A stretch of 64,000 nt of DNA from positions 333,001-397,000 of the forward strand of contig NAJO01000011.1 of assembly GCA_002077065.1 (NCBI GenBank), in the 5' to 3' direction. A model generated the notes under the pieces. The model saw nothing but the letters and a program-made list of their open reading frames with translations, ran no database searches and was not told where the DNA came from. This DNA is from Cryoendolithus antarcticus (Eukaryota > Ascomycota > Dothideomycetes > Cladosporiales > Cladosporiaceae). The translations under genes and the position numbers were made by a program. This document shows, one piece after another, positions 1 through 64,000 of the stretch; the first letter of the stretch is position 1; each line of letters begins with the position of its first letter.

Positions 1-2
1 CT

Positions 3-1547
3 CCCAATTTCTGTTGCCCTAGCTCAACAACATGCCTACAACTCGATACCACCGCGCTAGCTGTACTCTGCTGTCCTGCGGGTCAGGACTGCCAATTCAT
101 CCAGCCAATCGTATGCGACCAGTCGGCGCAAAATGCGACGCAACAGCCTAGTAATCAGCTGCATTCCGAGCCGACGGTGGAGCTGCAGACGTGTGGGGAT
201 GCGTGTTGTCCCATGGGCGCGAGCTGCCAAAATGGGATGTGTTTGGTGAGGACCAGGGCACCTGCTTCGTCAACGAGCGCTCCCATCTCGGCGTCGAGTA
301 GCGTAGCATCTGCGCCAGCCACGATATCAGAGCCTGCAGCAATCACTACTACTTCCGAAGTCTCGTCATCAGTGCCTTCCTTCAGCGCGACTACAGTGGC
401 AGCAGCACCTTTGGGCAGCGGAACAGCGAACGCCACCGCCACAACGCCACCGAAAAGCGATTTCTCGGGCTCAGCCTTCGCGGCAGGCTTCGTCCCGGGG
501 ATCGTCGTTGGCGCTCTGGTAGTCGCACTCCTGCTGTGGTGCCTCTCACGCCGAGGCAGGCAATCCTACGCCTCCGAGAAGTACGCCACGCACTCCGAAG
601 ATCAGCTCACAGACCTCAGCACAATTTCACGAGCATCTCCCAACACCAATACGTCCGGCAAGCCTATCCACCAACGCTCCATCTCCGAGCCAATTCGAGA
701 AGCTCAGACACCCCATCGCACGGACTTCATGCGCAGCACGCCGCCCCGCCTGCCCGATCCAGTCCGTTCCTTCGCAGAACCCTCATATACAACCTCAGCC
801 ACCGGCCCCATCACCCCAGCCCGCCAAAGTCCCCGCCTCAAAGCCCTCTTCTCCCTCTCGCCGCTGTTCCCTGCAACCTCGTCGCCACGTACACCGCCCA
901 CACAGCCGCTCCCCTCACACCTCAAGCGCGGCACCCTCTCGCACAGTATCTCCACAAAGTCCACGCCCTACGATGCAATGAATCCCTACCCTTACGTCAT
1001 CTCCCCGATCCGCGCTCTGCGGACGAAGAAGTCCTCGCATTCGCTGCGAAGGCAAATGACTTCAGCTGCTATGTCGCATCGGAGTCGGGGTCGAGGCAGT
1101 GGGAGACTAAGCCGGAATGACAGTAGTGCGAGCACGGAGACGATCAAAGTCCTCATGCCCAGCCGAGAGCCTTACACGCCTGATCAGAGGAATCTGCACT
1201 CTTATCAAGCGCCTGCTTCGCTGCCTTCGACGCGGTATGAGCTACCTTCGCCGATCTCTGGGCTCGGAAAGCCGGCGCTGAACTCGCCGTATACGCCTAC
1301 ACGATACTATGGGCAGGGCGGGGATGGGAGTATTGGGCGGGCTATGGGGAAGGGGCTGGGGCACGAATTGAGACAGAGTCAGGGACTAGGAGGTGGCAAA
1401 GTCACTGGAGTAGTGATTGGAGATCATGGGTTGGCTGTCGAGAAGGATGGGAGGGTCATTGATCATCGATTGACGACTTTCAGTGGACTGATGGAGAGGG
1501 CTGGGTGTAAGGTTGAGGACTCTGTTGGGCCGGTTCCGAGGCGCTGA
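3..1547 (+). CDS. Cys-rich single-pass membrane protein (5' truncated by window edge)
   Basis: The frame is open from base 3 to the TGA at 1545-1547, and no ATG lies near the window edge, so the real start is upstream. The visible protein begins with a cysteine-rich extracellular part (about ten Cys in the first 80 residues, in CCP/CCPxGxxC spacings). A Ser/Thr/Ala-rich stalk follows, then one hydrophobic segment around nt 484-545 (FVPGIVVGALVVALLLW) with a CLSRRGR stop-transfer. A roughly 330-residue cytoplasmic tail is rich in Ser, Pro and basic residues. This architecture is that of fungal cell-surface sensor-like proteins (Mid2/WSC-like in outline), but I do not recognise a named family. 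Ligand and role are unknown. Confidence 0.7.
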   Translation, partial: PNFCCPSSTTCLQLDTTALAVLCCPAGQDCQFIQPIVCDQSAQNATQQPSNQLHSEPTVELQTCGDACCPMGASCQNGMCLVRTRAPASSTSAPISASSSVASAPATISEPAAITTTSEVSSSVPSFSATTVAAAPLGSGTANATATTPPKSDFSGSAFAAGFVPGIVVGALVVALLLWCLSRRGRQSYASEKYATHSEDQLTDLSTISRASPNTNTSGKPIHQRSISEPIREAQTPHRTDFMRSTPPRLPDPVRSFAEPSYTTSATGPITPARQSPRLKALFSLSPLFPATSSPRTPPTQPLPSHLKRGTLSHSISTKSTPYDAMNPYPYVISPIRALRTKKSSHSLRRQMTSAAMSHRSRGRGSGRLSRNDSSASTETIKVLMPSREPYTPDQRNLHSYQAPASLPSTRYELPSPISGLGKPALNSPYTPTRYYGQGGDGSIGRAMGKGLGHELRQSQGLGGGKVTGVVIGDHGLAVEKDGRVIDHRLTTFSGLMERAGCKVEDSVGPVPRR

Positions 1548-1810
1548 TACGAGATGATATGTTACGACGTGGGTTGGATGTAATGATTTGATTCCCGCCT
1601 TCTTAGCGGTGGCATAGGAAGAGCTAGCTTAGCAGACTTGCACGGGTGTGCGAAGACATCGTAGGCCCAGGAAGACGTGATCTGTAGCCGCGAGATATCG
1701 CACGTCGAGGTCACCTCGAGTGCGCTCCGCTCTGAGTACCCTATGCGACTCACTCCACTAGCCCATGAAGCATACCATGATTCCCCTCCCCATTTCCGAA
1801 CACTGATCCA

Positions 1811-2249
1811 CTACGACGAAGACTGCGCAACCCGCTTGCCCTTTGCGTTCTTCTTGGGGGTGTCGGTGATCGTCAACCCTGTTCCCTTTGTCAGGCCTGA
1901 ATCTTTCCTTCCTATGAAGATTCCAACATGACTCACCTGGTGGCAGCGACTGCTTCAACTTCTCCGCCTTGTCCGAGTCCTTGAGCACGAGGGTGTACAG
2001 ATGACGCTGGCACCGCACCTTGAACTTGATCTGGTTGGGTGCGTTCTTCTTTATCCGTGCCGCTGTATGAAGCCGTTAGTCTCGTTCTCTGAGGATGGCC
2101 TCTCTTTCGCCATATGCATTCTCCTGGCATCCGTCACATTTTGGGCGTGCTTCCTCCTCTTGTTCCATAGTTCGACACAACGTACAGGAAGCATCCTTGC
2201 GGCGGCAGATCTCGATGAAGTTCTTGATGTCGGAGACTTCGCGCGGCAT
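1811..2249 (-). CDS. RPL38: 60S ribosomal protein eL38 (three exons)
   Basis: A small basic protein of the large ribosomal subunit, rebuilt from three exons on the minus strand: 2249-2186, 2062-1937 and 1878-1811 (258 nt, 85 residues plus stop). The introns are 123 bp (gtacgt...acag) and 58 bp (gtgagt...acag), both with good branch-like sequences. The product starts [20 protein letters not shown], has the conserved core [18 protein letters not shown] followed by [11 protein letters not shown], and ends in a Lys-rich tail ([10 protein letters not shown]). These are family hallmarks and the length is normal. It is divergent from the mRNA-export gene at 2454, with only 204 bp between the start codons, so they probably share a promoter region. 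Confidence 0.95.
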
Positions 2250-2453
2250 GTTGGCGGTTGTTGTGGGGGTGTCGGGGAGGGAATGAGTGACTGCTTGTGG
2301 GGATATTCGTCGCTGGCGGTCTCCAATGTCGTCGAGGTAGCGATTTCGCTGGTGGGTTCTTGATGCGGAATTCCTCCGCGCTGGAGCGAGTGCCAAGATT
2401 TCTCGTGCAGGCGCAACAACGACTACACTCGTCCTCTTCCTCCACATAGGATC

Positions 2454-2948
2454 ATGGCCTCTCTCACGGAAGCAGATTACACCCGCATCTCCACCACCGC
2501 CGCCGAGACCTTCACCGACGCATACTACACCGCCCTCAACGCCTCCCGCCCCACCCTCTCGACCTTCTACCTCCCCCTCTCCACCACCTCCCCACGACCT
2601 CTCCCGCACATATCCTACAATGGCACTCTCGTCCCCTCGCCCACAGACTTGCAAACCACCTTCACCAAGGACATGCCGTACACACATTACGAGCCGCAGT
2701 CTGTGGACGTACATGTACTGAACCCAATGATGGCAGTGCTTGGGGAGGGCGCGACGAAGAGGGAGAGGGAGAGGAATATGAGTTTGGTGGTGCAGGTTAG
2801 TGGGTATGTGCGGTTGTTTGAGAGGAAGGAGGGGGTAATGAGGGGTTTTTGTGATAGTTTTGTGTTGGTGCCGAATGAAGCTATCGGGAAGGATGGGCAG
2901 GGACGGCAGTGGGTTATACAGACGCAGAACTTTCGATTCGTGACGTGA
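2454..2948 (+). CDS. NTF2-like mRNA export factor (Mtr2/NXT type)
   Basis: A single exon of 164 residues with an NTF2-like fold signature: an N-terminal helix (DYTRISTTAAETFTDAYYTA), a FYLPL strand, a YNGTLV loop and C-terminal beta strands (MSLVVQVSGYVRLF, GFCDSFVLVPN). It ends in a QNFRFV motif typical of p15/NXT1 and NTF2. In fungi such stand-alone proteins of this size pair with Mex67/TAP to export mRNA through the nuclear pore. Mtr2 is the most likely identity, although NTF2 itself (about 125 residues) cannot be fully excluded. The ATG at 2454 follows an AT-poor leader, and no upstream in-frame ATG is better. Confidence 0.75.
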   Translation: MASLTEADYTRISTTAAETFTDAYYTALNASRPTLSTFYLPLSTTSPRPLPHISYNGTLVPSPTDLQTTFTKDMPYTHYEPQSVDVHVLNPMMAVLGEGATKRERERNMSLVVQVSGYVRLFERKEGVMRGFCDSFVLVPNEAIGKDGQGRQWVIQTQNFRFVT

Positions 2949-3453
2949 AGGGGGTGTCACGGAGGCCTGGATGGATTGAGATGAGTTAGCAAGGCGTTGG
3001 TGGAGTTACTCGAGGACTAGGTAGGCTCGATGGAAGAGAAGTACCCTTCATCCTCAAAGCATGCCATCTCTTCTGTCCTGCTTACGTACTTTGAACAACT
3101 ACGAATCGGCTGTGGGGAATTCTACGCTTTATCTGCCCCTCCGTCAGACCCTCTTCACTTTACTGTACAGTCATGCCCGAGTAGGTGACTTCACATGCGG
3201 ATCAAGTGAAGCGCGTGTCTTCACGTGCTCGGACGGTGAGCCCGACCACTTCAGACTGAATTTGCACCACCGAACTTCTTACCATTGTGTCTTTTGTCCT
3301 GACACTGAATATCGAAATTCCCCAAGTTCCATCGCACTCGTTACTTCGAGCACTTCGCATCCACAGCATCTTACCAACAGCCACAGAGCCGTGTCTTCAC
3401 CAAGCCTGGACGCTTATATCAGCATCCTGCCGACACCGCGACTGAACACCAAT
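2949..3453. other. Intergenic / leader stretch
   Basis: There is no separate gene. The reading frame of the next gene is open upstream to an ATG at 3061. Those 131 codons are Cys/His/Ser-rich and unlike the rest of the protein, so I read them as 5' leader rather than coding sequence. Confidence 0.5.
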
Positions 3454-5628
3454 ATGCTCATCCCCAAGCCCAAGACCGACCAATCGGCGACCTTCACCCT
3501 CTACGCCAACGGCACTCCCTGCTCCGAGTACACTCTGCCACAGCGTCCTGCGGGCCCAAATGCAGCGGAAGTCTTCGTTGCTGTACCGCCGGACGCAACT
3601 CTCACGTTGAGCGGCACCATCTCTGGCACCCTTGTTCGCTGCCGCATCGACCTCCTGGCGGATGGCTCCTTCGTGAACAATCGCGTGGTGAAGGCGGGGC
3701 CCGGTGATGGGCGGCAAGGATTGCTACATGGCAGGAAAGTGGAATTCAAGAATGCTTACACTGTGCCGCATCCCACTGTACACGACCGCAGTAAGAGGGC
3801 CAAGGTAGTTGAAGGCGACCTTATCGTCCAGGCGCTGCCTGCCGCGACGCCACATCGCCTCTTGGACGGCAGAGGCGCTAACTTAGGCGTCGGCTCCATC
3901 GCGCTGGTCTTCTCGCTATGTCAGGTCGAAGGCGAGAAGTACGGCAGAGATGGAGAGCCATCATATCCTGACCATACGCTTGGTGGTTGGAGGACTGCTC
4001 TTGAGGACGTTTGTGGTTCGGGAATCAAGCCGGACTTCAGTCTCGGTATGGACGTCTACAAAGATGCCAACCCGATTTCGGACAAGAAGGCAAATGTTTT
4101 CTGGCGGGACTACAGAAACACAAGACCTGGGAACGCGCCCTGGGGAACGATAGTGTTCTACTACAGGAGTCTTGAGGCCATCCAGAAGGCCGGGTGTGTG
4201 CCGATGACGAATGGTTACGCGTTGGCGCCGTTCGCCGGGCGATTCATCAACGCTGAGGCGTCGTCGAAGAAAGATGAGAGGAGTGCTGTGACATCTAGAG
4301 CTGGCAGTGCTAGCCGTGGACCGCAGGGCTTACTGAGTACGCCCGAGCCAGCGGAGGAGGCGTACTCCGTCAAGGGCAAGAAGAGGAGAATTGGGCAGCG
4401 CTTGCCTCTGTCTCGCAGCGGCGTCACTTCTTCGACAGCCTCGCCGAGCTCGCCAAGCAATGTAGCGAGCCATCTGAACCCAGACACGGTGCCTCTGCTA
4501 GAGTCACTGCAGCCCAGCACAATGCAGGATCCAGTGACGGTTCCTCCCCAGCTACCTCGAGCGACCGCACCAAACGTGCTCAGCGGTGCCCTGTTCGACG
4601 CCTTCGCCAAGATCTCCGCTGCAAATGCACCATCTGCTTCTGCAGTACCAAGCAGCCCGGCGCCCTCATCTCTCGGCAAACGGCCATCCTACACTTCGCC
4701 CTCCGCAAGCATCTCACAAACGGCACCAACCGCGCCTATGCTCCCACCTCCATCTCCTGTCTACCTAATCCTAGCATCTCCGACCTCCCCAGTGCTCCCA
4801 GCTTTCTCAGTGTCAGCTCAAACCCCGTCCAACACCTCCTCTCCGGCTCCACCACCAGAGAAAAGATCTCGCCTCGCAGACCTCCAAGCCCGCAAAGCAG
4901 CTCTCCAAGCTGAGATCGCAGCGGAGCGCGAACGGAAAGCGTCCGTCCTCGCCGCAGCCGAGACGGCGCGTCAAGCCCGCGAAGCCGCTGGCGCACAGCG
5001 AGAAGCCGAGGAGCGGGAGGCTATACAACGCGAAGAAGCCGAGCGTGTGCTGAGGGAGCGGGAGGAAGCCGAATGGGTGAAAGCCGAGGCGAAGAGGAAG
5101 GAAGATGAGAGGTTGGCTAGAGAGAAGGAGAAGGCTGAGAGGGAGAGGTTGGAGGAGATTGAAGTGGAGAGGGAGCTGGAAGCACTGCGACGTGAGGCTG
5201 AGGGGGTAAGGGAGGAGAGGATGGAGGCGGAGGCGGAGATTGAGATTGAGGGACTGGAGGCTGAGAGGTCTGGGGCGGGGGGTCTGGGTGGTCGCGTGGC
5301 AGTGGGCGAATTGGTCGACTTCGGGCAGTCGGCTGACGGTCTCAGCATCGGTACTGCTCCACTTCAAGCGCCTCTCGATGCTAATGGAGGCGTTGGAAAT
5401 GGACTTGGCCTAGTCACTGGCGCTGTGTCGCCCGCGAATCCAGCGCTGGACCTGGAACTCGTCGGCCCTGAGTTTGGCAACATGAACGGAGAGAACTTTG
5501 AGTTCACGGAGGAGCAAATCGAAGCTGCGGGGCAATTCCAGATGACGGACGAGCAGATTGAGGAAATGGACAAGGAGTGGACGAATGTGCTGAACGGCTT
5601 GGGACATGGCAATGGTGTGCCGGAGTAG
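3454..5628 (+). CDS. DUF7918-like N-terminal domain protein with long coiled coil
   Basis: Read from the ATG at 3454, this is 724 residues. The same frame extends to an ATG at 3061 (855 residues), but the extra part looks non-coding. The first 200 residues form a beta-rich domain with conserved-looking motifs (FTLYANGTPCSEY, GLLHGRKVEFKNAYTV, GSIALVFSLCQ), which I associate with the fungal DUF7918 group; that assignment is tentative. A disordered Ser/Pro/Ala region follows. Around nt 4870-5270 there is a charged, heptad-like Ala/Glu/Arg coiled coil. The tail is acidic (EFTEEQIEAAG..., MTDEQIEEMDKEW). Function is unknown. It converges on the oxidoreductase at 5799 with 170 bp between stop codons. 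Confidence 0.65.
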   Translation: MLIPKPKTDQSATFTLYANGTPCSEYTLPQRPAGPNAAEVFVAVPPDATLTLSGTISGTLVRCRIDLLADGSFVNNRVVKAGPGDGRQGLLHGRKVEFKNAYTVPHPTVHDRSKRAKVVEGDLIVQALPAATPHRLLDGRGANLGVGSIALVFSLCQVEGEKYGRDGEPSYPDHTLGGWRTALEDVCGSGIKPDFSLGMDVYKDANPISDKKANVFWRDYRNTRPGNAPWGTIVFYYRSLEAIQKAGCVPMTNGYALAPFAGRFINAEASSKKDERSAVTSRAGSASRGPQGLLSTPEPAEEAYSVKGKKRRIGQRLPLSRSGVTSSTASPSSPSNVASHLNPDTVPLLESLQPSTMQDPVTVPPQLPRATAPNVLSGALFDAFAKISAANAPSASAVPSSPAPSSLGKRPSYTSPSASISQTAPTAPMLPPPSPVYLILASPTSPVLPAFSVSAQTPSNTSSPAPPPEKRSRLADLQARKAALQAEIAAERERKASVLAAAETARQAREAAGAQREAEEREAIQREEAERVLREREEAEWVKAEAKRKEDERLAREKEKAERERLEEIEVERELEALRREAEGVREERMEAEAEIEIEGLEAERSGAGGLGGRVAVGELVDFGQSADGLSIGTAPLQAPLDANGGVGNGLGLVTGAVSPANPALDLELVGPEFGNMNGENFEFTEEQIEAAGQFQMTDEQIEEMDKEWTNVLNGLGHGNGVPE

Positions 5629-5798
5629 GAACAGAGCGGTACTAACAAGGTATAAAGCTGAAGCGCCAGCAGAGCAGAATCGTGGACTGTGTCGCGGACC
5701 GCGAGGGATAAGGAGACTTTAGCTTACGTCTGAAACCCAACACGAGATTTACTGGGGATTACGAAGCTTTGCATGCCGTGGGGAATCGTTAATCGCTA

Positions 5799-6863
5799 TC
5801 AAGGCAGGTTGATCACCACCTTACCCACACACCTCCCACTATTCAGCCGCTCGAACGCCTTCAATGCATCATCGTAGTCGAATTCGCTATCCACGAATAT
5901 CTGATCCGGCGTCAGAGTCTCCTTCACCTCCTCCAGCCACTCCCGCTTCATCTTCAACATGACCACATCATACTCCTCACCTAGCCCGACCTGTCCCTTC
6001 GCCCACCGTGCCCATTGTAGCGGCGCATGATACGACAGCGGATTATAGTACGTATACGGTCCACCCATCGACGATCGTCCAGTCTTGTCGCCCACAATGG
6101 AGATGTACTTCTTGCTGCTCTGTAAGCCCACGCACTCGGTCCCGCCGACGCAGTCAATGACCGCCACGGGCTTGAAGGCATCGATTGCAGCTCGCACGCT
6201 CTTGACAGCTGTGTAGTCCACATGCTCGTCTGCTCCAAGCGTCTTCGTGATGAAGTCCTTGTTCTTCCCCGAGCTCGTCGCGATTACATTCCATCCCCTC
6301 TTCTTCGCCAACAGGATGACATAGATTCCCGCCGCTGAGCTTCCACCTAGCACCGCGATCCTCTTTCCCTCCTCGTCCTCCACTTTAGCATTCACGTCCT
6401 CGATGCACGTTCGCGCTGTGAGCCAGACGAGGCTTATCGCAGCAGCCTTCGCCCAACTCCAGTCCTTCGGCTTCTTAACCGCAACAGTATTAGCCATATC
6501 AAACTCTGCCATCCCCGCCAAGCTTCCCCCGCCGTACTTCGCCGGATTCAGCGTGAGGCCAAACACTTCCTCATCCTTGATGAAGCCCGTGCGACCTCCC
6601 GCTTCCACGATACCGGCAAAATCGCAGACCACGCCTTTCTCTTGCTTCTTCGGCGCCGTGGGAGTAATGGAGGAGTTCAAGTTGATCATTTGTATGTCTA
6701 CGGGGTTCAAGGCGCAGGCTTTCAGCCGGATGAGCATGTGCGCTGTGGTGCCTAGGCCTTTGATGTCGTTTGGGCGGGGGACGCGGACTGTGGACTGTTT
6801 GAGGCCATTGGGGTAGCCGCCGGAGACATAGGTCCAGGCTTTGACTTCTTGCGTGTCGGCCAT
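5799..6863 (-). CDS. MDR-family (zinc-type alcohol dehydrogenase-like) oxidoreductase
   Basis: A single exon of 354 residues, normal for medium-chain dehydrogenase/reductases of the quinone-oxidoreductase/enoyl-reductase type. An N-terminal GroES-like part (ACALNPVDIQM, KGVVCDFAGIVEAGG) is followed by a Rossmann NADP-binding part (RIAVLGGSSAAGIYVILLAK, ATSS). The structural and catalytic zinc cysteines are missing, as in quinone reductase-like members. The substrate is unknown. The last 51 residues are repeated almost exactly in an orphan fragment at 30552-30707 elsewhere in this window, with ten of eleven base differences silent. Fungal relatives include YIM1/AST-like and trans-enoyl-reductase-like proteins. 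Confidence 0.9.
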   Translation of the reverse strand: MADTQEVKAWTYVSGGYPNGLKQSTVRVPRPNDIKGLGTTAHMLIRLKACALNPVDIQMINLNSSITPTAPKKQEKGVVCDFAGIVEAGGRTGFIKDEEVFGLTLNPAKYGGGSLAGMAEFDMANTVAVKKPKDWSWAKAAAISLVWLTARTCIEDVNAKVEDEEGKRIAVLGGSSAAGIYVILLAKKRGWNVIATSSGKNKDFITKTLGADEHVDYTAVKSVRAAIDAFKPVAVIDCVGGTECVGLQSSKKYISIVGDKTGRSSMGGPYTYYNPLSYHAPLQWARWAKGQVGLGEEYDVVMLKMKREWLEEVKETLTPDQIFVDSEFDYDDALKAFERLNSGRCVGKVVINLP

Positions 6864-7502
6864 GGTTGCGGAAGTGGATGAGTCTGTGTCTTGGGGAGTT
6901 TGAGGAGAGAGCGACAGGAGTGTGAGAAATTACATGGTGCAGATAGCTGACTGCACGCCTCACGCATGTGCTTCTCGGATCTCATTCCACCAACGCCTCC
7001 AGTAGGAGCACTGGCCAGTTTCCGGCCCCACATCACATCTGACATAGAGCAGACACCGGGATAGGAGTACAACAGGTTCGTGACTTCATGACACAAAACT
7101 TGTAACTCTATGTAGAGCGGCAGGTTTGCTGCAGACTTTCTCGCACCAATCTACTGTAGCAGGGCCAGTACGCCCGGCAAAGCGCAAGTCGAGGAAGAAG
7201 CTATCCGGTCTGCTGCTTTCGTACGAGACCACCTCTCCTGTTCATTCGCTGCGCGCAGTGCCCTGTATCGTGGTGTGTTCAAGTGGAGCGAGTCTTTTTC
7301 GTGATATTGGTTGGAACATGCCGATACCGTTCTATGTGCATACTGTATCGTGCCCATGTGCGTAGCCCGATGCCCCCCCGCCCGGATCGCTATGCTACCT
7401 TATCTATACACCAGCAGTCCTGTGCTCGCTTGTGTCGATTGACCTTTTGCTTGCCTGTGATTTCCTCCATCAGTCTTACAGCGCTACCATGTCTCGCTTC
7501 TC
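6864..7502. other. Intergenic stretch
   Basis: Upstream region of the MDR oxidoreductase and 3' region of the next minus-strand gene. I see no coding signal, tRNA or repeat. Confidence 0.5.
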
Positions 7503-8037
7503 TCATTTGCCCTTGTCATTGCCTAGCATAGCGTTCCGGTACGCTTTCGATGCGGTGTTGTCCATCTTTGGGCTTTTCAGATCCCCATGTTTTGCCTCAA
7601 ATGCAGGCGTGCCGACACCATTCATAGTTTCCTGGTTTGATGTTACAGCTTCTGCGTTACCTGACATCGAGTATTCGTTAGCGACTCGTTCCCCAATCCT
7701 TTCTGTCAAAGTCGGTTACAGGCCTGGAAACTCGCTTGATCGAGGCCATTATCTGTATATCAGGAAGACTCCGGAGGGTGACTTGCCTGACTGACCTCGT
7801 GGTGTTGCGACCCCGGGCAAGTGTGTCTTCGTGCCTCCACCAGCTGAATATCGGTCGCCAATGTTCTTCACTCCAGGTGTCTCGAATGCGTTCCTTCGTC
7901 CGAGTTAGTAATCGCTCGTTGATTCTCGCAGACTCGTATTCATCTTACGGTGTTACTTTTGCGGCTGCCCGAGGGAAGAAAAACACCCCGGCTCCTACGA
8001 CGCCAGCTGCCACAATGAGGTTCCGTCTTGATGCCAT
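7503..8037 (-). CDS. Small hydrophilic protein with N-terminal membrane anchor (three exons)
   Basis: Hand-spliced on the minus strand: exons 8037-7949, 7893-7796 and 7660-7503 (345 nt, 114 residues). Introns of 55 and 135 bp have GTAAGA/GTCAGT donors and a CTAAC branch site just before each acceptor, and the phases close (2, then 1). The protein starts MASRRNLIVAAGVVGAGVFF, one short hydrophobic segment. A hydrophilic tail follows with TPGVKNIGDRYSAGGGTKTH and GVATPRG motifs. I have seen this TPGV...Y...GG...TH pattern in small fungal proteins, possibly mitochondrial, but I know no function. It lies in the same orientation as its neighbours. Confidence 0.75.
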
Positions 8038-8565
8038 CGCGATTCGGTCTGTTTTGTGTAAGGTCAATGTGAATGGCGGGGTGAAGTCAGATTGGTCTTC
8101 TATGAAGATTGACAATGTTCAAGACTACTAACGGTCACCAAAGGGACTGATCTAGACTTTCGCATGTTTCTTCCAACGACACATCAATTGCGTCAGTGCT
8201 CCGGATTATCCTCCGCTACACGAGCACTAGTCAGGAACGACCCCCGTCTAGCGGCGGCGATCGACGGCAGCGGATCGTGGAGTTCGAGATCTTTCGCGCT
8301 TGGCGATGAATTGGACCGTTGATCTCCATGGACTGTGTTCTACATCTTGAAGCTTCTCATTGGCATCTGGAGCTTTACCATCACGCACTCGAGGCCCGCA
8401 TGGTATCTCAGACCTCACTTCACCTACCCTCCGATAGCGTAGACTCCTGTCAGCGGCTATCATGTTCGATCTGATCTACAACAGGAGGCTCTTGGATTCA
8501 ATGGTGGAGGGTAGAGATGCAGCGACAGCACCTCGCAGAATAGCGTCTGTCCTGAATCCGACCCT
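8038..8565. other. Intergenic stretch
   Basis: Promoter side of the small three-exon gene and 3' side of the VOC dioxygenase. No further feature is seen. Confidence 0.45.
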
Positions 8566-9634
8566 TCAGAATACGGATGGAACGGGTGGCCCCCAGACAC
8601 TGAGCGATTGCGGACCCGCGGGCACATGTGCGACCGGAGTGTCTTTGTTGACCAGGTCTCCATCTGCGTAATGCTCGACAATGAAGCCGCTCGTATCGAA
8701 CCAGTAGTCGAACTACTCATTGATTAGTGTCAATAACATGCTGCAGGGTGGGCTACATCTTTTCACCCACCACTTGACTGCCCAGCACGTGCTGTGGAAC
8801 ATTAGCAACGTTTGGGCATGTGATCTAGCTCGCCTAACTTACTCTGCCTACTCCCCAGCAAAGCTCATACTTCTTCTCCGCTAAATACTGATGTCCCAGC
8901 TGCTGCACATCGAAGTCGTGCAACTCAAAAGCTGCATGTGCGACAGCCGGCTTGTCTCCGGGCTTCGCGGGCTTGAAGAAGAATGCGTGGTGGTCGCTGT
9001 ACTCAAGACCTCTATCAACGTGGAAGAAACAAGTTACAGGATCCTCTCCTCGATACACCACATCGCTCGGCGCCAGTGCAAGAGTTTGCGTGTACCACTC
9101 GAACATCTCCTGGTAATTCCCAGCTGGATACGTAACGCCATAATGGCCCCAACGGAATACTGGTGCTGGCCCGGGTTGAAACCGCTGAAAAGCGCCTTTG
9201 CGAGGTTTCGAGTCCTCGAAATTCACCACAAGCTTGGGGAGGTTGAGCGGATCAGCTTCCTTTTCCGTCCAGCCGTGGATAAGGTGCACGATGTGGCCAG
9301 CTGGATCTTTGAGACTGACGACTTGACCGCCTCCAGGACCCTCGAGTGCGCCGACCTTGTCAATACAGCTGTCCAGTCTCGACGCGCGCTCGAGCTCGCT
9401 TGCGCTGTCGACGACATAGGCTGCGCCGCCGAAGTGACTTGTACTTGCGGACGACTGCTCGGCGACGTAAACATAAGGCTCAGTCCCACAGCCTTTGAAG
9501 TAGATCTTGTGACCTGGCTCCTCTCGGGCGATGGTCAGGCCAAAGTCGAGGAGAAATTGGCGCGCTTTGGCGAGGTCACCGTGGTGATACGTGACAAACG
9601 CCGTCTTCAGCAACTGAATGGGTGAGTCTGCCAT
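8566..9634 (-). CDS. Glyoxalase/VOC-fold extradiol dioxygenase-like protein (three exons)
   Basis: Exons on the minus strand are 9634-8843, 8791-8771 (a 21-base micro-exon) and 8712-8566. That makes 960 nt and 319 residues, all joins in phase 0. Two vicinal-oxygen-chelate modules are visible. The first is around residues 8-120 (KTAFVTYHHGDLAKARQFL, SLKDPAGHIVHLIHG). The second begins near residue 160 (FRWGHYGVTYPAGNYQEMFEWY) and has HVDRGLEYSDHHAFFF and AHAAFELHDFDV. The splice restores HVLGSQVFDYWFDTSGFIVEH, the usual metal-ligand end of 2,3-dihydroxybiphenyl 1,2-dioxygenase-like proteins. Such enzymes open catechol-type rings using Fe(II). It heads a group of oxidative genes and is the only one of them without a disabling change. 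Confidence 0.85.
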
Positions 9635-10216
9635 GACTCAGTCGATGTTAATGTTAGCGTATTGAAGCTGAAAGTCAGCTATCCTCTGTCTTGGTTTAAG
9701 GATCAAAGCGACCACCACCGCTCACCTGACTCTGCTGGCGACGATATTCAATTCATCTTTCACCATCAGAAGTACTTGTAGACAATGGCATTGTCGTGGC
9801 GAATCAATGACAAGGGCTCTTTCACAGCATCGATCAACTAAGCTGAGTTGCATGTGAGCTCCGGAAAACGATCATGCTGGATAAAGTGGCACGCCCTGGA
9901 AACCTAATGATGGAGAGCTCCGATTGGTTTGAGTATCTCGCTTTCGAGACAAGGGTCCTACTCACTATGAACGGGGCTACAGCGTATGTCATGCCTGGAA
10001 CAGTCATGGCGATGGGTTCTTACTCCAGATCTACCTTTATTGACACTCGAGGCAATCGACCATGGCACCGTCCAGTACAGTATCCTGGGATCGACTGGTG
10101 AGATACATCTCGGCCAACGACAGTGCTGAAAGGTACGGCGAGCATTATCGAAAGTCCCGATCTCGACATCGCAGCAGCCGCTCGAGATGGACAACTCAAA
10201 GATGAAAAATCCTAGA
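9635..10216. other. Intergenic stretch where the C-terminal part of the reductase should lie
   Basis: Downstream of the reductase remnant. I translated the minus strand looking for the missing C-terminal third of the PRISE reductase and found nothing resembling it. No other gene is seen. Confidence 0.5.
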
Positions 10217-11085
10217 AGGCAATGGTCCACTCACCGTGCAGCCCATGCTTGTTGGTGGATGCCCAGATGGTGAGCTCGGCTATGAGTCCACTATCGGAGC
10301 AGTCATCGACACCGCGCCAATAGATCTGATTCGTAGGCATCACTGCTTCTTTGCCCATCTCCTTCTGGACGAGGAAGTACAAGGCGTAGGTAAGCGCCGA
10401 GTTCATGCCATTTGGCTTGCTGGTATACCCGATGATAGCCTAGACGGGTGAGCTTCGAACGCAGATGATGGAGGCTTACATCTGCTTACTTCGGGTCGAA
10501 TGATATTCCAGCCCCATTTCTGGCCCTTCTGCCGCTCTGTGAGGCAGTCTTCTTGCGGGTAGTAGAAGTTCTCATCGAACGAGGCTAAGCGAGCATCGTC
10601 TTCGTTCGCAGGTGATGGAACAGGCTTCAGATGAACATTATAGTACTTTCCGCCAGTCTGTAATGTCACCTTCGCGAGTTCATCGGTAAGACTGCCTGTA
10701 GCTAGCACTCAATTCATTACGGCCGCTTACATTTTGCAGTTTCTGTCCGACATCAACTAGCGCGCCCAGGAAGTTCTCAAACAGCGCCCGATTCGCAGTG
10801 TTCAGTTCTACAAAGTCGTCCTTGTGGACATACGAAGGGAAGTATGAATGCGTCACAGGTGCGCATGTCTCTTGCATCTCCTCCGCCAGCGTCTCTGAAT
10901 CTTTGGTGAAATCTAGCGCAATGAACTTGGATTCGTGGATCAGAGACCAGATTCTTGAATGGTGAGCGGGAGGTCACGATGATGGAGCTCCATTCCTCCT
11001 CTGTCGTTTGCTTTGCTAGGTAGGCAATGATTGCTGAGCCGGTGATACCGTTGCCACCGGTGATGAATTCGACTTTGGGCGCCAT
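10217..11085 (-). pseudogene. PRISE-type NAD(P)H reductase remnant (frameshifted, C-terminus lost)
   Basis: Starts MAPKVEFITGGNGITGSAII (ATG at 11085), a Rossmann dinucleotide site as in the progesterone 5-beta-reductase/iridoid-synthase-like (PRISE) family, followed by VTSRSPF. Near 10930 one extra base breaks the frame: DPRI is followed in the next frame by KFIALDFTKDSETLAEEMQE. The coding signal then continues through two introns (about 10730-10670 and 10487-10438) with conserved LQTGGKYYNVHL, KWGWNIIRPE, AIIGYTSKPNGMNSALTYAL and IWASTNKH. After that, at about 10217, similarity stops; roughly the last 120-150 residues expected for the family are absent. Two independent defects make this a pseudogene. 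Confidence 0.75.
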
Positions 11086-11531
11086 TGGTCGAAATGTCCG
11101 CAGCCTTTCAGAGGACAACTGTGGGAAGACAATGCCCTTGGAGCGGTATTACTCGTTGAGATCGAGGTTCTTCTGGACGACAGTGAGGTACAGGCCTCAA
11201 ATGCAGAGATTGCAGCCCTTTACCAGCGGGAGACTGACGTTCCGAGTCGCGCAAGCCATCTCACCTCCGCATTGTAGTCTAATGCTCGCTTGGTGTGTCC
11301 AGCGCACCAGCCGAAGATCCTTCGATCGACAAGTGCTGAAGTTGGTCATGGATATAGTGGCACAAAGCAACTGAGGGGCATTATAGCAGTGGTATTACGT
11401 GAACTCAAATGCCACGAATGTCGATAGCTCTGCGTTGGTAATCAGCTTGCAGTGCCACGAGCACAAAATCTTGATCATCCAGGTCGCTGTTAACCCTGCG
11501 TCAAGACATGGTCTAGCTGGCATATACGTCC
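11086..11531. other. Intergenic stretch
   Basis: Lies between the reductase remnant and the 3' end of the FAD monooxygenase. No coding signal is seen on either strand. Confidence 0.5.
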
Positions 11532-13382
11532 TCAGTCCAGCGCTAGGACCTTCCGCAACGCTGTCAGCAGCAGCGTCACAGCATCATCAGACGCGCCCTT
11601 GTACCGCCACGCAACAAAGTGGTCCGGCCCCACTAGTACAACGCCTTCGTCCTCCACGCCGCGAACGCGCTCCCAGTCACTGTAGCAACCCATGAAGTCG
11701 CAGTGAAACCCAATGCTGTGAACCGCGATCTCAGGGTTCCCATCTCGGTCGCTCAATTGCTTTGCAGCCTGAAGCCAGCACTCCCCGCCTCGCTCTGTAA
11801 GTGCGGTGAATTTTCCATGACCGCACAAGTCCAGTGTCGAGACTCGTGGCGACTGACCACTGGCTGCAACCCAAACGTGCGGGAGATGTAAGCCTGGGAA
11901 AGATGAGACTGCAACTTCTTTCAAGGTGTTCAGGTTGTCGAATTGTGGCGGCGAGTCTCCCTCCGCGACCCAAGTCGCAAGCAAACCCATGTAGATCTGA
12001 TTCATTTGTATTCCAAGGGCCTGCAGCTCGGCCTCCGTAGCCTCGAAGGCATCCTGCAGGCATTTGCGGGCTTTCATTCCCGCTTCGTCTTTGCGCTCGA
12101 GCTGTTCGATCGCGCTCTTGCTCGCCCCGTGCGTTAGACCTAGGATAGACCATAGTGGGCGATGAGCTCCCTACACAAGGTTGTCAGTACTCCACAGAGG
12201 GGATATGCAGCCTTTTGCACTTAGACCTACCATTCCCGTATTCGCACGTCGAACGATTCCGCCCCCAAAAGGCTTCCTCTCCACAGTCAATGTATCGAGT
12301 AGGGCTGGAGCTGCCATTGACCGCAGAACGTACGCAAGCTTCCACGCCAGATTGAATGCGTCAGAAATGCATGTACTGCTTCCAAGCCCATTGATGGGAG
12401 GATGCCGATGTACTGCGTCGCCAATGCACATCACACGGCCTTTCTGCCACGTCTCCGCGACCTGATCGTTGATGTTCCACCGGAATGTCGATAGAACTTG
12501 ATAGGCACGTCAGTGTTGCCGATCATTTGATGTAGTCGGCCTTTGATTTGCGCCTCGCTTGGCTCGAAGACCTCGCCGTCTTTCTTCGCCGGATCTGTTT
12601 GAGAGCGCGTCAGTTCTATTCATGCCTTTATAATACGAGTGGGTATCGCTCACGCATTGAGACCACGAACTCAGTCCAGGGTCTGACCATGCGAAAGTTA
12701 CCCACGGCAGACCATTCCGGTGCGTCATTATTGAGAATCCAGTTCAGACTTCCAGGACGATTGATGAGACACTTCGTCAGGTCGGCTTCAATATGCACGT
12801 TAAAAGCCGAGTTGATTGTCTTGCCCACAAAGGCTTCAATGACCGGACTCCGTGCGCCATCGACTCCAATCAAGTAGTCACAACGCACTTGGTACTCCTT
12901 CACATCCTCCCGGCGGCGAATTGTGGCTACGACGCTGTCGCCTTGATCGTCCAGATAAATGAACTCGTGGCCAAATCGTACCTCAGCTCCATTTCCGACG
13001 GCAGCCTCGACCAAGATGGGCTCAAGATAGCTCTCGGCAGATCAGACATGGGACATGGACTCGCCATCTCGTAGCGATGCTTCTCGGACGGCTTGTTGCC
13101 CCAAGACCACATGCGGCCGTGCTCCTCGCCAGCCAGAGTGTTTGACCATGATGTATGCTGCATGTCGCTTGCGTCACTCGCAACTTTGGCCACGCGAGCT
13201 TCGAGTCCGCCGTCTCGCAAGACCTCCATCGCGCGCTGGTTGAAGATGTGGGCCCGCGGTGTATTGGCCGTGCCATGATGGCGTGAGATGACGATCGATC
13301 TGATGCTCAATTTGCCCAAGTGGAAGGCGAGCGTCGCTCCAGCAGGGCCCGCGCCTATGATGAGGACTTGGACTGTCTCCAT
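11532..13382 (-). pseudogene. Phenol 2-monooxygenase-type FAD hydroxylase with two frameshifts
   Basis: Starts METVQVLIIGAGPAGATLAF (GxGxxG FAD site). It continues with PRAHIFNQRAMEVLRD, the DG motif CDYLIGVDGARSPV and the second FAD motif GRVMCIGDAVHRHPPINGLG. The C-terminal thioredoxin-like domain of phenol hydroxylases follows (VRGVEDEGVVLVGPDHFVAW), with TGA at 11532. Introns lie near 12646-12590 and 12236-12180. Two single-base losses break the frame. One is near 13020 (DLPRAIL must continue EPILVEAAVGNG in another frame). The other is near 12500 (DVPIK must continue VLSTFRWNINDQ). Otherwise every block is present and the corrected length is near 590 residues, normal for the family. It is divergent from the P450, 744 bp away. 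Confidence 0.75.
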
Positions 13383-14126
13383 CGCGAGGGCTCAGACAAG
13401 GGGAAGACGCCAGCCAGATGCGATGGCGTCGTATCCAAGGTAGTTCGAAACTCGAGATCGCAGGGATACAGGTGATATCTTTGCGACTCAATTGACCATC
13501 TAGTGACATTAGTTTTGCCGGCGAACCACTGAACGCCTGCAACGCGCGAGACTCAGCCTCAACGCATGTGCTCAGAGTCTCCGTTACCATCCCGGCGTGT
13601 AGAGCGGGACATCTGCATTGCACGGTCGTGCCGATAGGCTGCGCCGTAGTGAACGATTGGTCGATGCGGAACCCTCATCCAGGTGTTCGATTGATCACGA
13701 AGACTGTGTGGGTAGTACGTAGCATCGTAGCGCAAGCTCATCAGCGTTTGCATCGAGACTCCAGGATCCTTGTCCCCCATGTGGCGATGTGTAAGTGACT
13801 TTGTCAAAGTGGGGATGTTCATTCGCCAGGTGCAATCGATGCCACTTTATCCGACCGTGGCACCGGCGAAGATCGGCAACTTTCTGCAAACAAGCCAACG
13901 CAGTCTCCGAACTTGAAACGAGTGACAGTACGACATCGAGCAAATGCAGGACAGCATGGCTCATACGTCGTCGATCATGCTTCTGGTGCGGAGATCAGTG
14001 ACCCCCTTCGTAGAGGAGCTAAACATCGATGAGAGCGATTGCTAGGACTATGCACTAGAGCTGAACCGAAGAGCGTCGACGACAAGAGCTCTTATTGAGT
14101 GATCCATTTGGACTAGGACCCCCAGA
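13383..14126. promoter_or_regulatory. Divergent promoter region between FAD monooxygenase and P450
   Basis: A 744-bp spacer between two start codons pointing apart, so it should hold both promoters. I see no clear binding-site repeat or gene in it. Confidence 0.45.
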
Positions 14127-15755
14127 ATGGCAGTCTTGTCGAACGTAGTCGCTTTCAGCGCAGTCCTCTATCTCGCGCAATGGGTCAGTAACGCCTAGCC
14201 GCTCAAGAAGCCGAGTAACGACATGATACTGACCAGTGCAGGTAATATACGCCCTCTTCCTCTCGCCAGTCCGCCATGTGCCCGGACCATGGTGGGCTCG
14301 ACTGTCGAAGTTGCCGCTCCTCAGAGCCACGTATCAACGAAGTCGAAGCAAATACGCCAGCGACTTACTCGCCAAGTACGGACCCATTGTCGTAATCGCG
14401 CCAAATCAAGTGCACACCAGCGATGATGAGGCGATGAAGGTGATCTACAGCCGCAAGGCACTGGGGACGCCATTCTATGCTGGCATGGGATCCTGGAAGG
14501 GTGTCACGTCGACGCTCGGATTCGTCGATTACGCGAGTGCGGCTCCGACGAGGAACAATCTGATACAGGTGATTCTGGGCATGCGTCGCATTGCAGAAAT
14601 TCGGTTCGATTGACTCCCGAGCAGTGTTTCCAGAACAAGAACCTTGTAACACTGGTCGAGAACATCTCCTCGCACGTTTCTGAGTTCTGTGAGATGTTGC
14701 GGCGAAAAGGCCAATCCAGCGAAGACGTTGACAGGGTCGTGCAATTTCGATCACTGGCCCTAGACATTGTTACCGATGTGCTGTGGGGCGAGAAAGACAC
14801 CCTGCTGAGCAGCTCGTCCGACGAGACGCCGGCCTTTCTTCGCCGTTTTCATGTCTTCAGTACTTACAACGCTATGAAAAGCTTCCTCCCCGGCTTCGAT
14901 ACGTACACGAAGTATCTGGGAAGTGCCAAACTGCGTCAGCTTCGACAAGACTGCAGCGATATGGACATCACTACAAAAGATGCTCTTTCGCGCTGGCAGG
15001 AGGGAGGAGATCATCGCGACAAGGACGTCCCGAGCATGCTGAGATCGATGGACGAGGCGGTCGATGAAAGAAAGCGTGTCACGAAAGATCATATTCCGGC
15101 TTACATGGTGGAGATGCTGGCAGCAGGTAGCTCGACAACCTCGCACACCGCGACATTCACATGCTATGAGCTGTCACGACACCCAGAGGTACAAGCCAGA
15201 CCTTGAAAGGAGTTGGAACACCAGTATCCGGACGCAGACAAAATCGATGAGAAGGCACTGATGGATCTACCATTTCTTGACGGAGTGTTGCGGGAGACCA
15301 TGCGCCTGATGCCAATGGTTCCAGGGCCGCTGGAGCGATTCCTCGTCGAGCCCATCAAGGTGGGCTGTTTCGAGGTTAGTCAAGTCGCAGCTTGGATGCA
15401 GGATTACAACTGACCTGCTCGACAGGTGCCACCAGGCGTGATCGCGTCCACGGCAGCATACGATCAGGGACGCCTGCCCTCGGTGTACCCAGACCCGGAT
15501 TCGTGGTCGCCAGATAGATGGTTGAACGCTACCGATGAGATGCACCTGAATTGGACGCCATTTGGGCACGGATCGAGAAGCTGTCCAGGTTCTAACTTGG
15601 CCATGACCGAGCTGAAGTACATGCTCGGCATCATTCTGCGAACATTCCACGTTGAACCACCGAAGCAACACAAAGTTCAGCCTCTAGATCTAGGCGATGT
15701 CTTCGTTTCCGGTGAGAGGAGTGGGCAGTGCTGGGTGAGGTTCGTAGAAGGATGA
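14127..15755 (+). pseudogene. Cytochrome P450 monooxygenase with one in-frame TGA
   Basis: Exons 14127-14183, 14242-14568, 14625-15374 and 15426-15755 all join in phase 0, giving 487 codons plus the stop. An N-terminal membrane anchor precedes the HVPGPWWARLSKLP hinge. AAGSSTTSHT is the I-helix oxygen-binding site, LRETMR is the K-helix ExxR, PDSWSPDRW is the meander and FGHGSRSCPGSN is the haem loop with its Cys ligand. A TGA at 15204-15206, between EVQARP and KELEHQYPD, stops translation before the K-helix. CGA to TGA would be a single C-to-T change. All splice sites and the rest of the frame are intact, so the lesion looks recent, or it could be a sequencing error. Confidence 0.8.
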
Positions 15756-16051
15756 TCGTGATGCTCTGATCTTCGCTAGAGGAGTTGGCGCTGTTTCGGT
15801 ACATTTTCGCAATCACGCACATAAAGTCGTCGCATCGGGCTGCTGGATTATTCCAGAACCCAACATACTAGCCACGCAGGGCATGCCCTGTATAGGTTTA
15901 GGTAAGTTGTGGCATGGAGATGAGATGACTGGGAATGAAATAGGACTGGCAGATTGCGGAACTGAGCCCGCGGTCGCGGCTATAGACGGCAATCTGTCGC
16001 AAGAATTGTGATCCGTTTGCTCTCTCAAGGAATTTGTCCTATGTCTGCTCC
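15756..16051. other. Intergenic stretch
   Basis: A short spacer before the purine gene. Nothing is recognised in it. Confidence 0.4.
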
Positions 16052-16723
16052 ATGATGGCATCTTCGCGCGTCACTGTCCTCATCTCGGGCTCGGGTACGA
16101 ATTTGCAAGCCCTCATCGATGCGTGCGCCTCCGCCGCAATCCCCAACAGCACCATCGTGCGCGTGATATCCGATCGCAAAGATGCATATGGTCTGCAACG
16201 AGCCCAAGGTGTCGACATACCTACGACCCACCACGGTATCCTCCGCTATAAGAAGCTTCACCCCGACGTTTCTTCGACTCCGATATTTGTTGAGGCTCGC
16301 AAAGCCTACGACGCCGATCTTGCAACCCTAGTCCTCGCCGACAAGCCGGATCTCATAGTCTGCGCGGGTTTCATGCGCATCCTGACGCCCTCGTTCTTGG
16401 ATCCAGTATCAGCGGCGAAAGTGCCGATCATCAACCTGCACCCATCGCTTCATGGTGATCTGGTTGGGGCAGGATGCATCGAGGATGCTTGGGCTGAGTT
16501 TGAGCAGGGCAAGAGGAACAAAACGGGGGTGATGATCCACTACGTGATCCGGGAGGTGGATTTGGGAGAGCCGGTCGTGCAGAGGGAGGTGGACATGGAA
16601 GGGTGCAAGGACATTGGGCAGCTGAAAGACAGGATCCATGAGGTCGAGCATAAGCTGATCGTCGAGGGCGCAAGAAAGGTACTTGAGGGACGAGCAGCAG
16701 GCAAGACGGAAGTGGGAGGTTGA
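16052..16723 (+). CDS. ADE8: Phosphoribosylglycinamide formyltransferase (GAR transformylase)
   Basis: The third step of de novo purine synthesis: transfer of a formyl group from 10-formyl-tetrahydrofolate to GAR. The frame runs to 16723. The first ATG is at 16052 (MMASSRVTVLISGSGTNLQA), giving 223 residues, the usual size of stand-alone fungal enzymes. Visible family motifs are the phosphate-binding SGSGTNLQAL, LVLADKPDLIVCAGFMRIL, the catalytic NLHPSL with its His, and TGVMIHYVIREVDLGEPV, which includes the HxVxxxxDxG catalytic Asp. It is an intact single exon. It lies next to, but is unrelated to, the decayed oxidative cluster. Confidence 0.93.
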   Translation: MMASSRVTVLISGSGTNLQALIDACASAAIPNSTIVRVISDRKDAYGLQRAQGVDIPTTHHGILRYKKLHPDVSSTPIFVEARKAYDADLATLVLADKPDLIVCAGFMRILTPSFLDPVSAAKVPIINLHPSLHGDLVGAGCIEDAWAEFEQGKRNKTGVMIHYVIREVDLGEPVVQREVDMEGCKDIGQLKDRIHEVEHKLIVEGARKVLEGRAAGKTEVGG

Positions 16724-17551
16724 AGCCACGGCCTTAGATTGCAGTCTAAGGACGACGAACATCGCCCGGAACCAACAAGGCCCCCGAGAGCGCTGTATCA
16801 GCTCGTCGGATGACTCTCGCGTTGGCGCCGGCTATGGGCGTGGAATCGCATCACGGCGCCTGCGATGCGCTGTGCGAGCTCAGGTCTCGAATCGTCAACC
16901 CTAGCTTTTGTGCACCTAAGCTGGATCGTGCATGGCAGCGGAAACGAGTCGCATGTGGCTCCAAGCTAGTTTCGCTCCGAGACGAGGCTCTTGAACGAGA
17001 CCAATGACCCCACACCAAGCCTTACCTAATCTGAAAAGATATCCGGGCTGATAGGATAGCGTGAGCAAGCAGAAGTGCTGGTCGCCGGTCAGATCGCTAC
17101 ATGTCTTCATATGCTGTGCGACTTGCAAGTCTGGCGTTTTGGCGGAGCTAGCACCAAGCATTGCCCACCTCTGACCATCGGGAGAGGTCTTCGGATTGCT
17201 CGCATGTCTTGAACATATCTCGAGACCAGCCCGTGCCCGAGAAGCATTCGGCTTCCTGCCTAAACCGGCGATATGAAGTCGATAGAGCTCTGAAAGTCAA
17301 TTTCTTCCCATACTTCGTGCACCCCACTTGTGACGTGCAATAGTGCCAGTATGTCTTTCTTGCCAGCTTTTGAGCAATAACATGACTGTAGCAGGAGCTC
17401 GAGCGCGTGACTGACGAGCAGTCTGATCGCAACACGCATTGCTTTGTCTCGGGCTGTTATCGGCCTGGACCTGCCTGCTTAAGCCGAAGATCCCTCGAAA
17501 TTGTTACTCCAGCTGTTTAGAGCATTGCGGCCTTTGGGACACCGACACAAC
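16724..17551. other. Intergenic stretch
   Basis: An 828-bp upstream region of the transporter. Only short unconvincing frames are present; no tRNA or repeat is seen. Confidence 0.5.
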
Positions 17552-19956
17552 ATGGCAGATCACAATAGAAGACCCTCGGGGTCAAGTAGAGCTAGAGCAA
17601 TACCCAGTGTCGGCTCTTCACCTTCTCCGTCGGAATTCCCACTGGTCGGATCGCCCTCGAGAGCCACTACCACGTCCCGACTAGCAGAACCTGTAGTCGG
17701 GTCGCCAGCACCGAGCCACCTTTCAAATTCGAGACAGAGCAGATCTGGTGCGCCTTCTGGACGGGAAACGCCATTGGCAGGTGCGTCTGGGACTTCTGCG
17801 CCGGGGCCTGGACCGTCCTCCCTGTCGCAAGCACTGAGAGGATCGCTGGGCCAGTCACCCCCGAGGTTCGCAACAGCCTCGCAGGCCGATAGCTTTCGCG
17901 GTGGCAGTCCAGTACGAAAACAGCCTGCGGGGGAGTATGGGTCGTTCACTCCGAGGTCACACAACACCCAGCTCGGGAGGAGTCCGAGGGCAGCGGAAGA
18001 TCTCGAGGTGTTGAGACGGCATTTGGTAGGACCATCGCAGGCCCCAGCCTCAGAAGTGGGCTCGTACAGGAAAGGGAGCAATGTCGCCGGACGCGAGCAG
18101 TCGGAGGATCAGAGCATTGCGGACGAGGATAAGTTCTCGAGTCTACAAATGCAGGGCGGAGACACCACGCGGCACATCTATCGCTATGCGGAGAAGAAGG
18201 AGAGGGAGCAGGCAGAGGCTGACCAGCGGGAGAACGGCCGACTACGAAGAAGCATGAGTGTCACCTTGCCGCCGAGAGTCGAAGTCGAGGAGGAAGAAAC
18301 ATCGAACATCAACAAGCCGGGCGGCTTCCGAAGAGACCACTTGCGGCGGACTGCAGGATCGCCAGCGCCTTCCAGTATCACACAACGAAGACCAGACTAC
18401 GGCACCACCCGCGCATTCACAGAACCACCCCGACCGAACCAACAATTCATCACGAACAACTTCATCGAGTTTCTCACCCTGTATGGCCACTTCGCCGGCG
18501 AATCTCTAGACGAAGACGACGAAGTCTTGGGTCCAGACGAATACTTCTCCTCCGACAACTACGAAGACACCACAGCCGACGGCGGTGACCGCAACTCTGA
18601 CGAAGGCGACTGGGGCGAGAACTCCGCCTTACTAACGCCAGGGAAACGGAAACGAAGGCGCGCGCGCAAAGAGACCGGTCAAGGCTCGCCAGTAGGCGCC
18701 GGCCTATTGTTACTGAAGTCTTTCGTCGGCACGGGCGTCCTCTTCCTCCCTCGCGCCTACCTTAACGGCGGCATGCTCTTCTCAAACATGGTCCTGCTCG
18801 GCATAGCGCTAGTGTCCTACTACTGCTTCATCCTGCTCGTCGCCGTGCGGCTCAAAGTCCACGCCTCTTTCGGCGACATGGGCGAGCGAATTTTCGGCCC
18901 CTATTTCCGGCACATGATAAACTTCTCCCTCGTGATCTCGCAGATGGGCTTCTCCTCTGCCTACATAGTCTTCGTAGGCGAGAATCTGCAAGCTTTCATT
19001 CTGGCCGTGTCGGATTGCAGGACTTATATCGATATCAAGTGGGTGATTTTGATGCAGATGATCATCTTCTTGCCGCTGTCGCTGTATCGGAATATTAATA
19101 ACATCCAGAAGATGGCTCTGGCCGCTGATCTGTTCATTCTATTAGGACTGGTGTACCTCTATTTCTACGACATGAAGACGATCATCCATCAAGGCGGCAT
19201 CTCGGATATCCAGAACTTCAATCCTAAGGACTGGACGCTCTTCATCGGCACCGCGATCTTCACCTTCGAGGGCATCGGCCTGATTATCCCGATTCAAGGC
19301 GGGATGAAAGATCCGCGCAAGTTCCCCACTGTCCTGGCGAGCGTCATGGTCATCATCTCCGTGGTCTTCATCTCCATGGGCGCGCTGTCTTACGCTGCGT
19401 ACGGCTCCGCTACCAAGACTGTCATCATCTTGAATTTACCCCAGGACAACAGACTCGTAAACGGCGTGCAGTTTATCTACAGCTTGGCAATCTTGCTGAG
19501 CACGCCGCTACAAATCTACCCGGCGATCGAGATTACGAGTCAGCAGCTTTTCAGTCGAACGGGAAAATACAACCCCTGGATCAAGTGGCAGAAGAACGTC
19601 TTCCGCTTCTTCATGGTCATGCTTTGCGCTATGATCGCCTGGCTCGGTGCCAACGATCTTGATAAATTCGTCTCATTGGTTGGATCGTTTGCTTGCATTC
19701 CGCTGGTGTATATATATCCTGTGAGCTCACCTATCCCCCAGAGTAATGGCATGTGGCTTTGCTGACAAGAGAGTAGCCTTTGATGCATTATAGAGCGGTC
19801 GCTACGAAGACGTGGCACCGCATTGTAGACGTGCTGTTGGTTATTTTGGGGTTCGTGGCTATGACTTATACTACGGCGTTGACGGCGCAGAGTTGGGTGA
19901 ATGGGAAACAGATCAAGGCGCCGGGGTATTGCGATGAGAGGGGGTTCGTGATGTGA
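17552..19956 (+). CDS. Vacuolar amino-acid transporter (AVT3/AVT4-like, two exons)
   Basis: Exons 17552-19720 and 19777-19956 (phase 0, 782 residues). The first 380 or so residues are a disordered, Ser/Pro-rich cytosolic region, as in yeast Avt3/Avt4. The Aa_trans permease domain follows, starting GAGLLLLKSFVGTGVLFLPR, with about ten hydrophobic segments. Recognisable blocks include INNIQKMALAADLFILLGLVY, FTFEGIGLIIPI and the C-terminal CIPLVYIYP joined by splicing to PLMHYRAVATK. Such proteins export neutral amino acids from the vacuole. The ATG at 17552 was chosen because the upstream in-frame codons are leader-like. The last exon encodes the final membrane helix, so a model without the intron would lose it. 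Confidence 0.9.
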
Positions 19957-20347
19957 TGTAGTGAGAAATGCGCGTTGAGAATTAGCGGATGCTTACGAGC
20001 TTGCATAGATGATAAAGAGCATTAGGTGGAGCGCAGCGACTGCGTGCGGGAATAATGCATAGATAGTCGATGTGATGTACATATAATTTCTACATGTCCG
20101 CTTCTGGGCGAACACATTGCCGATCAGCCCCAACTTTTTACCCTTCCGGATAGCCTTCTCTGGCTCCATTGCCTTTTCCCACCGTAACAGCAGTGCGGCA
20201 GCGTCCTTGTCCCTCTTCTTCCTTCAAACTCGCCCAGTGTTGACAATCATTGTGCGCCATCGCGGTCTCAATGCTCCTCTCGCCCTCATGCTGAGATGCA
20301 CCGCGATGTCAAATCCAAAGTCCGATTCCACCATATTATCAGATTCA
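19957..20347. other. Convergent intergenic stretch
   Basis: 3' ends of the transporter and the mitoribosomal gene face each other here. No further feature is seen. Confidence 0.4.
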
Positions 20348-20896
20348 TCATTTCGGCCACTTCTTCCACCCTCTCCCATGGCCCCGTTCCTTCCACTCCC
20401 TAACCAACGCAGGCATCCCCTCCATCGCCTTCCTTCGTCCCTCGAGTCTACCCTTCAACGTCCGTTCCCAAAGCTTTCCCTTCACTCGTTTCCCCACTCC
20501 AGTCCCCTGCACCCTCAATCCATTCTCTATCCGCTTCCGCTCCTTCTCCTCGGGGTGTTTCGGCGAGCTCGGCATTAGCGAGAGGACGTTGTGTTGTGCG
20601 GCGAGCTTGAAGAGGCCGGCTTGGCGACGGAGGGAGATGTGAGGGGCGTGCCAGTTTTGGGTTGTGGGGTTGCGGAAGGCGGCGAAGGGGGAGGGTTTGG
20701 TGTGGGTGTGTAGCCGGGTTTGGGAGGGTGGGGAGGTGGCTGGGAGAAAGGCGTTGGGGTCTGAGGGGGAGGTGTTTGAGGCTGTTGAGGGGGTGGTGGA
20801 GGAGAGGGAGGCGATAGGCGCGGGTGGGAAGCGCGCGAAGAAGGAGAGGAGGCGTGGGGGGAGGGTTTGCGCGAGGCGGATGTGTTGTTCCATCAT
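20348..20896 (-). CDS. MRPL25: Mitochondrial large-subunit ribosomal protein mL59 (MRPL25-like)
   Basis: An intact single exon of 182 residues from the ATG at 20896. The longer frame upstream begins at a TTG. The N-terminal RLAQTLPPRLLSFFARFPP, the middle WHAPHISLRRQAGLFKLA and the C-terminal RVKGKLWERTLKGRLEGRR with EWKERGHGRGWKKWPK match the fungal mitoribosomal L25/mL59 family as I know it. The strongly basic C-terminus fits rRNA binding. It is divergent from the proteasome gene, with 326 bp between start codons. Confidence 0.88.
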   Translation of the reverse strand: MMEQHIRLAQTLPPRLLSFFARFPPAPIASLSSTTPSTASNTSPSDPNAFLPATSPPSQTRLHTHTKPSPFAAFRNPTTQNWHAPHISLRRQAGLFKLAAQHNVLSLMPSSPKHPEEKERKRIENGLRVQGTGVGKRVKGKLWERTLKGRLEGRRKAMEGMPALVREWKERGHGRGWKKWPK

Positions 20897-21222
20897 GGTA
20901 TGTTGTGTGGCAAGTGACAAGGTGGAGGTGATGGTCGGACATGATCAACTCATATTCGAGAGGTCGCGGACATCGGATGTCTCGAAGCGGCAATCCGCGT
21001 TTGCCGACCTCTGAGCTGTGATGCGCGTTGTGCTGTGCCTGGAGCTTGTACACTCGCGATCAAACACTACGACTCAGTACAACGACTTTACATATAAGCA
21101 ACTTCTCACAACCGTTGATCCGGACCTCAACTGCTCGTACAGGATCATTCGTAGGAGCATACACTCCGCGCTGAGCACACCGAGACGATCTCCATCATAC
21201 CACCCCTCCATCCGCCGCAAGC
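20897..21222. promoter_or_regulatory. Divergent promoter region mL59 / proteasome beta3
   Basis: A 326-bp spacer between two start codons. A TATA-like catataagc lies at about 21090, some 130 bp before the proteasome ATG. No gene is present. Confidence 0.4.
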
Positions 21223-21960
21223 ATGTCCTCCCCGTTCGCCATAAGTCAGTCCCCTCATAGCAATCGTTCCAGTAACTCCGAACTAATCACTTCAATAGAT
21301 GGCGGCGCCTGCGTAGCAATGGTGGGCAAAGACTGCGTCGCCATCGCCTGCGACCTGCGCCTCGGCCTCCAAGCCATGACAGTCTCCAACAACTTCCCCA
21401 AGATCTTCCCCTACGGCTCGCAAGTCCACCTCGGCCTCACGGGTCTAGCCACAGACGTCGCCTCGGTATCGGAATTGTTCAGGTACAAAGTGAATATGTA
21501 CCGGCTACGGGAGGAGAGGGAGATCTCACCGAGGACGTTTGCGAATCTGGTGAGCAGTAGTTTGTATGAGAAGAGGTTTGGGCCTTGGTTTGTGAGTCCA
21601 GTGGTGGCGGGGATTGATGGGACGACGGGGAAGCCGTTTATCTGCGGGTATGCTTCTCATCTATCCCCAAGCTCCTACACACGCCAGCATCACTGACATG
21701 GACGACACAGCTTCGACTCCATCGGCTGCATCGACTTCGCCAAAGACTTCATCGTCTCCGGCACCGCGTCAGACCAACTCTTCGGTACGTGCGAAGGCCT
21801 CTGGGAACCCGATCTCGAGCCCGAGGACCTCTTCGAGACCATCTCGCAGGCACTCCTGAATGCCGTGGACCGCGATGCACTGTCAGGCTGGGGCGCGCAT
21901 GTGTATATTATTGAGAAGGACAAGGTGACGAAGAGGCTGTTGAAGGGGCGGCAGGACTAG
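21223..21960 (+). CDS. PUP3: 20S proteasome subunit beta type-3 (three exons)
   Basis: Exons 21223-21244, 21299-21647 and 21711-21960 (621 nt, 206 residues). Phases 1 and 2 close, and the first intron ends ctaatcacttcaatag. The product starts [20 protein letters not shown], and the catalytically silent beta3 context [17 protein letters not shown] is clear. It continues with [50 protein letters not shown] and the end [20 protein letters not shown]. Beta3 has no active-site Thr and is structural in the core-particle ring. Length matches the yeast protein (about 205). Confidence 0.96.
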
Positions 21961-22265
21961 ATGAGTGTTGGTAAGGAACGACATCGGAAAAAGGGGTGGA
22001 TTCAAACAGACGTGACACTGATGCCGGAATGGTTTGCTGCCGAAGGCATCGGTATGACCGCGCGTATCATCGCAACAGGCGGCGATGCGAGAGGGGTACG
22101 TCGTGAGCGCCACACAGGAGGGCTGGGCTGCCACGAGGGAAGCTGAAGCACAAGCACGGCTACCCGGAGGCGAGGGTGGGGAGCAGCGGAGCAAGCCCGA
22201 GCAGCGTGACGCCCGTAGAAGTACAATGCGTATGCTACATGACCAATCTTCCTCACAGCCAGTGT
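21961..22265. other. Convergent intergenic stretch
   Basis: Lies between the proteasome stop and the mannosidase stop. Nothing is recognised. Confidence 0.4.
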
Positions 22266-24740
<2,475 letters not shown>

Positions 24741-25097
24741 GCCAGACCAACCTGGACTTTACGATGTTTGGGAGGCTGAAGAAGCTGAAGGAGTCAACAA
24801 GACAAATCTTCGGGCACATGAAGGTCTGCTACAGAATCACATGCCATGTGTCGAGTTCAGCCACAGGGCATGCACCCCAGATTCCTGGCGCGAACCTTGC
24901 GAGCTATTCGACGCCACGTTGTCTATCGTGAAGGCGACAGTCCTACATTGAATGCGCCTGTCTTGCTTGTGGGTAACGTTAGGACGAGGTAGTCTATCAA
25001 CGTGATCCTAAACAGCACTCTGCATTGCGCATCCTCCCTCTTATCTCTCATATCTCTCACTCGCACAGATACTCGATAATCGGATTTGCGATCGAAG
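24741..25097. promoter_or_regulatory. Divergent spacer
   Basis: Lies between the start codons of the mannosidase (-) and the small membrane protein (+). No gene is seen. Confidence 0.4.
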
Positions 25098-25473
25098 ATG
25101 CCTACACCTCTCGATCGAGCTTTGCAGTCGAAGGTGAACTCGAAATTACCGTATCGTTCCCACCACTTGAAGGCCATGACGCTAACAAGGAATTATCAGA
25201 ATCTCTTCCTCGGCTTCGGTGCTCTAGTGACCGCAGTCGCCGCCTGGGGCATATGGGGTCAAGACATGTTCCCAACTTCAGGTAACCCAGAGATGTGGAC
25301 TGAGAATGAGTGCAGGCGATGGCTGGGAGCTGTAGGTGCCCCGTAGATCAGACTTCATCGACGGTAAGCCTGCTAATACCGTACTACAGCGAGGCCAGAC
25401 ATCTACGAGCGAAGAAGACGTCGAAGCGCTGCGGATCAGGGTCAGACGAGCGATGGACGGAGGAACGAAGTAG
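25098..25473 (+). CDS. Small single-pass membrane protein with SAP-like C-terminus (three exons)
   Basis: The preferred model is exons 25098-25133, 25200-25331 and 25390-25473 (252 nt, 83 residues). The first intron (gtgaac...gctaac...tatcag) is 66 bp and free of stops, so a read-through form with 22 extra residues is possible. The protein has a hydrophobic helix (LFLGFGALVTAVAAWGIWGQ), then WTENECRRWLGARGQ, then a charged helix (EEDVEALRIRVRRAMDGG). The W-x-E-x-x-x-x-WL-x-x-RG pattern resembles HeH/SAP-like ends found on small fungal membrane proteins. No function is known to me. It converges on the MetRS gene, with 55 bp between stops. Confidence 0.65.
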
Positions 25474-25528
25474 TCGACAGTGTTTGTACAGTATATGTCT
25501 ATCCTACATTCTATTTTGCACAACCTCA

Positions 25529-27400
25529 CTATCTATCACTCGACAGCGCCGGAAACAGCACACCCTGCTCTCCCTTCCCTAAATCCACAAGCGGCGTTCC
25601 ATACCCATCATCACTCCCTATAATACACCAATCCCAGCTGCGTCGCTCCGGCGCCACGCCAAGCATATCGAGTAGCCGACCCGCAGACTCCGGAATGAAA
25701 GCTTGCAGACAGATGCCCGCCAGTCTAAGCGTCTCAGCATTGAGGTACACGACCCGCTCGATCGCTGCCTCCAGGTCCTCGGGGCTTAGGCCGATTTTAG
25801 AGAGCTCGTGCATTTCTTGCCCAGTGGTATCGGCCATGATATTGCGGAGCTGGGTCGCGAGAGTCCAGGGCGAAGCATTCTGGAGGTAGCCGTTCGCGGA
25901 GTGAATCAAAATCATGATCGTTCGTAGCGCGCGATTGGGATGCAAATCAACCATATGCTTCTCTACTTGCCCTGGCAGCGCCCTGACACGACCATAAAAG
26001 CGGCGATGACTATCATCCTCGTCATGGCCGCTCTCCAAGAACACCGACGGGTCTTCCTTGGGATCCAGGTCTGGATGCGCGTATCGCTGCACCGCTTTCC
26101 GCACATCCCAATTCTTCGCTCGCATGATCCGGCCGAGCAGGTTGCCAAGTCCGCCTTGAAGGTTCTTCTTGTACTTCTCGATGACGAAGCTGTTGTCGTA
26201 GTCTGCGTCGTCCGTTATGCCACCTTCGTGGATGAGATACCAGCGCATTGCGTCGAGGCCGAAGCGGTCCAGGGCAAAGAAGGGATTGACGACGTTGCCC
26301 GTTGACTTCGCCATCTTGGCGCGGCCGAGGGTCCAATGAGCGTGCGTAAGGATCTGCTTCGGGAGAGGAAGGTCTAGGGCTATGAGGAAGGCGGGCCAGT
26401 AGATACAGTGGAAGCGCGTGATGTCTTTGCCTATCACTTGGATGTCGGGCGGAAAGCCAGTCGTGAATTCGGAGCCAGGCGTGAATGGGTACCCAACAGC
26501 TGTAGCGTAATTGAGAAGTGCATCAAGCCAGACATACACAGTCTGCGACTCATCGCTCGGCACTCGTACCCCCCAAGTCAACCGGCTCGTTGGTCTCGAA
26601 ATGGACAGATCCTCTAGCTTCTCAGCAACCTGCCCAACAATATCCCCCATCCTCGCCTTCGGCACGATCCAGTCCGGATTCGCAGCATACCACTCAAGCA
26701 GCCTGTCCTTGAACGTCGACAGCCGAAAATGGTAGTTCCGCTCACTAGTCCACTCAACCTCCTTTCCCGTCTCAATACTAACCATAACCTTCCTCCCCGT
26801 AGGCGGATCAACAATCAACTGCACCTGCCCTTGAGGATAGAACGTCTCGTCCGAAATACTATACCACCCTTCATGCCTAGATTCGTAGATATAGCCCCGA
26901 TCCTGCAGCATCTGCCACGCATACTCCACGCCCTCCTTGTGCTTCTGATCCGTGGTGCGGATGAAGATCTCATTGGATATTCCGATTCGCTCGGCCAAGT
27001 CCTGGAACACTACGGCGCCAGTGTCGCAGAAAGATTTAGGGTCCGTGTTGGCTTTTGCGGCGGCTTGTTGGATTTTCATGCCGTGCTCGTCGGTGCCGGT
27101 GCAAAGGATCGCTGGTCTGCCTTTCAAAGTCTGCCAGCGCTTCAGAACGTCGGAGAGAAGCATGGTGTACATGTGGCCGACATGAGGGGCGGCGTTGACG
27201 TAGAAGATGGGGGTCGTGACATAGTATGGTTTGGTCGTCTCAGCCGGGGTGTGCTGGGAGAGGCTCCGGGTTAAGGGAGGCAGCCATTGCGGTAAATGGC
27301 TGCAGCGATTCGGACAGATCCATTGTGGTCGCCATCGTCGAATCAGGAGAGACTGAAGAGGTGTGAGAGCGCGACTGGCGACCAATGTGGTGCGTCGCAT
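25529..27400 (-). CDS. MSM1: Methionyl-tRNA synthetase, mitochondrial type
   Basis: A single exon of 623 residues from the ATG at 27400. The longer frame starts at TTG. A Ser/Arg/Leu-rich N-terminus that looks like a mitochondrial targeting peptide precedes the class I core. That core has KPYYVTTPIFYVNAAPHVGH (the HIGH-type motif), CTGTDEHGMKIQQAA, YVWLDALLNY, GKDITRFHCIYWPAFLIAL and the KMSKS equivalent KMAKSTGN. There is no C-terminal tRNA-binding extension, as expected for the mitochondrial enzyme. It is divergent from the metallo-hydrolase gene at 27841. Confidence 0.93.
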   Translation of the reverse strand: MRRTTLVASRALTPLQSLLIRRWRPQWICPNRCSHLPQWLPPLTRSLSQHTPAETTKPYYVTTPIFYVNAAPHVGHMYTMLLSDVLKRWQTLKGRPAILCTGTDEHGMKIQQAAAKANTDPKSFCDTGAVVFQDLAERIGISNEIFIRTTDQKHKEGVEYAWQMLQDRGYIYESRHEGWYSISDETFYPQGQVQLIVDPPTGRKVMVSIETGKEVEWTSERNYHFRLSTFKDRLLEWYAANPDWIVPKARMGDIVGQVAEKLEDLSISRPTSRLTWGVRVPSDESQTVYVWLDALLNYATAVGYPFTPGSEFTTGFPPDIQVIGKDITRFHCIYWPAFLIALDLPLPKQILTHAHWTLGRAKMAKSTGNVVNPFFALDRFGLDAMRWYLIHEGGITDDADYDNSFVIEKYKKNLQGGLGNLLGRIMRAKNWDVRKAVQRYAHPDLDPKEDPSVFLESGHDEDDSHRRFYGRVRALPGQVEKHMVDLHPNRALRTIMILIHSANGYLQNASPWTLATQLRNIMADTTGQEMHELSKIGLSPEDLEAAIERVVYLNAETLRLAGICLQAFIPESAGRLLDMLGVAPERRSWDWCIIGSDDGYGTPLVDLGKGEQGVLFPALSSDR

Positions 27401-27840
27401 CGTTGGAATGGACAATGTGCAGAGCTTGGGGGGAGCGCTGAAGTCACCCCGGGCGGGGACTGCCGGAAGTCAAGCAAAACCTGAAGCCATTGCCTTTGCA
27501 ACGAACGAGCAAACAGCTCTGCTACCTTCACCGAAACCCATCATGAGTTCTCCGTGCTAGTTCGCTGTCTACAATGCCTCAAGCGACACTGATAACGGCA
27601 CAGTAGCTACCTGCAGTGTCATGCGGAGATCGACAGGTACGGGGAGTTGGTGACGTGCACATTGCGATTGAAATGACAGCTCAAAGACGGAGTCCATAGC
27701 GGCGATGATCGTAAGTACATGCATCTATTTACTTCAGCCATACAGGGCCTTCTCGCTCTGCAGTGTCTCGTTACATTCTAGCAGTATCTCGTCAGCTTTC
27801 AGCATTGTTTCGTCAAGTCCTGAGGTAGACCTCCGACACC
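27401..27840. promoter_or_regulatory. Divergent promoter region MetRS / metallo-hydrolase
   Basis: A 440-bp spacer between opposed start codons. No other feature is seen. Confidence 0.4.
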
Positions 27841-28875
27841 ATGTCATCTACTCCATCGGCAGAGCCGAAGCACTGCATCACCCTGTCGCCGAGCTCAAGC
27901 CCTCCCACTCGGGACGGCAAGTCCGCTCCTCCATCTACGTTGCCGGCTGCGAAGGCGAGCAAGAATCACCCGACAGCACCCTCTAATACGACCAATGCCT
28001 CGCTCTTCTTCGTCGGCACTGCTACGACGATACTCGAATGGCAGGGCATTCGCCTCCTCACAGACCCCAATTTCTTGCATGCCGGAGACCATGTTCACCT
28101 CGGACCAGGCGTAACAGGCACCCGCGTCACGAATCCGGCCGTAGACCTCGAGGATCTTCCCAACATCGATCTGATCTTACTGAGCCATTACCATGCAGAT
28201 CACTTTGACGCCAAGGTCGAAGCGTCGCTACGCCGAGATCTGCCCATCGTTACGACACCACATGCTAAAGAGTGTCTGGTTGAGAAGAAGGAGGCAACCG
28301 AGCAATTCACCCAAGTTTACGATCTCGACCACTGGGAGACAAGTCTCATCACCCTTCCCTCGGCCGATGCTGACAAGTCAAACCCAATGATCCGAGTGAC
28401 AGGTATGCCAGGCAAGCACGTCCCACCTGGCCTGCTCTCCCAAGCCAACGATCTGCTTGGCGCCGTACCGCCAACGAACGGCTGGATGCTGGAGCTTGGT
28501 GCATCGCCTAGTACAGGCGACTTCAGGTCTGGGTACAGGATCTATATCTCCGGCGATACGCTACTCATCGACGAGCTCAAGGAGATACCCGCGCGGTACA
28601 AAGATCAGAAGATCGATCTTATGCTCATCCATCTTGGCGGCACTACAATTCCGGGTCCGAAGCTGCCGTTGCTGATGGTCACTATGGATGCTGAGCAGGG
28701 TATTGGGCTGATGAAGCTAATTGGCGCCGATGTCACGATCCCGATCCACTTCGATGACTATGATGTGTTTCTAAGTCCGCTTGAGGACTTCAAGAAGGCG
28801 GTCGAGAGAGAGAATTTGGGAGAGAAGGTAGTGTACCTGGACCGGGGTGAGGAATTCAAGTTTAGGGTGAAGTGA
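27841..28875 (+). CDS. Metallo-beta-lactamase-fold hydrolase (UlaG / NAPE-PLD-like)
   Basis: A single exon of 344 residues. The zinc-binding signature is LLSHYHADHFD (HxHxDH), preceded by FFVGTATTILEWQGIRLLTDPNF and followed by SGYRIYISGDTLLIDELKE, LMLIHLGGTTIPG and VTIPIHFDDYDVF, which supply the later His/Asp ligands. This layout is that of the L-ascorbate-6-phosphate lactonase-like / N-acyl-phosphatidylethanolamine phospholipase D-like branch, common in fungi. The substrate is unknown. The ATG at 27841 follows a clean leader, and the protein shows no signal peptide, so it is probably cytosolic. Confidence 0.88.
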   Translation: MSSTPSAEPKHCITLSPSSSPPTRDGKSAPPSTLPAAKASKNHPTAPSNTTNASLFFVGTATTILEWQGIRLLTDPNFLHAGDHVHLGPGVTGTRVTNPAVDLEDLPNIDLILLSHYHADHFDAKVEASLRRDLPIVTTPHAKECLVEKKEATEQFTQVYDLDHWETSLITLPSADADKSNPMIRVTGMPGKHVPPGLLSQANDLLGAVPPTNGWMLELGASPSTGDFRSGYRIYISGDTLLIDELKEIPARYKDQKIDLMLIHLGGTTIPGPKLPLLMVTMDAEQGIGLMKLIGADVTIPIHFDDYDVFLSPLEDFKKAVERENLGEKVVYLDRGEEFKFRVK

Positions 28876-29100
28876 GTGTTTGCACGGCAGTGCCAGAGTC
28901 CATGACCTTTCTCACTACACGCAAATACCTCTCACTTTTCCTGATAGATCACATATATACCTCGCTTTGGTCGTATGGCCTGTGCTCAACTCGAGTCGCG
29001 TCTCGTCACGCAACTTGTTCATCAGTCGTGTACAATTCGGTTCGCGAAGTTATCTGCGACCTCGCCAGCCCGTTTGCTCCTTGACCATCTGCTTGAAGCA

Positions 29101-30221
29101 ATGTCCGCGAGCATGTCGAGAATTGCCCCAGAAGTCATAGACATCGGATCCTCCGACGATGATGAAGCCAGTGTCGACTCCAACGATGAGGAGCTACCCA
29201 GACGTGCACACGGTTCGCCAACGCCACCGCCCAATGGAATGACGCTATCAGAGGCAATCGCAACGGTATCGGAGCAGACGCTGCGAGACGTTCTGACCAA
29301 GGTTTGCGCTGGACAGAGGTCAAGTCGTGCATTCGTCACCAATCTGCTGTCACACCCTGTGCCAGGACCTGTATCAGAAAAGCCCCAGTATCAGGCACGC
29401 TACCAGAATTGCAAGCACTGCAAGGAGCAGTACGAAGTGCAGTCGAATGATGTCGTCTCATGTAGATATCATCCAGGTTTGTGACCATTTACCCGCCCTC
29501 CGATGCTGGCTGACCGAAGCAGGCGAAAAGGAAGTCGATTACGACGGCGACTTCTGGGCAGACAACGACGCTGACGTGCATGGCGATCCGGAGGAGCTCA
29601 TCCAGGAAGATAACTCGGACTACGACGAGGGAGCGAAGTGGAACTGTTGTGACGCAAACGGCGGAGCTGAAGGCTGCTTGCGAAGTAGGCATCAGCCAAA
29701 GATTGACCCTTTTGCTGCTCGCAGACCTCTCAAACAGCCCTATAATGTCGCCGCGAGCATGCCTGCCGCAGCGAGGTTAAAGGCCAGTCCACCGGAGCCT
29801 GCAACGCACCTTGGATCTGTCACCGGCAATGCTGCAAAGCCAATTTCAGTGTCTGCCAAGCGGAAGTATGTCGACTTCGCTACCTGCATCTACTGTCCGG
29901 CTGCCTATGATGTTGATCGCAACGACTTGACTGCCTGCAAGGCTCATAGCGGTAACCCTGTTGTCTTCGCAAACCAGTTCGAGACCTTGCTAATCCTCAG
30001 CAGGCCAGAAGGACGTCGACTACGGATCAGATACATGGTGTGATCACAGCAACGCCTGTCACGGCCGTCCTGAGACACTGATCAGAACTGATCCCGCCAC
30101 TTACGACGGAGGTGCTATGGGGTCTTGCTGTAAGGCGTCGGGTTACGAAACTGTGTGTACCCGGGCACACCCGCATTACACGCCCCTGGGAAGCAGGAAG
30201 ACTCAGCGACTGGTGCTCTGA
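29101..30221 (+). CDS. Protein with two tandem Cys/His modules (three exons)
   Basis: Exons 29101-29476, 29523-29951 and 30004-30221 (1023 nt, 340 residues; both introns in phase 1). The N-terminus is acidic with a SUMO-interaction-like patch (EVIDIGSSDDDE). Two homologous modules follow. The first reads CKHCKEQYEV..SCRYHPG, EKEVDYDGDFWADNDADVHG and WNCCDANGGAEGCLRSRH. The second reads CIYCPAAYDV..ACKAHSG, QKDVDYGSDTWCDHSNACHG and GSCCKASGYETVCTRAHPHY. The spacing C-x2-C, C-x3-H, CC and C-x3-H suggests metal binding. I have met single copies of this module in fungal proteins of unknown function. The frame could extend upstream to an ATG at 28975. Its downstream neighbours are the gene fragments at 30.3-30.7 kb. 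Confidence 0.8.
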
Positions 30222-30322
30222 GATAATCGGATCCTGTAATTTTATATGTAAGCATATGTACAAGGGACATCAGTCTAGCCCCGTCACGTCTCAAGCTCCA
30301 TCTGCCTCTACAGTCCATATCT

Positions 30323-30551
30323 TTACGCGTCTCTGGGCTGCTCTTCAGCAGCATTCTCAATCAAGGCGTGCAGTATCAACGTCTTGTAGCCGTCAACAGC
30401 ATCAAAGAGCTCCTTCTCAGTCGTCGCCTCGTGATTAGAGTGAGCCACCAGGATCGATCCAGGGCCATATAGATACCTCTTCTGCCCTTTGACGGTCTGC
30501 TCCAGGTTCGGGATGTCCGTTCCGTAGTTGACAGTGATGGGCTTGCCGAAC
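30323..30551 (-). pseudogene. Orphan 3' fragment of an M20 peptidase gene
   Basis: About 61 residues in one open frame (ITVNYGTDIPNLEQTVKGQ through AVDGYKTLILHALI) match the C-terminus of the full M20 peptidase at 34666-35928. I count about 50 of 61 residues and roughly 77% of bases identical by eye. The metal-site HSNHE (HSDHE in the full gene) is kept. There is no start and no upstream part: similarity begins abruptly at 30551, exactly where the MDR fragment begins on the other strand. Protein identity exceeds base identity and the frame is unbroken, so the source was a working gene until recently. It has the same orientation as the full copy 4 kb away. Confidence 0.85.
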
Positions 30552-30707
30552 AAGATGAAGCGGGAGTGGCCGGAGGAAGTTAAGGAGACTCTGACGCCGG
30601 ACCAGATATTCGTGGACAGCGAGTTCGACTACGATGACGCATTGAAGGCGTTCGAGCGGCTGAACAGTGGGAGGTGTGTGGGTAAGGTTGTGATCAACTT
30701 ACCTTGA
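30552..30707 (+). pseudogene. Orphan 3' fragment of an MDR oxidoreductase gene
   Basis: Fifty-one codons plus stop, from KMKREWPEEVKETLTPDQIF to GRCVGKVVINLP. They match the last 51 residues of the oxidoreductase at 5799-6863, with 145 of 156 bases identical. Of the eleven differences ten are silent, and one changes Leu to Pro. That pattern is not what neutral decay of a copied piece gives; it points to descent from a functional relative (paralogue or another strain or species). Similarity to the gene continues no further upstream, where the M20 fragment begins. There is no start codon context or promoter, so it is not an expressed gene as it stands. Confidence 0.88.
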
Positions 30708-30981
30708 GAATAGATCAATGATCAAATGCCATGAGCTACGACGGAATGTCCTTCAGCCGGATATGTAGGTCTGACAGCTCTACGGTGTATCGCATTAACG
30801 TTTCATTCCACTTCGAGCAATAGTCACCGAGCGAGGCAGGTAGGGAAAGCACGTTGAGACTAGCGCTTCATTGAGCAATACACACTCTGCCCTCTCATCC
30901 CGCTACAGCGAATTAGCAATCTCCCTAGGCGATACACACTCTACCATCTCGTGCTTCTAGCGATAGGCACTATTGACCGGG

Positions 30982-33950
30982 TCAATACTGGCTGGAGTCC
31001 TCCGAGTCAGCGATCTCCGTGCTGGAAGACTGCAGGATCGGGGGATCGTAGTGCTCTTCACCAGAATGCAGGATGATGTAGTCGTCGCGGAGATAGCACT
31101 GATCGCCGTCCAGGACGAAGTGAGTATAGTCGCGGTCCATAGTCTCACGAACAATCTTCTGCACGCCAAAGCCGCTGCGAACGGCATGGCTGCGCTTGAG
31201 AGGTTGCTTGCGGATCAATAGGCACGGGATCTCATCGATGTCTCCGCAGATCTTCATCTCAAGCTGTGGAGACGCCTTCGTCCTATCACGTCGCCAGGTA
31301 CAGACCGTGAACCCAAGCGACTGCGCAAGCGTTACCGTATCCCAGAAATGACGAGAATGCCATTCCTCTGCTTGAGAAATGGTGATGGCGTGGACCCAGT
31401 AAGCGTAATGGCCATCGGAATCGATCATACCAGCAAGGAGAGCTAGACGCACTTCGCGAGAGTTGTCCATGTAGACAGCAGGAATGTGCTTTCGATCCGC
31501 AGCGGCGCCTGTAACCCCCTTCGCCACTGTCAGATTCAGTCGATGCAAGGCCTGGAGCAGTGTATTGATCTTGCGGGGTGCCTTGGGGGGGTCAACAGAG
31601 CTTAGATTGTCTTGTTCGGCATTCCCCAGGATGCCGTCGACAAGGGCGTCCTCTTCGGCCGGCTCAAGGTCGCCATATGTACGGGCACCAGATTGTAGCG
31701 TGATGGCGGTGTCCTCTTCATTACTTGGCTCCGTAATGAAGACTACATCATCGATGTCTAATGAATCAATTGTCTCCATGTTGTCCGCAGGTTGCTCAAA
31801 CATGTCGAGAATGTCAAGTTCGTGCTCCTTGTCAGCATCAGCTAGAACTTCCGCGGGACCCACCAGACTGCGAGTGTTCCGATCAGACATTAGCAGCTCT
31901 GAAATGGTTCCTTGATGAGGTGATGAGGCATCGCTCGGATGAGGGTCCAAGGACAGTGCTGCTCTGGCGGGAACTGTATCATCAGAAGAGTCTGGTATAA
32001 TTGGATGGCCGCACTTGCGATGTTGTGCCCTAGGCTGTGCCAGAAGTGTAGAGCCTGTAGCGAGTGAAGGTGAGTCGTCATCGGCATCTGAGGAGTCCGG
32101 GATGACATGGCGGCCACTCTTACGGCGCTGCATGGGTGGCTGGGCGGGAAGAGGTGGACTCGAAGGGGGATCACGCTTCTGCGTGATTGCGGAAGTGACG
32201 GCCGACATAGCGGATCTGGTCACATCTGCCTCTTCGTAGTCATCTGCTAGGCCCCCTGATGGAATTCCAAACTTATCAGACGCCACAATCGGTACATTGA
32301 CCATTGAATCATCTGCAGCGTATGAGTCGGCAGGAGGCAGCCAAAACCGCTTCTCACCAGGCTTCCGGTTGACTTGTGTCCTCCAGCCAGCTGCGATACG
32401 CTGTTTGTACAATGTCTGGCGACTGATTCGCCGAGTCGGACGCCAGGCAGTGGGACCTGATGCTATGGTTGGGGGTAGATCGGCCGCACGTCCCGGGCCG
32501 GCATTTGCGACGAGCCCGTACTGGACGCCGCCGTAGTAGATGAGATGCAGATCTAGCTCGGCGGCGAAATTTGCGAGGAACCCACGGGTTTCAGACTCGT
32601 GACCGGTGGCAATGATGGCGCCGCGCCGTGACCCATCGCCCAGCCATAGGCCAACAAAATATGGATCGATAGGCACAGGTCGCCCGGGCAGCTGGAATCC
32701 TGACGACTTAAGAAATCGATGGCGCGACTTCTCACTATCTGGCATGGCCGCAAGAGACTGTGCCGATACAACGACGGTATCGAAGGGGCTGCCCATCGTC
32801 ACTTCAGCCAAATGCGCTTCGACTTCGTTCAAGTCGTCATCGGTATCCATGCCTTCGTTCTCGGTATCATCAGAGCCGGGCCCAGATGTCCAAGTGGTAG
32901 GGAAGAAGTAATCGCGACAATGTTTCAAGCGGTCGCGCGTGATCTCAGCCCGAATACTCAGTCGGGAACCGTTGGTGCGCCACACGAGTACCAGACCGGG
33001 TATGCATCTGTCGACCGGTATGTACCCGCCGCTGCTAGTATCGACGGCATCAAAGCGCTGGCGTAGATTCGCAACTGTGATCGCGCCAACGCTGTGCACT
33101 TCGCGAGAGCGTTGGATGGCGGCCGCGAAAGCTTCCTGCTGCGATTCGTAGAAAACTGCTTGATCGCCTTGATTGGTACGTTGATCATTGCCCCAGGCAA
33201 AGTTGGCCCAGATCTTTTTACCATCATCGTCGTGGCCGAGCAGGACTTGATAACTTGCAGTCGACGACCGGATACCGGTGGTACCATTCAGATAGTTGCG
33301 CAATATGCTCGTCGCCAACTCGTTATCACGCGGAAAGTTGAGCTGCCACATGATAGCGCTCCGCAAAGCCGCCATGAGACTGCTGCGTTCCTTCAGTACG
33401 CGCCTTGGTCGATCGACATCACCAGGTTCAGAGCTTGGCTCAGGGAACGTCCCATACTGTTGCTGCAGGCGGATGATGTGGTCTTCAAGCGTGGGTCCTT
33501 CGAAGTATTTTGCACGGCCGAGGACTGAACCCCCCTTCAACCTCTGCAGAGAGAGCATTGAGTCGCATGTGACCAGGAGATCAGCTCGATTGGCGATAGT
33601 GATACAGTAGAGGTAGTGGCTCGATCTCGATATGCCGGAAATTGTGATACTACGTCAGCGTCTCCGAGACGATGGAGGGTGGGCAGTGATTCTGTCGATA
33701 TGGCTGCCGCAGTGCGGAGCTATACTGCTTTGATTGTGAGCAAGTAGCGCCACTGCAGTGGCAACTATGCACATCACGCTCCCGTAGCAAGTATGAAAGT
33801 GAAGGCATTGTGAAGGGCTAAGGGGGCAAGCAACGTACCCTTGCGACATCCTCCATCTGGTCCGAGCAGTTCATCGCCATCTTGCAGGTCTCTCAAGGCG
33901 ACCTTCTGCGTTCTGTTAGAGCGGTACACAAGCATCTCAGACGACGCCAT
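30982..33950 (-). CDS. Free-standing intein-like Hint + LAGLIDADG homing endonuclease
   Basis: A large minus-strand gene: a short exon starting at the ATG 33950 and a long exon from 33649 to the stop at 30982, about 927 residues if joined through a weak donor at 33834. The stronger GTACGT donor at 33838 leaves the wrong phase. The N-terminus is an intein-type Hint block (VALRDLQDGDELLGPDGGCRK, then ITISGISRSSHYLYCITI and ADLLVTCDSMLSL) with no preceding extein. Two LAGLIDADG helices follow: PYFVGLWLGDGS (about 32628-32663) and LLAGMIDSDGHY (about 31405-31440), both with the metal-binding Asp. The Hint C-terminus is HFVLDGDQCYLRDDYIILHS (about 31063-31122). The intein Cys1, block-B His and terminal Asn are replaced, so it should not splice. 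An acidic, Ser-rich disordered insert separates the two LAGLIDADG halves. Its closest concept is yeast HO. Confidence 0.85.
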
Positions 33951-34665
33951 ACTGCTCGACCGATGAGAGTGAAGTGTATTGAATTCCAGTGGAGTATGCG
34001 TGTGTGAGCGGTTTGAAAGGTTGCTCGTCCGAAGAAAGGAAGTGTCAAGTGCGAGAAACCGCGTTAGGCAGCGTCCCCCAGCATCGTGACTTCCGCGGAA
34101 AGCGCGTGCTGCGCGCGTATTGCTGGAGCGAACTTGACGACAACCAGCCATGGTTTGACCCGGTCAAATTGCCCAGCATTGTCATATGAGTTTGTGTGAT
34201 GTGGTTGCGTTGTTGGTGTATGGCGACCGCAGCCTCCGGGTTGTGTAGCTTGGGTGGATTGTGAGTGAGTTTTCATGGCGACCGGAGCCGCGGGTGTGTG
34301 AAGCTTGTGCGATGTGTGGATCTGATGGGTATATGGGCGTCCGCAGAGCCCGAGTTGTACAGCTTGAGTGATGTAGGAAGTGATCTTAAGTGAGTGTTAT
34401 TGACGACCGGAACCGCTGGTAGGTGTAACGTGCAGGCATCGCAACAGTCAATTCTCCCACGTTGCAACGGTGGACGATGGTCATTCCGCGGACCACCGTT
34501 GCAAGTGTTCTGACTTGCGTACAATGAGGCGCGTTACATGGGCAAAGTGACAGTGTTGGTGTAGTGGAGAAGCGCACCCTCATTCCTCGCAAACGATTGC
34601 TCAGCCTTATCGATTGCTCGTCGATCGCTTGACACGTGACGCTCCCCGGTACGTGCTCAGCATTC
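33951..34665. other. Spacer between endonuclease and M20 peptidase genes
   Basis: Upstream region of the endonuclease and downstream region of the peptidase. It holds the degenerate tandem repeats listed separately, and no gene. Confidence 0.5.
34221..34440. repeat. Four degenerate tandem repeats of about 55-67 bp
   Basis: Units begin at about 34221, 34276, 34334 and 34401 (the last partial). Each opens with tggcgaccg-like sequence (tggcgaccgcagcc, tggcgaccggagcc, tgggcgtccgcagagcc, tgacgaccggaacc), then a g/t-rich stretch with gtgtagctt / gtgaagctt / gtacagctt. The spacing and order of motifs are the same in each unit while the bases have drifted. They lie in the promoter side of the endonuclease gene. 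Confidence 0.6.
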
Positions 34666-35928
34666 CTAGCGCCCAGGCTCACTGAACATGCCGTCTGGTA
34701 TCTCCTTCCCACCATACGCAATCATAGCGTGCAGTATGAGTGTCTTGTACCCGTCAACAGCATTCACCAGCTCGCGCTCCGTCACAGCCTCATGATCAGA
34801 GTGCGCCACTAGTATTGAGCCAGGCCCGTACAAGTACCTCTTCTGACCCTCCACGGTCTTATCGAAATTTGGGATGTCGGTTCCGTAGTTCACTGTGATG
34901 GACTCGAATCCAGGCACATCGGCGTCGATGACGATTGGTCCATAGCCCTCACTGGTGAACACCACATCGATCACATCTTCCCACCGCATACCCTTCTCCA
35001 GGAAGGCAGCGACTGATTGCTCGACCGCCCCCAGAGTGTGTTCTTTGATCATCGCTGGTGTCCCTTTAGCAATGCGGAAGGCCAGGCTGGCAGAGGCACT
35101 CTCGGGAATGACGTTGGCTGCCACGCCGCCGGTCATCTTGCCGATGTTCATAGTGGTCTCTCCGAAGGTCTCGCTCGTTGGTAAGCCTTTTACCATCTTC
35201 ATCAGCCCGCTCAGGGCTGCAATAAGGACTTCGTTCGCGCTTCGTCCAAGCCACGGATAGCCAGAGTGGGCTGCCTTTCCTTTGGCTCGTATGGTGACGC
35301 CAAGGTTGCCTTTATGGCCACAGCAAAGTTTGTTGTCTGTTGGTTCACCGAAGATGATCGTCCGCGGCCGCAAGTTCAAGTCGTTCGCTGCTCGTGCGCC
35401 TGAACCACCCACCTCCTCACCCACAACAAACAGCAGACTAACATCATCCGGACTAACCTCCCTACTCTCCAACAGCCCGTTCAGAGCCAGCACCTGCGTA
35501 GCTACACTCCCCTTTGCATCCACACTTCCCCGTCCAGTAATAACCCCAGTAGTAGCATTATGCGTATACGGCCAAAACGGTGGCACAGTGTCGATGTGAC
35601 TCGACAACAGCACCCTAGTCTCACGCTTCTTGCCCGGCCAAGCGAGTAGATTGAACCGTGGAGGCTTCCCACCTAGTGGCTGGGACTGCACACTGTACCC
35701 TTGCGATTGCAAAGACTTGGTCAGCCAGACGCCGACGTCGTGCTCGTTGCCGGAGATGGACTCGATTTGCGTTAGGTTCTTGTGGAAGGCGAGGAGGTCG
35801 TACGTTAGGTGGAGATGATTGTAGGATAAGTCTGAGGCAAGGACATCTTGGACCTGCTGGGTCTTTGCGAAGACAGAGCTTTGGAAGAAAGCTCCAGCAG
35901 TGAGGATGGCAGAAAAGGGTAAGTGCAT
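34666..35928 (-). CDS. Secreted M20-family metallopeptidase (carboxypeptidase / ArgE-like)
   Basis: A single exon of 420 residues with an N-terminal signal peptide (about residues 1-21, MHLPFSAILTAGAFFQSSVF). Metal-binding residues of the M20 family are all visible: SSHIDTVPPF (His111, Asp113), GRGSVDAKGS (Asp137), VGEEVGG (Glu171/172), FGEPTDN (Glu195) and HSDHE near residue 376. The dimerisation-domain block GKAAHSGYPWLG is also present. Fungal members are secreted zinc carboxypeptidases or acetylornithine deacetylase-like enzymes. A second, broken copy of its C-terminus lies beyond the endonuclease gene at 30323-30551 in the same orientation, so this gene may be the insertion target of that element. 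Confidence 0.9.
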   Translation of the reverse strand: MHLPFSAILTAGAFFQSSVFAKTQQVQDVLASDLSYNHLHLTYDLLAFHKNLTQIESISGNEHDVGVWLTKSLQSQGYSVQSQPLGGKPPRFNLLAWPGKKRETRVLLSSHIDTVPPFWPYTHNATTGVITGRGSVDAKGSVATQVLALNGLLESREVSPDDVSLLFVVGEEVGGSGARAANDLNLRPRTIIFGEPTDNKLCCGHKGNLGVTIRAKGKAAHSGYPWLGRSANEVLIAALSGLMKMVKGLPTSETFGETTMNIGKMTGGVAANVIPESASASLAFRIAKGTPAMIKEHTLGAVEQSVAAFLEKGMRWEDVIDVVFTSEGYGPIVIDADVPGFESITVNYGTDIPNFDKTVEGQKRYLYGPGSILVAHSDHEAVTERELVNAVDGYKTLILHAMIAYGGKEIPDGMFSEPGR

Positions 35929-36396
35929 CGTACTTGCTGATTGTCGCGGTCGAGACAGTTTATCGAGAAGCCAGCTGAGGTGAGGTTGAAGCTGGAAGCT
36001 ACGAGGGTGAAGAGTTCAAACCCTGACGACCGATCACCTGCTACTCTGGGCGAAGTGGTGAGCTTTGTTCCTCACTGCAGTGCACGCAGGATAATTGGTG
36101 CGGGGTCATACAAGTGTACAGGATAGTGCCCGGTAGATTCTCGAGGATGAGGCACATGCAGTGATAGCAGACAGTGGTAGCAGTACCTATCTCCGGAGTC
36201 TAGCTTTCGTCCTTCGACTGTCTCGGGGGAATGTCGCCCACCCCTGACCTTAGCGTGTTGGGCTGATCAGCCATAGCTAGACCTAGCCTGCCGCCGCACC
36301 GCCGCAAAAACGCCGATTTCATCCTCCTAAGAATCTCAAGCCGCTATGCATACCAAACCGACCCATCGTCTCGGCCACATCCCCCAGACCCGAGCT
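35929..36396. other. Intergenic stretch
   Basis: Promoter side of the M20 peptidase and 3' end of the UBX gene. Only a CAT/ATC microsatellite near 36400 (coding end of the UBX gene) is notable. Confidence 0.45.
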
Positions 36397-38019
36397 TCAT
36401 TTATCATCATCATCATCATCATCATCGCTTCCGAACTCGACCATAACCGTGCCGTTCTTCAGCCCTGCCTCTGCTACAGTGATATCCAGCGACTCGATCA
36501 AATTCTTGCCCATGCTGATCAGCTCAAAGCTGCTCGACTCATGTCCCTCAAAAGGTGCAGCCTTGATCCACTCAAATATCCTCTCCACTGGATCCGTAAG
36601 ATTGAAGCGATGCACCACTCTCCCACCAGAATACCGGAACTGTATCCGCGTAGTCTCCTTGGGATCTGTAGAAGTCGGCTCCTCATGCGGCGTCGTACTC
36701 GAGATGCGAGAGAACGGCGTGTCCTTCACGACCGCATGCCCATTCGAACCCTGCGGCGCTGCCTCTGCACTCGACTCGCCAAGCGTACTGGGCGTGTCCT
36801 CCCCTTCCCTCGCTTTCGTCAACGCATCTGGGTCCTCCTCCTTCGCCTTCCCCGCCCCACCCGCAATACTATTCTGTAACGCCATCTCCAGCATCTCCTC
36901 CTCCGTCATCTCACCGACATCCTTCTTCTTCTCTTTCCGCTTCGCCTGTACCGGGTTTCTCTTCTCCATCTTCAGACTATATCGGTCCAGAAACTCATGC
37001 AGATCCATCAAGAAATCTAGAGCCTTCGGGCTAGGCGAGCCAGACCAGGTCTTGACTTGTTCTCCCGTTCGAGGGTCGACAATCGCGATGTGTGGATATG
37101 CGTCTTCGTGGTCACGCATCGCGCTGAAGTAGTAGTTGAGGTATTCTTGGCCGCGAGGGTCGGCTTTGTTGTATTGCAGGAATATAAAATGCTCCTTGAT
37201 CGTGTCGCGGATCTGCTCGTTCTTCCAGATGTCTCTGTTCAGCACCTGACAGTCGAAGATCGAAGGGTCTTGCACATTGACCATGATCCACTTCTCCGTC
37301 TCCTTTCCCTCGTCCCTCGCAGCACTGAGCGGCAGCGGCGAAATCAGATCGAAGGGCGGTCGGAAGAGATCAGCGAGTAAGTTCGATTTCGAGCTCTGCT
37401 CTGACGCTCCCCCCGTAGCCCTTGCAAGTGCCCTCCGATGCGCCTCAGGATCGACTCCGCTGTCGTTCGCCCAGATGCTCGGTGTCTCGCGCTGGTTGAA
37501 GATCCCCGGTGCACCTTGTCGCTGGCGTCTCCTCTCGAGATTCAGCATCTGCTGCTGTGCCAGCGCATTCATCGCCGCGTCTCCTCCTGCTCCTCTCCAA
37601 GGCGTACTGTCAGGTCCCACCAGCGTCTCCGTAGTCCTCGCCATCGGGGCCCGGATATCCTCCTCCCCGAATGCCCCACCACCGCCACCACCTCCCCCGC
37701 CCGCGCCATACATCTCCTCCTGTAACCGCCGTGCCATCGCCTCATCGTCTTCTGTGGAGTGACTTGGCGGTGGCGACGCATCTGGATCCGACATGATATC
37801 GTCATCGTCGCTGTCGATGGTGATGGGGTTCGTACTGCTGGCGGCATTCTGAGGCTGTGTGAGAGGCGGAGCGGGAGTGGCGGTGGCGAGGTCGGGGGTG
37901 TTGAAGAACAGCTCTATGGCATCTTGGACATCGCCGTTGCTGAACTCGAGGTAGGTCTGGGCTTGGTGGGGGGTTCCGCCGGTGACGGAGATGAAGGTGG
38001 TGAGCGCCTCGTCGTCCAT
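36397..38019 (-). CDS. UBA-UAS-UBX protein (Cdc48 cofactor, Ubx5-like)
   Basis: A single exon of 540 residues with the full three-domain order: an N-terminal UBA-like domain (residues 3-42), a thioredoxin-like UAS domain (about 215-370: WIMVNVQDPSIFDCQVLNRD, HFIFLQYNKADPRGQEYL, YPHIAIVDPRTGEQV) and a C-terminal UBX domain (about 455-530: TRIQFRYSGGRVVHRF, KNLIESLDITVAEAGLKNG). Such proteins link ubiquitylated substrates to Cdc48/p97; the order fits yeast Ubx5 and human UBXN7. Poly-Gly near residue 115 and a C-terminal run of Asp, encoded by a GAT microsatellite, are low-complexity features that may vary in length between strains. Confidence 0.92.
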   Translation of the reverse strand: MDDEALTTFISVTGGTPHQAQTYLEFSNGDVQDAIELFFNTPDLATATPAPPLTQPQNAASSTNPITIDSDDDDIMSDPDASPPPSHSTEDDEAMARRLQEEMYGAGGGGGGGGGAFGEEDIRAPMARTTETLVGPDSTPWRGAGGDAAMNALAQQQMLNLERRRQRQGAPGIFNQRETPSIWANDSGVDPEAHRRALARATGGASEQSSKSNLLADLFRPPFDLISPLPLSAARDEGKETEKWIMVNVQDPSIFDCQVLNRDIWKNEQIRDTIKEHFIFLQYNKADPRGQEYLNYYFSAMRDHEDAYPHIAIVDPRTGEQVKTWSGSPSPKALDFLMDLHEFLDRYSLKMEKRNPVQAKRKEKKKDVGEMTEEEMLEMALQNSIAGGAGKAKEEDPDALTKAREGEDTPSTLGESSAEAAPQGSNGHAVVKDTPFSRISSTTPHEEPTSTDPKETTRIQFRYSGGRVVHRFNLTDPVERIFEWIKAAPFEGHESSSFELISMGKNLIESLDITVAEAGLKNGTVMVEFGSDDDDDDDDK

Positions 38020-38398
38020 AATGGGCGGTGTTGAACTGAGGCGGAATAACAGAGGAGTGTACCTATGGTGGTGAAGGAAGAGGTGTTGTGTGCAATGTTG
38101 AGTGGCAGCACACAGAGCCTCACAACCGGCACGTCATTCGTTAGGTGCCTGCACTTTTCGTCCGTGCGTGGCAGTATTCACATGCAAATGTCAAAAGTCA
38201 CTTTCGCAACCACCCAGATCCGTATCACGCAACAAGGGCGCTTTAGGAGAAGTGAAGTCGAAGAATAGAGATTACACACTGGCTATATAGTCCGTCCGCA
38301 CGCTGTATGCAGGGTATATGATTGCAAAGCAAGCGATTTGTCAATTCAAAACTCCATCGCTAAGACATCCACATCACTCGATCTCCCTTCATCGTCTT
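38020..38398. other. Intergenic stretch
   Basis: Upstream region of the UBX gene and 3' region of the next minus-strand gene. Nothing else is seen. Confidence 0.4.
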
Positions 38399-41122
38399 TC
38401 ACAGATTGAACGAGAACTTCGTCAATCCATCCATCGCCCTTGACCTTCTCCGTCCGCGCAGCTCCTCCTCGGCGATCTCATCAGCTTGTAAGCTGGCATC
38501 CGGGTACTGCGAACTGGCGTGAGAGTCGACGCTACTGCTCCTTCGGCCGGTCTCCATCGCAAAGCTTGACACTGCCGGTGCAGCAGCGACTCGCTCCGTC
38601 GGAATGCCGCTTGGCTTGTAGACGTACACTGGTAGTCCTCGTGGCGCATAGCAACCGACGCTGAGGCTAGAGCAGACGGTTGACACGCCGAAGCTCGACT
38701 GCGACTCCTCACGGGTGCTGCGGGTCGTCATACGATGGCGAGAGTGTACAGCCGACAACTTCCTATCGAGATCCAGGGTCGTCTGAGTTGCAAACATCGG
38801 CGCAGTCAGATCCGTATCGCACGTAGGAGCGTATGAGGACCGCGTAGAGGAGCACACCTCACTCGGCGCGGTGGATTCTGTATTGCTTATCGAAGATGCG
38901 GAGGACGTCGTATCCGTGGACACATATAAGTCGCGAGGGACCGGTGCCGCATCCAGTTGGGAGTCCTCCAGGATAGGCTCGATGGCGAACATCGGTGTCT
39001 GCGAGTCTGATTCGCCCCGAGCATGCCGTGCCTCATGCGGTGTAGCCAGGACATCGTCCTCTGGAACATTGCCCAGGCCGAAGTCAAAGTCGGCGAACGC
39101 GTTAGACGGTCGACGACGGACATGAAGTTCCTCGAGCGGCGTGGCGAGCTCGGAGCTAGCATCCTCGTCCTCGGTGCTCATGCCATTGCCATATCCCTCT
39201 ACCATGATTTCACAATACGACGAAGTGGTTTTCCGTGGCGGCGTTATGGGCGATGCTTGTACAGACTTGCGATTGCTATTCTTACGAGCAAAGCTCCCAG
39301 TCACAGATCGCTGGAGCGCGGACACCGAGGAATTCATGCCTGATCTGATTGACATCCTCCTAGATACTGGCACTGTAATCCGCAAGGGTGGTGGGGCCAT
39401 CTTGTCCAAGGCCATACCCGAGTTCTTCCGCGAGAGTGAGAAGTAGTCCTCAGCATTATCAGCTTCACAATCGGGGTGAATGGACACCCGCTCGGACTCG
39501 TCTGAAGCTGGTGCCAAACCTTGTGGTGTTGTAGGAGCGGTAGAAGATCGTTCCGATACATCCTCTTCGTCGACGTCCCAAGGTGGACCACCAGTAGTCA
39601 GCACACAAAGTGGGTACGACGCGGCTTCGACGTCTTTGACCTCAGGCGGCGCTCGGGTGATGCTGATCAGCATCTGCAGGACCCCGTAGATCAGGAGCCA
39701 CCGGACTTTGCGTGCTTCGGCGGGTAACACTTTGTCTTCAAGCTTTTGACGTTCGAAGCGTTGATAGTTCTGGATGACCGGAAGAGCCATAAGTCGCTCG
39801 TCCAGGATGTTCGTCGCAGTAGCCAGAGCCAGCTTTGGCGTCGTCTTGGGCTTCGCGACTGGAGCAGCATCGCTACGGCCGAGCTTGAACGTGCGCAACG
39901 TCCTTTGAGCGTCAATGATGCGTCGTGGTGCTTCTGCCTGCGGCAGCAGCGGCTGTGGGTGCGGCAAGGGGTCATATCCATGTCGCAGATCGAAGGCCCT
40001 GACATTCTGGAATACACACACCCCTCCACTTGTGTTCAGTACGGACGCCATGTTGTCCACAGAGTCGACATCGACGAGGTACTTGTACAGAGCATGGAAG
40101 TCCTGGTACATGTTCATCCACAGGTCCTTATCGAAAGGGTCGCTGGTGCTTGGCGGGAAGTAGCCAAGTTGCTCGAGGTAGTGTCCATGAAGGAAGCTGC
40201 GGAAGCGGTCTAGGTGCTCTCGAGATGCTTTCGAAAGTCCCAGATGCTCAGCGCCAAGTGCCTCCTCCAAGAAGCCACCGAAGGCGCGGATAACACGAGC
40301 GATGTGCAGATCCATCTCCAATGATGCACGCTTGACCATGGCCTTGGTGACATTGCTCAAGCTATCAAATTCAGGACTCCAGTCCAGTCGGTCGTGCATG
40401 CCGACGCAGTGCACGAAGGCATGAACCCAGAGATCGCGCAGCCGTGCTCGCTCGGCCAAATTGAGGACTGCTGTGGCATATTGGGTGTTTTCCGCAAGGT
40501 GCATGTAGCCTTGCATCTCGCAGAATTCCAGCAGCTTTGTTGTCGAATCATTGCCGTGCTCCCATGCCTTCACCCGATCCCACAGATCTGCCAATGCCGT
40601 CCCTAGCTTCTCTCCGACCAACGCCTGCTTCCCAGTCAAGTAGGCGAAATAATTGCGCGTGGTGACGTGGTATGTATAGGTCTGGTCTCGTGTGAGGTCC
40701 GCGGATGCCGGGAGATACAGCTCAAACCTCCTTGAAGATTGCAGTGGCGACTCGTAGCCACTGTCCGAAGAGTCTGAATCGATAGCACGAGGTCTATCAT
40801 TCTTGACGGTAAGGCAAGTGTCAAGCAAATACGAACTTCGGGAAGCTTGAACCGCAGCAAAAGGTATCTTCAGGCTCGGACCTCGTTGCGAAGAGCCACG
40901 CGCGTAGAAGTGCACGAAGCAGTCTCCGTCTTCCTGCCATAGCTCATGATCCTATAAATTGTCAGCGGAATGGAACACCATCATTGCCAGTGGCGAACGT
41001 ACCCTGCGCAGGCTGTCCCAGTGTAGGGAGGTTCTACCAGTTGGGTTGAAGCGCCGCGTCCTGGATGATCCTCGACTCGAAGTTGGACGAGAGTCCATCG
41101 ACTGTTCATTGACGGTAGACAT
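38399..41122 (-). CDS. DUF8004-like fungal protein (two exons)
   Basis: Exons on the minus strand are 41122-41003 and 40951-38399 (phase 0; 890 residues). The splice turns RTSLHWDSLRR into DHELWQEDGDCFVHFYARG, which restores a W-x-x-x-RRD-x-ELW-x-x-DGDC block typical of this fungal group. A predicted globular region to about residue 500 includes YHVTTRNYFAYLTGKQALVG, VHCVGMHDRLDWSPEF, DFHALYKYLVDVDSVDNMAS and VRWLLIYGVLQMLISITRAP. The remainder is a long Ser/Thr-rich disordered tail. I associate the N-terminal domain with DUF8004; biochemical function is not known to me. Confidence 0.8.
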
Positions 41123-43435
41123 ATGGACTGATAAATGTCGCCCGGCCAGCGTCGACAGTATGTACTCGTGGCGAATGATCCAGGCTCGATCCACGAGCAG
41201 CACAATCTACGTCCGTCGGCGAGTATAAGTCAACGCGATGTGACTCAAACCACGAGTGCAAAACGCGCAAAGTATGAAGTGGTCGACTCGTCCAGCCAGC
41301 CCCGAGCCGCATGTAACAGAGCTGCAGCCATTGAGGTGAGTTGCAAGTCGGGTGAGGAAGAAGTGGTGATGCTAGTATACTTGCCGGGGTGCATGGATAC
41401 AAGCATCCATGCGCGCATCGCGGTGACGATACACGCCGACATACGACGCAGAGCAGAGTGATATCCGAGCGCCATTTCGTGGCTGGCTTGCAAATCGTAA
41501 GTGGCATGTCCCCGGCAGATCTGTGCATGCCCAGTCTGTCATGGCGGAGGCTTCCAAGGCGCTTGACAGAATCGCCAAATCCATGGCGAGGCGCAACGAA
41601 TGGCATTCGGAGATTCAGAACCACCGTCGATAGTATGCTTGTCCACAACCCCAGTAAGGAAATTGCCTTGATGGGTCCACACGCTGTGCTCGCAAGCCGC
41701 CCGGATCTGCAGGAGTCTATTTCAGCCTAGCGTATCCGATGGACGTAAATGTCCGGATTCAAGCCACTACACGTTTGTGCCAACGTTCGAATAGGACAGT
41801 GCATTTGGACTCGTCGCCAGTTCGGTCGACAAGTCTTTGGTTCCGCAGTTGTCTCATAGGAACCGGAGCTGATGAGATCGCAGTCCATGGCGAAGCCCGC
41901 ACAGCAACCGTGTTGAGTCAGAACGAATGCCATGCCGCAAGCAGAATGCCCCAGATGTGGCGCCGCCATCAATCCCGAAGATCTGAAGATGTCGTGCTCG
42001 AAGAGTGTACTCGCAAAGAGTTCCTTGCGAACCTTATCGCCATAATCCTGTCACCATCGATGGCATTTTGATTGTGTGACAGGGTTACACTTCCGCACCG
42101 CTTGGCTCTACTTACAACGCAAGCCTTTGACAGCGGTGGGGTGATGCACCTGATTGACTCGTCAACGATCACAGCGTGCGTGATCGTTGCTGCGTACGCG
42201 TCGGCAGCCCTGCTGTCTCGAAGTTAAGCATGTAGGTGGGATGTCGATCAAACTAATGACGGATCTCCACCAAAGCCGAAGCTTGCATGCCGAAGTGCTT
42301 AATCTCACTCAGCCAATCGGCTATCAGACCGAGCGACGTTTACCTCGAATTCTGCTTTTCCAGTGGATTATTCGAAGCGACCGCCAGAACTGCCTGACAC
42401 TCGATCTTGATGGTCTGTGATATCAGCAACAGTTAGGAATCAGTGTTGTACCACACAAGACCTGCTTACAGGCCTCCCGCAGGTTCTATATACCTGCTCG
42501 GCTTTCCTCCCATAACTTCACAGCAGCTCCCCATGGATCAGCGAACCGCGGAAGCGGCTGCGACAGTTGCATTCGCCCGAGAATACCAGTCCAGATTGTC
42601 TTTGGCTTCCGCAGCTCAAGCGTCGTACTGTCTCCGAGTCAATCGAGGTCGCTGCGAGATGGACTTTCGCTAGATAAGGCTTGATCGCGGGCTAATTGTT
42701 CTGCTCAGCCGCCACCATCAGAAGAGCGTGCTGCCCAGGATGAAAGAGGTTTCGTGGATTGCTAGTGGACAATTCTAAAGTGCGGTACCACTGCAGAAGC
42801 TCGCCAAGGTCTGTTCCATGACTGCGGGCTACCGACGAGCTCTGCGATAGTCACCTCATGACCTCAAACACGCCGGTGAAAGGTGCATAAAACCAGATGT
42901 GATAATTCCCAATCCTGTAGTCGTGCTCAGAACCCTCGATAACGAACGTAGGCGCCGAAACTTGCTCTTGCATGTCCAGAACCCGAGGCAGTAATGTAGA
43001 CTATCTATTGATCGACACACTCGCGCGCCTTTCATGGACCAATTCGATCGATCCAGACTCCAGGAAGTATACGGAGCGACCGCACGTAAGTCTGCTTGTC
43101 GCAGTCGCGAGGTAAATGGGATGCTGATTGGCTGAACAGCAGGAGGCGCTAGTGCAGGTCGATAAAGTGAAGTGAAACTTGGCACACTGGTTGTGAACGC
43201 AACCAAGCTGGTTGTTGTGGCAGGAACGCTACAGGAAGATTCATCGTGGAGCTCTCTGCTAATAACGCCGCAAGGGGGGTTTCTGCATGTATGACAAAGC
43301 CAACGAATGTCAGGTACAAGTGATAAATGTAAAGCTGTTAGGTGAAAACGATGACCTCGTATTTACCGACATGACCTATGGTATCCCGCCAAAACGCCCC
43401 CAATGGTTCTATATACATGTCTTCAGATTTCGTCA
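41123..43435. other. Gene-poor stretch of 2.3 kb
   Basis: Only short frames are present, none with recognisable motifs, consistent codon use or plausible splice partners. A 24-base piece near 42220 loosely resembles a 5S rRNA internal promoter but lacks the rest. No transposon ends or tandem arrays were seen. It may hold long 5' or 3' untranslated regions. Confidence 0.5.
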
Positions 43436-45000
43436 TCAATGCTGAAAGCCAGAATGCGTCGGACTCAGCGGCTGGTAAGCCCCAGGTATGGGCACGTTAT
43501 CATACACCTGCTCGCCTGGCGCCGCGGCAAAATGCTCCTGCATCTGCTCCCGCGGTATTTCTGACATGAGAGGACTCCTCTGATCTACAGGTGGTGAAGG
43601 CGTCCGTTGTCGTGCTGGAACTGATGTCGTGACGGGAGTGAAGCCGACTTGTGCCATCTTGGGTGTTGCGCCTTGCACGCGGATCGGCGGTGCTTGGAGC
43701 TGGAAGGCTTTGGGCGATGAGTGCTGGTTGGCGCTGATGTATTGCACATCCGAGTCGCTGCTGTTGCTGCTGTGGCCTCCGTTCTCGGCTGTCGGGCCGT
43801 GAACGTAGGAATCAACTGTGGGCTGCCTGTAGCCGCCATCTCGTGGGCTGAGCGGTCCAAACCCAGGTGTGTTGGGTGCTGACTGCGAACGGAGCTGGGC
43901 GAGGTAGAGATCTGAGCGTGCGCGGTCGCGGACGGCCATGGACTTCCGAAGCTGCTTCTTCGAGTAGAAGCGGTAGAAGACAATGCCGTAGACAGCAATT
44001 GTAAGGGTCTCAACCACGACCTCAATAATGCAGCAGACGAGACTCCAGTTCTGCAACCGGCAGATGAGCTCGTAATCGACCTCGTTCTGGAAGAGTGTCT
44101 TGCGAGGATTGTCGACGCACGACCAGCCCCACATGTCCTTGTTGTTGGAGTTGTTCTTGGAGTGTTGCAGCACGCCTGCACCGATTCCCCACATTACAAT
44201 GCTGAAGACGAATCCGATGACTGCGAAGGCGGAATAGTACACAGATGCCTTCTCTGCTCGTCGGTGACCGCCCTTCCAGTACGCGTAGAATACGCCAACA
44301 CACATCACTAACGACACGCATGCAATGGAGAGCAGGAGGACTTGAGGCCAGATCTTCTGTCCAACAGCCCATGGTGGGAGGTTATTGCGGGGTGGTAGTG
44401 CTCTTGTTGCTCGGAAGATCATGAATGTGGACGAGAGCATCGCGAGGACAATGAGCGAGCACGAAAAGTTGATGCCTCGAAGGAAGAATTTGGCGATCCG
44501 CACGCGGGTCTTGACTTTCTGTTGCCGAAGTCAGTATTAGGATGCAGGTTACCAGATTTCGCATGACTTACTAGGTCATTTACTTGCTCTTTCTCAGTGA
44601 GCTCCTCACGCTTCTCGAGATGTGTTTCCTCCTTAAATGTCGGACTAAGCATGCCGAAGTCTTTGGGTGGCGCACCGGGCGTCTTCATCGCACTCTTGAG
44701 TGGGGACTTCAGCCCAGTCTTGGGGAACTCGTTGTTGTCGGTGTCTGGCATCTCGACAGACTCATGCTTGTTGACATAGCCGAAGCCAACGTCCGAGATT
44801 TGCGGTTGCGCCATGAAGTGGTTGCTCTTTGGAGGATCTATGGGCGAGTTGACCGCAGTAGCCTCGGCGAAGCGTGCAGCTCTGGGTGACTTGAGGGAAA
44901 GAGGCTTGAGTGACGATCGTGTCGCAACAGAATCCTCCGACCCAGCGCGCGGCCGCGCGGCGATTCTGATCTCGAGAGGCTTCTTCTGGGTGTCTGGCAT
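43436..45000 (-). CDS. MARVEL-like tetraspan membrane protein (two exons)
   Basis: Exons on the minus strand are 45000-44572 and 44518-43436 (phase 0; 503 residues). A disordered N-terminus (about 143 residues) precedes KVKTRVRIAKFFLRGINFSC, after which four hydrophobic segments follow: LIVLAMLSSTFMIF, VLLLSIACVSLVMCVGVFY, SAFAVIGFVFSIVMWGIGAG and LVCCIIEVVVETLTIAVYGI. The extracellular loop contains the pair CVDNP...LICRL that could form a disulphide. A long Ser/Pro/Gln cytoplasmic tail ends the protein. The layout fits fungal MARVEL-type proteins of unknown function, probably in the plasma membrane. Confidence 0.82.
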
Positions 45001-46482
45001 GTCGTCAGGAGGATTGCGCTGCGGTTGCGTCTGATGTAAGACGGCAGTCTGATCAATCCAGAAATGGAGAAGAGGCCAGCCCCGGGCTCGCGGCTTTGCA
45101 GGAGTCGGATCAGATTATAATGTGTATAAGAAGTGCAGGTCCAGCTGTATCAAGATGACAAGATACAGGATCCAGGAATTGGGTGCAAGAGGTTCAAAAG
45201 GCGAGGACTGCCACTGCGGCGGCACGCACGGACGTATGAAAGCTAGTTGCGCGCATGGAGCCAAGGCATGGCATCTGTATGGATGCAGCACGGAGATAGT
45301 AGAAGCGGACTGACCTGGCTGCCACTCGCTGTGAAGCTGGCTAGATAGAGCTGAGCTGCGCGACTTTGATAGGCCGGCGTAGGTGCCGGGCGGTTATTTT
45401 GAGGCTTGAAAGTACCTTTGGCCCTGCAGACCGTTGCTTTGGCCCACGCACGCGACTGGACAGAGATGGAATTCTCTAGTCGCACTGCAGGCAAAGATGG
45501 GGAATTCTGCTATTTCGGGGCTGATAGATGTGAAACGTGCTGGCTTCGAGGTGAAAGAGGAACAAAGATGGTGCTCTACAAGCGAAAAACTTGGCTATTA
45601 CCATCCGTGCTGCTGACAAGAGCCGTCGTGTCATGTTGTGCCTGGCACCATGCCCAACCTGTCGCGAGGCCGGTGAGTTGCAGCTCACGCAGCCCTGGCT
45701 AGCCGCCCGGTGACTGGCGCTGCATGATATTCTGGGGATGCCATTCGCCTTGAGAGTGCTCCAGGCACTTGATTGGCTGTATTGGTGTATGCGCTAGCTC
45801 GAGAAACTCTAGCCGCTGTGCAACTTCAAGCACGCACTCTGCGATGCTTGACTCGAGACCTGAAGGAGCGGACGAATTGCTGCAGATCACGCTTGACACC
45901 ATGATCAAAAGTGCGCGGAAGCGACGTTGTCGTCAGAGTTCGACGTCCGAATGCGTTCGCGGAAATGTGTATGCGTGTGAGTAGGTGACTTACCTTAGGT
46001 GGAAACGAATCGAAGAATGCAAGGTGAAGTGGGGGCGAGAACTAAATCCCTTGGCTTTCCCGCTTATGAATGCGCGACGACAGGCATGGTGACCTTGTCT
46101 CCATCAACATATATTGCGGTGCATGTCGCAAGGAAGACGAAGATAGTTCGCTCGGCATGAGTGAGCACGATGATCATATCCCATCGCTGATGCTTTCTTC
46201 GCAGTCAAGTTCCCCCGAGCATCATGGACAGTAATGTCGTGCTGTGGGTCCGTCTCGAAACGATGCGCAGTATCGTGATGAGGCATTGGTAATCAGAATG
46301 GCTCTGACAACGCTTTCCACATTCTAGGTAGTCATCGACGGCCATGGGGATCGCAAGGCGGACCATCAAGCAGCAGGTAAAGTAAGACAGCGGTTCATCA
46401 TTGTACCAGAATGAGTTTCCAACTCTCGTCTACATTACTTGAAACATCGTGCAATTCGGTGCTTGATTGAAGGTTGAATCCC
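45001..46482. other. Gene-poor divergent stretch of 1.5 kb
   Basis: Lies between the tetraspan gene (-) and the hydrolase gene (+). No coding frame longer than about 100 codons looks real, and no RNA gene is recognised. Confidence 0.5.
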
Positions 46483-47577
46483 ATGAAGCCAGTGTACCCT
46501 TGCTTCGACCTGATAGAAGAGCAAGCAGGACTCCACCTGCAGAGATCTGGCGGAGGAGATCACACAATGGACAACGCCAACCTTACCGCGCGAGTCTTCC
46601 TGCCACGACCTTCTGAGCGACAAGGACTTCCCAAGCCTCCAATCTCTGGCCCATCGGAGTCTGCCTTCACGACGACCTTCGGCGCTCTCCTACCTCCAGC
46701 TCAATACCTGCAAACTCCAGTCGGCAAAGCAGCTTTCTATGCCCTTGCTCCACCCAACCTAAGATCCTCATCGAGCCCCAACCCACCTTTCCGAGTCCTC
46801 CTTCTTCATGGCGTCCAGACGCCCGCACTCGGTCTGCTACCGCTCGCAGCGGCTTTGCAAGAAAGCTACCCTCACGCCCACTTCGTTCTCTTAGATCTAT
46901 GGGGCCACGGCCTGAGCGAGACCCCGAATGTGCCCCATGCCCCTCAAGTCTTTCACCAGCTTATAGACGGCCTGCTTGGTCACCTCTCCTGGCCGTCAGC
47001 ACACTTCTTTGGCTACTCCTTCGGCGGCGCCACAACAGCTGGCTACGTCGCTGCTCGACCCGATAGGGTAGACAGCTTTGTGCTCGCTGCTCCGGCCGGC
47101 TTGATGCGGCTAGCGGACTTCACGCCAGAGAAGCAGACCTACCTTCTCGGGGACACGGGAGATGAGGCTCAAGCACACGACTGGATCATTAACTGGCTTG
47201 AAGATGGCGGGGATTTTGTGCCCGAGGACTGGAAGGAAAGGGTAGCGAGAGGGGAGGTTGTGCCGGCTGCTGTGAGGCAGTGGCAGAAGCGGGTGCATAA
47301 GGGACATGTGGCTAGTGTTGTGTCTATGTTCAGGGATGGAGGGGCGTTGGACGGGCAGAAGGTGTTCACTGAGGCTGCGGGGAAGGGTTTGAGGTCGCTG
47401 ATGGTGTTGGGCGAGACGGATGATGTGTGCAGTGCGGGTGATCTGGAGGAAGTGGGATTCACAAATGTGCATGTAATCGAAGGAGCAGGTCATGGGGTTG
47501 TGAGAGAGCGGGTGCCGGAAGTGGCAGCTCTCATCTCCTCATTCTGGGATGGACTTGATACCAAGACTAAGGTATGA
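46483..47577 (+). CDS. Alpha/beta-hydrolase fold protein
   Basis: The frame has ATGs at 46483 (364 residues) and 46567 (336 residues, MDNANLTARVFLPRPS); the second may be the true start. The fold is clear. FRVLLLHGVQTPALGLLPLA is the oxyanion-hole strand, FVLLDLWGHGLSETP is the DxxGxGxS turn and HFFGYSFGGATTAGYVAARP carries the nucleophile Ser in GxSxG. Near the C-terminus LMVLGETDDVC supplies an acid and IEGAGHGVVRERV the catalytic His. The substrate is unknown. It sits beside the mycosporine genes, with its stop 273 bp from that of the ATP-grasp ligase, so membership in the cluster is possible but unproven. Confidence 0.85.
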   Translation: MKPVYPCFDLIEEQAGLHLQRSGGGDHTMDNANLTARVFLPRPSERQGLPKPPISGPSESAFTTTFGALLPPAQYLQTPVGKAAFYALAPPNLRSSSSPNPPFRVLLLHGVQTPALGLLPLAAALQESYPHAHFVLLDLWGHGLSETPNVPHAPQVFHQLIDGLLGHLSWPSAHFFGYSFGGATTAGYVAARPDRVDSFVLAAPAGLMRLADFTPEKQTYLLGDTGDEAQAHDWIINWLEDGGDFVPEDWKERVARGEVVPAAVRQWQKRVHKGHVASVVSMFRDGGALDGQKVFTEAAGKGLRSLMVLGETDDVCSAGDLEEVGFTNVHVIEGAGHGVVRERVPEVAALISSFWDGLDTKTKV

Positions 47578-47850
47578 AAGTACAGACGTGGAAAATGTCA
47601 AGCTGAGAAACAGGGTGCAGAGCATTCGTGCCCCGCGTGAGCTACCTGAGCTACTTCTTAAGGTCACTCCGGAGACAGCAGAGGCGCTCCAGCTGATCTG
47701 TCTCTTACGGCGGCCAGCATTTGCCACCTCATGTCCAGCAAGAGGGTGTACAAGCTGCGAGAGTGTGGTAGATGAGATCGATGTCTCAAACGTGCATCGC
47801 AACTTGGCTCTGATGATCGCATTTGTATGCATCCTCACCAATGCCTCACG

Positions 47851-49491
47851 TTAGCACATGAATATCTTACACGTGCTCACATTGATCCGACTCCACTTCT
47901 TGCCATACACCAGGCACAGCAGAAACTGCGTCGGCCAGTAGACGTGATATAGCCACCAAGCCGGAAGCGGATCCCAGATCTCGAACGTGCCATCGTGCCA
48001 GAAGAGCAGATGCTCAGCGAACTCAAGGATCCCGTCTAGCACCTTGCTCACATTGGTGGTGTTCGAGAAGAGCAGCGCAAACACAGGCAAGATGATGAAT
48101 TCGAAGAGATCGTGGCCGACCCAATTGTACTGCTTCGTTGGCGTGACAGGGAAGATCGGCTGAGGAGCCAGGCCGTTAGCCATGACTTTCTCGTCGACCC
48201 CAAGCCTCTTGACCGAAGTGGAGGGTTGCAGCAGAGTCATGTACGCCTCAGCCATGGCGGGCGTGTCGTTTAAGAGTGCCACAGCCGTGTGAGCGCGAGG
48301 ATTGCATTCGATCGGGTGTAGGTGGACGTGCTTAGTAGGGTCACGTGCAGCGGCTTCAGCCTCGGCTTCGTCGACCAGGAAATCGAAGCTTAGGTGGCCG
48401 GTGAAGGACTCACCGCCAGCCGCAGCATACTCCTGCGTGAAGCGAAGCATGCTTTGAGAGAGGGCGGACTCGGAGGGAAGAGCTGAGTAGTGCATGAGGA
48501 GCTCGGCTGAAGGACAGGCGACGAAGGCTTTAACTTCACCTCGGACGACAAGGGAGTGCGTGCAGTACTCTGGGCCTTTGATGTACTGCTGTAGGATCCA
48601 TGGGCGATCCTCGGAAATGGGTAGACGGCCGATGTGAGCTTTTGTCGCAGCCGGTGTGTCTAGCGGGAGGAGCGTCATGTCACCGCGCACAGCATCGTCC
48701 GTGCCGACGTACTTCATGATGTATTCTGTACTGCCGATGTCCTTCTTGCCCTTTGCAGTTCCCTTAGCGCCACCTTCGATCAGCAATTGCAATGCAGCGG
48801 CTCTCGAGGTGATTGTATGTGATTCTGGTGTGGGCAATCCAATGCTCCTCGTGTACTCCATGAACAGATGCTTCTCATGCAGCCGCTTCGTAGTAGCAAC
48901 ATCGAACTGCACCGCCTTGCAATTCGTCACCAGCTCGATGAGCTCCTTTGCCTCCCCATCCTCGACTGCACTTGCGACTCCCGAGCACGAGACCCACAGA
49001 TCAACATCCTCCATCACCACGATGTCCAGGATGCTCTTCGTGTACTTTGCGCCACCCTCTGGCCCCGGCTTCGTGAGCTTGTAGAAACTCTTAATCGCCT
49101 TCGACATGTGCCCGCAAGCTGTAGGAATAAGTGACGGCTCGAAGTCTGCGCCGATCACTTCGTGGCCAGCGGCGAAGAAGAGTCTAGCTAATGCGAGGCC
49201 TTTGGTCATGCCGACGCCAGTGACTAGAATCTTCTTGGGAGGGAAGATCGGAGTCTGAGGAGAGCGGATCGAGGCGCGGAGTTTGAGAGGCCATGCTGTG
49301 TAGAGCAAGTTGACAGCGTAGCTGAGCAAGAGCAGTGAGGTGGTGAAGGGGAGGACCATGACACTCAAACTCAGCAGCGCAAGGTTCTGCGCAGCGTGCG
49401 CACGCCAGGATGAGTTGGCGTCCAGCATGGCGCCGGCCGAGCGTAGAGGTAGGTCGTTGGTGTCGTCGATGCTGGTGGACTTAGTAGACAT
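47851..49491 (-). CDS. Membrane-anchored ATP-grasp ligase of a mycosporine cluster
   Basis: From the ATG at 49491 this is 546 residues; the longer frame begins with GTG. An N-terminal hydrophobic hairpin (LALLSLSVMVLPFTTSLLLL, then YAVNLLYTAWPL) precedes a pre-ATP-grasp Rossmann part (KKILVTGVGMTKGLALARLF). The ATP-grasp fold follows: EYIMKYVGTDDAVRGDM, WILQQYIKGPEYCTHSLVV, GHLSFDFLVDE and HLHPIECNPRAHTAVALLND, the last carrying metal ligands Glu and Asn. More hydrophobic segments lie at the C-terminus (FEFIILPVFALLFS, YWPTQFLLCLVYG). Next to an O-methyltransferase and a gadusol synthase it is best read as the enzyme joining an amino acid to 4-deoxygadusol (MysC-like). Confidence 0.85.
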   Translation of the reverse strand: MSTKSTSIDDTNDLPLRSAGAMLDANSSWRAHAAQNLALLSLSVMVLPFTTSLLLLSYAVNLLYTAWPLKLRASIRSPQTPIFPPKKILVTGVGMTKGLALARLFFAAGHEVIGADFEPSLIPTACGHMSKAIKSFYKLTKPGPEGGAKYTKSILDIVVMEDVDLWVSCSGVASAVEDGEAKELIELVTNCKAVQFDVATTKRLHEKHLFMEYTRSIGLPTPESHTITSRAAALQLLIEGGAKGTAKGKKDIGSTEYIMKYVGTDDAVRGDMTLLPLDTPAATKAHIGRLPISEDRPWILQQYIKGPEYCTHSLVVRGEVKAFVACPSAELLMHYSALPSESALSQSMLRFTQEYAAAGGESFTGHLSFDFLVDEAEAEAAARDPTKHVHLHPIECNPRAHTAVALLNDTPAMAEAYMTLLQPSTSVKRLGVDEKVMANGLAPQPIFPVTPTKQYNWVGHDLFEFIILPVFALLFSNTTNVSKVLDGILEFAEHLLFWHDGTFEIWDPLPAWWLYHVYWPTQFLLCLVYGKKWSRINVSTCKIFMC

Positions 49492-50309
49492 GAGTTGAAG
49501 TTGTGCGGACTGGAGGAAATCGATCGGCAGTAGCACAAACGGAGTGAAATGAGACCTACGTCACTTACGGGTATATCGCCAATTGCACATGTCAGACCAG
49601 ATAATCTGATAGTGCTGTTGTAGACATGAATAAAGAGGCGAGAGACCAGGACGCCACCAGCACGAGGAGTGAGCGTGAGAGGGCAGTCCAGGATACATGC
49701 ATCTCCGTTGTCTTGTGTCTTGGAGCGAGCGAGCACCGGCGACTTCCGTGCAGTTGACGTGCTTTGTCCAAGGCAGTGAGAATGAAGGTGTTATGTACCA
49801 CCGTTGCACTTGACTAGCATTGTCTTGTGTAATGGCTATCTGATGAGGGGAAATGTCTTTCAGCCAGTGGGAGCTGTCCCATTAATCATAAGAATCAATA
49901 GACTCTACCTCACTGCTGACGCAGCACGCTTTGACCAGCGTGCCGCAGTTGCATTGCCCCTACAAAGCTCACCGCCATCATCCGTCTGTGGCACTCTTCT
50001 ATCGTGCTTGTGGCCTTGATGTAATTTCCTCTCCTGTTCCCACCAATTCATCCACGTCTTGTGCCAGTCAAAATGCGTATCACTGGACTTTCGAAGCCGA
50101 CCTTCGCCACTGATCTGTGGCCCCCTTATGGACCACAACTGGCGTCCAGTGGAATGTCAAGCTGGGCAGACATGTTCGCATTCACTGGTCTTGTGTCGCT
50201 AGAGGGCGCCGCAGGTCGTGCGGATCCTCAGGATACCTCATCAACGCAGCGCGAGATTTCGACCGCATCCTATGCTTGACGTTAGTATGGACTCTTTGCA
50301 ACAACACGA
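49492..50309. other. Intergenic stretch inside the mycosporine cluster
   Basis: Promoter region of the ATP-grasp gene and 3' region of the methyltransferase. No gene is recognised. Confidence 0.45.
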
Positions 50310-51197
50310 TCACCAGATTCCTACCGGCTCGCCCGTCGGCTCGAAGCTGTGGCACAGCTCGCTTTTATAGACCAAGTTCGGATTCCCCTTGCGAGCACTC
50401 AGTTTCTCCTCGCCCTCCCTCTTCGCATACTGCCCCGCGGTCTTCTGCTGGAAGCGCTCATCTGGACCCGCATGGCCATTGACCTCCTGGACCCGCTTAC
50501 GCTTCTCCTCGACTGAGCTTCGGACATACTCAAGGTATGGTGGGTTGCCTGGCTTGATCACGTTGTCTGCCGCCAGAACGCTACCTTTGGTGATGAGCTT
50601 AAGCTCCTCGCAGAGCTTGAGGTCGGTGGTGTAGGCAGGCTTGTAGTGGTCCAGGAACATGAGATCGATATGCTTGAGCGCGCCAGAGTCGTACAGGCGC
50701 TGGATGGAGGCGTCTGAGGAGCCAATCTCGACTTTGACGACGTCGCTAAGTCCAGCGAGCGCTGCGAGGGAAGCAATGACCGCACCGAACTCTGGGTTGC
50801 GCTCCAGGCTGTAGTAGCGCTTGCCGCCTGCTTTTTTAACAGCATGACCAAAGAGGAGACATGAGTAGCCGACGTAGCCACCAAGCTCGACCTACCGCAT
50901 TCTATCAGTCCATGGCCTGCAGCTCATCGCAGGAACTCCTCTAACCATAGTCTCTGGCTTGACCTCGACAATGAGGTCGGTAACAATCCGGCCTTTGTCC
51001 TCGCCGACGTTCATAAGGTACTTCTTGGTGCGGCCGTACTCGTCGATGGCTGCTAGGACCTTCTCCGGGTTGCCACGGATCTCGTTGATGTCTGGCCTGC
51101 TGTAGACGAAGTGAAGGAGCTCGATCTCGCGGCCATCGTCGAAGAAGACATCCTCCTCCTGGCTGGCGTATGCGTTCTGTTGATTGAATTCAGGCAT
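50310..51197 (-). CDS. O-methyltransferase of a mycosporine cluster (two exons)
   Basis: Exons on the minus strand are 51197-50946 and 50891-50310, with a 54-bp intron (gttaga...gcggtag; phase 0; 277 residues). The spliced protein has the SAM-binding strand VKPETMVELGGYVGYSCLLF of catechol-O-methyltransferase-type enzymes. It continues RYYSLERNPEFGAVIASLA, KVEIGSSDASIQRLY, HIDLMFLDHYKPAYTTDLKL (metal-binding Asp and catalytic Lys region) and VLAADNVIKPGNPPYLEYV. In known mycosporine pathways the partner methyltransferase converts 2-demethyl-4-deoxygadusol to 4-deoxygadusol. It is divergent from the synthase gene at 52501, as in many fungal gene pairs of this pathway. Confidence 0.9.
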
Positions 51198-52500
51198 CCT
51201 CGCTGGAGATGTGCTTGGAGTGCTTTGGTGTGGGAGTGGTGTGAGGATTCTCGAGCCGCCTTCTCACCTGGCCAATTCAGTTCCACGTGCTTCTGTTTAC
51301 GCGTTGCAATTTTTACAGCAGGCACGACTCGGACGCGGGATTCCCTGGTGATCGGCACATGCACCTTGGCGAGCGACCTCACATCTCCGTCACGCAATTG
51401 AGAGTGATGAGTGTTCATTCGCGCACTGGACTCCGCCCTTCCCGTCGCATGACACCACTTCGCTTGGTTGTATGCAGCTACAGAGTCCTGCCAGGCCGGA
51501 TGGAGTAGGTAACGGCGCGGGTCTCCTGCGCGCATAGTTACCCCTCCATGCTTTCTGCCCCGCACCTGGCGGGAGAACTTTTTTTCTTCGACACGAACGC
51601 GTGGGACAGTCTGGCTTCACTCGCATGAGGTAGCGTCACTTGCACGCATTTGCTCAGTGTTGCTAGTTCTCGCAATGCCCACGCCATCACTGACTGTCAC
51701 CTAGCGCCATTCTTCACTAGGTGGAGACGAAATACACTAACGTGATGACGACTTCTCCACAGCATCCATTGACTCTAGCATGTCCGCAGATCATGGTTCT
51801 AGATCTGACCTTACCAGACGTGGTCTAGTCCGTCGAAAGTTAGACCCAGTATGGTTAGGCCGATCTGTCCTGAACACATGTTGCGGGAGTTTGGATCGTC
51901 TGCCCTGACGTGCCTGGTGCATATGTCAGGGCAAGGACCTTGTACGACGCGCCACGCTTGAGCGTCTCGGCCACACCCACCATGCCTCCTACAGCATTGG
52001 CGTGGCGTAGGTTAACGAGTGAACCCTGTCCGCAGCGAATCACTGAGTGTTCTCTCTGTGGAGTGTGGCCGGGGTTGATGAGGTCGCATCATCACTTCTC
52101 GATCATCTGAGCAAACTTGGCCGAAATGCTGCATGATCTCAGACTGAGAGCGGAACAGCGATGGCGACAGCCGCGGCGACTGAAGACGAGGGTCCAGGCC
52201 ATGAAGGTCCTGCAGTGGTCGCCATTCGCTGGAGTGATGGCATTGGAGTAAAGTCAACATGTGATGATGATCGCGCCTTCCTTGTGAGCGAGGACCAAGA
52301 TCGTGCTTGCCCGTGTAAGTACCTGCCGAGAACACTGAAGTGGATATTTGTCTTCCCACCCACTTCGACCACTTCTTTTTCCACCCAGAACCTTCAACCC
52401 TTGATACCCTCACGACTTCAACAGTTCTCAGTCACTCACTCAATACCACCAATATACTACACCTTCAACACACATACACCCACCAGCAACTACAGCAATC
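51198..52500. promoter_or_regulatory. Bidirectional promoter region of the mycosporine genes
   Basis: A 1.3-kb spacer between the opposed start codons of the methyltransferase and the synthase. The last 130 bp before 52501 is A/C-rich and pyrimidine-rich like a fungal 5' leader. I could not define light- or stress-response sites by eye. Confidence 0.45.
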
Positions 52501-54252
52501 ATGTCTGACATGAAGGCTGTCGTGGAGGAGACCAAGGCGGGTTTCCACGTCGAGGGTTACGAGAAGATCGAATACGACTTCACCTTCCTCGATGGTGTCT
52601 TCAAGCTCGAGAATCCTCAGCTCGCTGAGGCGTTCAAGCGCCTGTCTCGCTGCCTGGCAGTGATGGACCTTAACATCTTCAATGTCTACGGCGAGGAGAT
52701 TGCGAAGTACTTCGAGCACTACAAGATCGACTTGAAGATTCACAAGACGATGATCGGCGAGAAGGCCAAGTCCATGGAGACTCTGCTCAGCATTGTCGAC
52801 TCCATGACCGAATTCGGTATGTGCTCAGCTTCACTCGCAATGCCAAGAACATCACTGACAAGCCCTCAGGCATCATTAGGAAAGAACCTGTGCTCGTCGT
52901 TGGCGGTGGATTGGTCACCGATGTTACTGGGTAGTCTACTATGAGCCACCGCCAAAGATGACTTCAAGGCACTCTGGCTAACATGCCCTGCGTGGTCCCC
53001 AAGCCATACAATGAACAGCGCTGACCAGCTCTTCTTAGCTTCGCCTGTGCCGCCTACCGCCGCAACACCAACTATATCCGTGTTCCCACCACCGTGATCG
53101 GGCTCATTGACGCCTCCGTCAGCATTAAGGTCGCCGTGAACTACGGCAACTACAAGAACCGTCTGGGTGCCTACCACGCTCCCCAGCACACGTTCCTCGA
53201 CTTCAGCTTCCTCCGGTCTCTGCCAGTCGCTCAGATCCGGAACGGCTTCGCTGAGCTGATAAAGATCTCGAGCTGCGCTCATCTACCCACCTACGATCTC
53301 CTCGACAAGTACGCCGAGCAGCTCATTGAGACTGGCTTTGGCCGTACCGATGGTGCTCCCGCTGAGGTCCGCGAGGCTGCGGACAAGATCAACCGCGCTG
53401 GTATCCACGAGATGCTGAAGCTTGAGACCCCGAACCTTCACGAGATCGGGCTTGACAGAGTGATTGCTTACGGCCACACGTAAGTTGCACTGAGCTACAC
53501 TTGCGCACAAGCTTGCAAATTGACGATTCCCCAGCTGGTCGCCTCTCCACGAGCTTTCGCCCGAGGTTCCCCTCCGCCACGGCCACGCCATCTCTATCGA
53601 CATGGCCTACTCTGCCACCCTTGCCCACGAGCGCAAGCTTCTGTCCGACGAGGAGCACAGGCGTATTCTCAACCTGTTCTCGCGATGTGGTCTGTCCATG
53701 GACCACCACGGCTTCGACGAGGATATGCTCAAGAAGGCCACCGAGGCCATCCTCAAGACCCGCGATGGCAAGCTCCGCGCTGCTGTGCCGAACCCTATCG
53801 GTAGCTGCACCTTCCTCAACGACGTCTCGGCGGAGGAGCTGAACAACGCCCTACGGGTGCACAAAGAGCACATGAAGAACTACCCACGCAACGGCGAGGG
53901 TCTGGAGGCATACGTGGACAGCTCGGACACCGGCTACACGCTCAACGACGAACCAGCGGAGAAGGAGAACACGAACGGCGTCAGCGCGGCTCTCAAGAAG
54001 ACGGTCATTAATGATGACGTCAAGGCGGAGCTGAATGGTGAGCTCAAGGAGATCCCCAACGGCAAGGTCAATGGCAACGCTGCCAAGGGCCACGCTGCCG
54101 GTGCGGAGGCTTACGATGGCGAGAACGACGGGCTGAAGGGTGATGGTGTCAGCCAGAAGGTCAACGGTGCTCAAACGAACGGTACCAACGGGGTTCACGC
54201 CAACGGTACCAACGGCACCAACGGCACCAACGGCACCAACGGTACTCACTAG
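52501..54252 (+). CDS. 2-Demethyl-4-deoxygadusol synthase (sugar-phosphate cyclase, four exons)
   Basis: Exons 52501-52816, 52870-52930, 53039-53479 and 53535-54252 (1536 nt, 511 residues; phases 1, 2, 2). This dehydroquinate synthase-like cyclase starts the mycosporine pathway from sedoheptulose 7-phosphate. The spliced NAD site is [20 protein letters not shown]. It continues with [51 protein letters not shown] and the zinc-site region [14 protein letters not shown] and [18 protein letters not shown] dehydroquinate synthase would be shorter or part of AROM, and the partner genes argue for the gadusol branch. The last 115 or so residues are an unusual hydrophilic tail ending in NGT repeats. 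Confidence 0.92.
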
Positions 54253-55416
54253 ATACCCCACGGTGTGATAGATGGAGGTGATGAAGGTGATGTGGGCGGC
54301 TACTCGGTTGCACTACCCTTCAGGTAGTAGACACACTAAAAGCTAGACTTCTCTGCTTCGGTAGATGAATGGAACGACTGCTTTGCTCCTCTGCTTATCA
54401 TCACGTAACACTCTCTCATGTGAATTTGCCAATGCTGGACTGTTCTTGATTGCTTAGTCCATACACCCACAAAGCGCCTGCCTCGGCATGTACTGCTTCT
54501 ATGTGTCTCGTTTATGGAGCACTCTGCATGACACATCCGATGCAACGTAAGCATCCGCCAGATCGGCAGGTGCACTGCGGCGAAACAAGACGCTAGTGTT
54601 TCACATGTTTCTCCTAGACTTCCAATGGCTAGGCGCCGGCTACGACACTTCTCCTGGCACCAGCGGCAACATCTCGGCGATGATATCGCTGTGACGTCCA
54701 TTTTGTCTGCGGTTGACGAAATCATCTGGCTCTGGGCGGCGTTTGGCGGAGTCGCAGATATGAGAGGCAGGAAGTGCAGGCAGCGGGTTTGGCGGACATG
54801 CATGGGTCAGCAGCATGCGTACGAGCGATCCGCTTGGTTGCAGTCGTTAGTCGTGCTACGTGACTATGTCGAGCGGATGTGTTTGAGCCGGGAGGTGGGG
54901 TGTGTCAGAGTCGATCGAGTGCAACGGTCACAACGGTAGGTTCGTGAAGACTTCTTTCCTTCGATTCATCAACGTCTTCTTCATTTGGAGCTCGTTGTCC
55001 AAGCCGGAGTGCCAGGCATCATCCTGCGTTCGGGTGGAGCTTCGATACGGGTTTGACAGCCACTCCACTTCTTTGCAGACTTGCCTTCTTGCCTTGTTTC
55101 CAAGATGCTGGAGCTGGATCTGCGACTGTTGAGCTTGGTATCTTCTTGTTGATCGCACCTCTCTAAATTGGACTGCAAGCGGCTGGTCCGAGTCCATCAA
55201 ACGATATCGTTTCCTTCGATGTGATCAGCCACCTTTGTGCTACTCCAGACCATTCTGCAAGACTTCATCTGCAACAAGGGGAGTGCATTCTTGAGCGACC
55301 GTCACATGCTCTCGGCCAGCACTAGGAAGGAGCGACAGACGGCCAAGATGCACCTGCCGACACCTACCATCTACCTATGGCACCTCGACACTACTCCTAT
55401 CGGCACATGAGAACAT
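54253..55416. other. Intergenic stretch of 1.2 kb
   Basis: 3' region of the gadusol synthase and upstream region of the glycosyltransferase. No convincing gene or repeat is seen. Confidence 0.45.
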
Positions 55417-57141
55417 ATGTTCAATATGAGAGACCGACGCAACACCAATCTGTCGACCTCATCGAACGGGTCGACACACTCATTACCTTCACTGCCCTCG
55501 AGATCAAGCCTGAATGAGAAGCGCCACGCAAGCCCACCGCCGGACGGTGGATTGCTTCCCATACCCGTCACAACGAAGGAGAATAGATTCAGACCTTGGA
55601 GAATCCGGACGATGATTACTCGGTTGCTGGCAGGTATATGCGCGCTGCTCGTATGTACGCGATGTCTGCGCTCCTGGCCAGCCACAAGATGGGATGCGAG
55701 GGTCACGCTTGCCCAAACGAGCTCTGTTGGAGTGCCGGAGTTTGTCGGCGGTGACGAGCTGCCGTCGGAGCCAGCTGCTGTCGTCGTGCCTGATGCATAT
55801 CGGCGGAATCGCTGGACAATTTCGATCCCGCTGAACGCTACGTTCCCACTACACGCGAGCCAATATCACGACATATGTACGCAAGCTGATGCTTTGAGTG
55901 ACACCGGACTACCGTCGAAATCGTCACTCTCAAGGGTGAAAGGTTGGCGGCACAAGGGTTCGTACACGCGCCTGGACCATGCTTATCTCGACGTTGACGC
56001 GGCTCAGCTGAGTGGTCTACTACCGGGAGAAGGCAAGACCGCCGACAACACCTGTGAGCGCAGCATGACCTTCGTATTGGACGAAGAAGACACCAGCTTC
56101 GGCAAAGCCTTATCTTCACTTTGGCTCAGCTATGGACTTGCAAAGACGGAGAATCGCGCGTGGTTCCTTGACGACTCGAGATGGGCATATGGCAAGTATA
56201 CCTCGTACTTCATGCCACCTCCTTCGCCAGGCTGCACACCGCCTCCCGCCTCTCAGATCGTCCCGTGTCCTTATGGAGCACGACATATCGTAGTATCTTC
56301 AGCGACAGCGCATTGGACTTTCGGCTCGGCGTTCAGAGCTCAGTATACCAGGTCACGGCGACATGGACTCGAGCGAAGCCACGAAGTCTTTGGCATGCTT
56401 CGCAGCGGTTATGAGGATCTGTTCAAGCTCTTTGGCGGGGACGCGGAGTTCGTAGAGCAGCGTGTCGAGGAGCTCAGAACAGAGTCTCGGATCTCTGGTC
56501 ACCCAGTCGTCGGCATGCATATCCGTCGTGGTGATCTTCATCCTCTAAGCTACGAGTATAGCCGCGACTACCTGCCACTTGAACTCTATACCAACGCTGC
56601 TTCTCACCTGATCACGAGTCTGACGACAAAGACGCAAGCGTCCACTCCACTAACGAAGGAGGCTCGCCAACAAATCCTGCTCCTCGCCTCCGATGATCCC
56701 GGACTTATCACCAACCCCGACCTTCTGATCTCGTTCCCGACCTCTCTTACCGTGTCATCAGCTCAATCCCGTATCCTCCTCGCCACGAAGTCCGCCCTTG
56801 ACGCCTCCTCTCCCGCCGATTCCATCCGCGCACCTAACTCAGCCTACACCAAACACATCCCCGAAAACGCCGGCTGGGACGGCGGCTTCTACCCTTCCTT
56901 GTTCTTGAGTCTCGGCTCAAGCGCAGATCTGGAGCAGACGATGAGAATGCGAGAGCTGTTTGGGAGAGGGTACCTGCTGGACTTGGCTGTGCTTGGAGGG
57001 AGCGATGGGACCGTATGTGCTGTCAGCTCGGCGACTTGTAGGCTTCTCGGAGTCATGGTAGGATGGGAGGGAGTCAGGGAGGGAAGATGGAGAAATATTG
57101 ACAATGGGAGGTTATGGAGCTGGGACGGGGCGAGGTGGTGA
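55417..57141 (+). CDS. GT23-like (alpha-1,6-fucosyltransferase-type) glycosyltransferase, type II membrane
   Basis: A single exon of 574 residues. A disordered cytosolic N-terminus precedes one signal-anchor segment (MITRLLAGICALLVCTRCL, about residues 64-82); the luminal catalytic part follows. It contains NRAWFLDDSRWAYGKYTSYF, GHPVVGMHIRRGDLHPLSYE (the donor-binding HxRRGD block seen in FUT8/NodZ-type enzymes), QQILLLASDDPGLITNP and a final block around VCAVSSATCRLLGVMVGW. The family transfers a sugar, classically fucose from GDP-fucose. Fungal members have uncertain donors, so the substrate should not be assumed. Expected location is the Golgi. Confidence 0.8.
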   Translation: MFNMRDRRNTNLSTSSNGSTHSLPSLPSRSSLNEKRHASPPPDGGLLPIPVTTKENRFRPWRIRTMITRLLAGICALLVCTRCLRSWPATRWDARVTLAQTSSVGVPEFVGGDELPSEPAAVVVPDAYRRNRWTISIPLNATFPLHASQYHDICTQADALSDTGLPSKSSLSRVKGWRHKGSYTRLDHAYLDVDAAQLSGLLPGEGKTADNTCERSMTFVLDEEDTSFGKALSSLWLSYGLAKTENRAWFLDDSRWAYGKYTSYFMPPPSPGCTPPPASQIVPCPYGARHIVVSSATAHWTFGSAFRAQYTRSRRHGLERSHEVFGMLRSGYEDLFKLFGGDAEFVEQRVEELRTESRISGHPVVGMHIRRGDLHPLSYEYSRDYLPLELYTNAASHLITSLTTKTQASTPLTKEARQQILLLASDDPGLITNPDLLISFPTSLTVSSAQSRILLATKSALDASSPADSIRAPNSAYTKHIPENAGWDGGFYPSLFLSLGSSADLEQTMRMRELFGRGYLLDLAVLGGSDGTVCAVSSATCRLLGVMVGWEGVREGRWRNIDNGRLWSWDGARW

Positions 57142-57366
57142 ATTCCGAGCTGTTGTTGCAATGTGAAGCGTTCTGCGATGCATAGCGAAGGCGCCTGATA
57201 CATAGGTCAAAGTCGCAAGACCATAAGGTGATACCAAGGACATGAGGGATAACTGAACAACACGACCATCATACATTTCCGTCCCATCTATACCTACATC
57301 CCAGACCGCCCGAACCGGGTACCAGTGCGCTAATAGCAATCCCAGAGAGCCAACCATTCTCGTATA

Positions 57367-60300
57367 CTAGTCTACACTCCCTTCGTCTTCCTTTCCGTCC
57401 TCATGCAAGGTCTCACCCTTGACCACTGAACCTCTATCCATGACCGTGTCCCGTTTCACGCGAAGACTTCCTCGCTCGCTGCGGATGGCGTGTCCACTCT
57501 CGACCTTATCCGCGATCATCTGGTCCAGCAGCGCAGTCATCTCGTCCACGCTTCGGCGGCGAGAGGTAACGACCATGGACTTTGACTCTGCAAGGTTGAA
57601 ACCAGCGAATTTCTTGGTCGGCGACGCGACGGTCCCATTAGACAGTAGGGCGACAGGCGACAAAGGTTTGGTAGTCGAGTGCGATTGCGTAGCAGAGTTG
57701 GCTGAGGCAGTCGAGGGATTGCTGCGATGGGAGATGGAGTTGTTCGATCCAGGGACGCCGTGCCGGCTTTGGCGGTTAGAGGCACGGGAAGATAGCTGGC
57801 TGCGGTAGTCACTATGACCATTGATGAGAGGCATGCTGGCTGCGCTGGTTGGGCGATCCCCTGCGACACGCTCGGTCACTGCGAAGCTCGACCGCCGGCC
57901 TTCCAGAGTCTCGCGCTTGCGCGTTGCGCTGCGGAGGGCTTGCACCATGCGGATCTGGTCGTCGAGTTTGGCGCGTAGCTCGGCGAGCTCTTTGTCCTTC
58001 TGCTGGAGCGCGGCTTCGAGGGTCGAGTCTTCGGGTAAGCCAACGCTCATGCGGCCGTACTTGCTGATGCGGCTGTGACTTGTGCGGCGGGCTTGTAGCA
58101 GCCGCTTCTCCAGAGTGGCGATGTAGCGGTTCTTGTCTGCGAGGTCTGCTTGAAGCATACGATTCTGTTGCGCAACAGTCGCCTCACCATCGCCCTTGGG
58201 CCCTGCCGAGTCAAAGCCCTCTTCGTCCTCCAGCGGGGGATCCTCGGAGATCATCTGAGATGCTTGCGCTGGCGGCATAACGCCTACTGTAATCGATCCA
58301 GTCGAGAACGGCTTCGCACTTGAATCGGTTGGCATTGGCATGTCCAGCGTAGCTGCGCTCTCACGTCTGCTGATCATACTGTCGCGTTCTCGACTGTGTG
58401 AGCTACCAGATCGCGTCGACTCTCGATTGCTGGCCAGACTGACGCGATGCATCGGCACACTTGCGCTGGAGAAACGACCAGATGAATTGACGCCGAGCGA
58501 CTTCGAGGACAGGATAAGTCGATTGAGGTGGCTGATGCGCTCCTTAAGCGCAGTCCTGGCAAGCTGCATCTCGAGCATTTGCTCCTCGTGTCTTGTCTTC
58601 TCTTGTCGCTCCATCTCTTCCTCTCGCTGTCGGTCCATCTCGATCTCGTCCTTCTCCTCAACTTCTTCCTTGGCCTTGTTCTGAGCCTCGAGCTGACTTC
58701 GAAGATCTTGAATCTCAAGCCTGTAGCGGTCCAATAATGCGCGACTGCCTGCGTCGCCGCTGGGGTTCGACTCGTTCTTCTTAGCGTGGCTGACAATGTT
58801 ATTCTTCGCCCTGCTAGCGAACTTGAGCGTGTTCAATGTTTCGCCAGTGTGTGATCCAGTGGTCGCTGCACTTGTCGCCGCTGACGATAATTGGATTGTG
58901 CACAGAATCGACACAAGTGAGTCGCCTGACAGAGCTGGCTGCAGCAGTCGAGTGAGCTTACTGTCGCGATATGGCAAGTGCTTGATGCTCTTCTCCTTCT
59001 CCGTCTTCTTCGTTGGATCATCCTTCTCCTTGTCATCTTCACCCGAGAGCCGGCCAATGACGGTGCCCAGAGTGAGGAGAGACTTGTTGATATGTGATCC
59101 CTCAGTCCGCCGCTCTTTACTTTCGGCCGCTCGCTCAGAGCCTGCCAGATCGATAAGTGAAAGTGTCGAAACCAGCACTCCACCTGGGAGGATGCGATCT
59201 GCTCGTCGACTCTCTTTCTCGAAGTATGGACCATGAGCAGGTGCGCGCTCTCTGGACTCGACCACAATCTGCACGACTGCATGTGAACGAGACGACCTTG
59301 CATTAAACTGTGTGCTGCTCGTCCGCCTCGCCAAGTCACCTCTCGAGATCACACGAAGCAGCTGGTTTGGCGATTGCACGATCTCCTCTCGCAGTGGCGT
59401 CGCATACACCCCTCGCTTGCTGTCTTCCCGCAGCTTGATCTCTTCCTGAGCTGGCGAACCAGGACTCGCTTGATTCAGCAGATCAAAGATCTTCTCATTA
59501 TAGATCTCGAGATAGCTGACCCGCAGAAGAAACTCTCGACTTGGATTTTCGCGGATGTAAGAGAAGATATCTGTAATTGCAAGTGGGATCACACCGGGTG
59601 ATATTGCAGTGCCCTGCATGGAGAATGTCTTGCCAGTTCCAGTCATACCGTATGCGAACACGGTGCCATTATAGCCTTCCATTACTCGGCGCACCAGTCG
59701 CTTCGCTGCGTTGTCGTAGACACGTGAGTTGTTGTCATGCGGTGAGAACACATTATCTGCAGATTGTCAGCACGAACACTTCACACTCTTGCATGGCGTA
59801 ACGCACCATATCGATAATCGCCGCCCTCCTTGCCGCGATACGTGACAAGTGAGCGCCTGCCATCCACCACCCATTCTCCTTCCGCTTGTTCTGCTTCTCC
59901 GCTTCCGGCATCTGGTCGCACGCGCACACTGACCAAGACATTCCCCTTCCCTGTGTCCTTGCCTGCGCCAGAACTCCGCTTAGAGTTCATGACCGAGTCA
60001 ATGCTCTTTTGTCGGCCTCGATCGTTCGTGTCACCATCCACGTCTTCAAAGGTAGTGCCTTCAGTGTGGCATGACCCGTCCATCGATGGCGTCCGACTCA
60101 GTGGTGGCGATGGCAAATTGAGAAACCCATACGATCCGCGTGCACCTTCTGCGCTCGAGATAAAGCTGTTTTCTCCAGACCCGTTGAGCAACGTCGGGGT
60201 GTGTGACCCACTCATGGCACCAGTCGAGACGCGTGCGCGCAAGCCGTAGCCGGAACTTCGAGGCGTCTTCTGTCGCATCTGACCGCCCTCGAAGCTTTTG

Positions 60301-60767
60301 GTCCTGCCCGACTCGATGCGCTGCTTCTTCGGTGAGTGCACGCCATTGAGATCTGATGTTGACTCTGATGTTGAGAGTGGACTTGGTGGGAGACTCGAGA
60401 CCCGGGAGGTACCCTTTGGTGGCAGAGGGAATTGTCCGATGCTTGTAGTCTTGCGCAATGTTGGTAAGGAGGAGATGGGCGGCGATGGCGATGGAGGTGG
60501 TCTCCCGGTGCTGAGAGTCGGCACAGCCGGCGTCGAGTGGCTCTTTGCTGACCGTGGGGTGGGTAGTCCAGAATGCGTTACCGATCGCATGGGTTTCGGT
60601 GGCGGTGTAGGCCGAGCATCTCCGCTCGATATTATGTGATCCTCAGATACATCTGTGATGTCCGACAGTTGCGAGCGCGTCTTCGGTACTGGTAGTGCCG
60701 GCAGAGGTCCAGATGGCGGTGCTAATGAGGGTCGCACAGGACGTGTCATGGTCGTCGAGGTGGCCAT
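57367..60767 (-). CDS. Kinesin-7-type motor (Kip2/KipA-like, two exons)
   Basis: Exons on the minus strand are 60767-59807 and 59756-57367 (50-bp intron, phase 1; 1116 residues). A Ser/Pro-rich N-terminal extension (about 270 residues) precedes the motor domain. GNVLVSVRVRPDAG is its first strand, NGTVFAYGMTGTGKTFSMQG its P-loop, FNARSSRSHAVVQI its switch I and LSLIDLAGSERAAE its switch II, with SHINKSLLTLGTVIGRL and KHLPYRDSKLTRLLQPALSG following. Coiled coil and a disordered basic tail come after. The long N-terminal extension with a central motor matches fungal Kip2/KipA plus-end-directed kinesins, which carry tip factors along microtubules and affect polarity. The first ATG could be 60767 or 60749. 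Confidence 0.9.
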
Positions 60768-63450
60768 GGCACCAACTGGTAACACGATGCCGCTGTCTTC
60801 GTGCGACTCCCCGAGTCAAGCACCCCTACGCCTGGTAGAAGCACGTATCCGCGTTGATGTCTCTTCAGGACATGCAGTCATTCAGCGCGACTACGATGTA
60901 CAGTAGATACTCTCGACCCTACTCACTTTCCCTTGGAGAATTGCATGTCCAGGCGATGTTGGGGGGAGGAGGAGGTGGAATGCTATCACTGTGCTCGGTG
61001 GACGCCAATGCAGGCAATCCCAGTCCAGGGCGCTGTCGGCACAAGGCACGGGGTTCAATGCAGGGGTCGGGACCACTCGATGAGCAAGGATGCGAAAGAA
61101 ATGCACAGCGGGGACTTGATAGGCGATAGTGGTCCAACGACCGCATTTGCGGACTCTCAGGTAAGCCAATAGGCGTTTACACCTGCTAGGACCAACGATA
61201 GATGGCGTTCATGCTAGCAGGTGCGATTCGTGATGGGTGTGTTGATCAATCCGGCGAGATGAATCGTGTGATTCGCACGAATAGTGGCATTCGTTTCTCG
61301 TGCCGTCCCTTTTAGCGCTTTTAGCGAGTGGGATAGAGAGAACTGATGCAGGGGATAGTTTCGTAGCGTATCAGCATCGCTCTGCGAATAGACCACTAAC
61401 AGACCACTAGCACAGGGCAGAGGTGGAGATGATGAAAGCATGTCTCCAGATCGATCCACGACCTCGGTGTAAACTCCATGTTTGGGCGATCTCGATGTCG
61501 ACTTCCTTCCTTCACACATACCGCGAGCGCATACCAAAACAGACGACGTGGGCACGCGGGCAGGCACGCGGCACGAGACGCCCATGCTGTTCCCATTGAT
61601 CTGCAGCAAGGATTGGCCGCTCATGAACCGCTCGGCAGATTACTGGGCCAGCCTTCCGAGATATGCCTTCAGTATGTACAACCGAAGAGGTTCAACCTGA
61701 TATCGTGCACTTCGGCTGTCGGATACGCGACTCCATGCTTGTGCAAGCTCACTGGGATCCTCATCGGTAGCGAAATTTCATGATGATAGGTGAGGGCAGG
61801 CAGTAGCTGGAGCAATATGGGCAGAACTACGCCGCTCGTCTCCAATAGATGAGGAACGTCAATCGCCGCCACGTGCTATGCCACCATCCCCACAAACCCC
61901 AGGCTATTGACATTAGCACTGCGCAAACTTGCGCTCGACTCTCGCCGGTGCCAAATCTTCGCGATTGCATTGCGGCATCATCGAAGAGGTGCGCAGGTTC
62001 CAGAAAAGCCATGGCGAGTGGGCGAGATCGAGAACCAGGTGACTGCCACCATCGCATAGCAAACTTCGATAACGTGTTGTGGCGCCCGGAAGCACCTTGA
62101 GTTCATATTCAACAACTCTGGCCGACCAGCCCTATCGCTTGATCGAGCACTCCTTCAACCTCTTGATCGAACTCACTGCGGGGCAGCACAAGGCTGACAT
62201 GCAAAGGTGAGCTGACTACAATGAGCAGCTTCAACATCCCGTCTGCTGACGGGAGCAGGACGTGAACGCCATCTACGCACGTCGTCGCAGCCTCCGACTG
62301 CCACGAGCCTGTCGCGGTGTAGTCGCCAGTGATAAGTACTCGAGCAGCTCGGACGGTGCGGCTACATGGCTTACGGGACGCATGATCGACGCGAACCTCC
62401 CCTGGACACCCGGCTCGAAGGTGTGGGCAAACAACAGTGCAGCTACAGCTACGTCTTGCGAGTTACGCCTCTGCCTAGACCGCACCTCAACAGCTTAAGC
62501 CAAGAAGATCATCCTACAACGGCAACGAATGATGAGACGTATGGCCACCCACCCCCTTCGTCCGGATACCGAGAGATTGTCTCACAGCACCGGACTGTCA
62601 CGCTATCTGAGTGATTACAACCTCGTAGGGCGTAGTGATACTCAGATCATCTTTCTCGCTGGACGGACACCATGCTGGGCGAATGCAAGGTGCGAAGATC
62701 ACGTCGACTACGACAATGCCATCAAATCTCATTGATGGCATTCGTCATAGCTGAGTGTTGCCAAGTATGCCCAGGAACCAGAACTCACCGGCACAAAGAG
62801 TGGTTCGAGTCTTCAGCAAGCCACATCTGGGTGCCATCGATGCTGCTACTGGCGCGATAGACTGCCTCATCGCTTGCTCAGCCCTTGTAGGGACTGGACT
62901 TCCTGTTGAATCCTGCTCATGTTTCCTATGAATTGGCACAGTCTGCCAGCATACGCCATCGTTCGCTGGCATCTGCATACGACGCCACAAGGAGTATGGG
63001 CAGAGCCACGTCGCTCCATAAACCTGACCTTCCTCAGTAGCATACCCTGTGTGAGCTTCGTGAACAGGAAGGCGTGCTCTCACCCGACAAGGTCTTTGAG
63101 TCCTGAGGTCTGACCATCCTGCATCGATTGGACCACAGATTCCGTTCAGCGCCCAGTATTCAATACAAAGAATCAGTACTGAGGCTGACGCTGCGTCCCA
63201 GTACCGTAACGATGACTAGCCAATGCGAGAGCACTTCGAGCTTGTGATGGCTTGGTGGGAGATTCAGCTCCTGCACAGGTCGTGAGACGTGGCCTCAGAC
63301 CATCAAGCCATCGCTGATCAGGATGCTCAGATGTTACGCTGTGTCTCTATGCCAGGCTATAAAGTAGACGTAAGTATCCAGTCTTCCCATCGAACCTTCC
63401 CTACTTCACTCATTCATACACTTTGACCAATCCCTTCATCTTCCTCTCAG
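60768..63450. other. Gene-poor stretch of about 2.6 kb
   Basis: Upstream of the kinesin and of the last gene. Many short overlapping frames on both strands are present, none with recognisable motifs or workable splicing. A TATAAA lies at about 63358, some 160 bp before the first in-frame ATG of the next gene, and could be its TATA box. No tRNA, rRNA or transposon was recognised. Confidence 0.5.
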
Positions 63451-63973
63451 GGTCCAACACATTGGATCCATCACTCAGCAACTGGTGCGGAACAGTCATC
63501 TCACCAAGTGAAAACGGCATCATGGGTCGTGAATTAGTCTTCCGCAATCCAGGAGAGGACAGCAAGAACGATCGCATCGAAGCTTTGATCGCTGAAATCG
63601 TCAAGCGGCTCGGCGATGCTAAAATCGCGGTCCTCGACCCTTCGAAAGACGGACCCGAAGACGACAGCGCAGAATTAAAGGCAGCCCAAGCCGAGTCCAA
63701 GGAGACGGTCGAATTGGCTAAGGTCCCAGATTGCCAGTCTCAACCAGCCCAGCCCAAGAATTTGCAAGGTCTTGACGACCAGAAGCGCGCCCTTGACCTC
63801 TGGCTTGGGACTTGGGGCACAATCCCTCGCTGGAACAAGGGTGCTGAGATCAATTTCGCAGCGTATTCAGGCGGATACGACAAGTCGGACGATGCGGTCT
63901 ATGCTGCGCGCCAGCTCAACCGCGCAGCGCTATACTGGAACTCCCTCAAAGTGGGCGTGACGTTCAAGTGGGT
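63451..63973 (+). CDS. Probable zincin-like secreted protein, N-terminal part (truncated by window edge)
   Basis: The frame is open across 63423-63980. A probable acceptor (ctctcag at 63450) and a probable donor (gtaggt at 63974) bound an internal exon, so both ends are incomplete. If there is no upstream exon the first ATG is 63522. The segment LDDQKRALDLWLGTWGTIPR, then WNKGAEINFAAYSGGYDKSD and AARQLNRAALYWNSLKVGV, ends VTFKW. It resembles the start of fungal matrixin-like metallopeptidases, in which a WNS..VGVTFKWV strand precedes the HExxH helix. That helix would lie beyond the window, so the catalytic site is not seen. Confidence 0.5.
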
Positions 63974-64000
63974 AGGTTGACGCCCAAGACAGCCCACACC

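Follow-up and report, generated by a model that had tools for sequence, protein, structure and literature searches.

A free-standing homing endonuclease gene related to Prp8 inteins lies behind a chimeric M20 peptidase gene in the fungus Cryoendolithus antarcticus

The stretch of DNA analysed here, referred to as the window, is 64,000 nucleotides long and lies within contig C13 of the Cryoendolithus antarcticus assembly (47 Mb, 149 contigs). The species was formerly named Rachicladosporium antarcticum (PMC10739867), and its genome is described as duplicated, 47 Mb in size and sequenced with short reads at 41x (PMC5502844). Contig C46 carries homeologs of genes in the window, at approximately 81% DNA identity. 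On the minus strand the window contains B0A48_05800, a gene for a Hint/LAGLIDADG protein that we judge to be real. It consists of exon 1 (33840–33950, starting at 33950), which encodes the Hint N-block, and a main open reading frame (30982–33654; 890 codons, stop included) that encodes the free-standing homing endonuclease. The main ORF contains Hint block B without its His (TCDSMLSL, 33547–33570), LAGLIDADG motif 1 (LWLGDGS, 32629–32649), LAGLIDADG motif 2 (MIDSDGH, 31408–31428), the Hint C-block without the terminal Asn (YLRDDYIILHS, 31063–31095) and a tail motif, TEIADSED (30997–31020). All of these features are on the minus strand. In an alignment made by hand, the start Met occupies the position of the intein Cys1. 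The initial annotation of the gene had reported these three losses and both LAGLIDADG motifs, and the motifs and the alignment agree with it. The gene is also free of exteins, as had been proposed: it is found between an M20 peptidase gene and an M20 fragment rather than in Prp8.

The endonuclease gene matches a single place in the genome, with no clusters of genes or pseudogenes. Its match to the Pfam family Hom_end is below the cut-off, and LAGLIDADG_3 has zero matches across the C. antarcticus genome. The corresponding database protein (P0001) has 100% identity to the query, with 96% of the query covered, and its public gene model departs from both of our exon readings and fuses the M20 fragment into the protein. 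The junction of exon 1 with the main ORF is doubtful: splicing from the canonical-looking donor would put exon 1 out of frame with the main ORF, which a weak donor alone avoids. The junction may therefore be broken, in which case this copy may already be decaying, or translation may start inside the main ORF. The minus-strand spacer between the M20 stop codon and the endonuclease ATG (33951–34665), presumably the promoter, contains imperfect repeats of approximately 51 nt.

A palindrome, TTGACCSGGTCAA, is found at 30973–30985 and again at 34155–34167, flanking the endonuclease gene. This sequence occurs 11 times in the genome and its reversed control once, and the flanks of the genomic sites are unlike those in the window, except for two short stretches near one site. 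Its candidacy as the end of an element was dropped on these grounds, and it is more likely a regulatory motif. The two short stretches, 34056–34109 and 34219–34249, resemble C13:758513–758900 (85% over 54 nt and 90% over 31 nt), a region that also contains the palindrome and is upstream of an ORF that by eye resembles a tyrosine recombinase.

The intein ancestry of the protein and the loss of its splicing residues are established. A homolog search recovered 11 proteins: P0001 (the gene itself), P0002 and nine others. Of these nine, eight contain a Prp8 domain or have SGFE, the start of the Prp8 C-extein, following the intein end (the sequence of P0004 is cut short). The best matches of the endonuclease are Prp8 inteins, and those that have an endonuclease domain (P0003, P0006 and others) are 32–38% identical to it and share its Hint/LAGLIDADG layout from end to end. 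A nine-sequence profile reaches 1e-25 in its best match to solved Prp8 inteins and also matches PI-SceI/VDE, at 2e-9 to 1e-8, in line with the initial suggestion of a Prp8-type rather than a VMA intein. Both homeologous Prp8 genes of this genome (L030 on C1 and L031 on C62) contain short inteins with no LAGLIDADG/endonuclease region, ending LHN/SGFEES.

P0002 (B0A51_01579) is found in Rachicladosporium sp. CCFEE 5018, and the database gives no function for it. It is 40% identical to the endonuclease over 53% of the query and is likewise free-standing. It begins MASSDM where the endonuclease has MASSEM, again placing Met at the Cys1 position, and it too lacks the block-B His and the terminal Asn. 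The tail motif TEIADSxD is common to both proteins (TEIADSQD in P0002), and P0002 differs by a long acidic tail. No CxxC motif of the zinc finger type is found in the main ORF of the endonuclease or in P0002. A tree (16 sequences, 300 columns) separates the endonuclease and P0002 from all other sequences with support of 100/100. The outgroup is made up of five other intein proteins, one named as a bacterial replicative helicase and four unnamed ones that we have labelled bacterial. A second homolog search, using a two-row alignment and scoring only the 7995 candidates that shared most words, gave 10 matches (the pair itself, three Prp8-type proteins and the five used as outgroup) and no further free-standing relative among the candidates scored. 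Because the endonuclease and its sister P0002 group with the Prp8 inteins, the sequences support descent from a Prp8-type intein by escape from its host protein, and with a free-standing sister in another strain this is a small family. The escape was probably separate from the VMA-derived HO/WHO line, as the initial annotation had proposed. The Prp8 grouping favors this independence, which rests on the Prp8 and PI-SceI/VDE comparisons, as HO and WHO sequences are not in the tree.

The gene upstream of the endonuclease gene encodes an M20 peptidase and is a chimera whose 3′ end has been replaced. Its resident 5′ part (codons 1–197; 35338–35928, minus strand, ATG at 35928) differs from P0013, the M20 protein of Rachicladosporium sp. 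CCFEE 5018, at only 3 of 195 aligned positions, whereas the foreign 3′ part (codon 198 to the stop; 34666–35337, minus strand) differs at 59 of 210. The split point was picked from the data, and the Fisher p value of 1e-15 for this difference, like the other p values, should be read accordingly. The foreign part is about as distant from the C46 homeolog (57/210 positions differ). At the DNA level, identity to C46 begins to fall approximately 60 nt ahead of codon 197, with 91, 76 and 66 matches in 100-nt blocks. Among 1176 pairs of M20 proteins, drawn from the first 50 of 120 listed homologs with one dropped for length, the pair formed by the window protein and P0013 has the highest ratio of 3′ to 5′ tree distance (39; next highest 3.1, median 1.0). 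Approximately unbiased (AU) tests against swapped groupings reject these for both the 3′ part (p 0.003) and the 5′ part (p 0.043). No such break is seen between P0013 and the C46 homeolog, for which the tree distances are 0.176 (5′) and 0.097 (3′).

The next best place for the foreign 3′ half in its own genome is C46, at 73%, and no donor is found among the 120 listed homologs. The chimeric protein retains SHIDT, GSVDAKG, GEE, GEPT and HSDHE, which we take to be the motifs expected of the M20 active site. An unequal pattern is also seen in Oleoguttula sp. CCFEE 5521, whose M20 protein (P0015) is at a distance of 0.486 from the C46 protein in the 3′ part versus 0.190 in the 5′ part (53/210 and 31/195 differences, respectively; p 0.03). 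Its divergent 3′ part may reflect recurrent replacement or merely uneven evolution.

The old M20 3′ end is found downstream of the endonuclease gene (30327–30550, minus strand). This piece has 86% DNA identity to C46, is identical to the end of P0013 at 72 of 74 residues, and over 195 nt matches the 3′ end of today's M20 gene in the same orientation (76%, E 1e-35). Since the 5′ part of the present gene is nearly identical to P0013 and the displaced end so closely matches it, a P0013-type M20 gene was once whole at this locus. The displaced piece begins approximately 140 codons past the inferred switch point. Between it and the endonuclease gene, at the right-hand junction, is a 196-nt fragment from the truncated 3′ end of a dehydrogenase (ADH) gene (30552–30747, plus strand; 91% to C46). 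Over its 153 coding nt, this fragment has 11 differences from the window's own ADH gene (9 silent codons and 1 nonsilent) and 14 from that on C46 (13 silent codons and 1 nonsilent). Because the differences are mostly silent, they suggest that the fragment came from the functional ADH gene of a related donor rather than from a decayed local copy.

Contig C46 provides the insertion-free homeologous copy, in which M20, a neighboring gene Z and ADH are found in a row without an endonuclease gene. This arrangement is established, as are the chimeric M20 gene and its displaced end. In the window, Z is located at 29103–29708 (minus strand; two pieces at 70% and 74% to L008 4859–5449). Because Z also follows M20 on C46, the displaced M20 end has kept its original position. 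The ADH block, which follows Z on C46, has moved in the window to 5784–9624 (plus strand; 81% to L008 5703–9494), and this departure from the C46 gene order is consistent with an inversion between Z and ADH. Isolated relics of M20 3′ ends also occur in two homeologous regions, at L038 6596–6769 (C90) and L039 5439–5603 (C114), one of them with an internal stop. No trace of an endonuclease is found beside either at E values up to 1, and they were treated as an old pseudogene.

A precedent for such an arrangement exists in the WHO elements, which are homing elements of Torulaspora and Lachancea described at the FBA1 gene (Coughlan et al. 2020; PMC7282813). Their free-standing genes are reported there to cut the host gene, put in a resistant 3′ end and displace the old one. 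We consider it likely that the Prp8-intein-derived gene of C. antarcticus is working, or has recently worked, in the manner of a WHO element, and the element appears to have spread through swapping the 3′ end of the neighboring peptidase gene. In the proposed mechanism, the endonuclease would cut a sensitive M20 allele at a site near codon 197. Repair would draw on a donor chromosome whose own M20 3′ end, divergent and presumably resistant, is followed by the endonuclease gene. The copied donor DNA would replace the resident 3′ end and carry the endonuclease gene along, leaving a full-length chimeric peptidase gene and pushing the old 3′ end downstream as a dead fragment. The left side is a homologous switch within M20 and the right side an apparent end joining, copying presumably having run past the endonuclease gene into the 3′ end of the donor ADH gene before the ends were joined. 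The resident end at the right-hand joint would by then have lost codons 198 to approximately 340.

This mechanism is read from one insertion in one genome. We infer that the endonuclease itself made the M20 break; the gene order of the donor, the resistance of the new M20 allele and any present endonuclease activity are likewise deduced from sequence. Near the M20 switch point, a comparison with the homing site in the two Prp8 copies finds 18 and 19 matching positions of 40. The score of the second copy ties with three other places as the best on its strand, while elsewhere on the opposite strand scores of 21 and 23 occur. No clear likeness is seen, and the comparison carries no weight here. 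Further points count against the WHO-like model: the 120 listed homologs include no donor of the foreign M20 half, identity to C46 starts to fall ahead of codon 197, the exon junction may be broken, the offset of the displaced fragment and the intervening ADH fragment go beyond the model's simple form, and in CCFEE 5018 the locus tag of P0002 (01579) is far from that of the M20 gene (06785). The CCFEE 5018 assembly was scaffolded by synteny to that of C. antarcticus (PMC5502844).

A rival reading is a one-off ectopic insertion, in which the endonuclease gene was passenger DNA in the repair of a chance break near the M20 end, the chimera and the fragment are repair scars and M20 was no target. 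The end-joined right side with its ADH fragment, the single insertion in the genome and the apparent absence of P0002 from the side of its strain's M20 gene all fit such an event. The left side, however, is a switch between homologous sequences inside M20, and the incoming DNA comprises an entire M20 3′ end with the endonuclease gene after it, just as in the WHO unit; random capture would have no need of a homologous 3′ end. We regard this explanation as unlikely. Less probable again is an unrelated conversion or introgression of M20 with a chance adjacent tandem 3′ duplication that included the endonuclease gene. It would require separate events at one locus, and the displaced piece corresponds exactly to the resident end that was lost (72/74), although unequal halves do occur in relatives (31/195 and 53/210 between C46 and Oleoguttula) and the 3′ half may evolve unevenly.

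Misjoining of M20 and its surroundings from homeologous copies during assembly is conceivable in a duplicated 47-Mb genome assembled from 41x short reads (PMC5502844). No second close copy of the foreign 3′ half exists in the assembly (the next best is 73%) and the endonuclease gene matches one place, so these sequences are not derived from mixed assembled copies, and we give an assembly chimera very little weight. It is scarcely credible that the gene has been domesticated in the manner of HO and serves the host, for instance in mating-type switching. The kind of protein and its free-standing state are as in HO, yet the zinc finger is absent and the locus resembles a recent insertion. Nothing in the data points to switching, and the sole MAT alpha-box match falls on C78, a different contig from C13.

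The initial description of the gene thus holds with corrections, and the decisive evidence lies outside it, in the flanking M20 sequences. Of its interpretation, the escape from an intein is supported. For the parallel in yeast, WHO is preferred over HO because the neighboring peptidase gene has the WHO footprint. A homing element of WHO type, derived from a different intein, describes the gene better than domestication along the lines of HO. The annotation knew of no described counterpart. In agreement with this, the titles and abstract openings of the open-access literature, among the matches listed, describe neither a Prp8-derived free-standing endonuclease gene nor a WHO-type element outside budding yeasts.

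It is possible, and we propose it tentatively, that WHO-type elements have had two origins, the second of them from a Prp8 intein of filamentous ascomycetes, and that this second element recurrently replaces the M20 3′ half in Cryoendolithus and its relatives. If so, an endonuclease gene coupled to a resistant host-gene 3′ end would be a general, convergent kind of homing element, to be set alongside introns and inteins. A separate case, involving another intein, another subphylum and another gene, would show that departure of an intein from its host protein can happen repeatedly and that elements of this kind remodel host genes at their 3′ ends. It would also show that the zinc finger, thought to have redirected HO and WHO, is not needed. 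The footprint could also guide searches, the signature being a gene whose 3′ end is discordant and whose former end persists as a displaced copy further downstream.

Compared with known systems, the locus is most like WHO. In both there is a free-standing, intein-like LAGLIDADG gene without exteins, an upstream host gene with a replaced, discordant 3′ end (here M20), and a displaced 3′ fragment of the host gene behind the endonuclease gene. The ADH fragment has its likeness in WHO10 insertions, which are reported to contain 3′ fragments of other genes (PMC7282813). The differences are that the endonuclease here is Prp8-type rather than VDE-like (WHO sequences being absent from the tree), lacks the CxxC zinc finger of WHO, is associated with an M20 peptidase gene rather than FBA1, is present as a single copy instead of in clusters of genes and pseudogenes, and is known, from sequence alone, in a filamentous Dothideomycete rather than in budding yeasts. 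Since the zinc finger, the FBA1 location and the clusters all fail to match, we do not file the gene as a member of WHO, most of whose genes are downstream of FBA1 with some families elsewhere (PMC7282813). Prp8 inteins are found inside Prp8 and, where complete, keep Cys1, the block-B His and the terminal Asn, which this endonuclease does not. HO of yeasts, set beside it by its description in PMC7282813 rather than by its sequence, is also free-standing and without exteins, and differs in its zinc finger and in its role at MAT, of which there is no sign here. The footprint itself is known from budding yeasts, in some of which 3′-end swapping has been described so far; what is new with respect to WHO is the different intein, the different host gene, the lack of a zinc finger and the source, a filamentous fungus of Antarctic rock.
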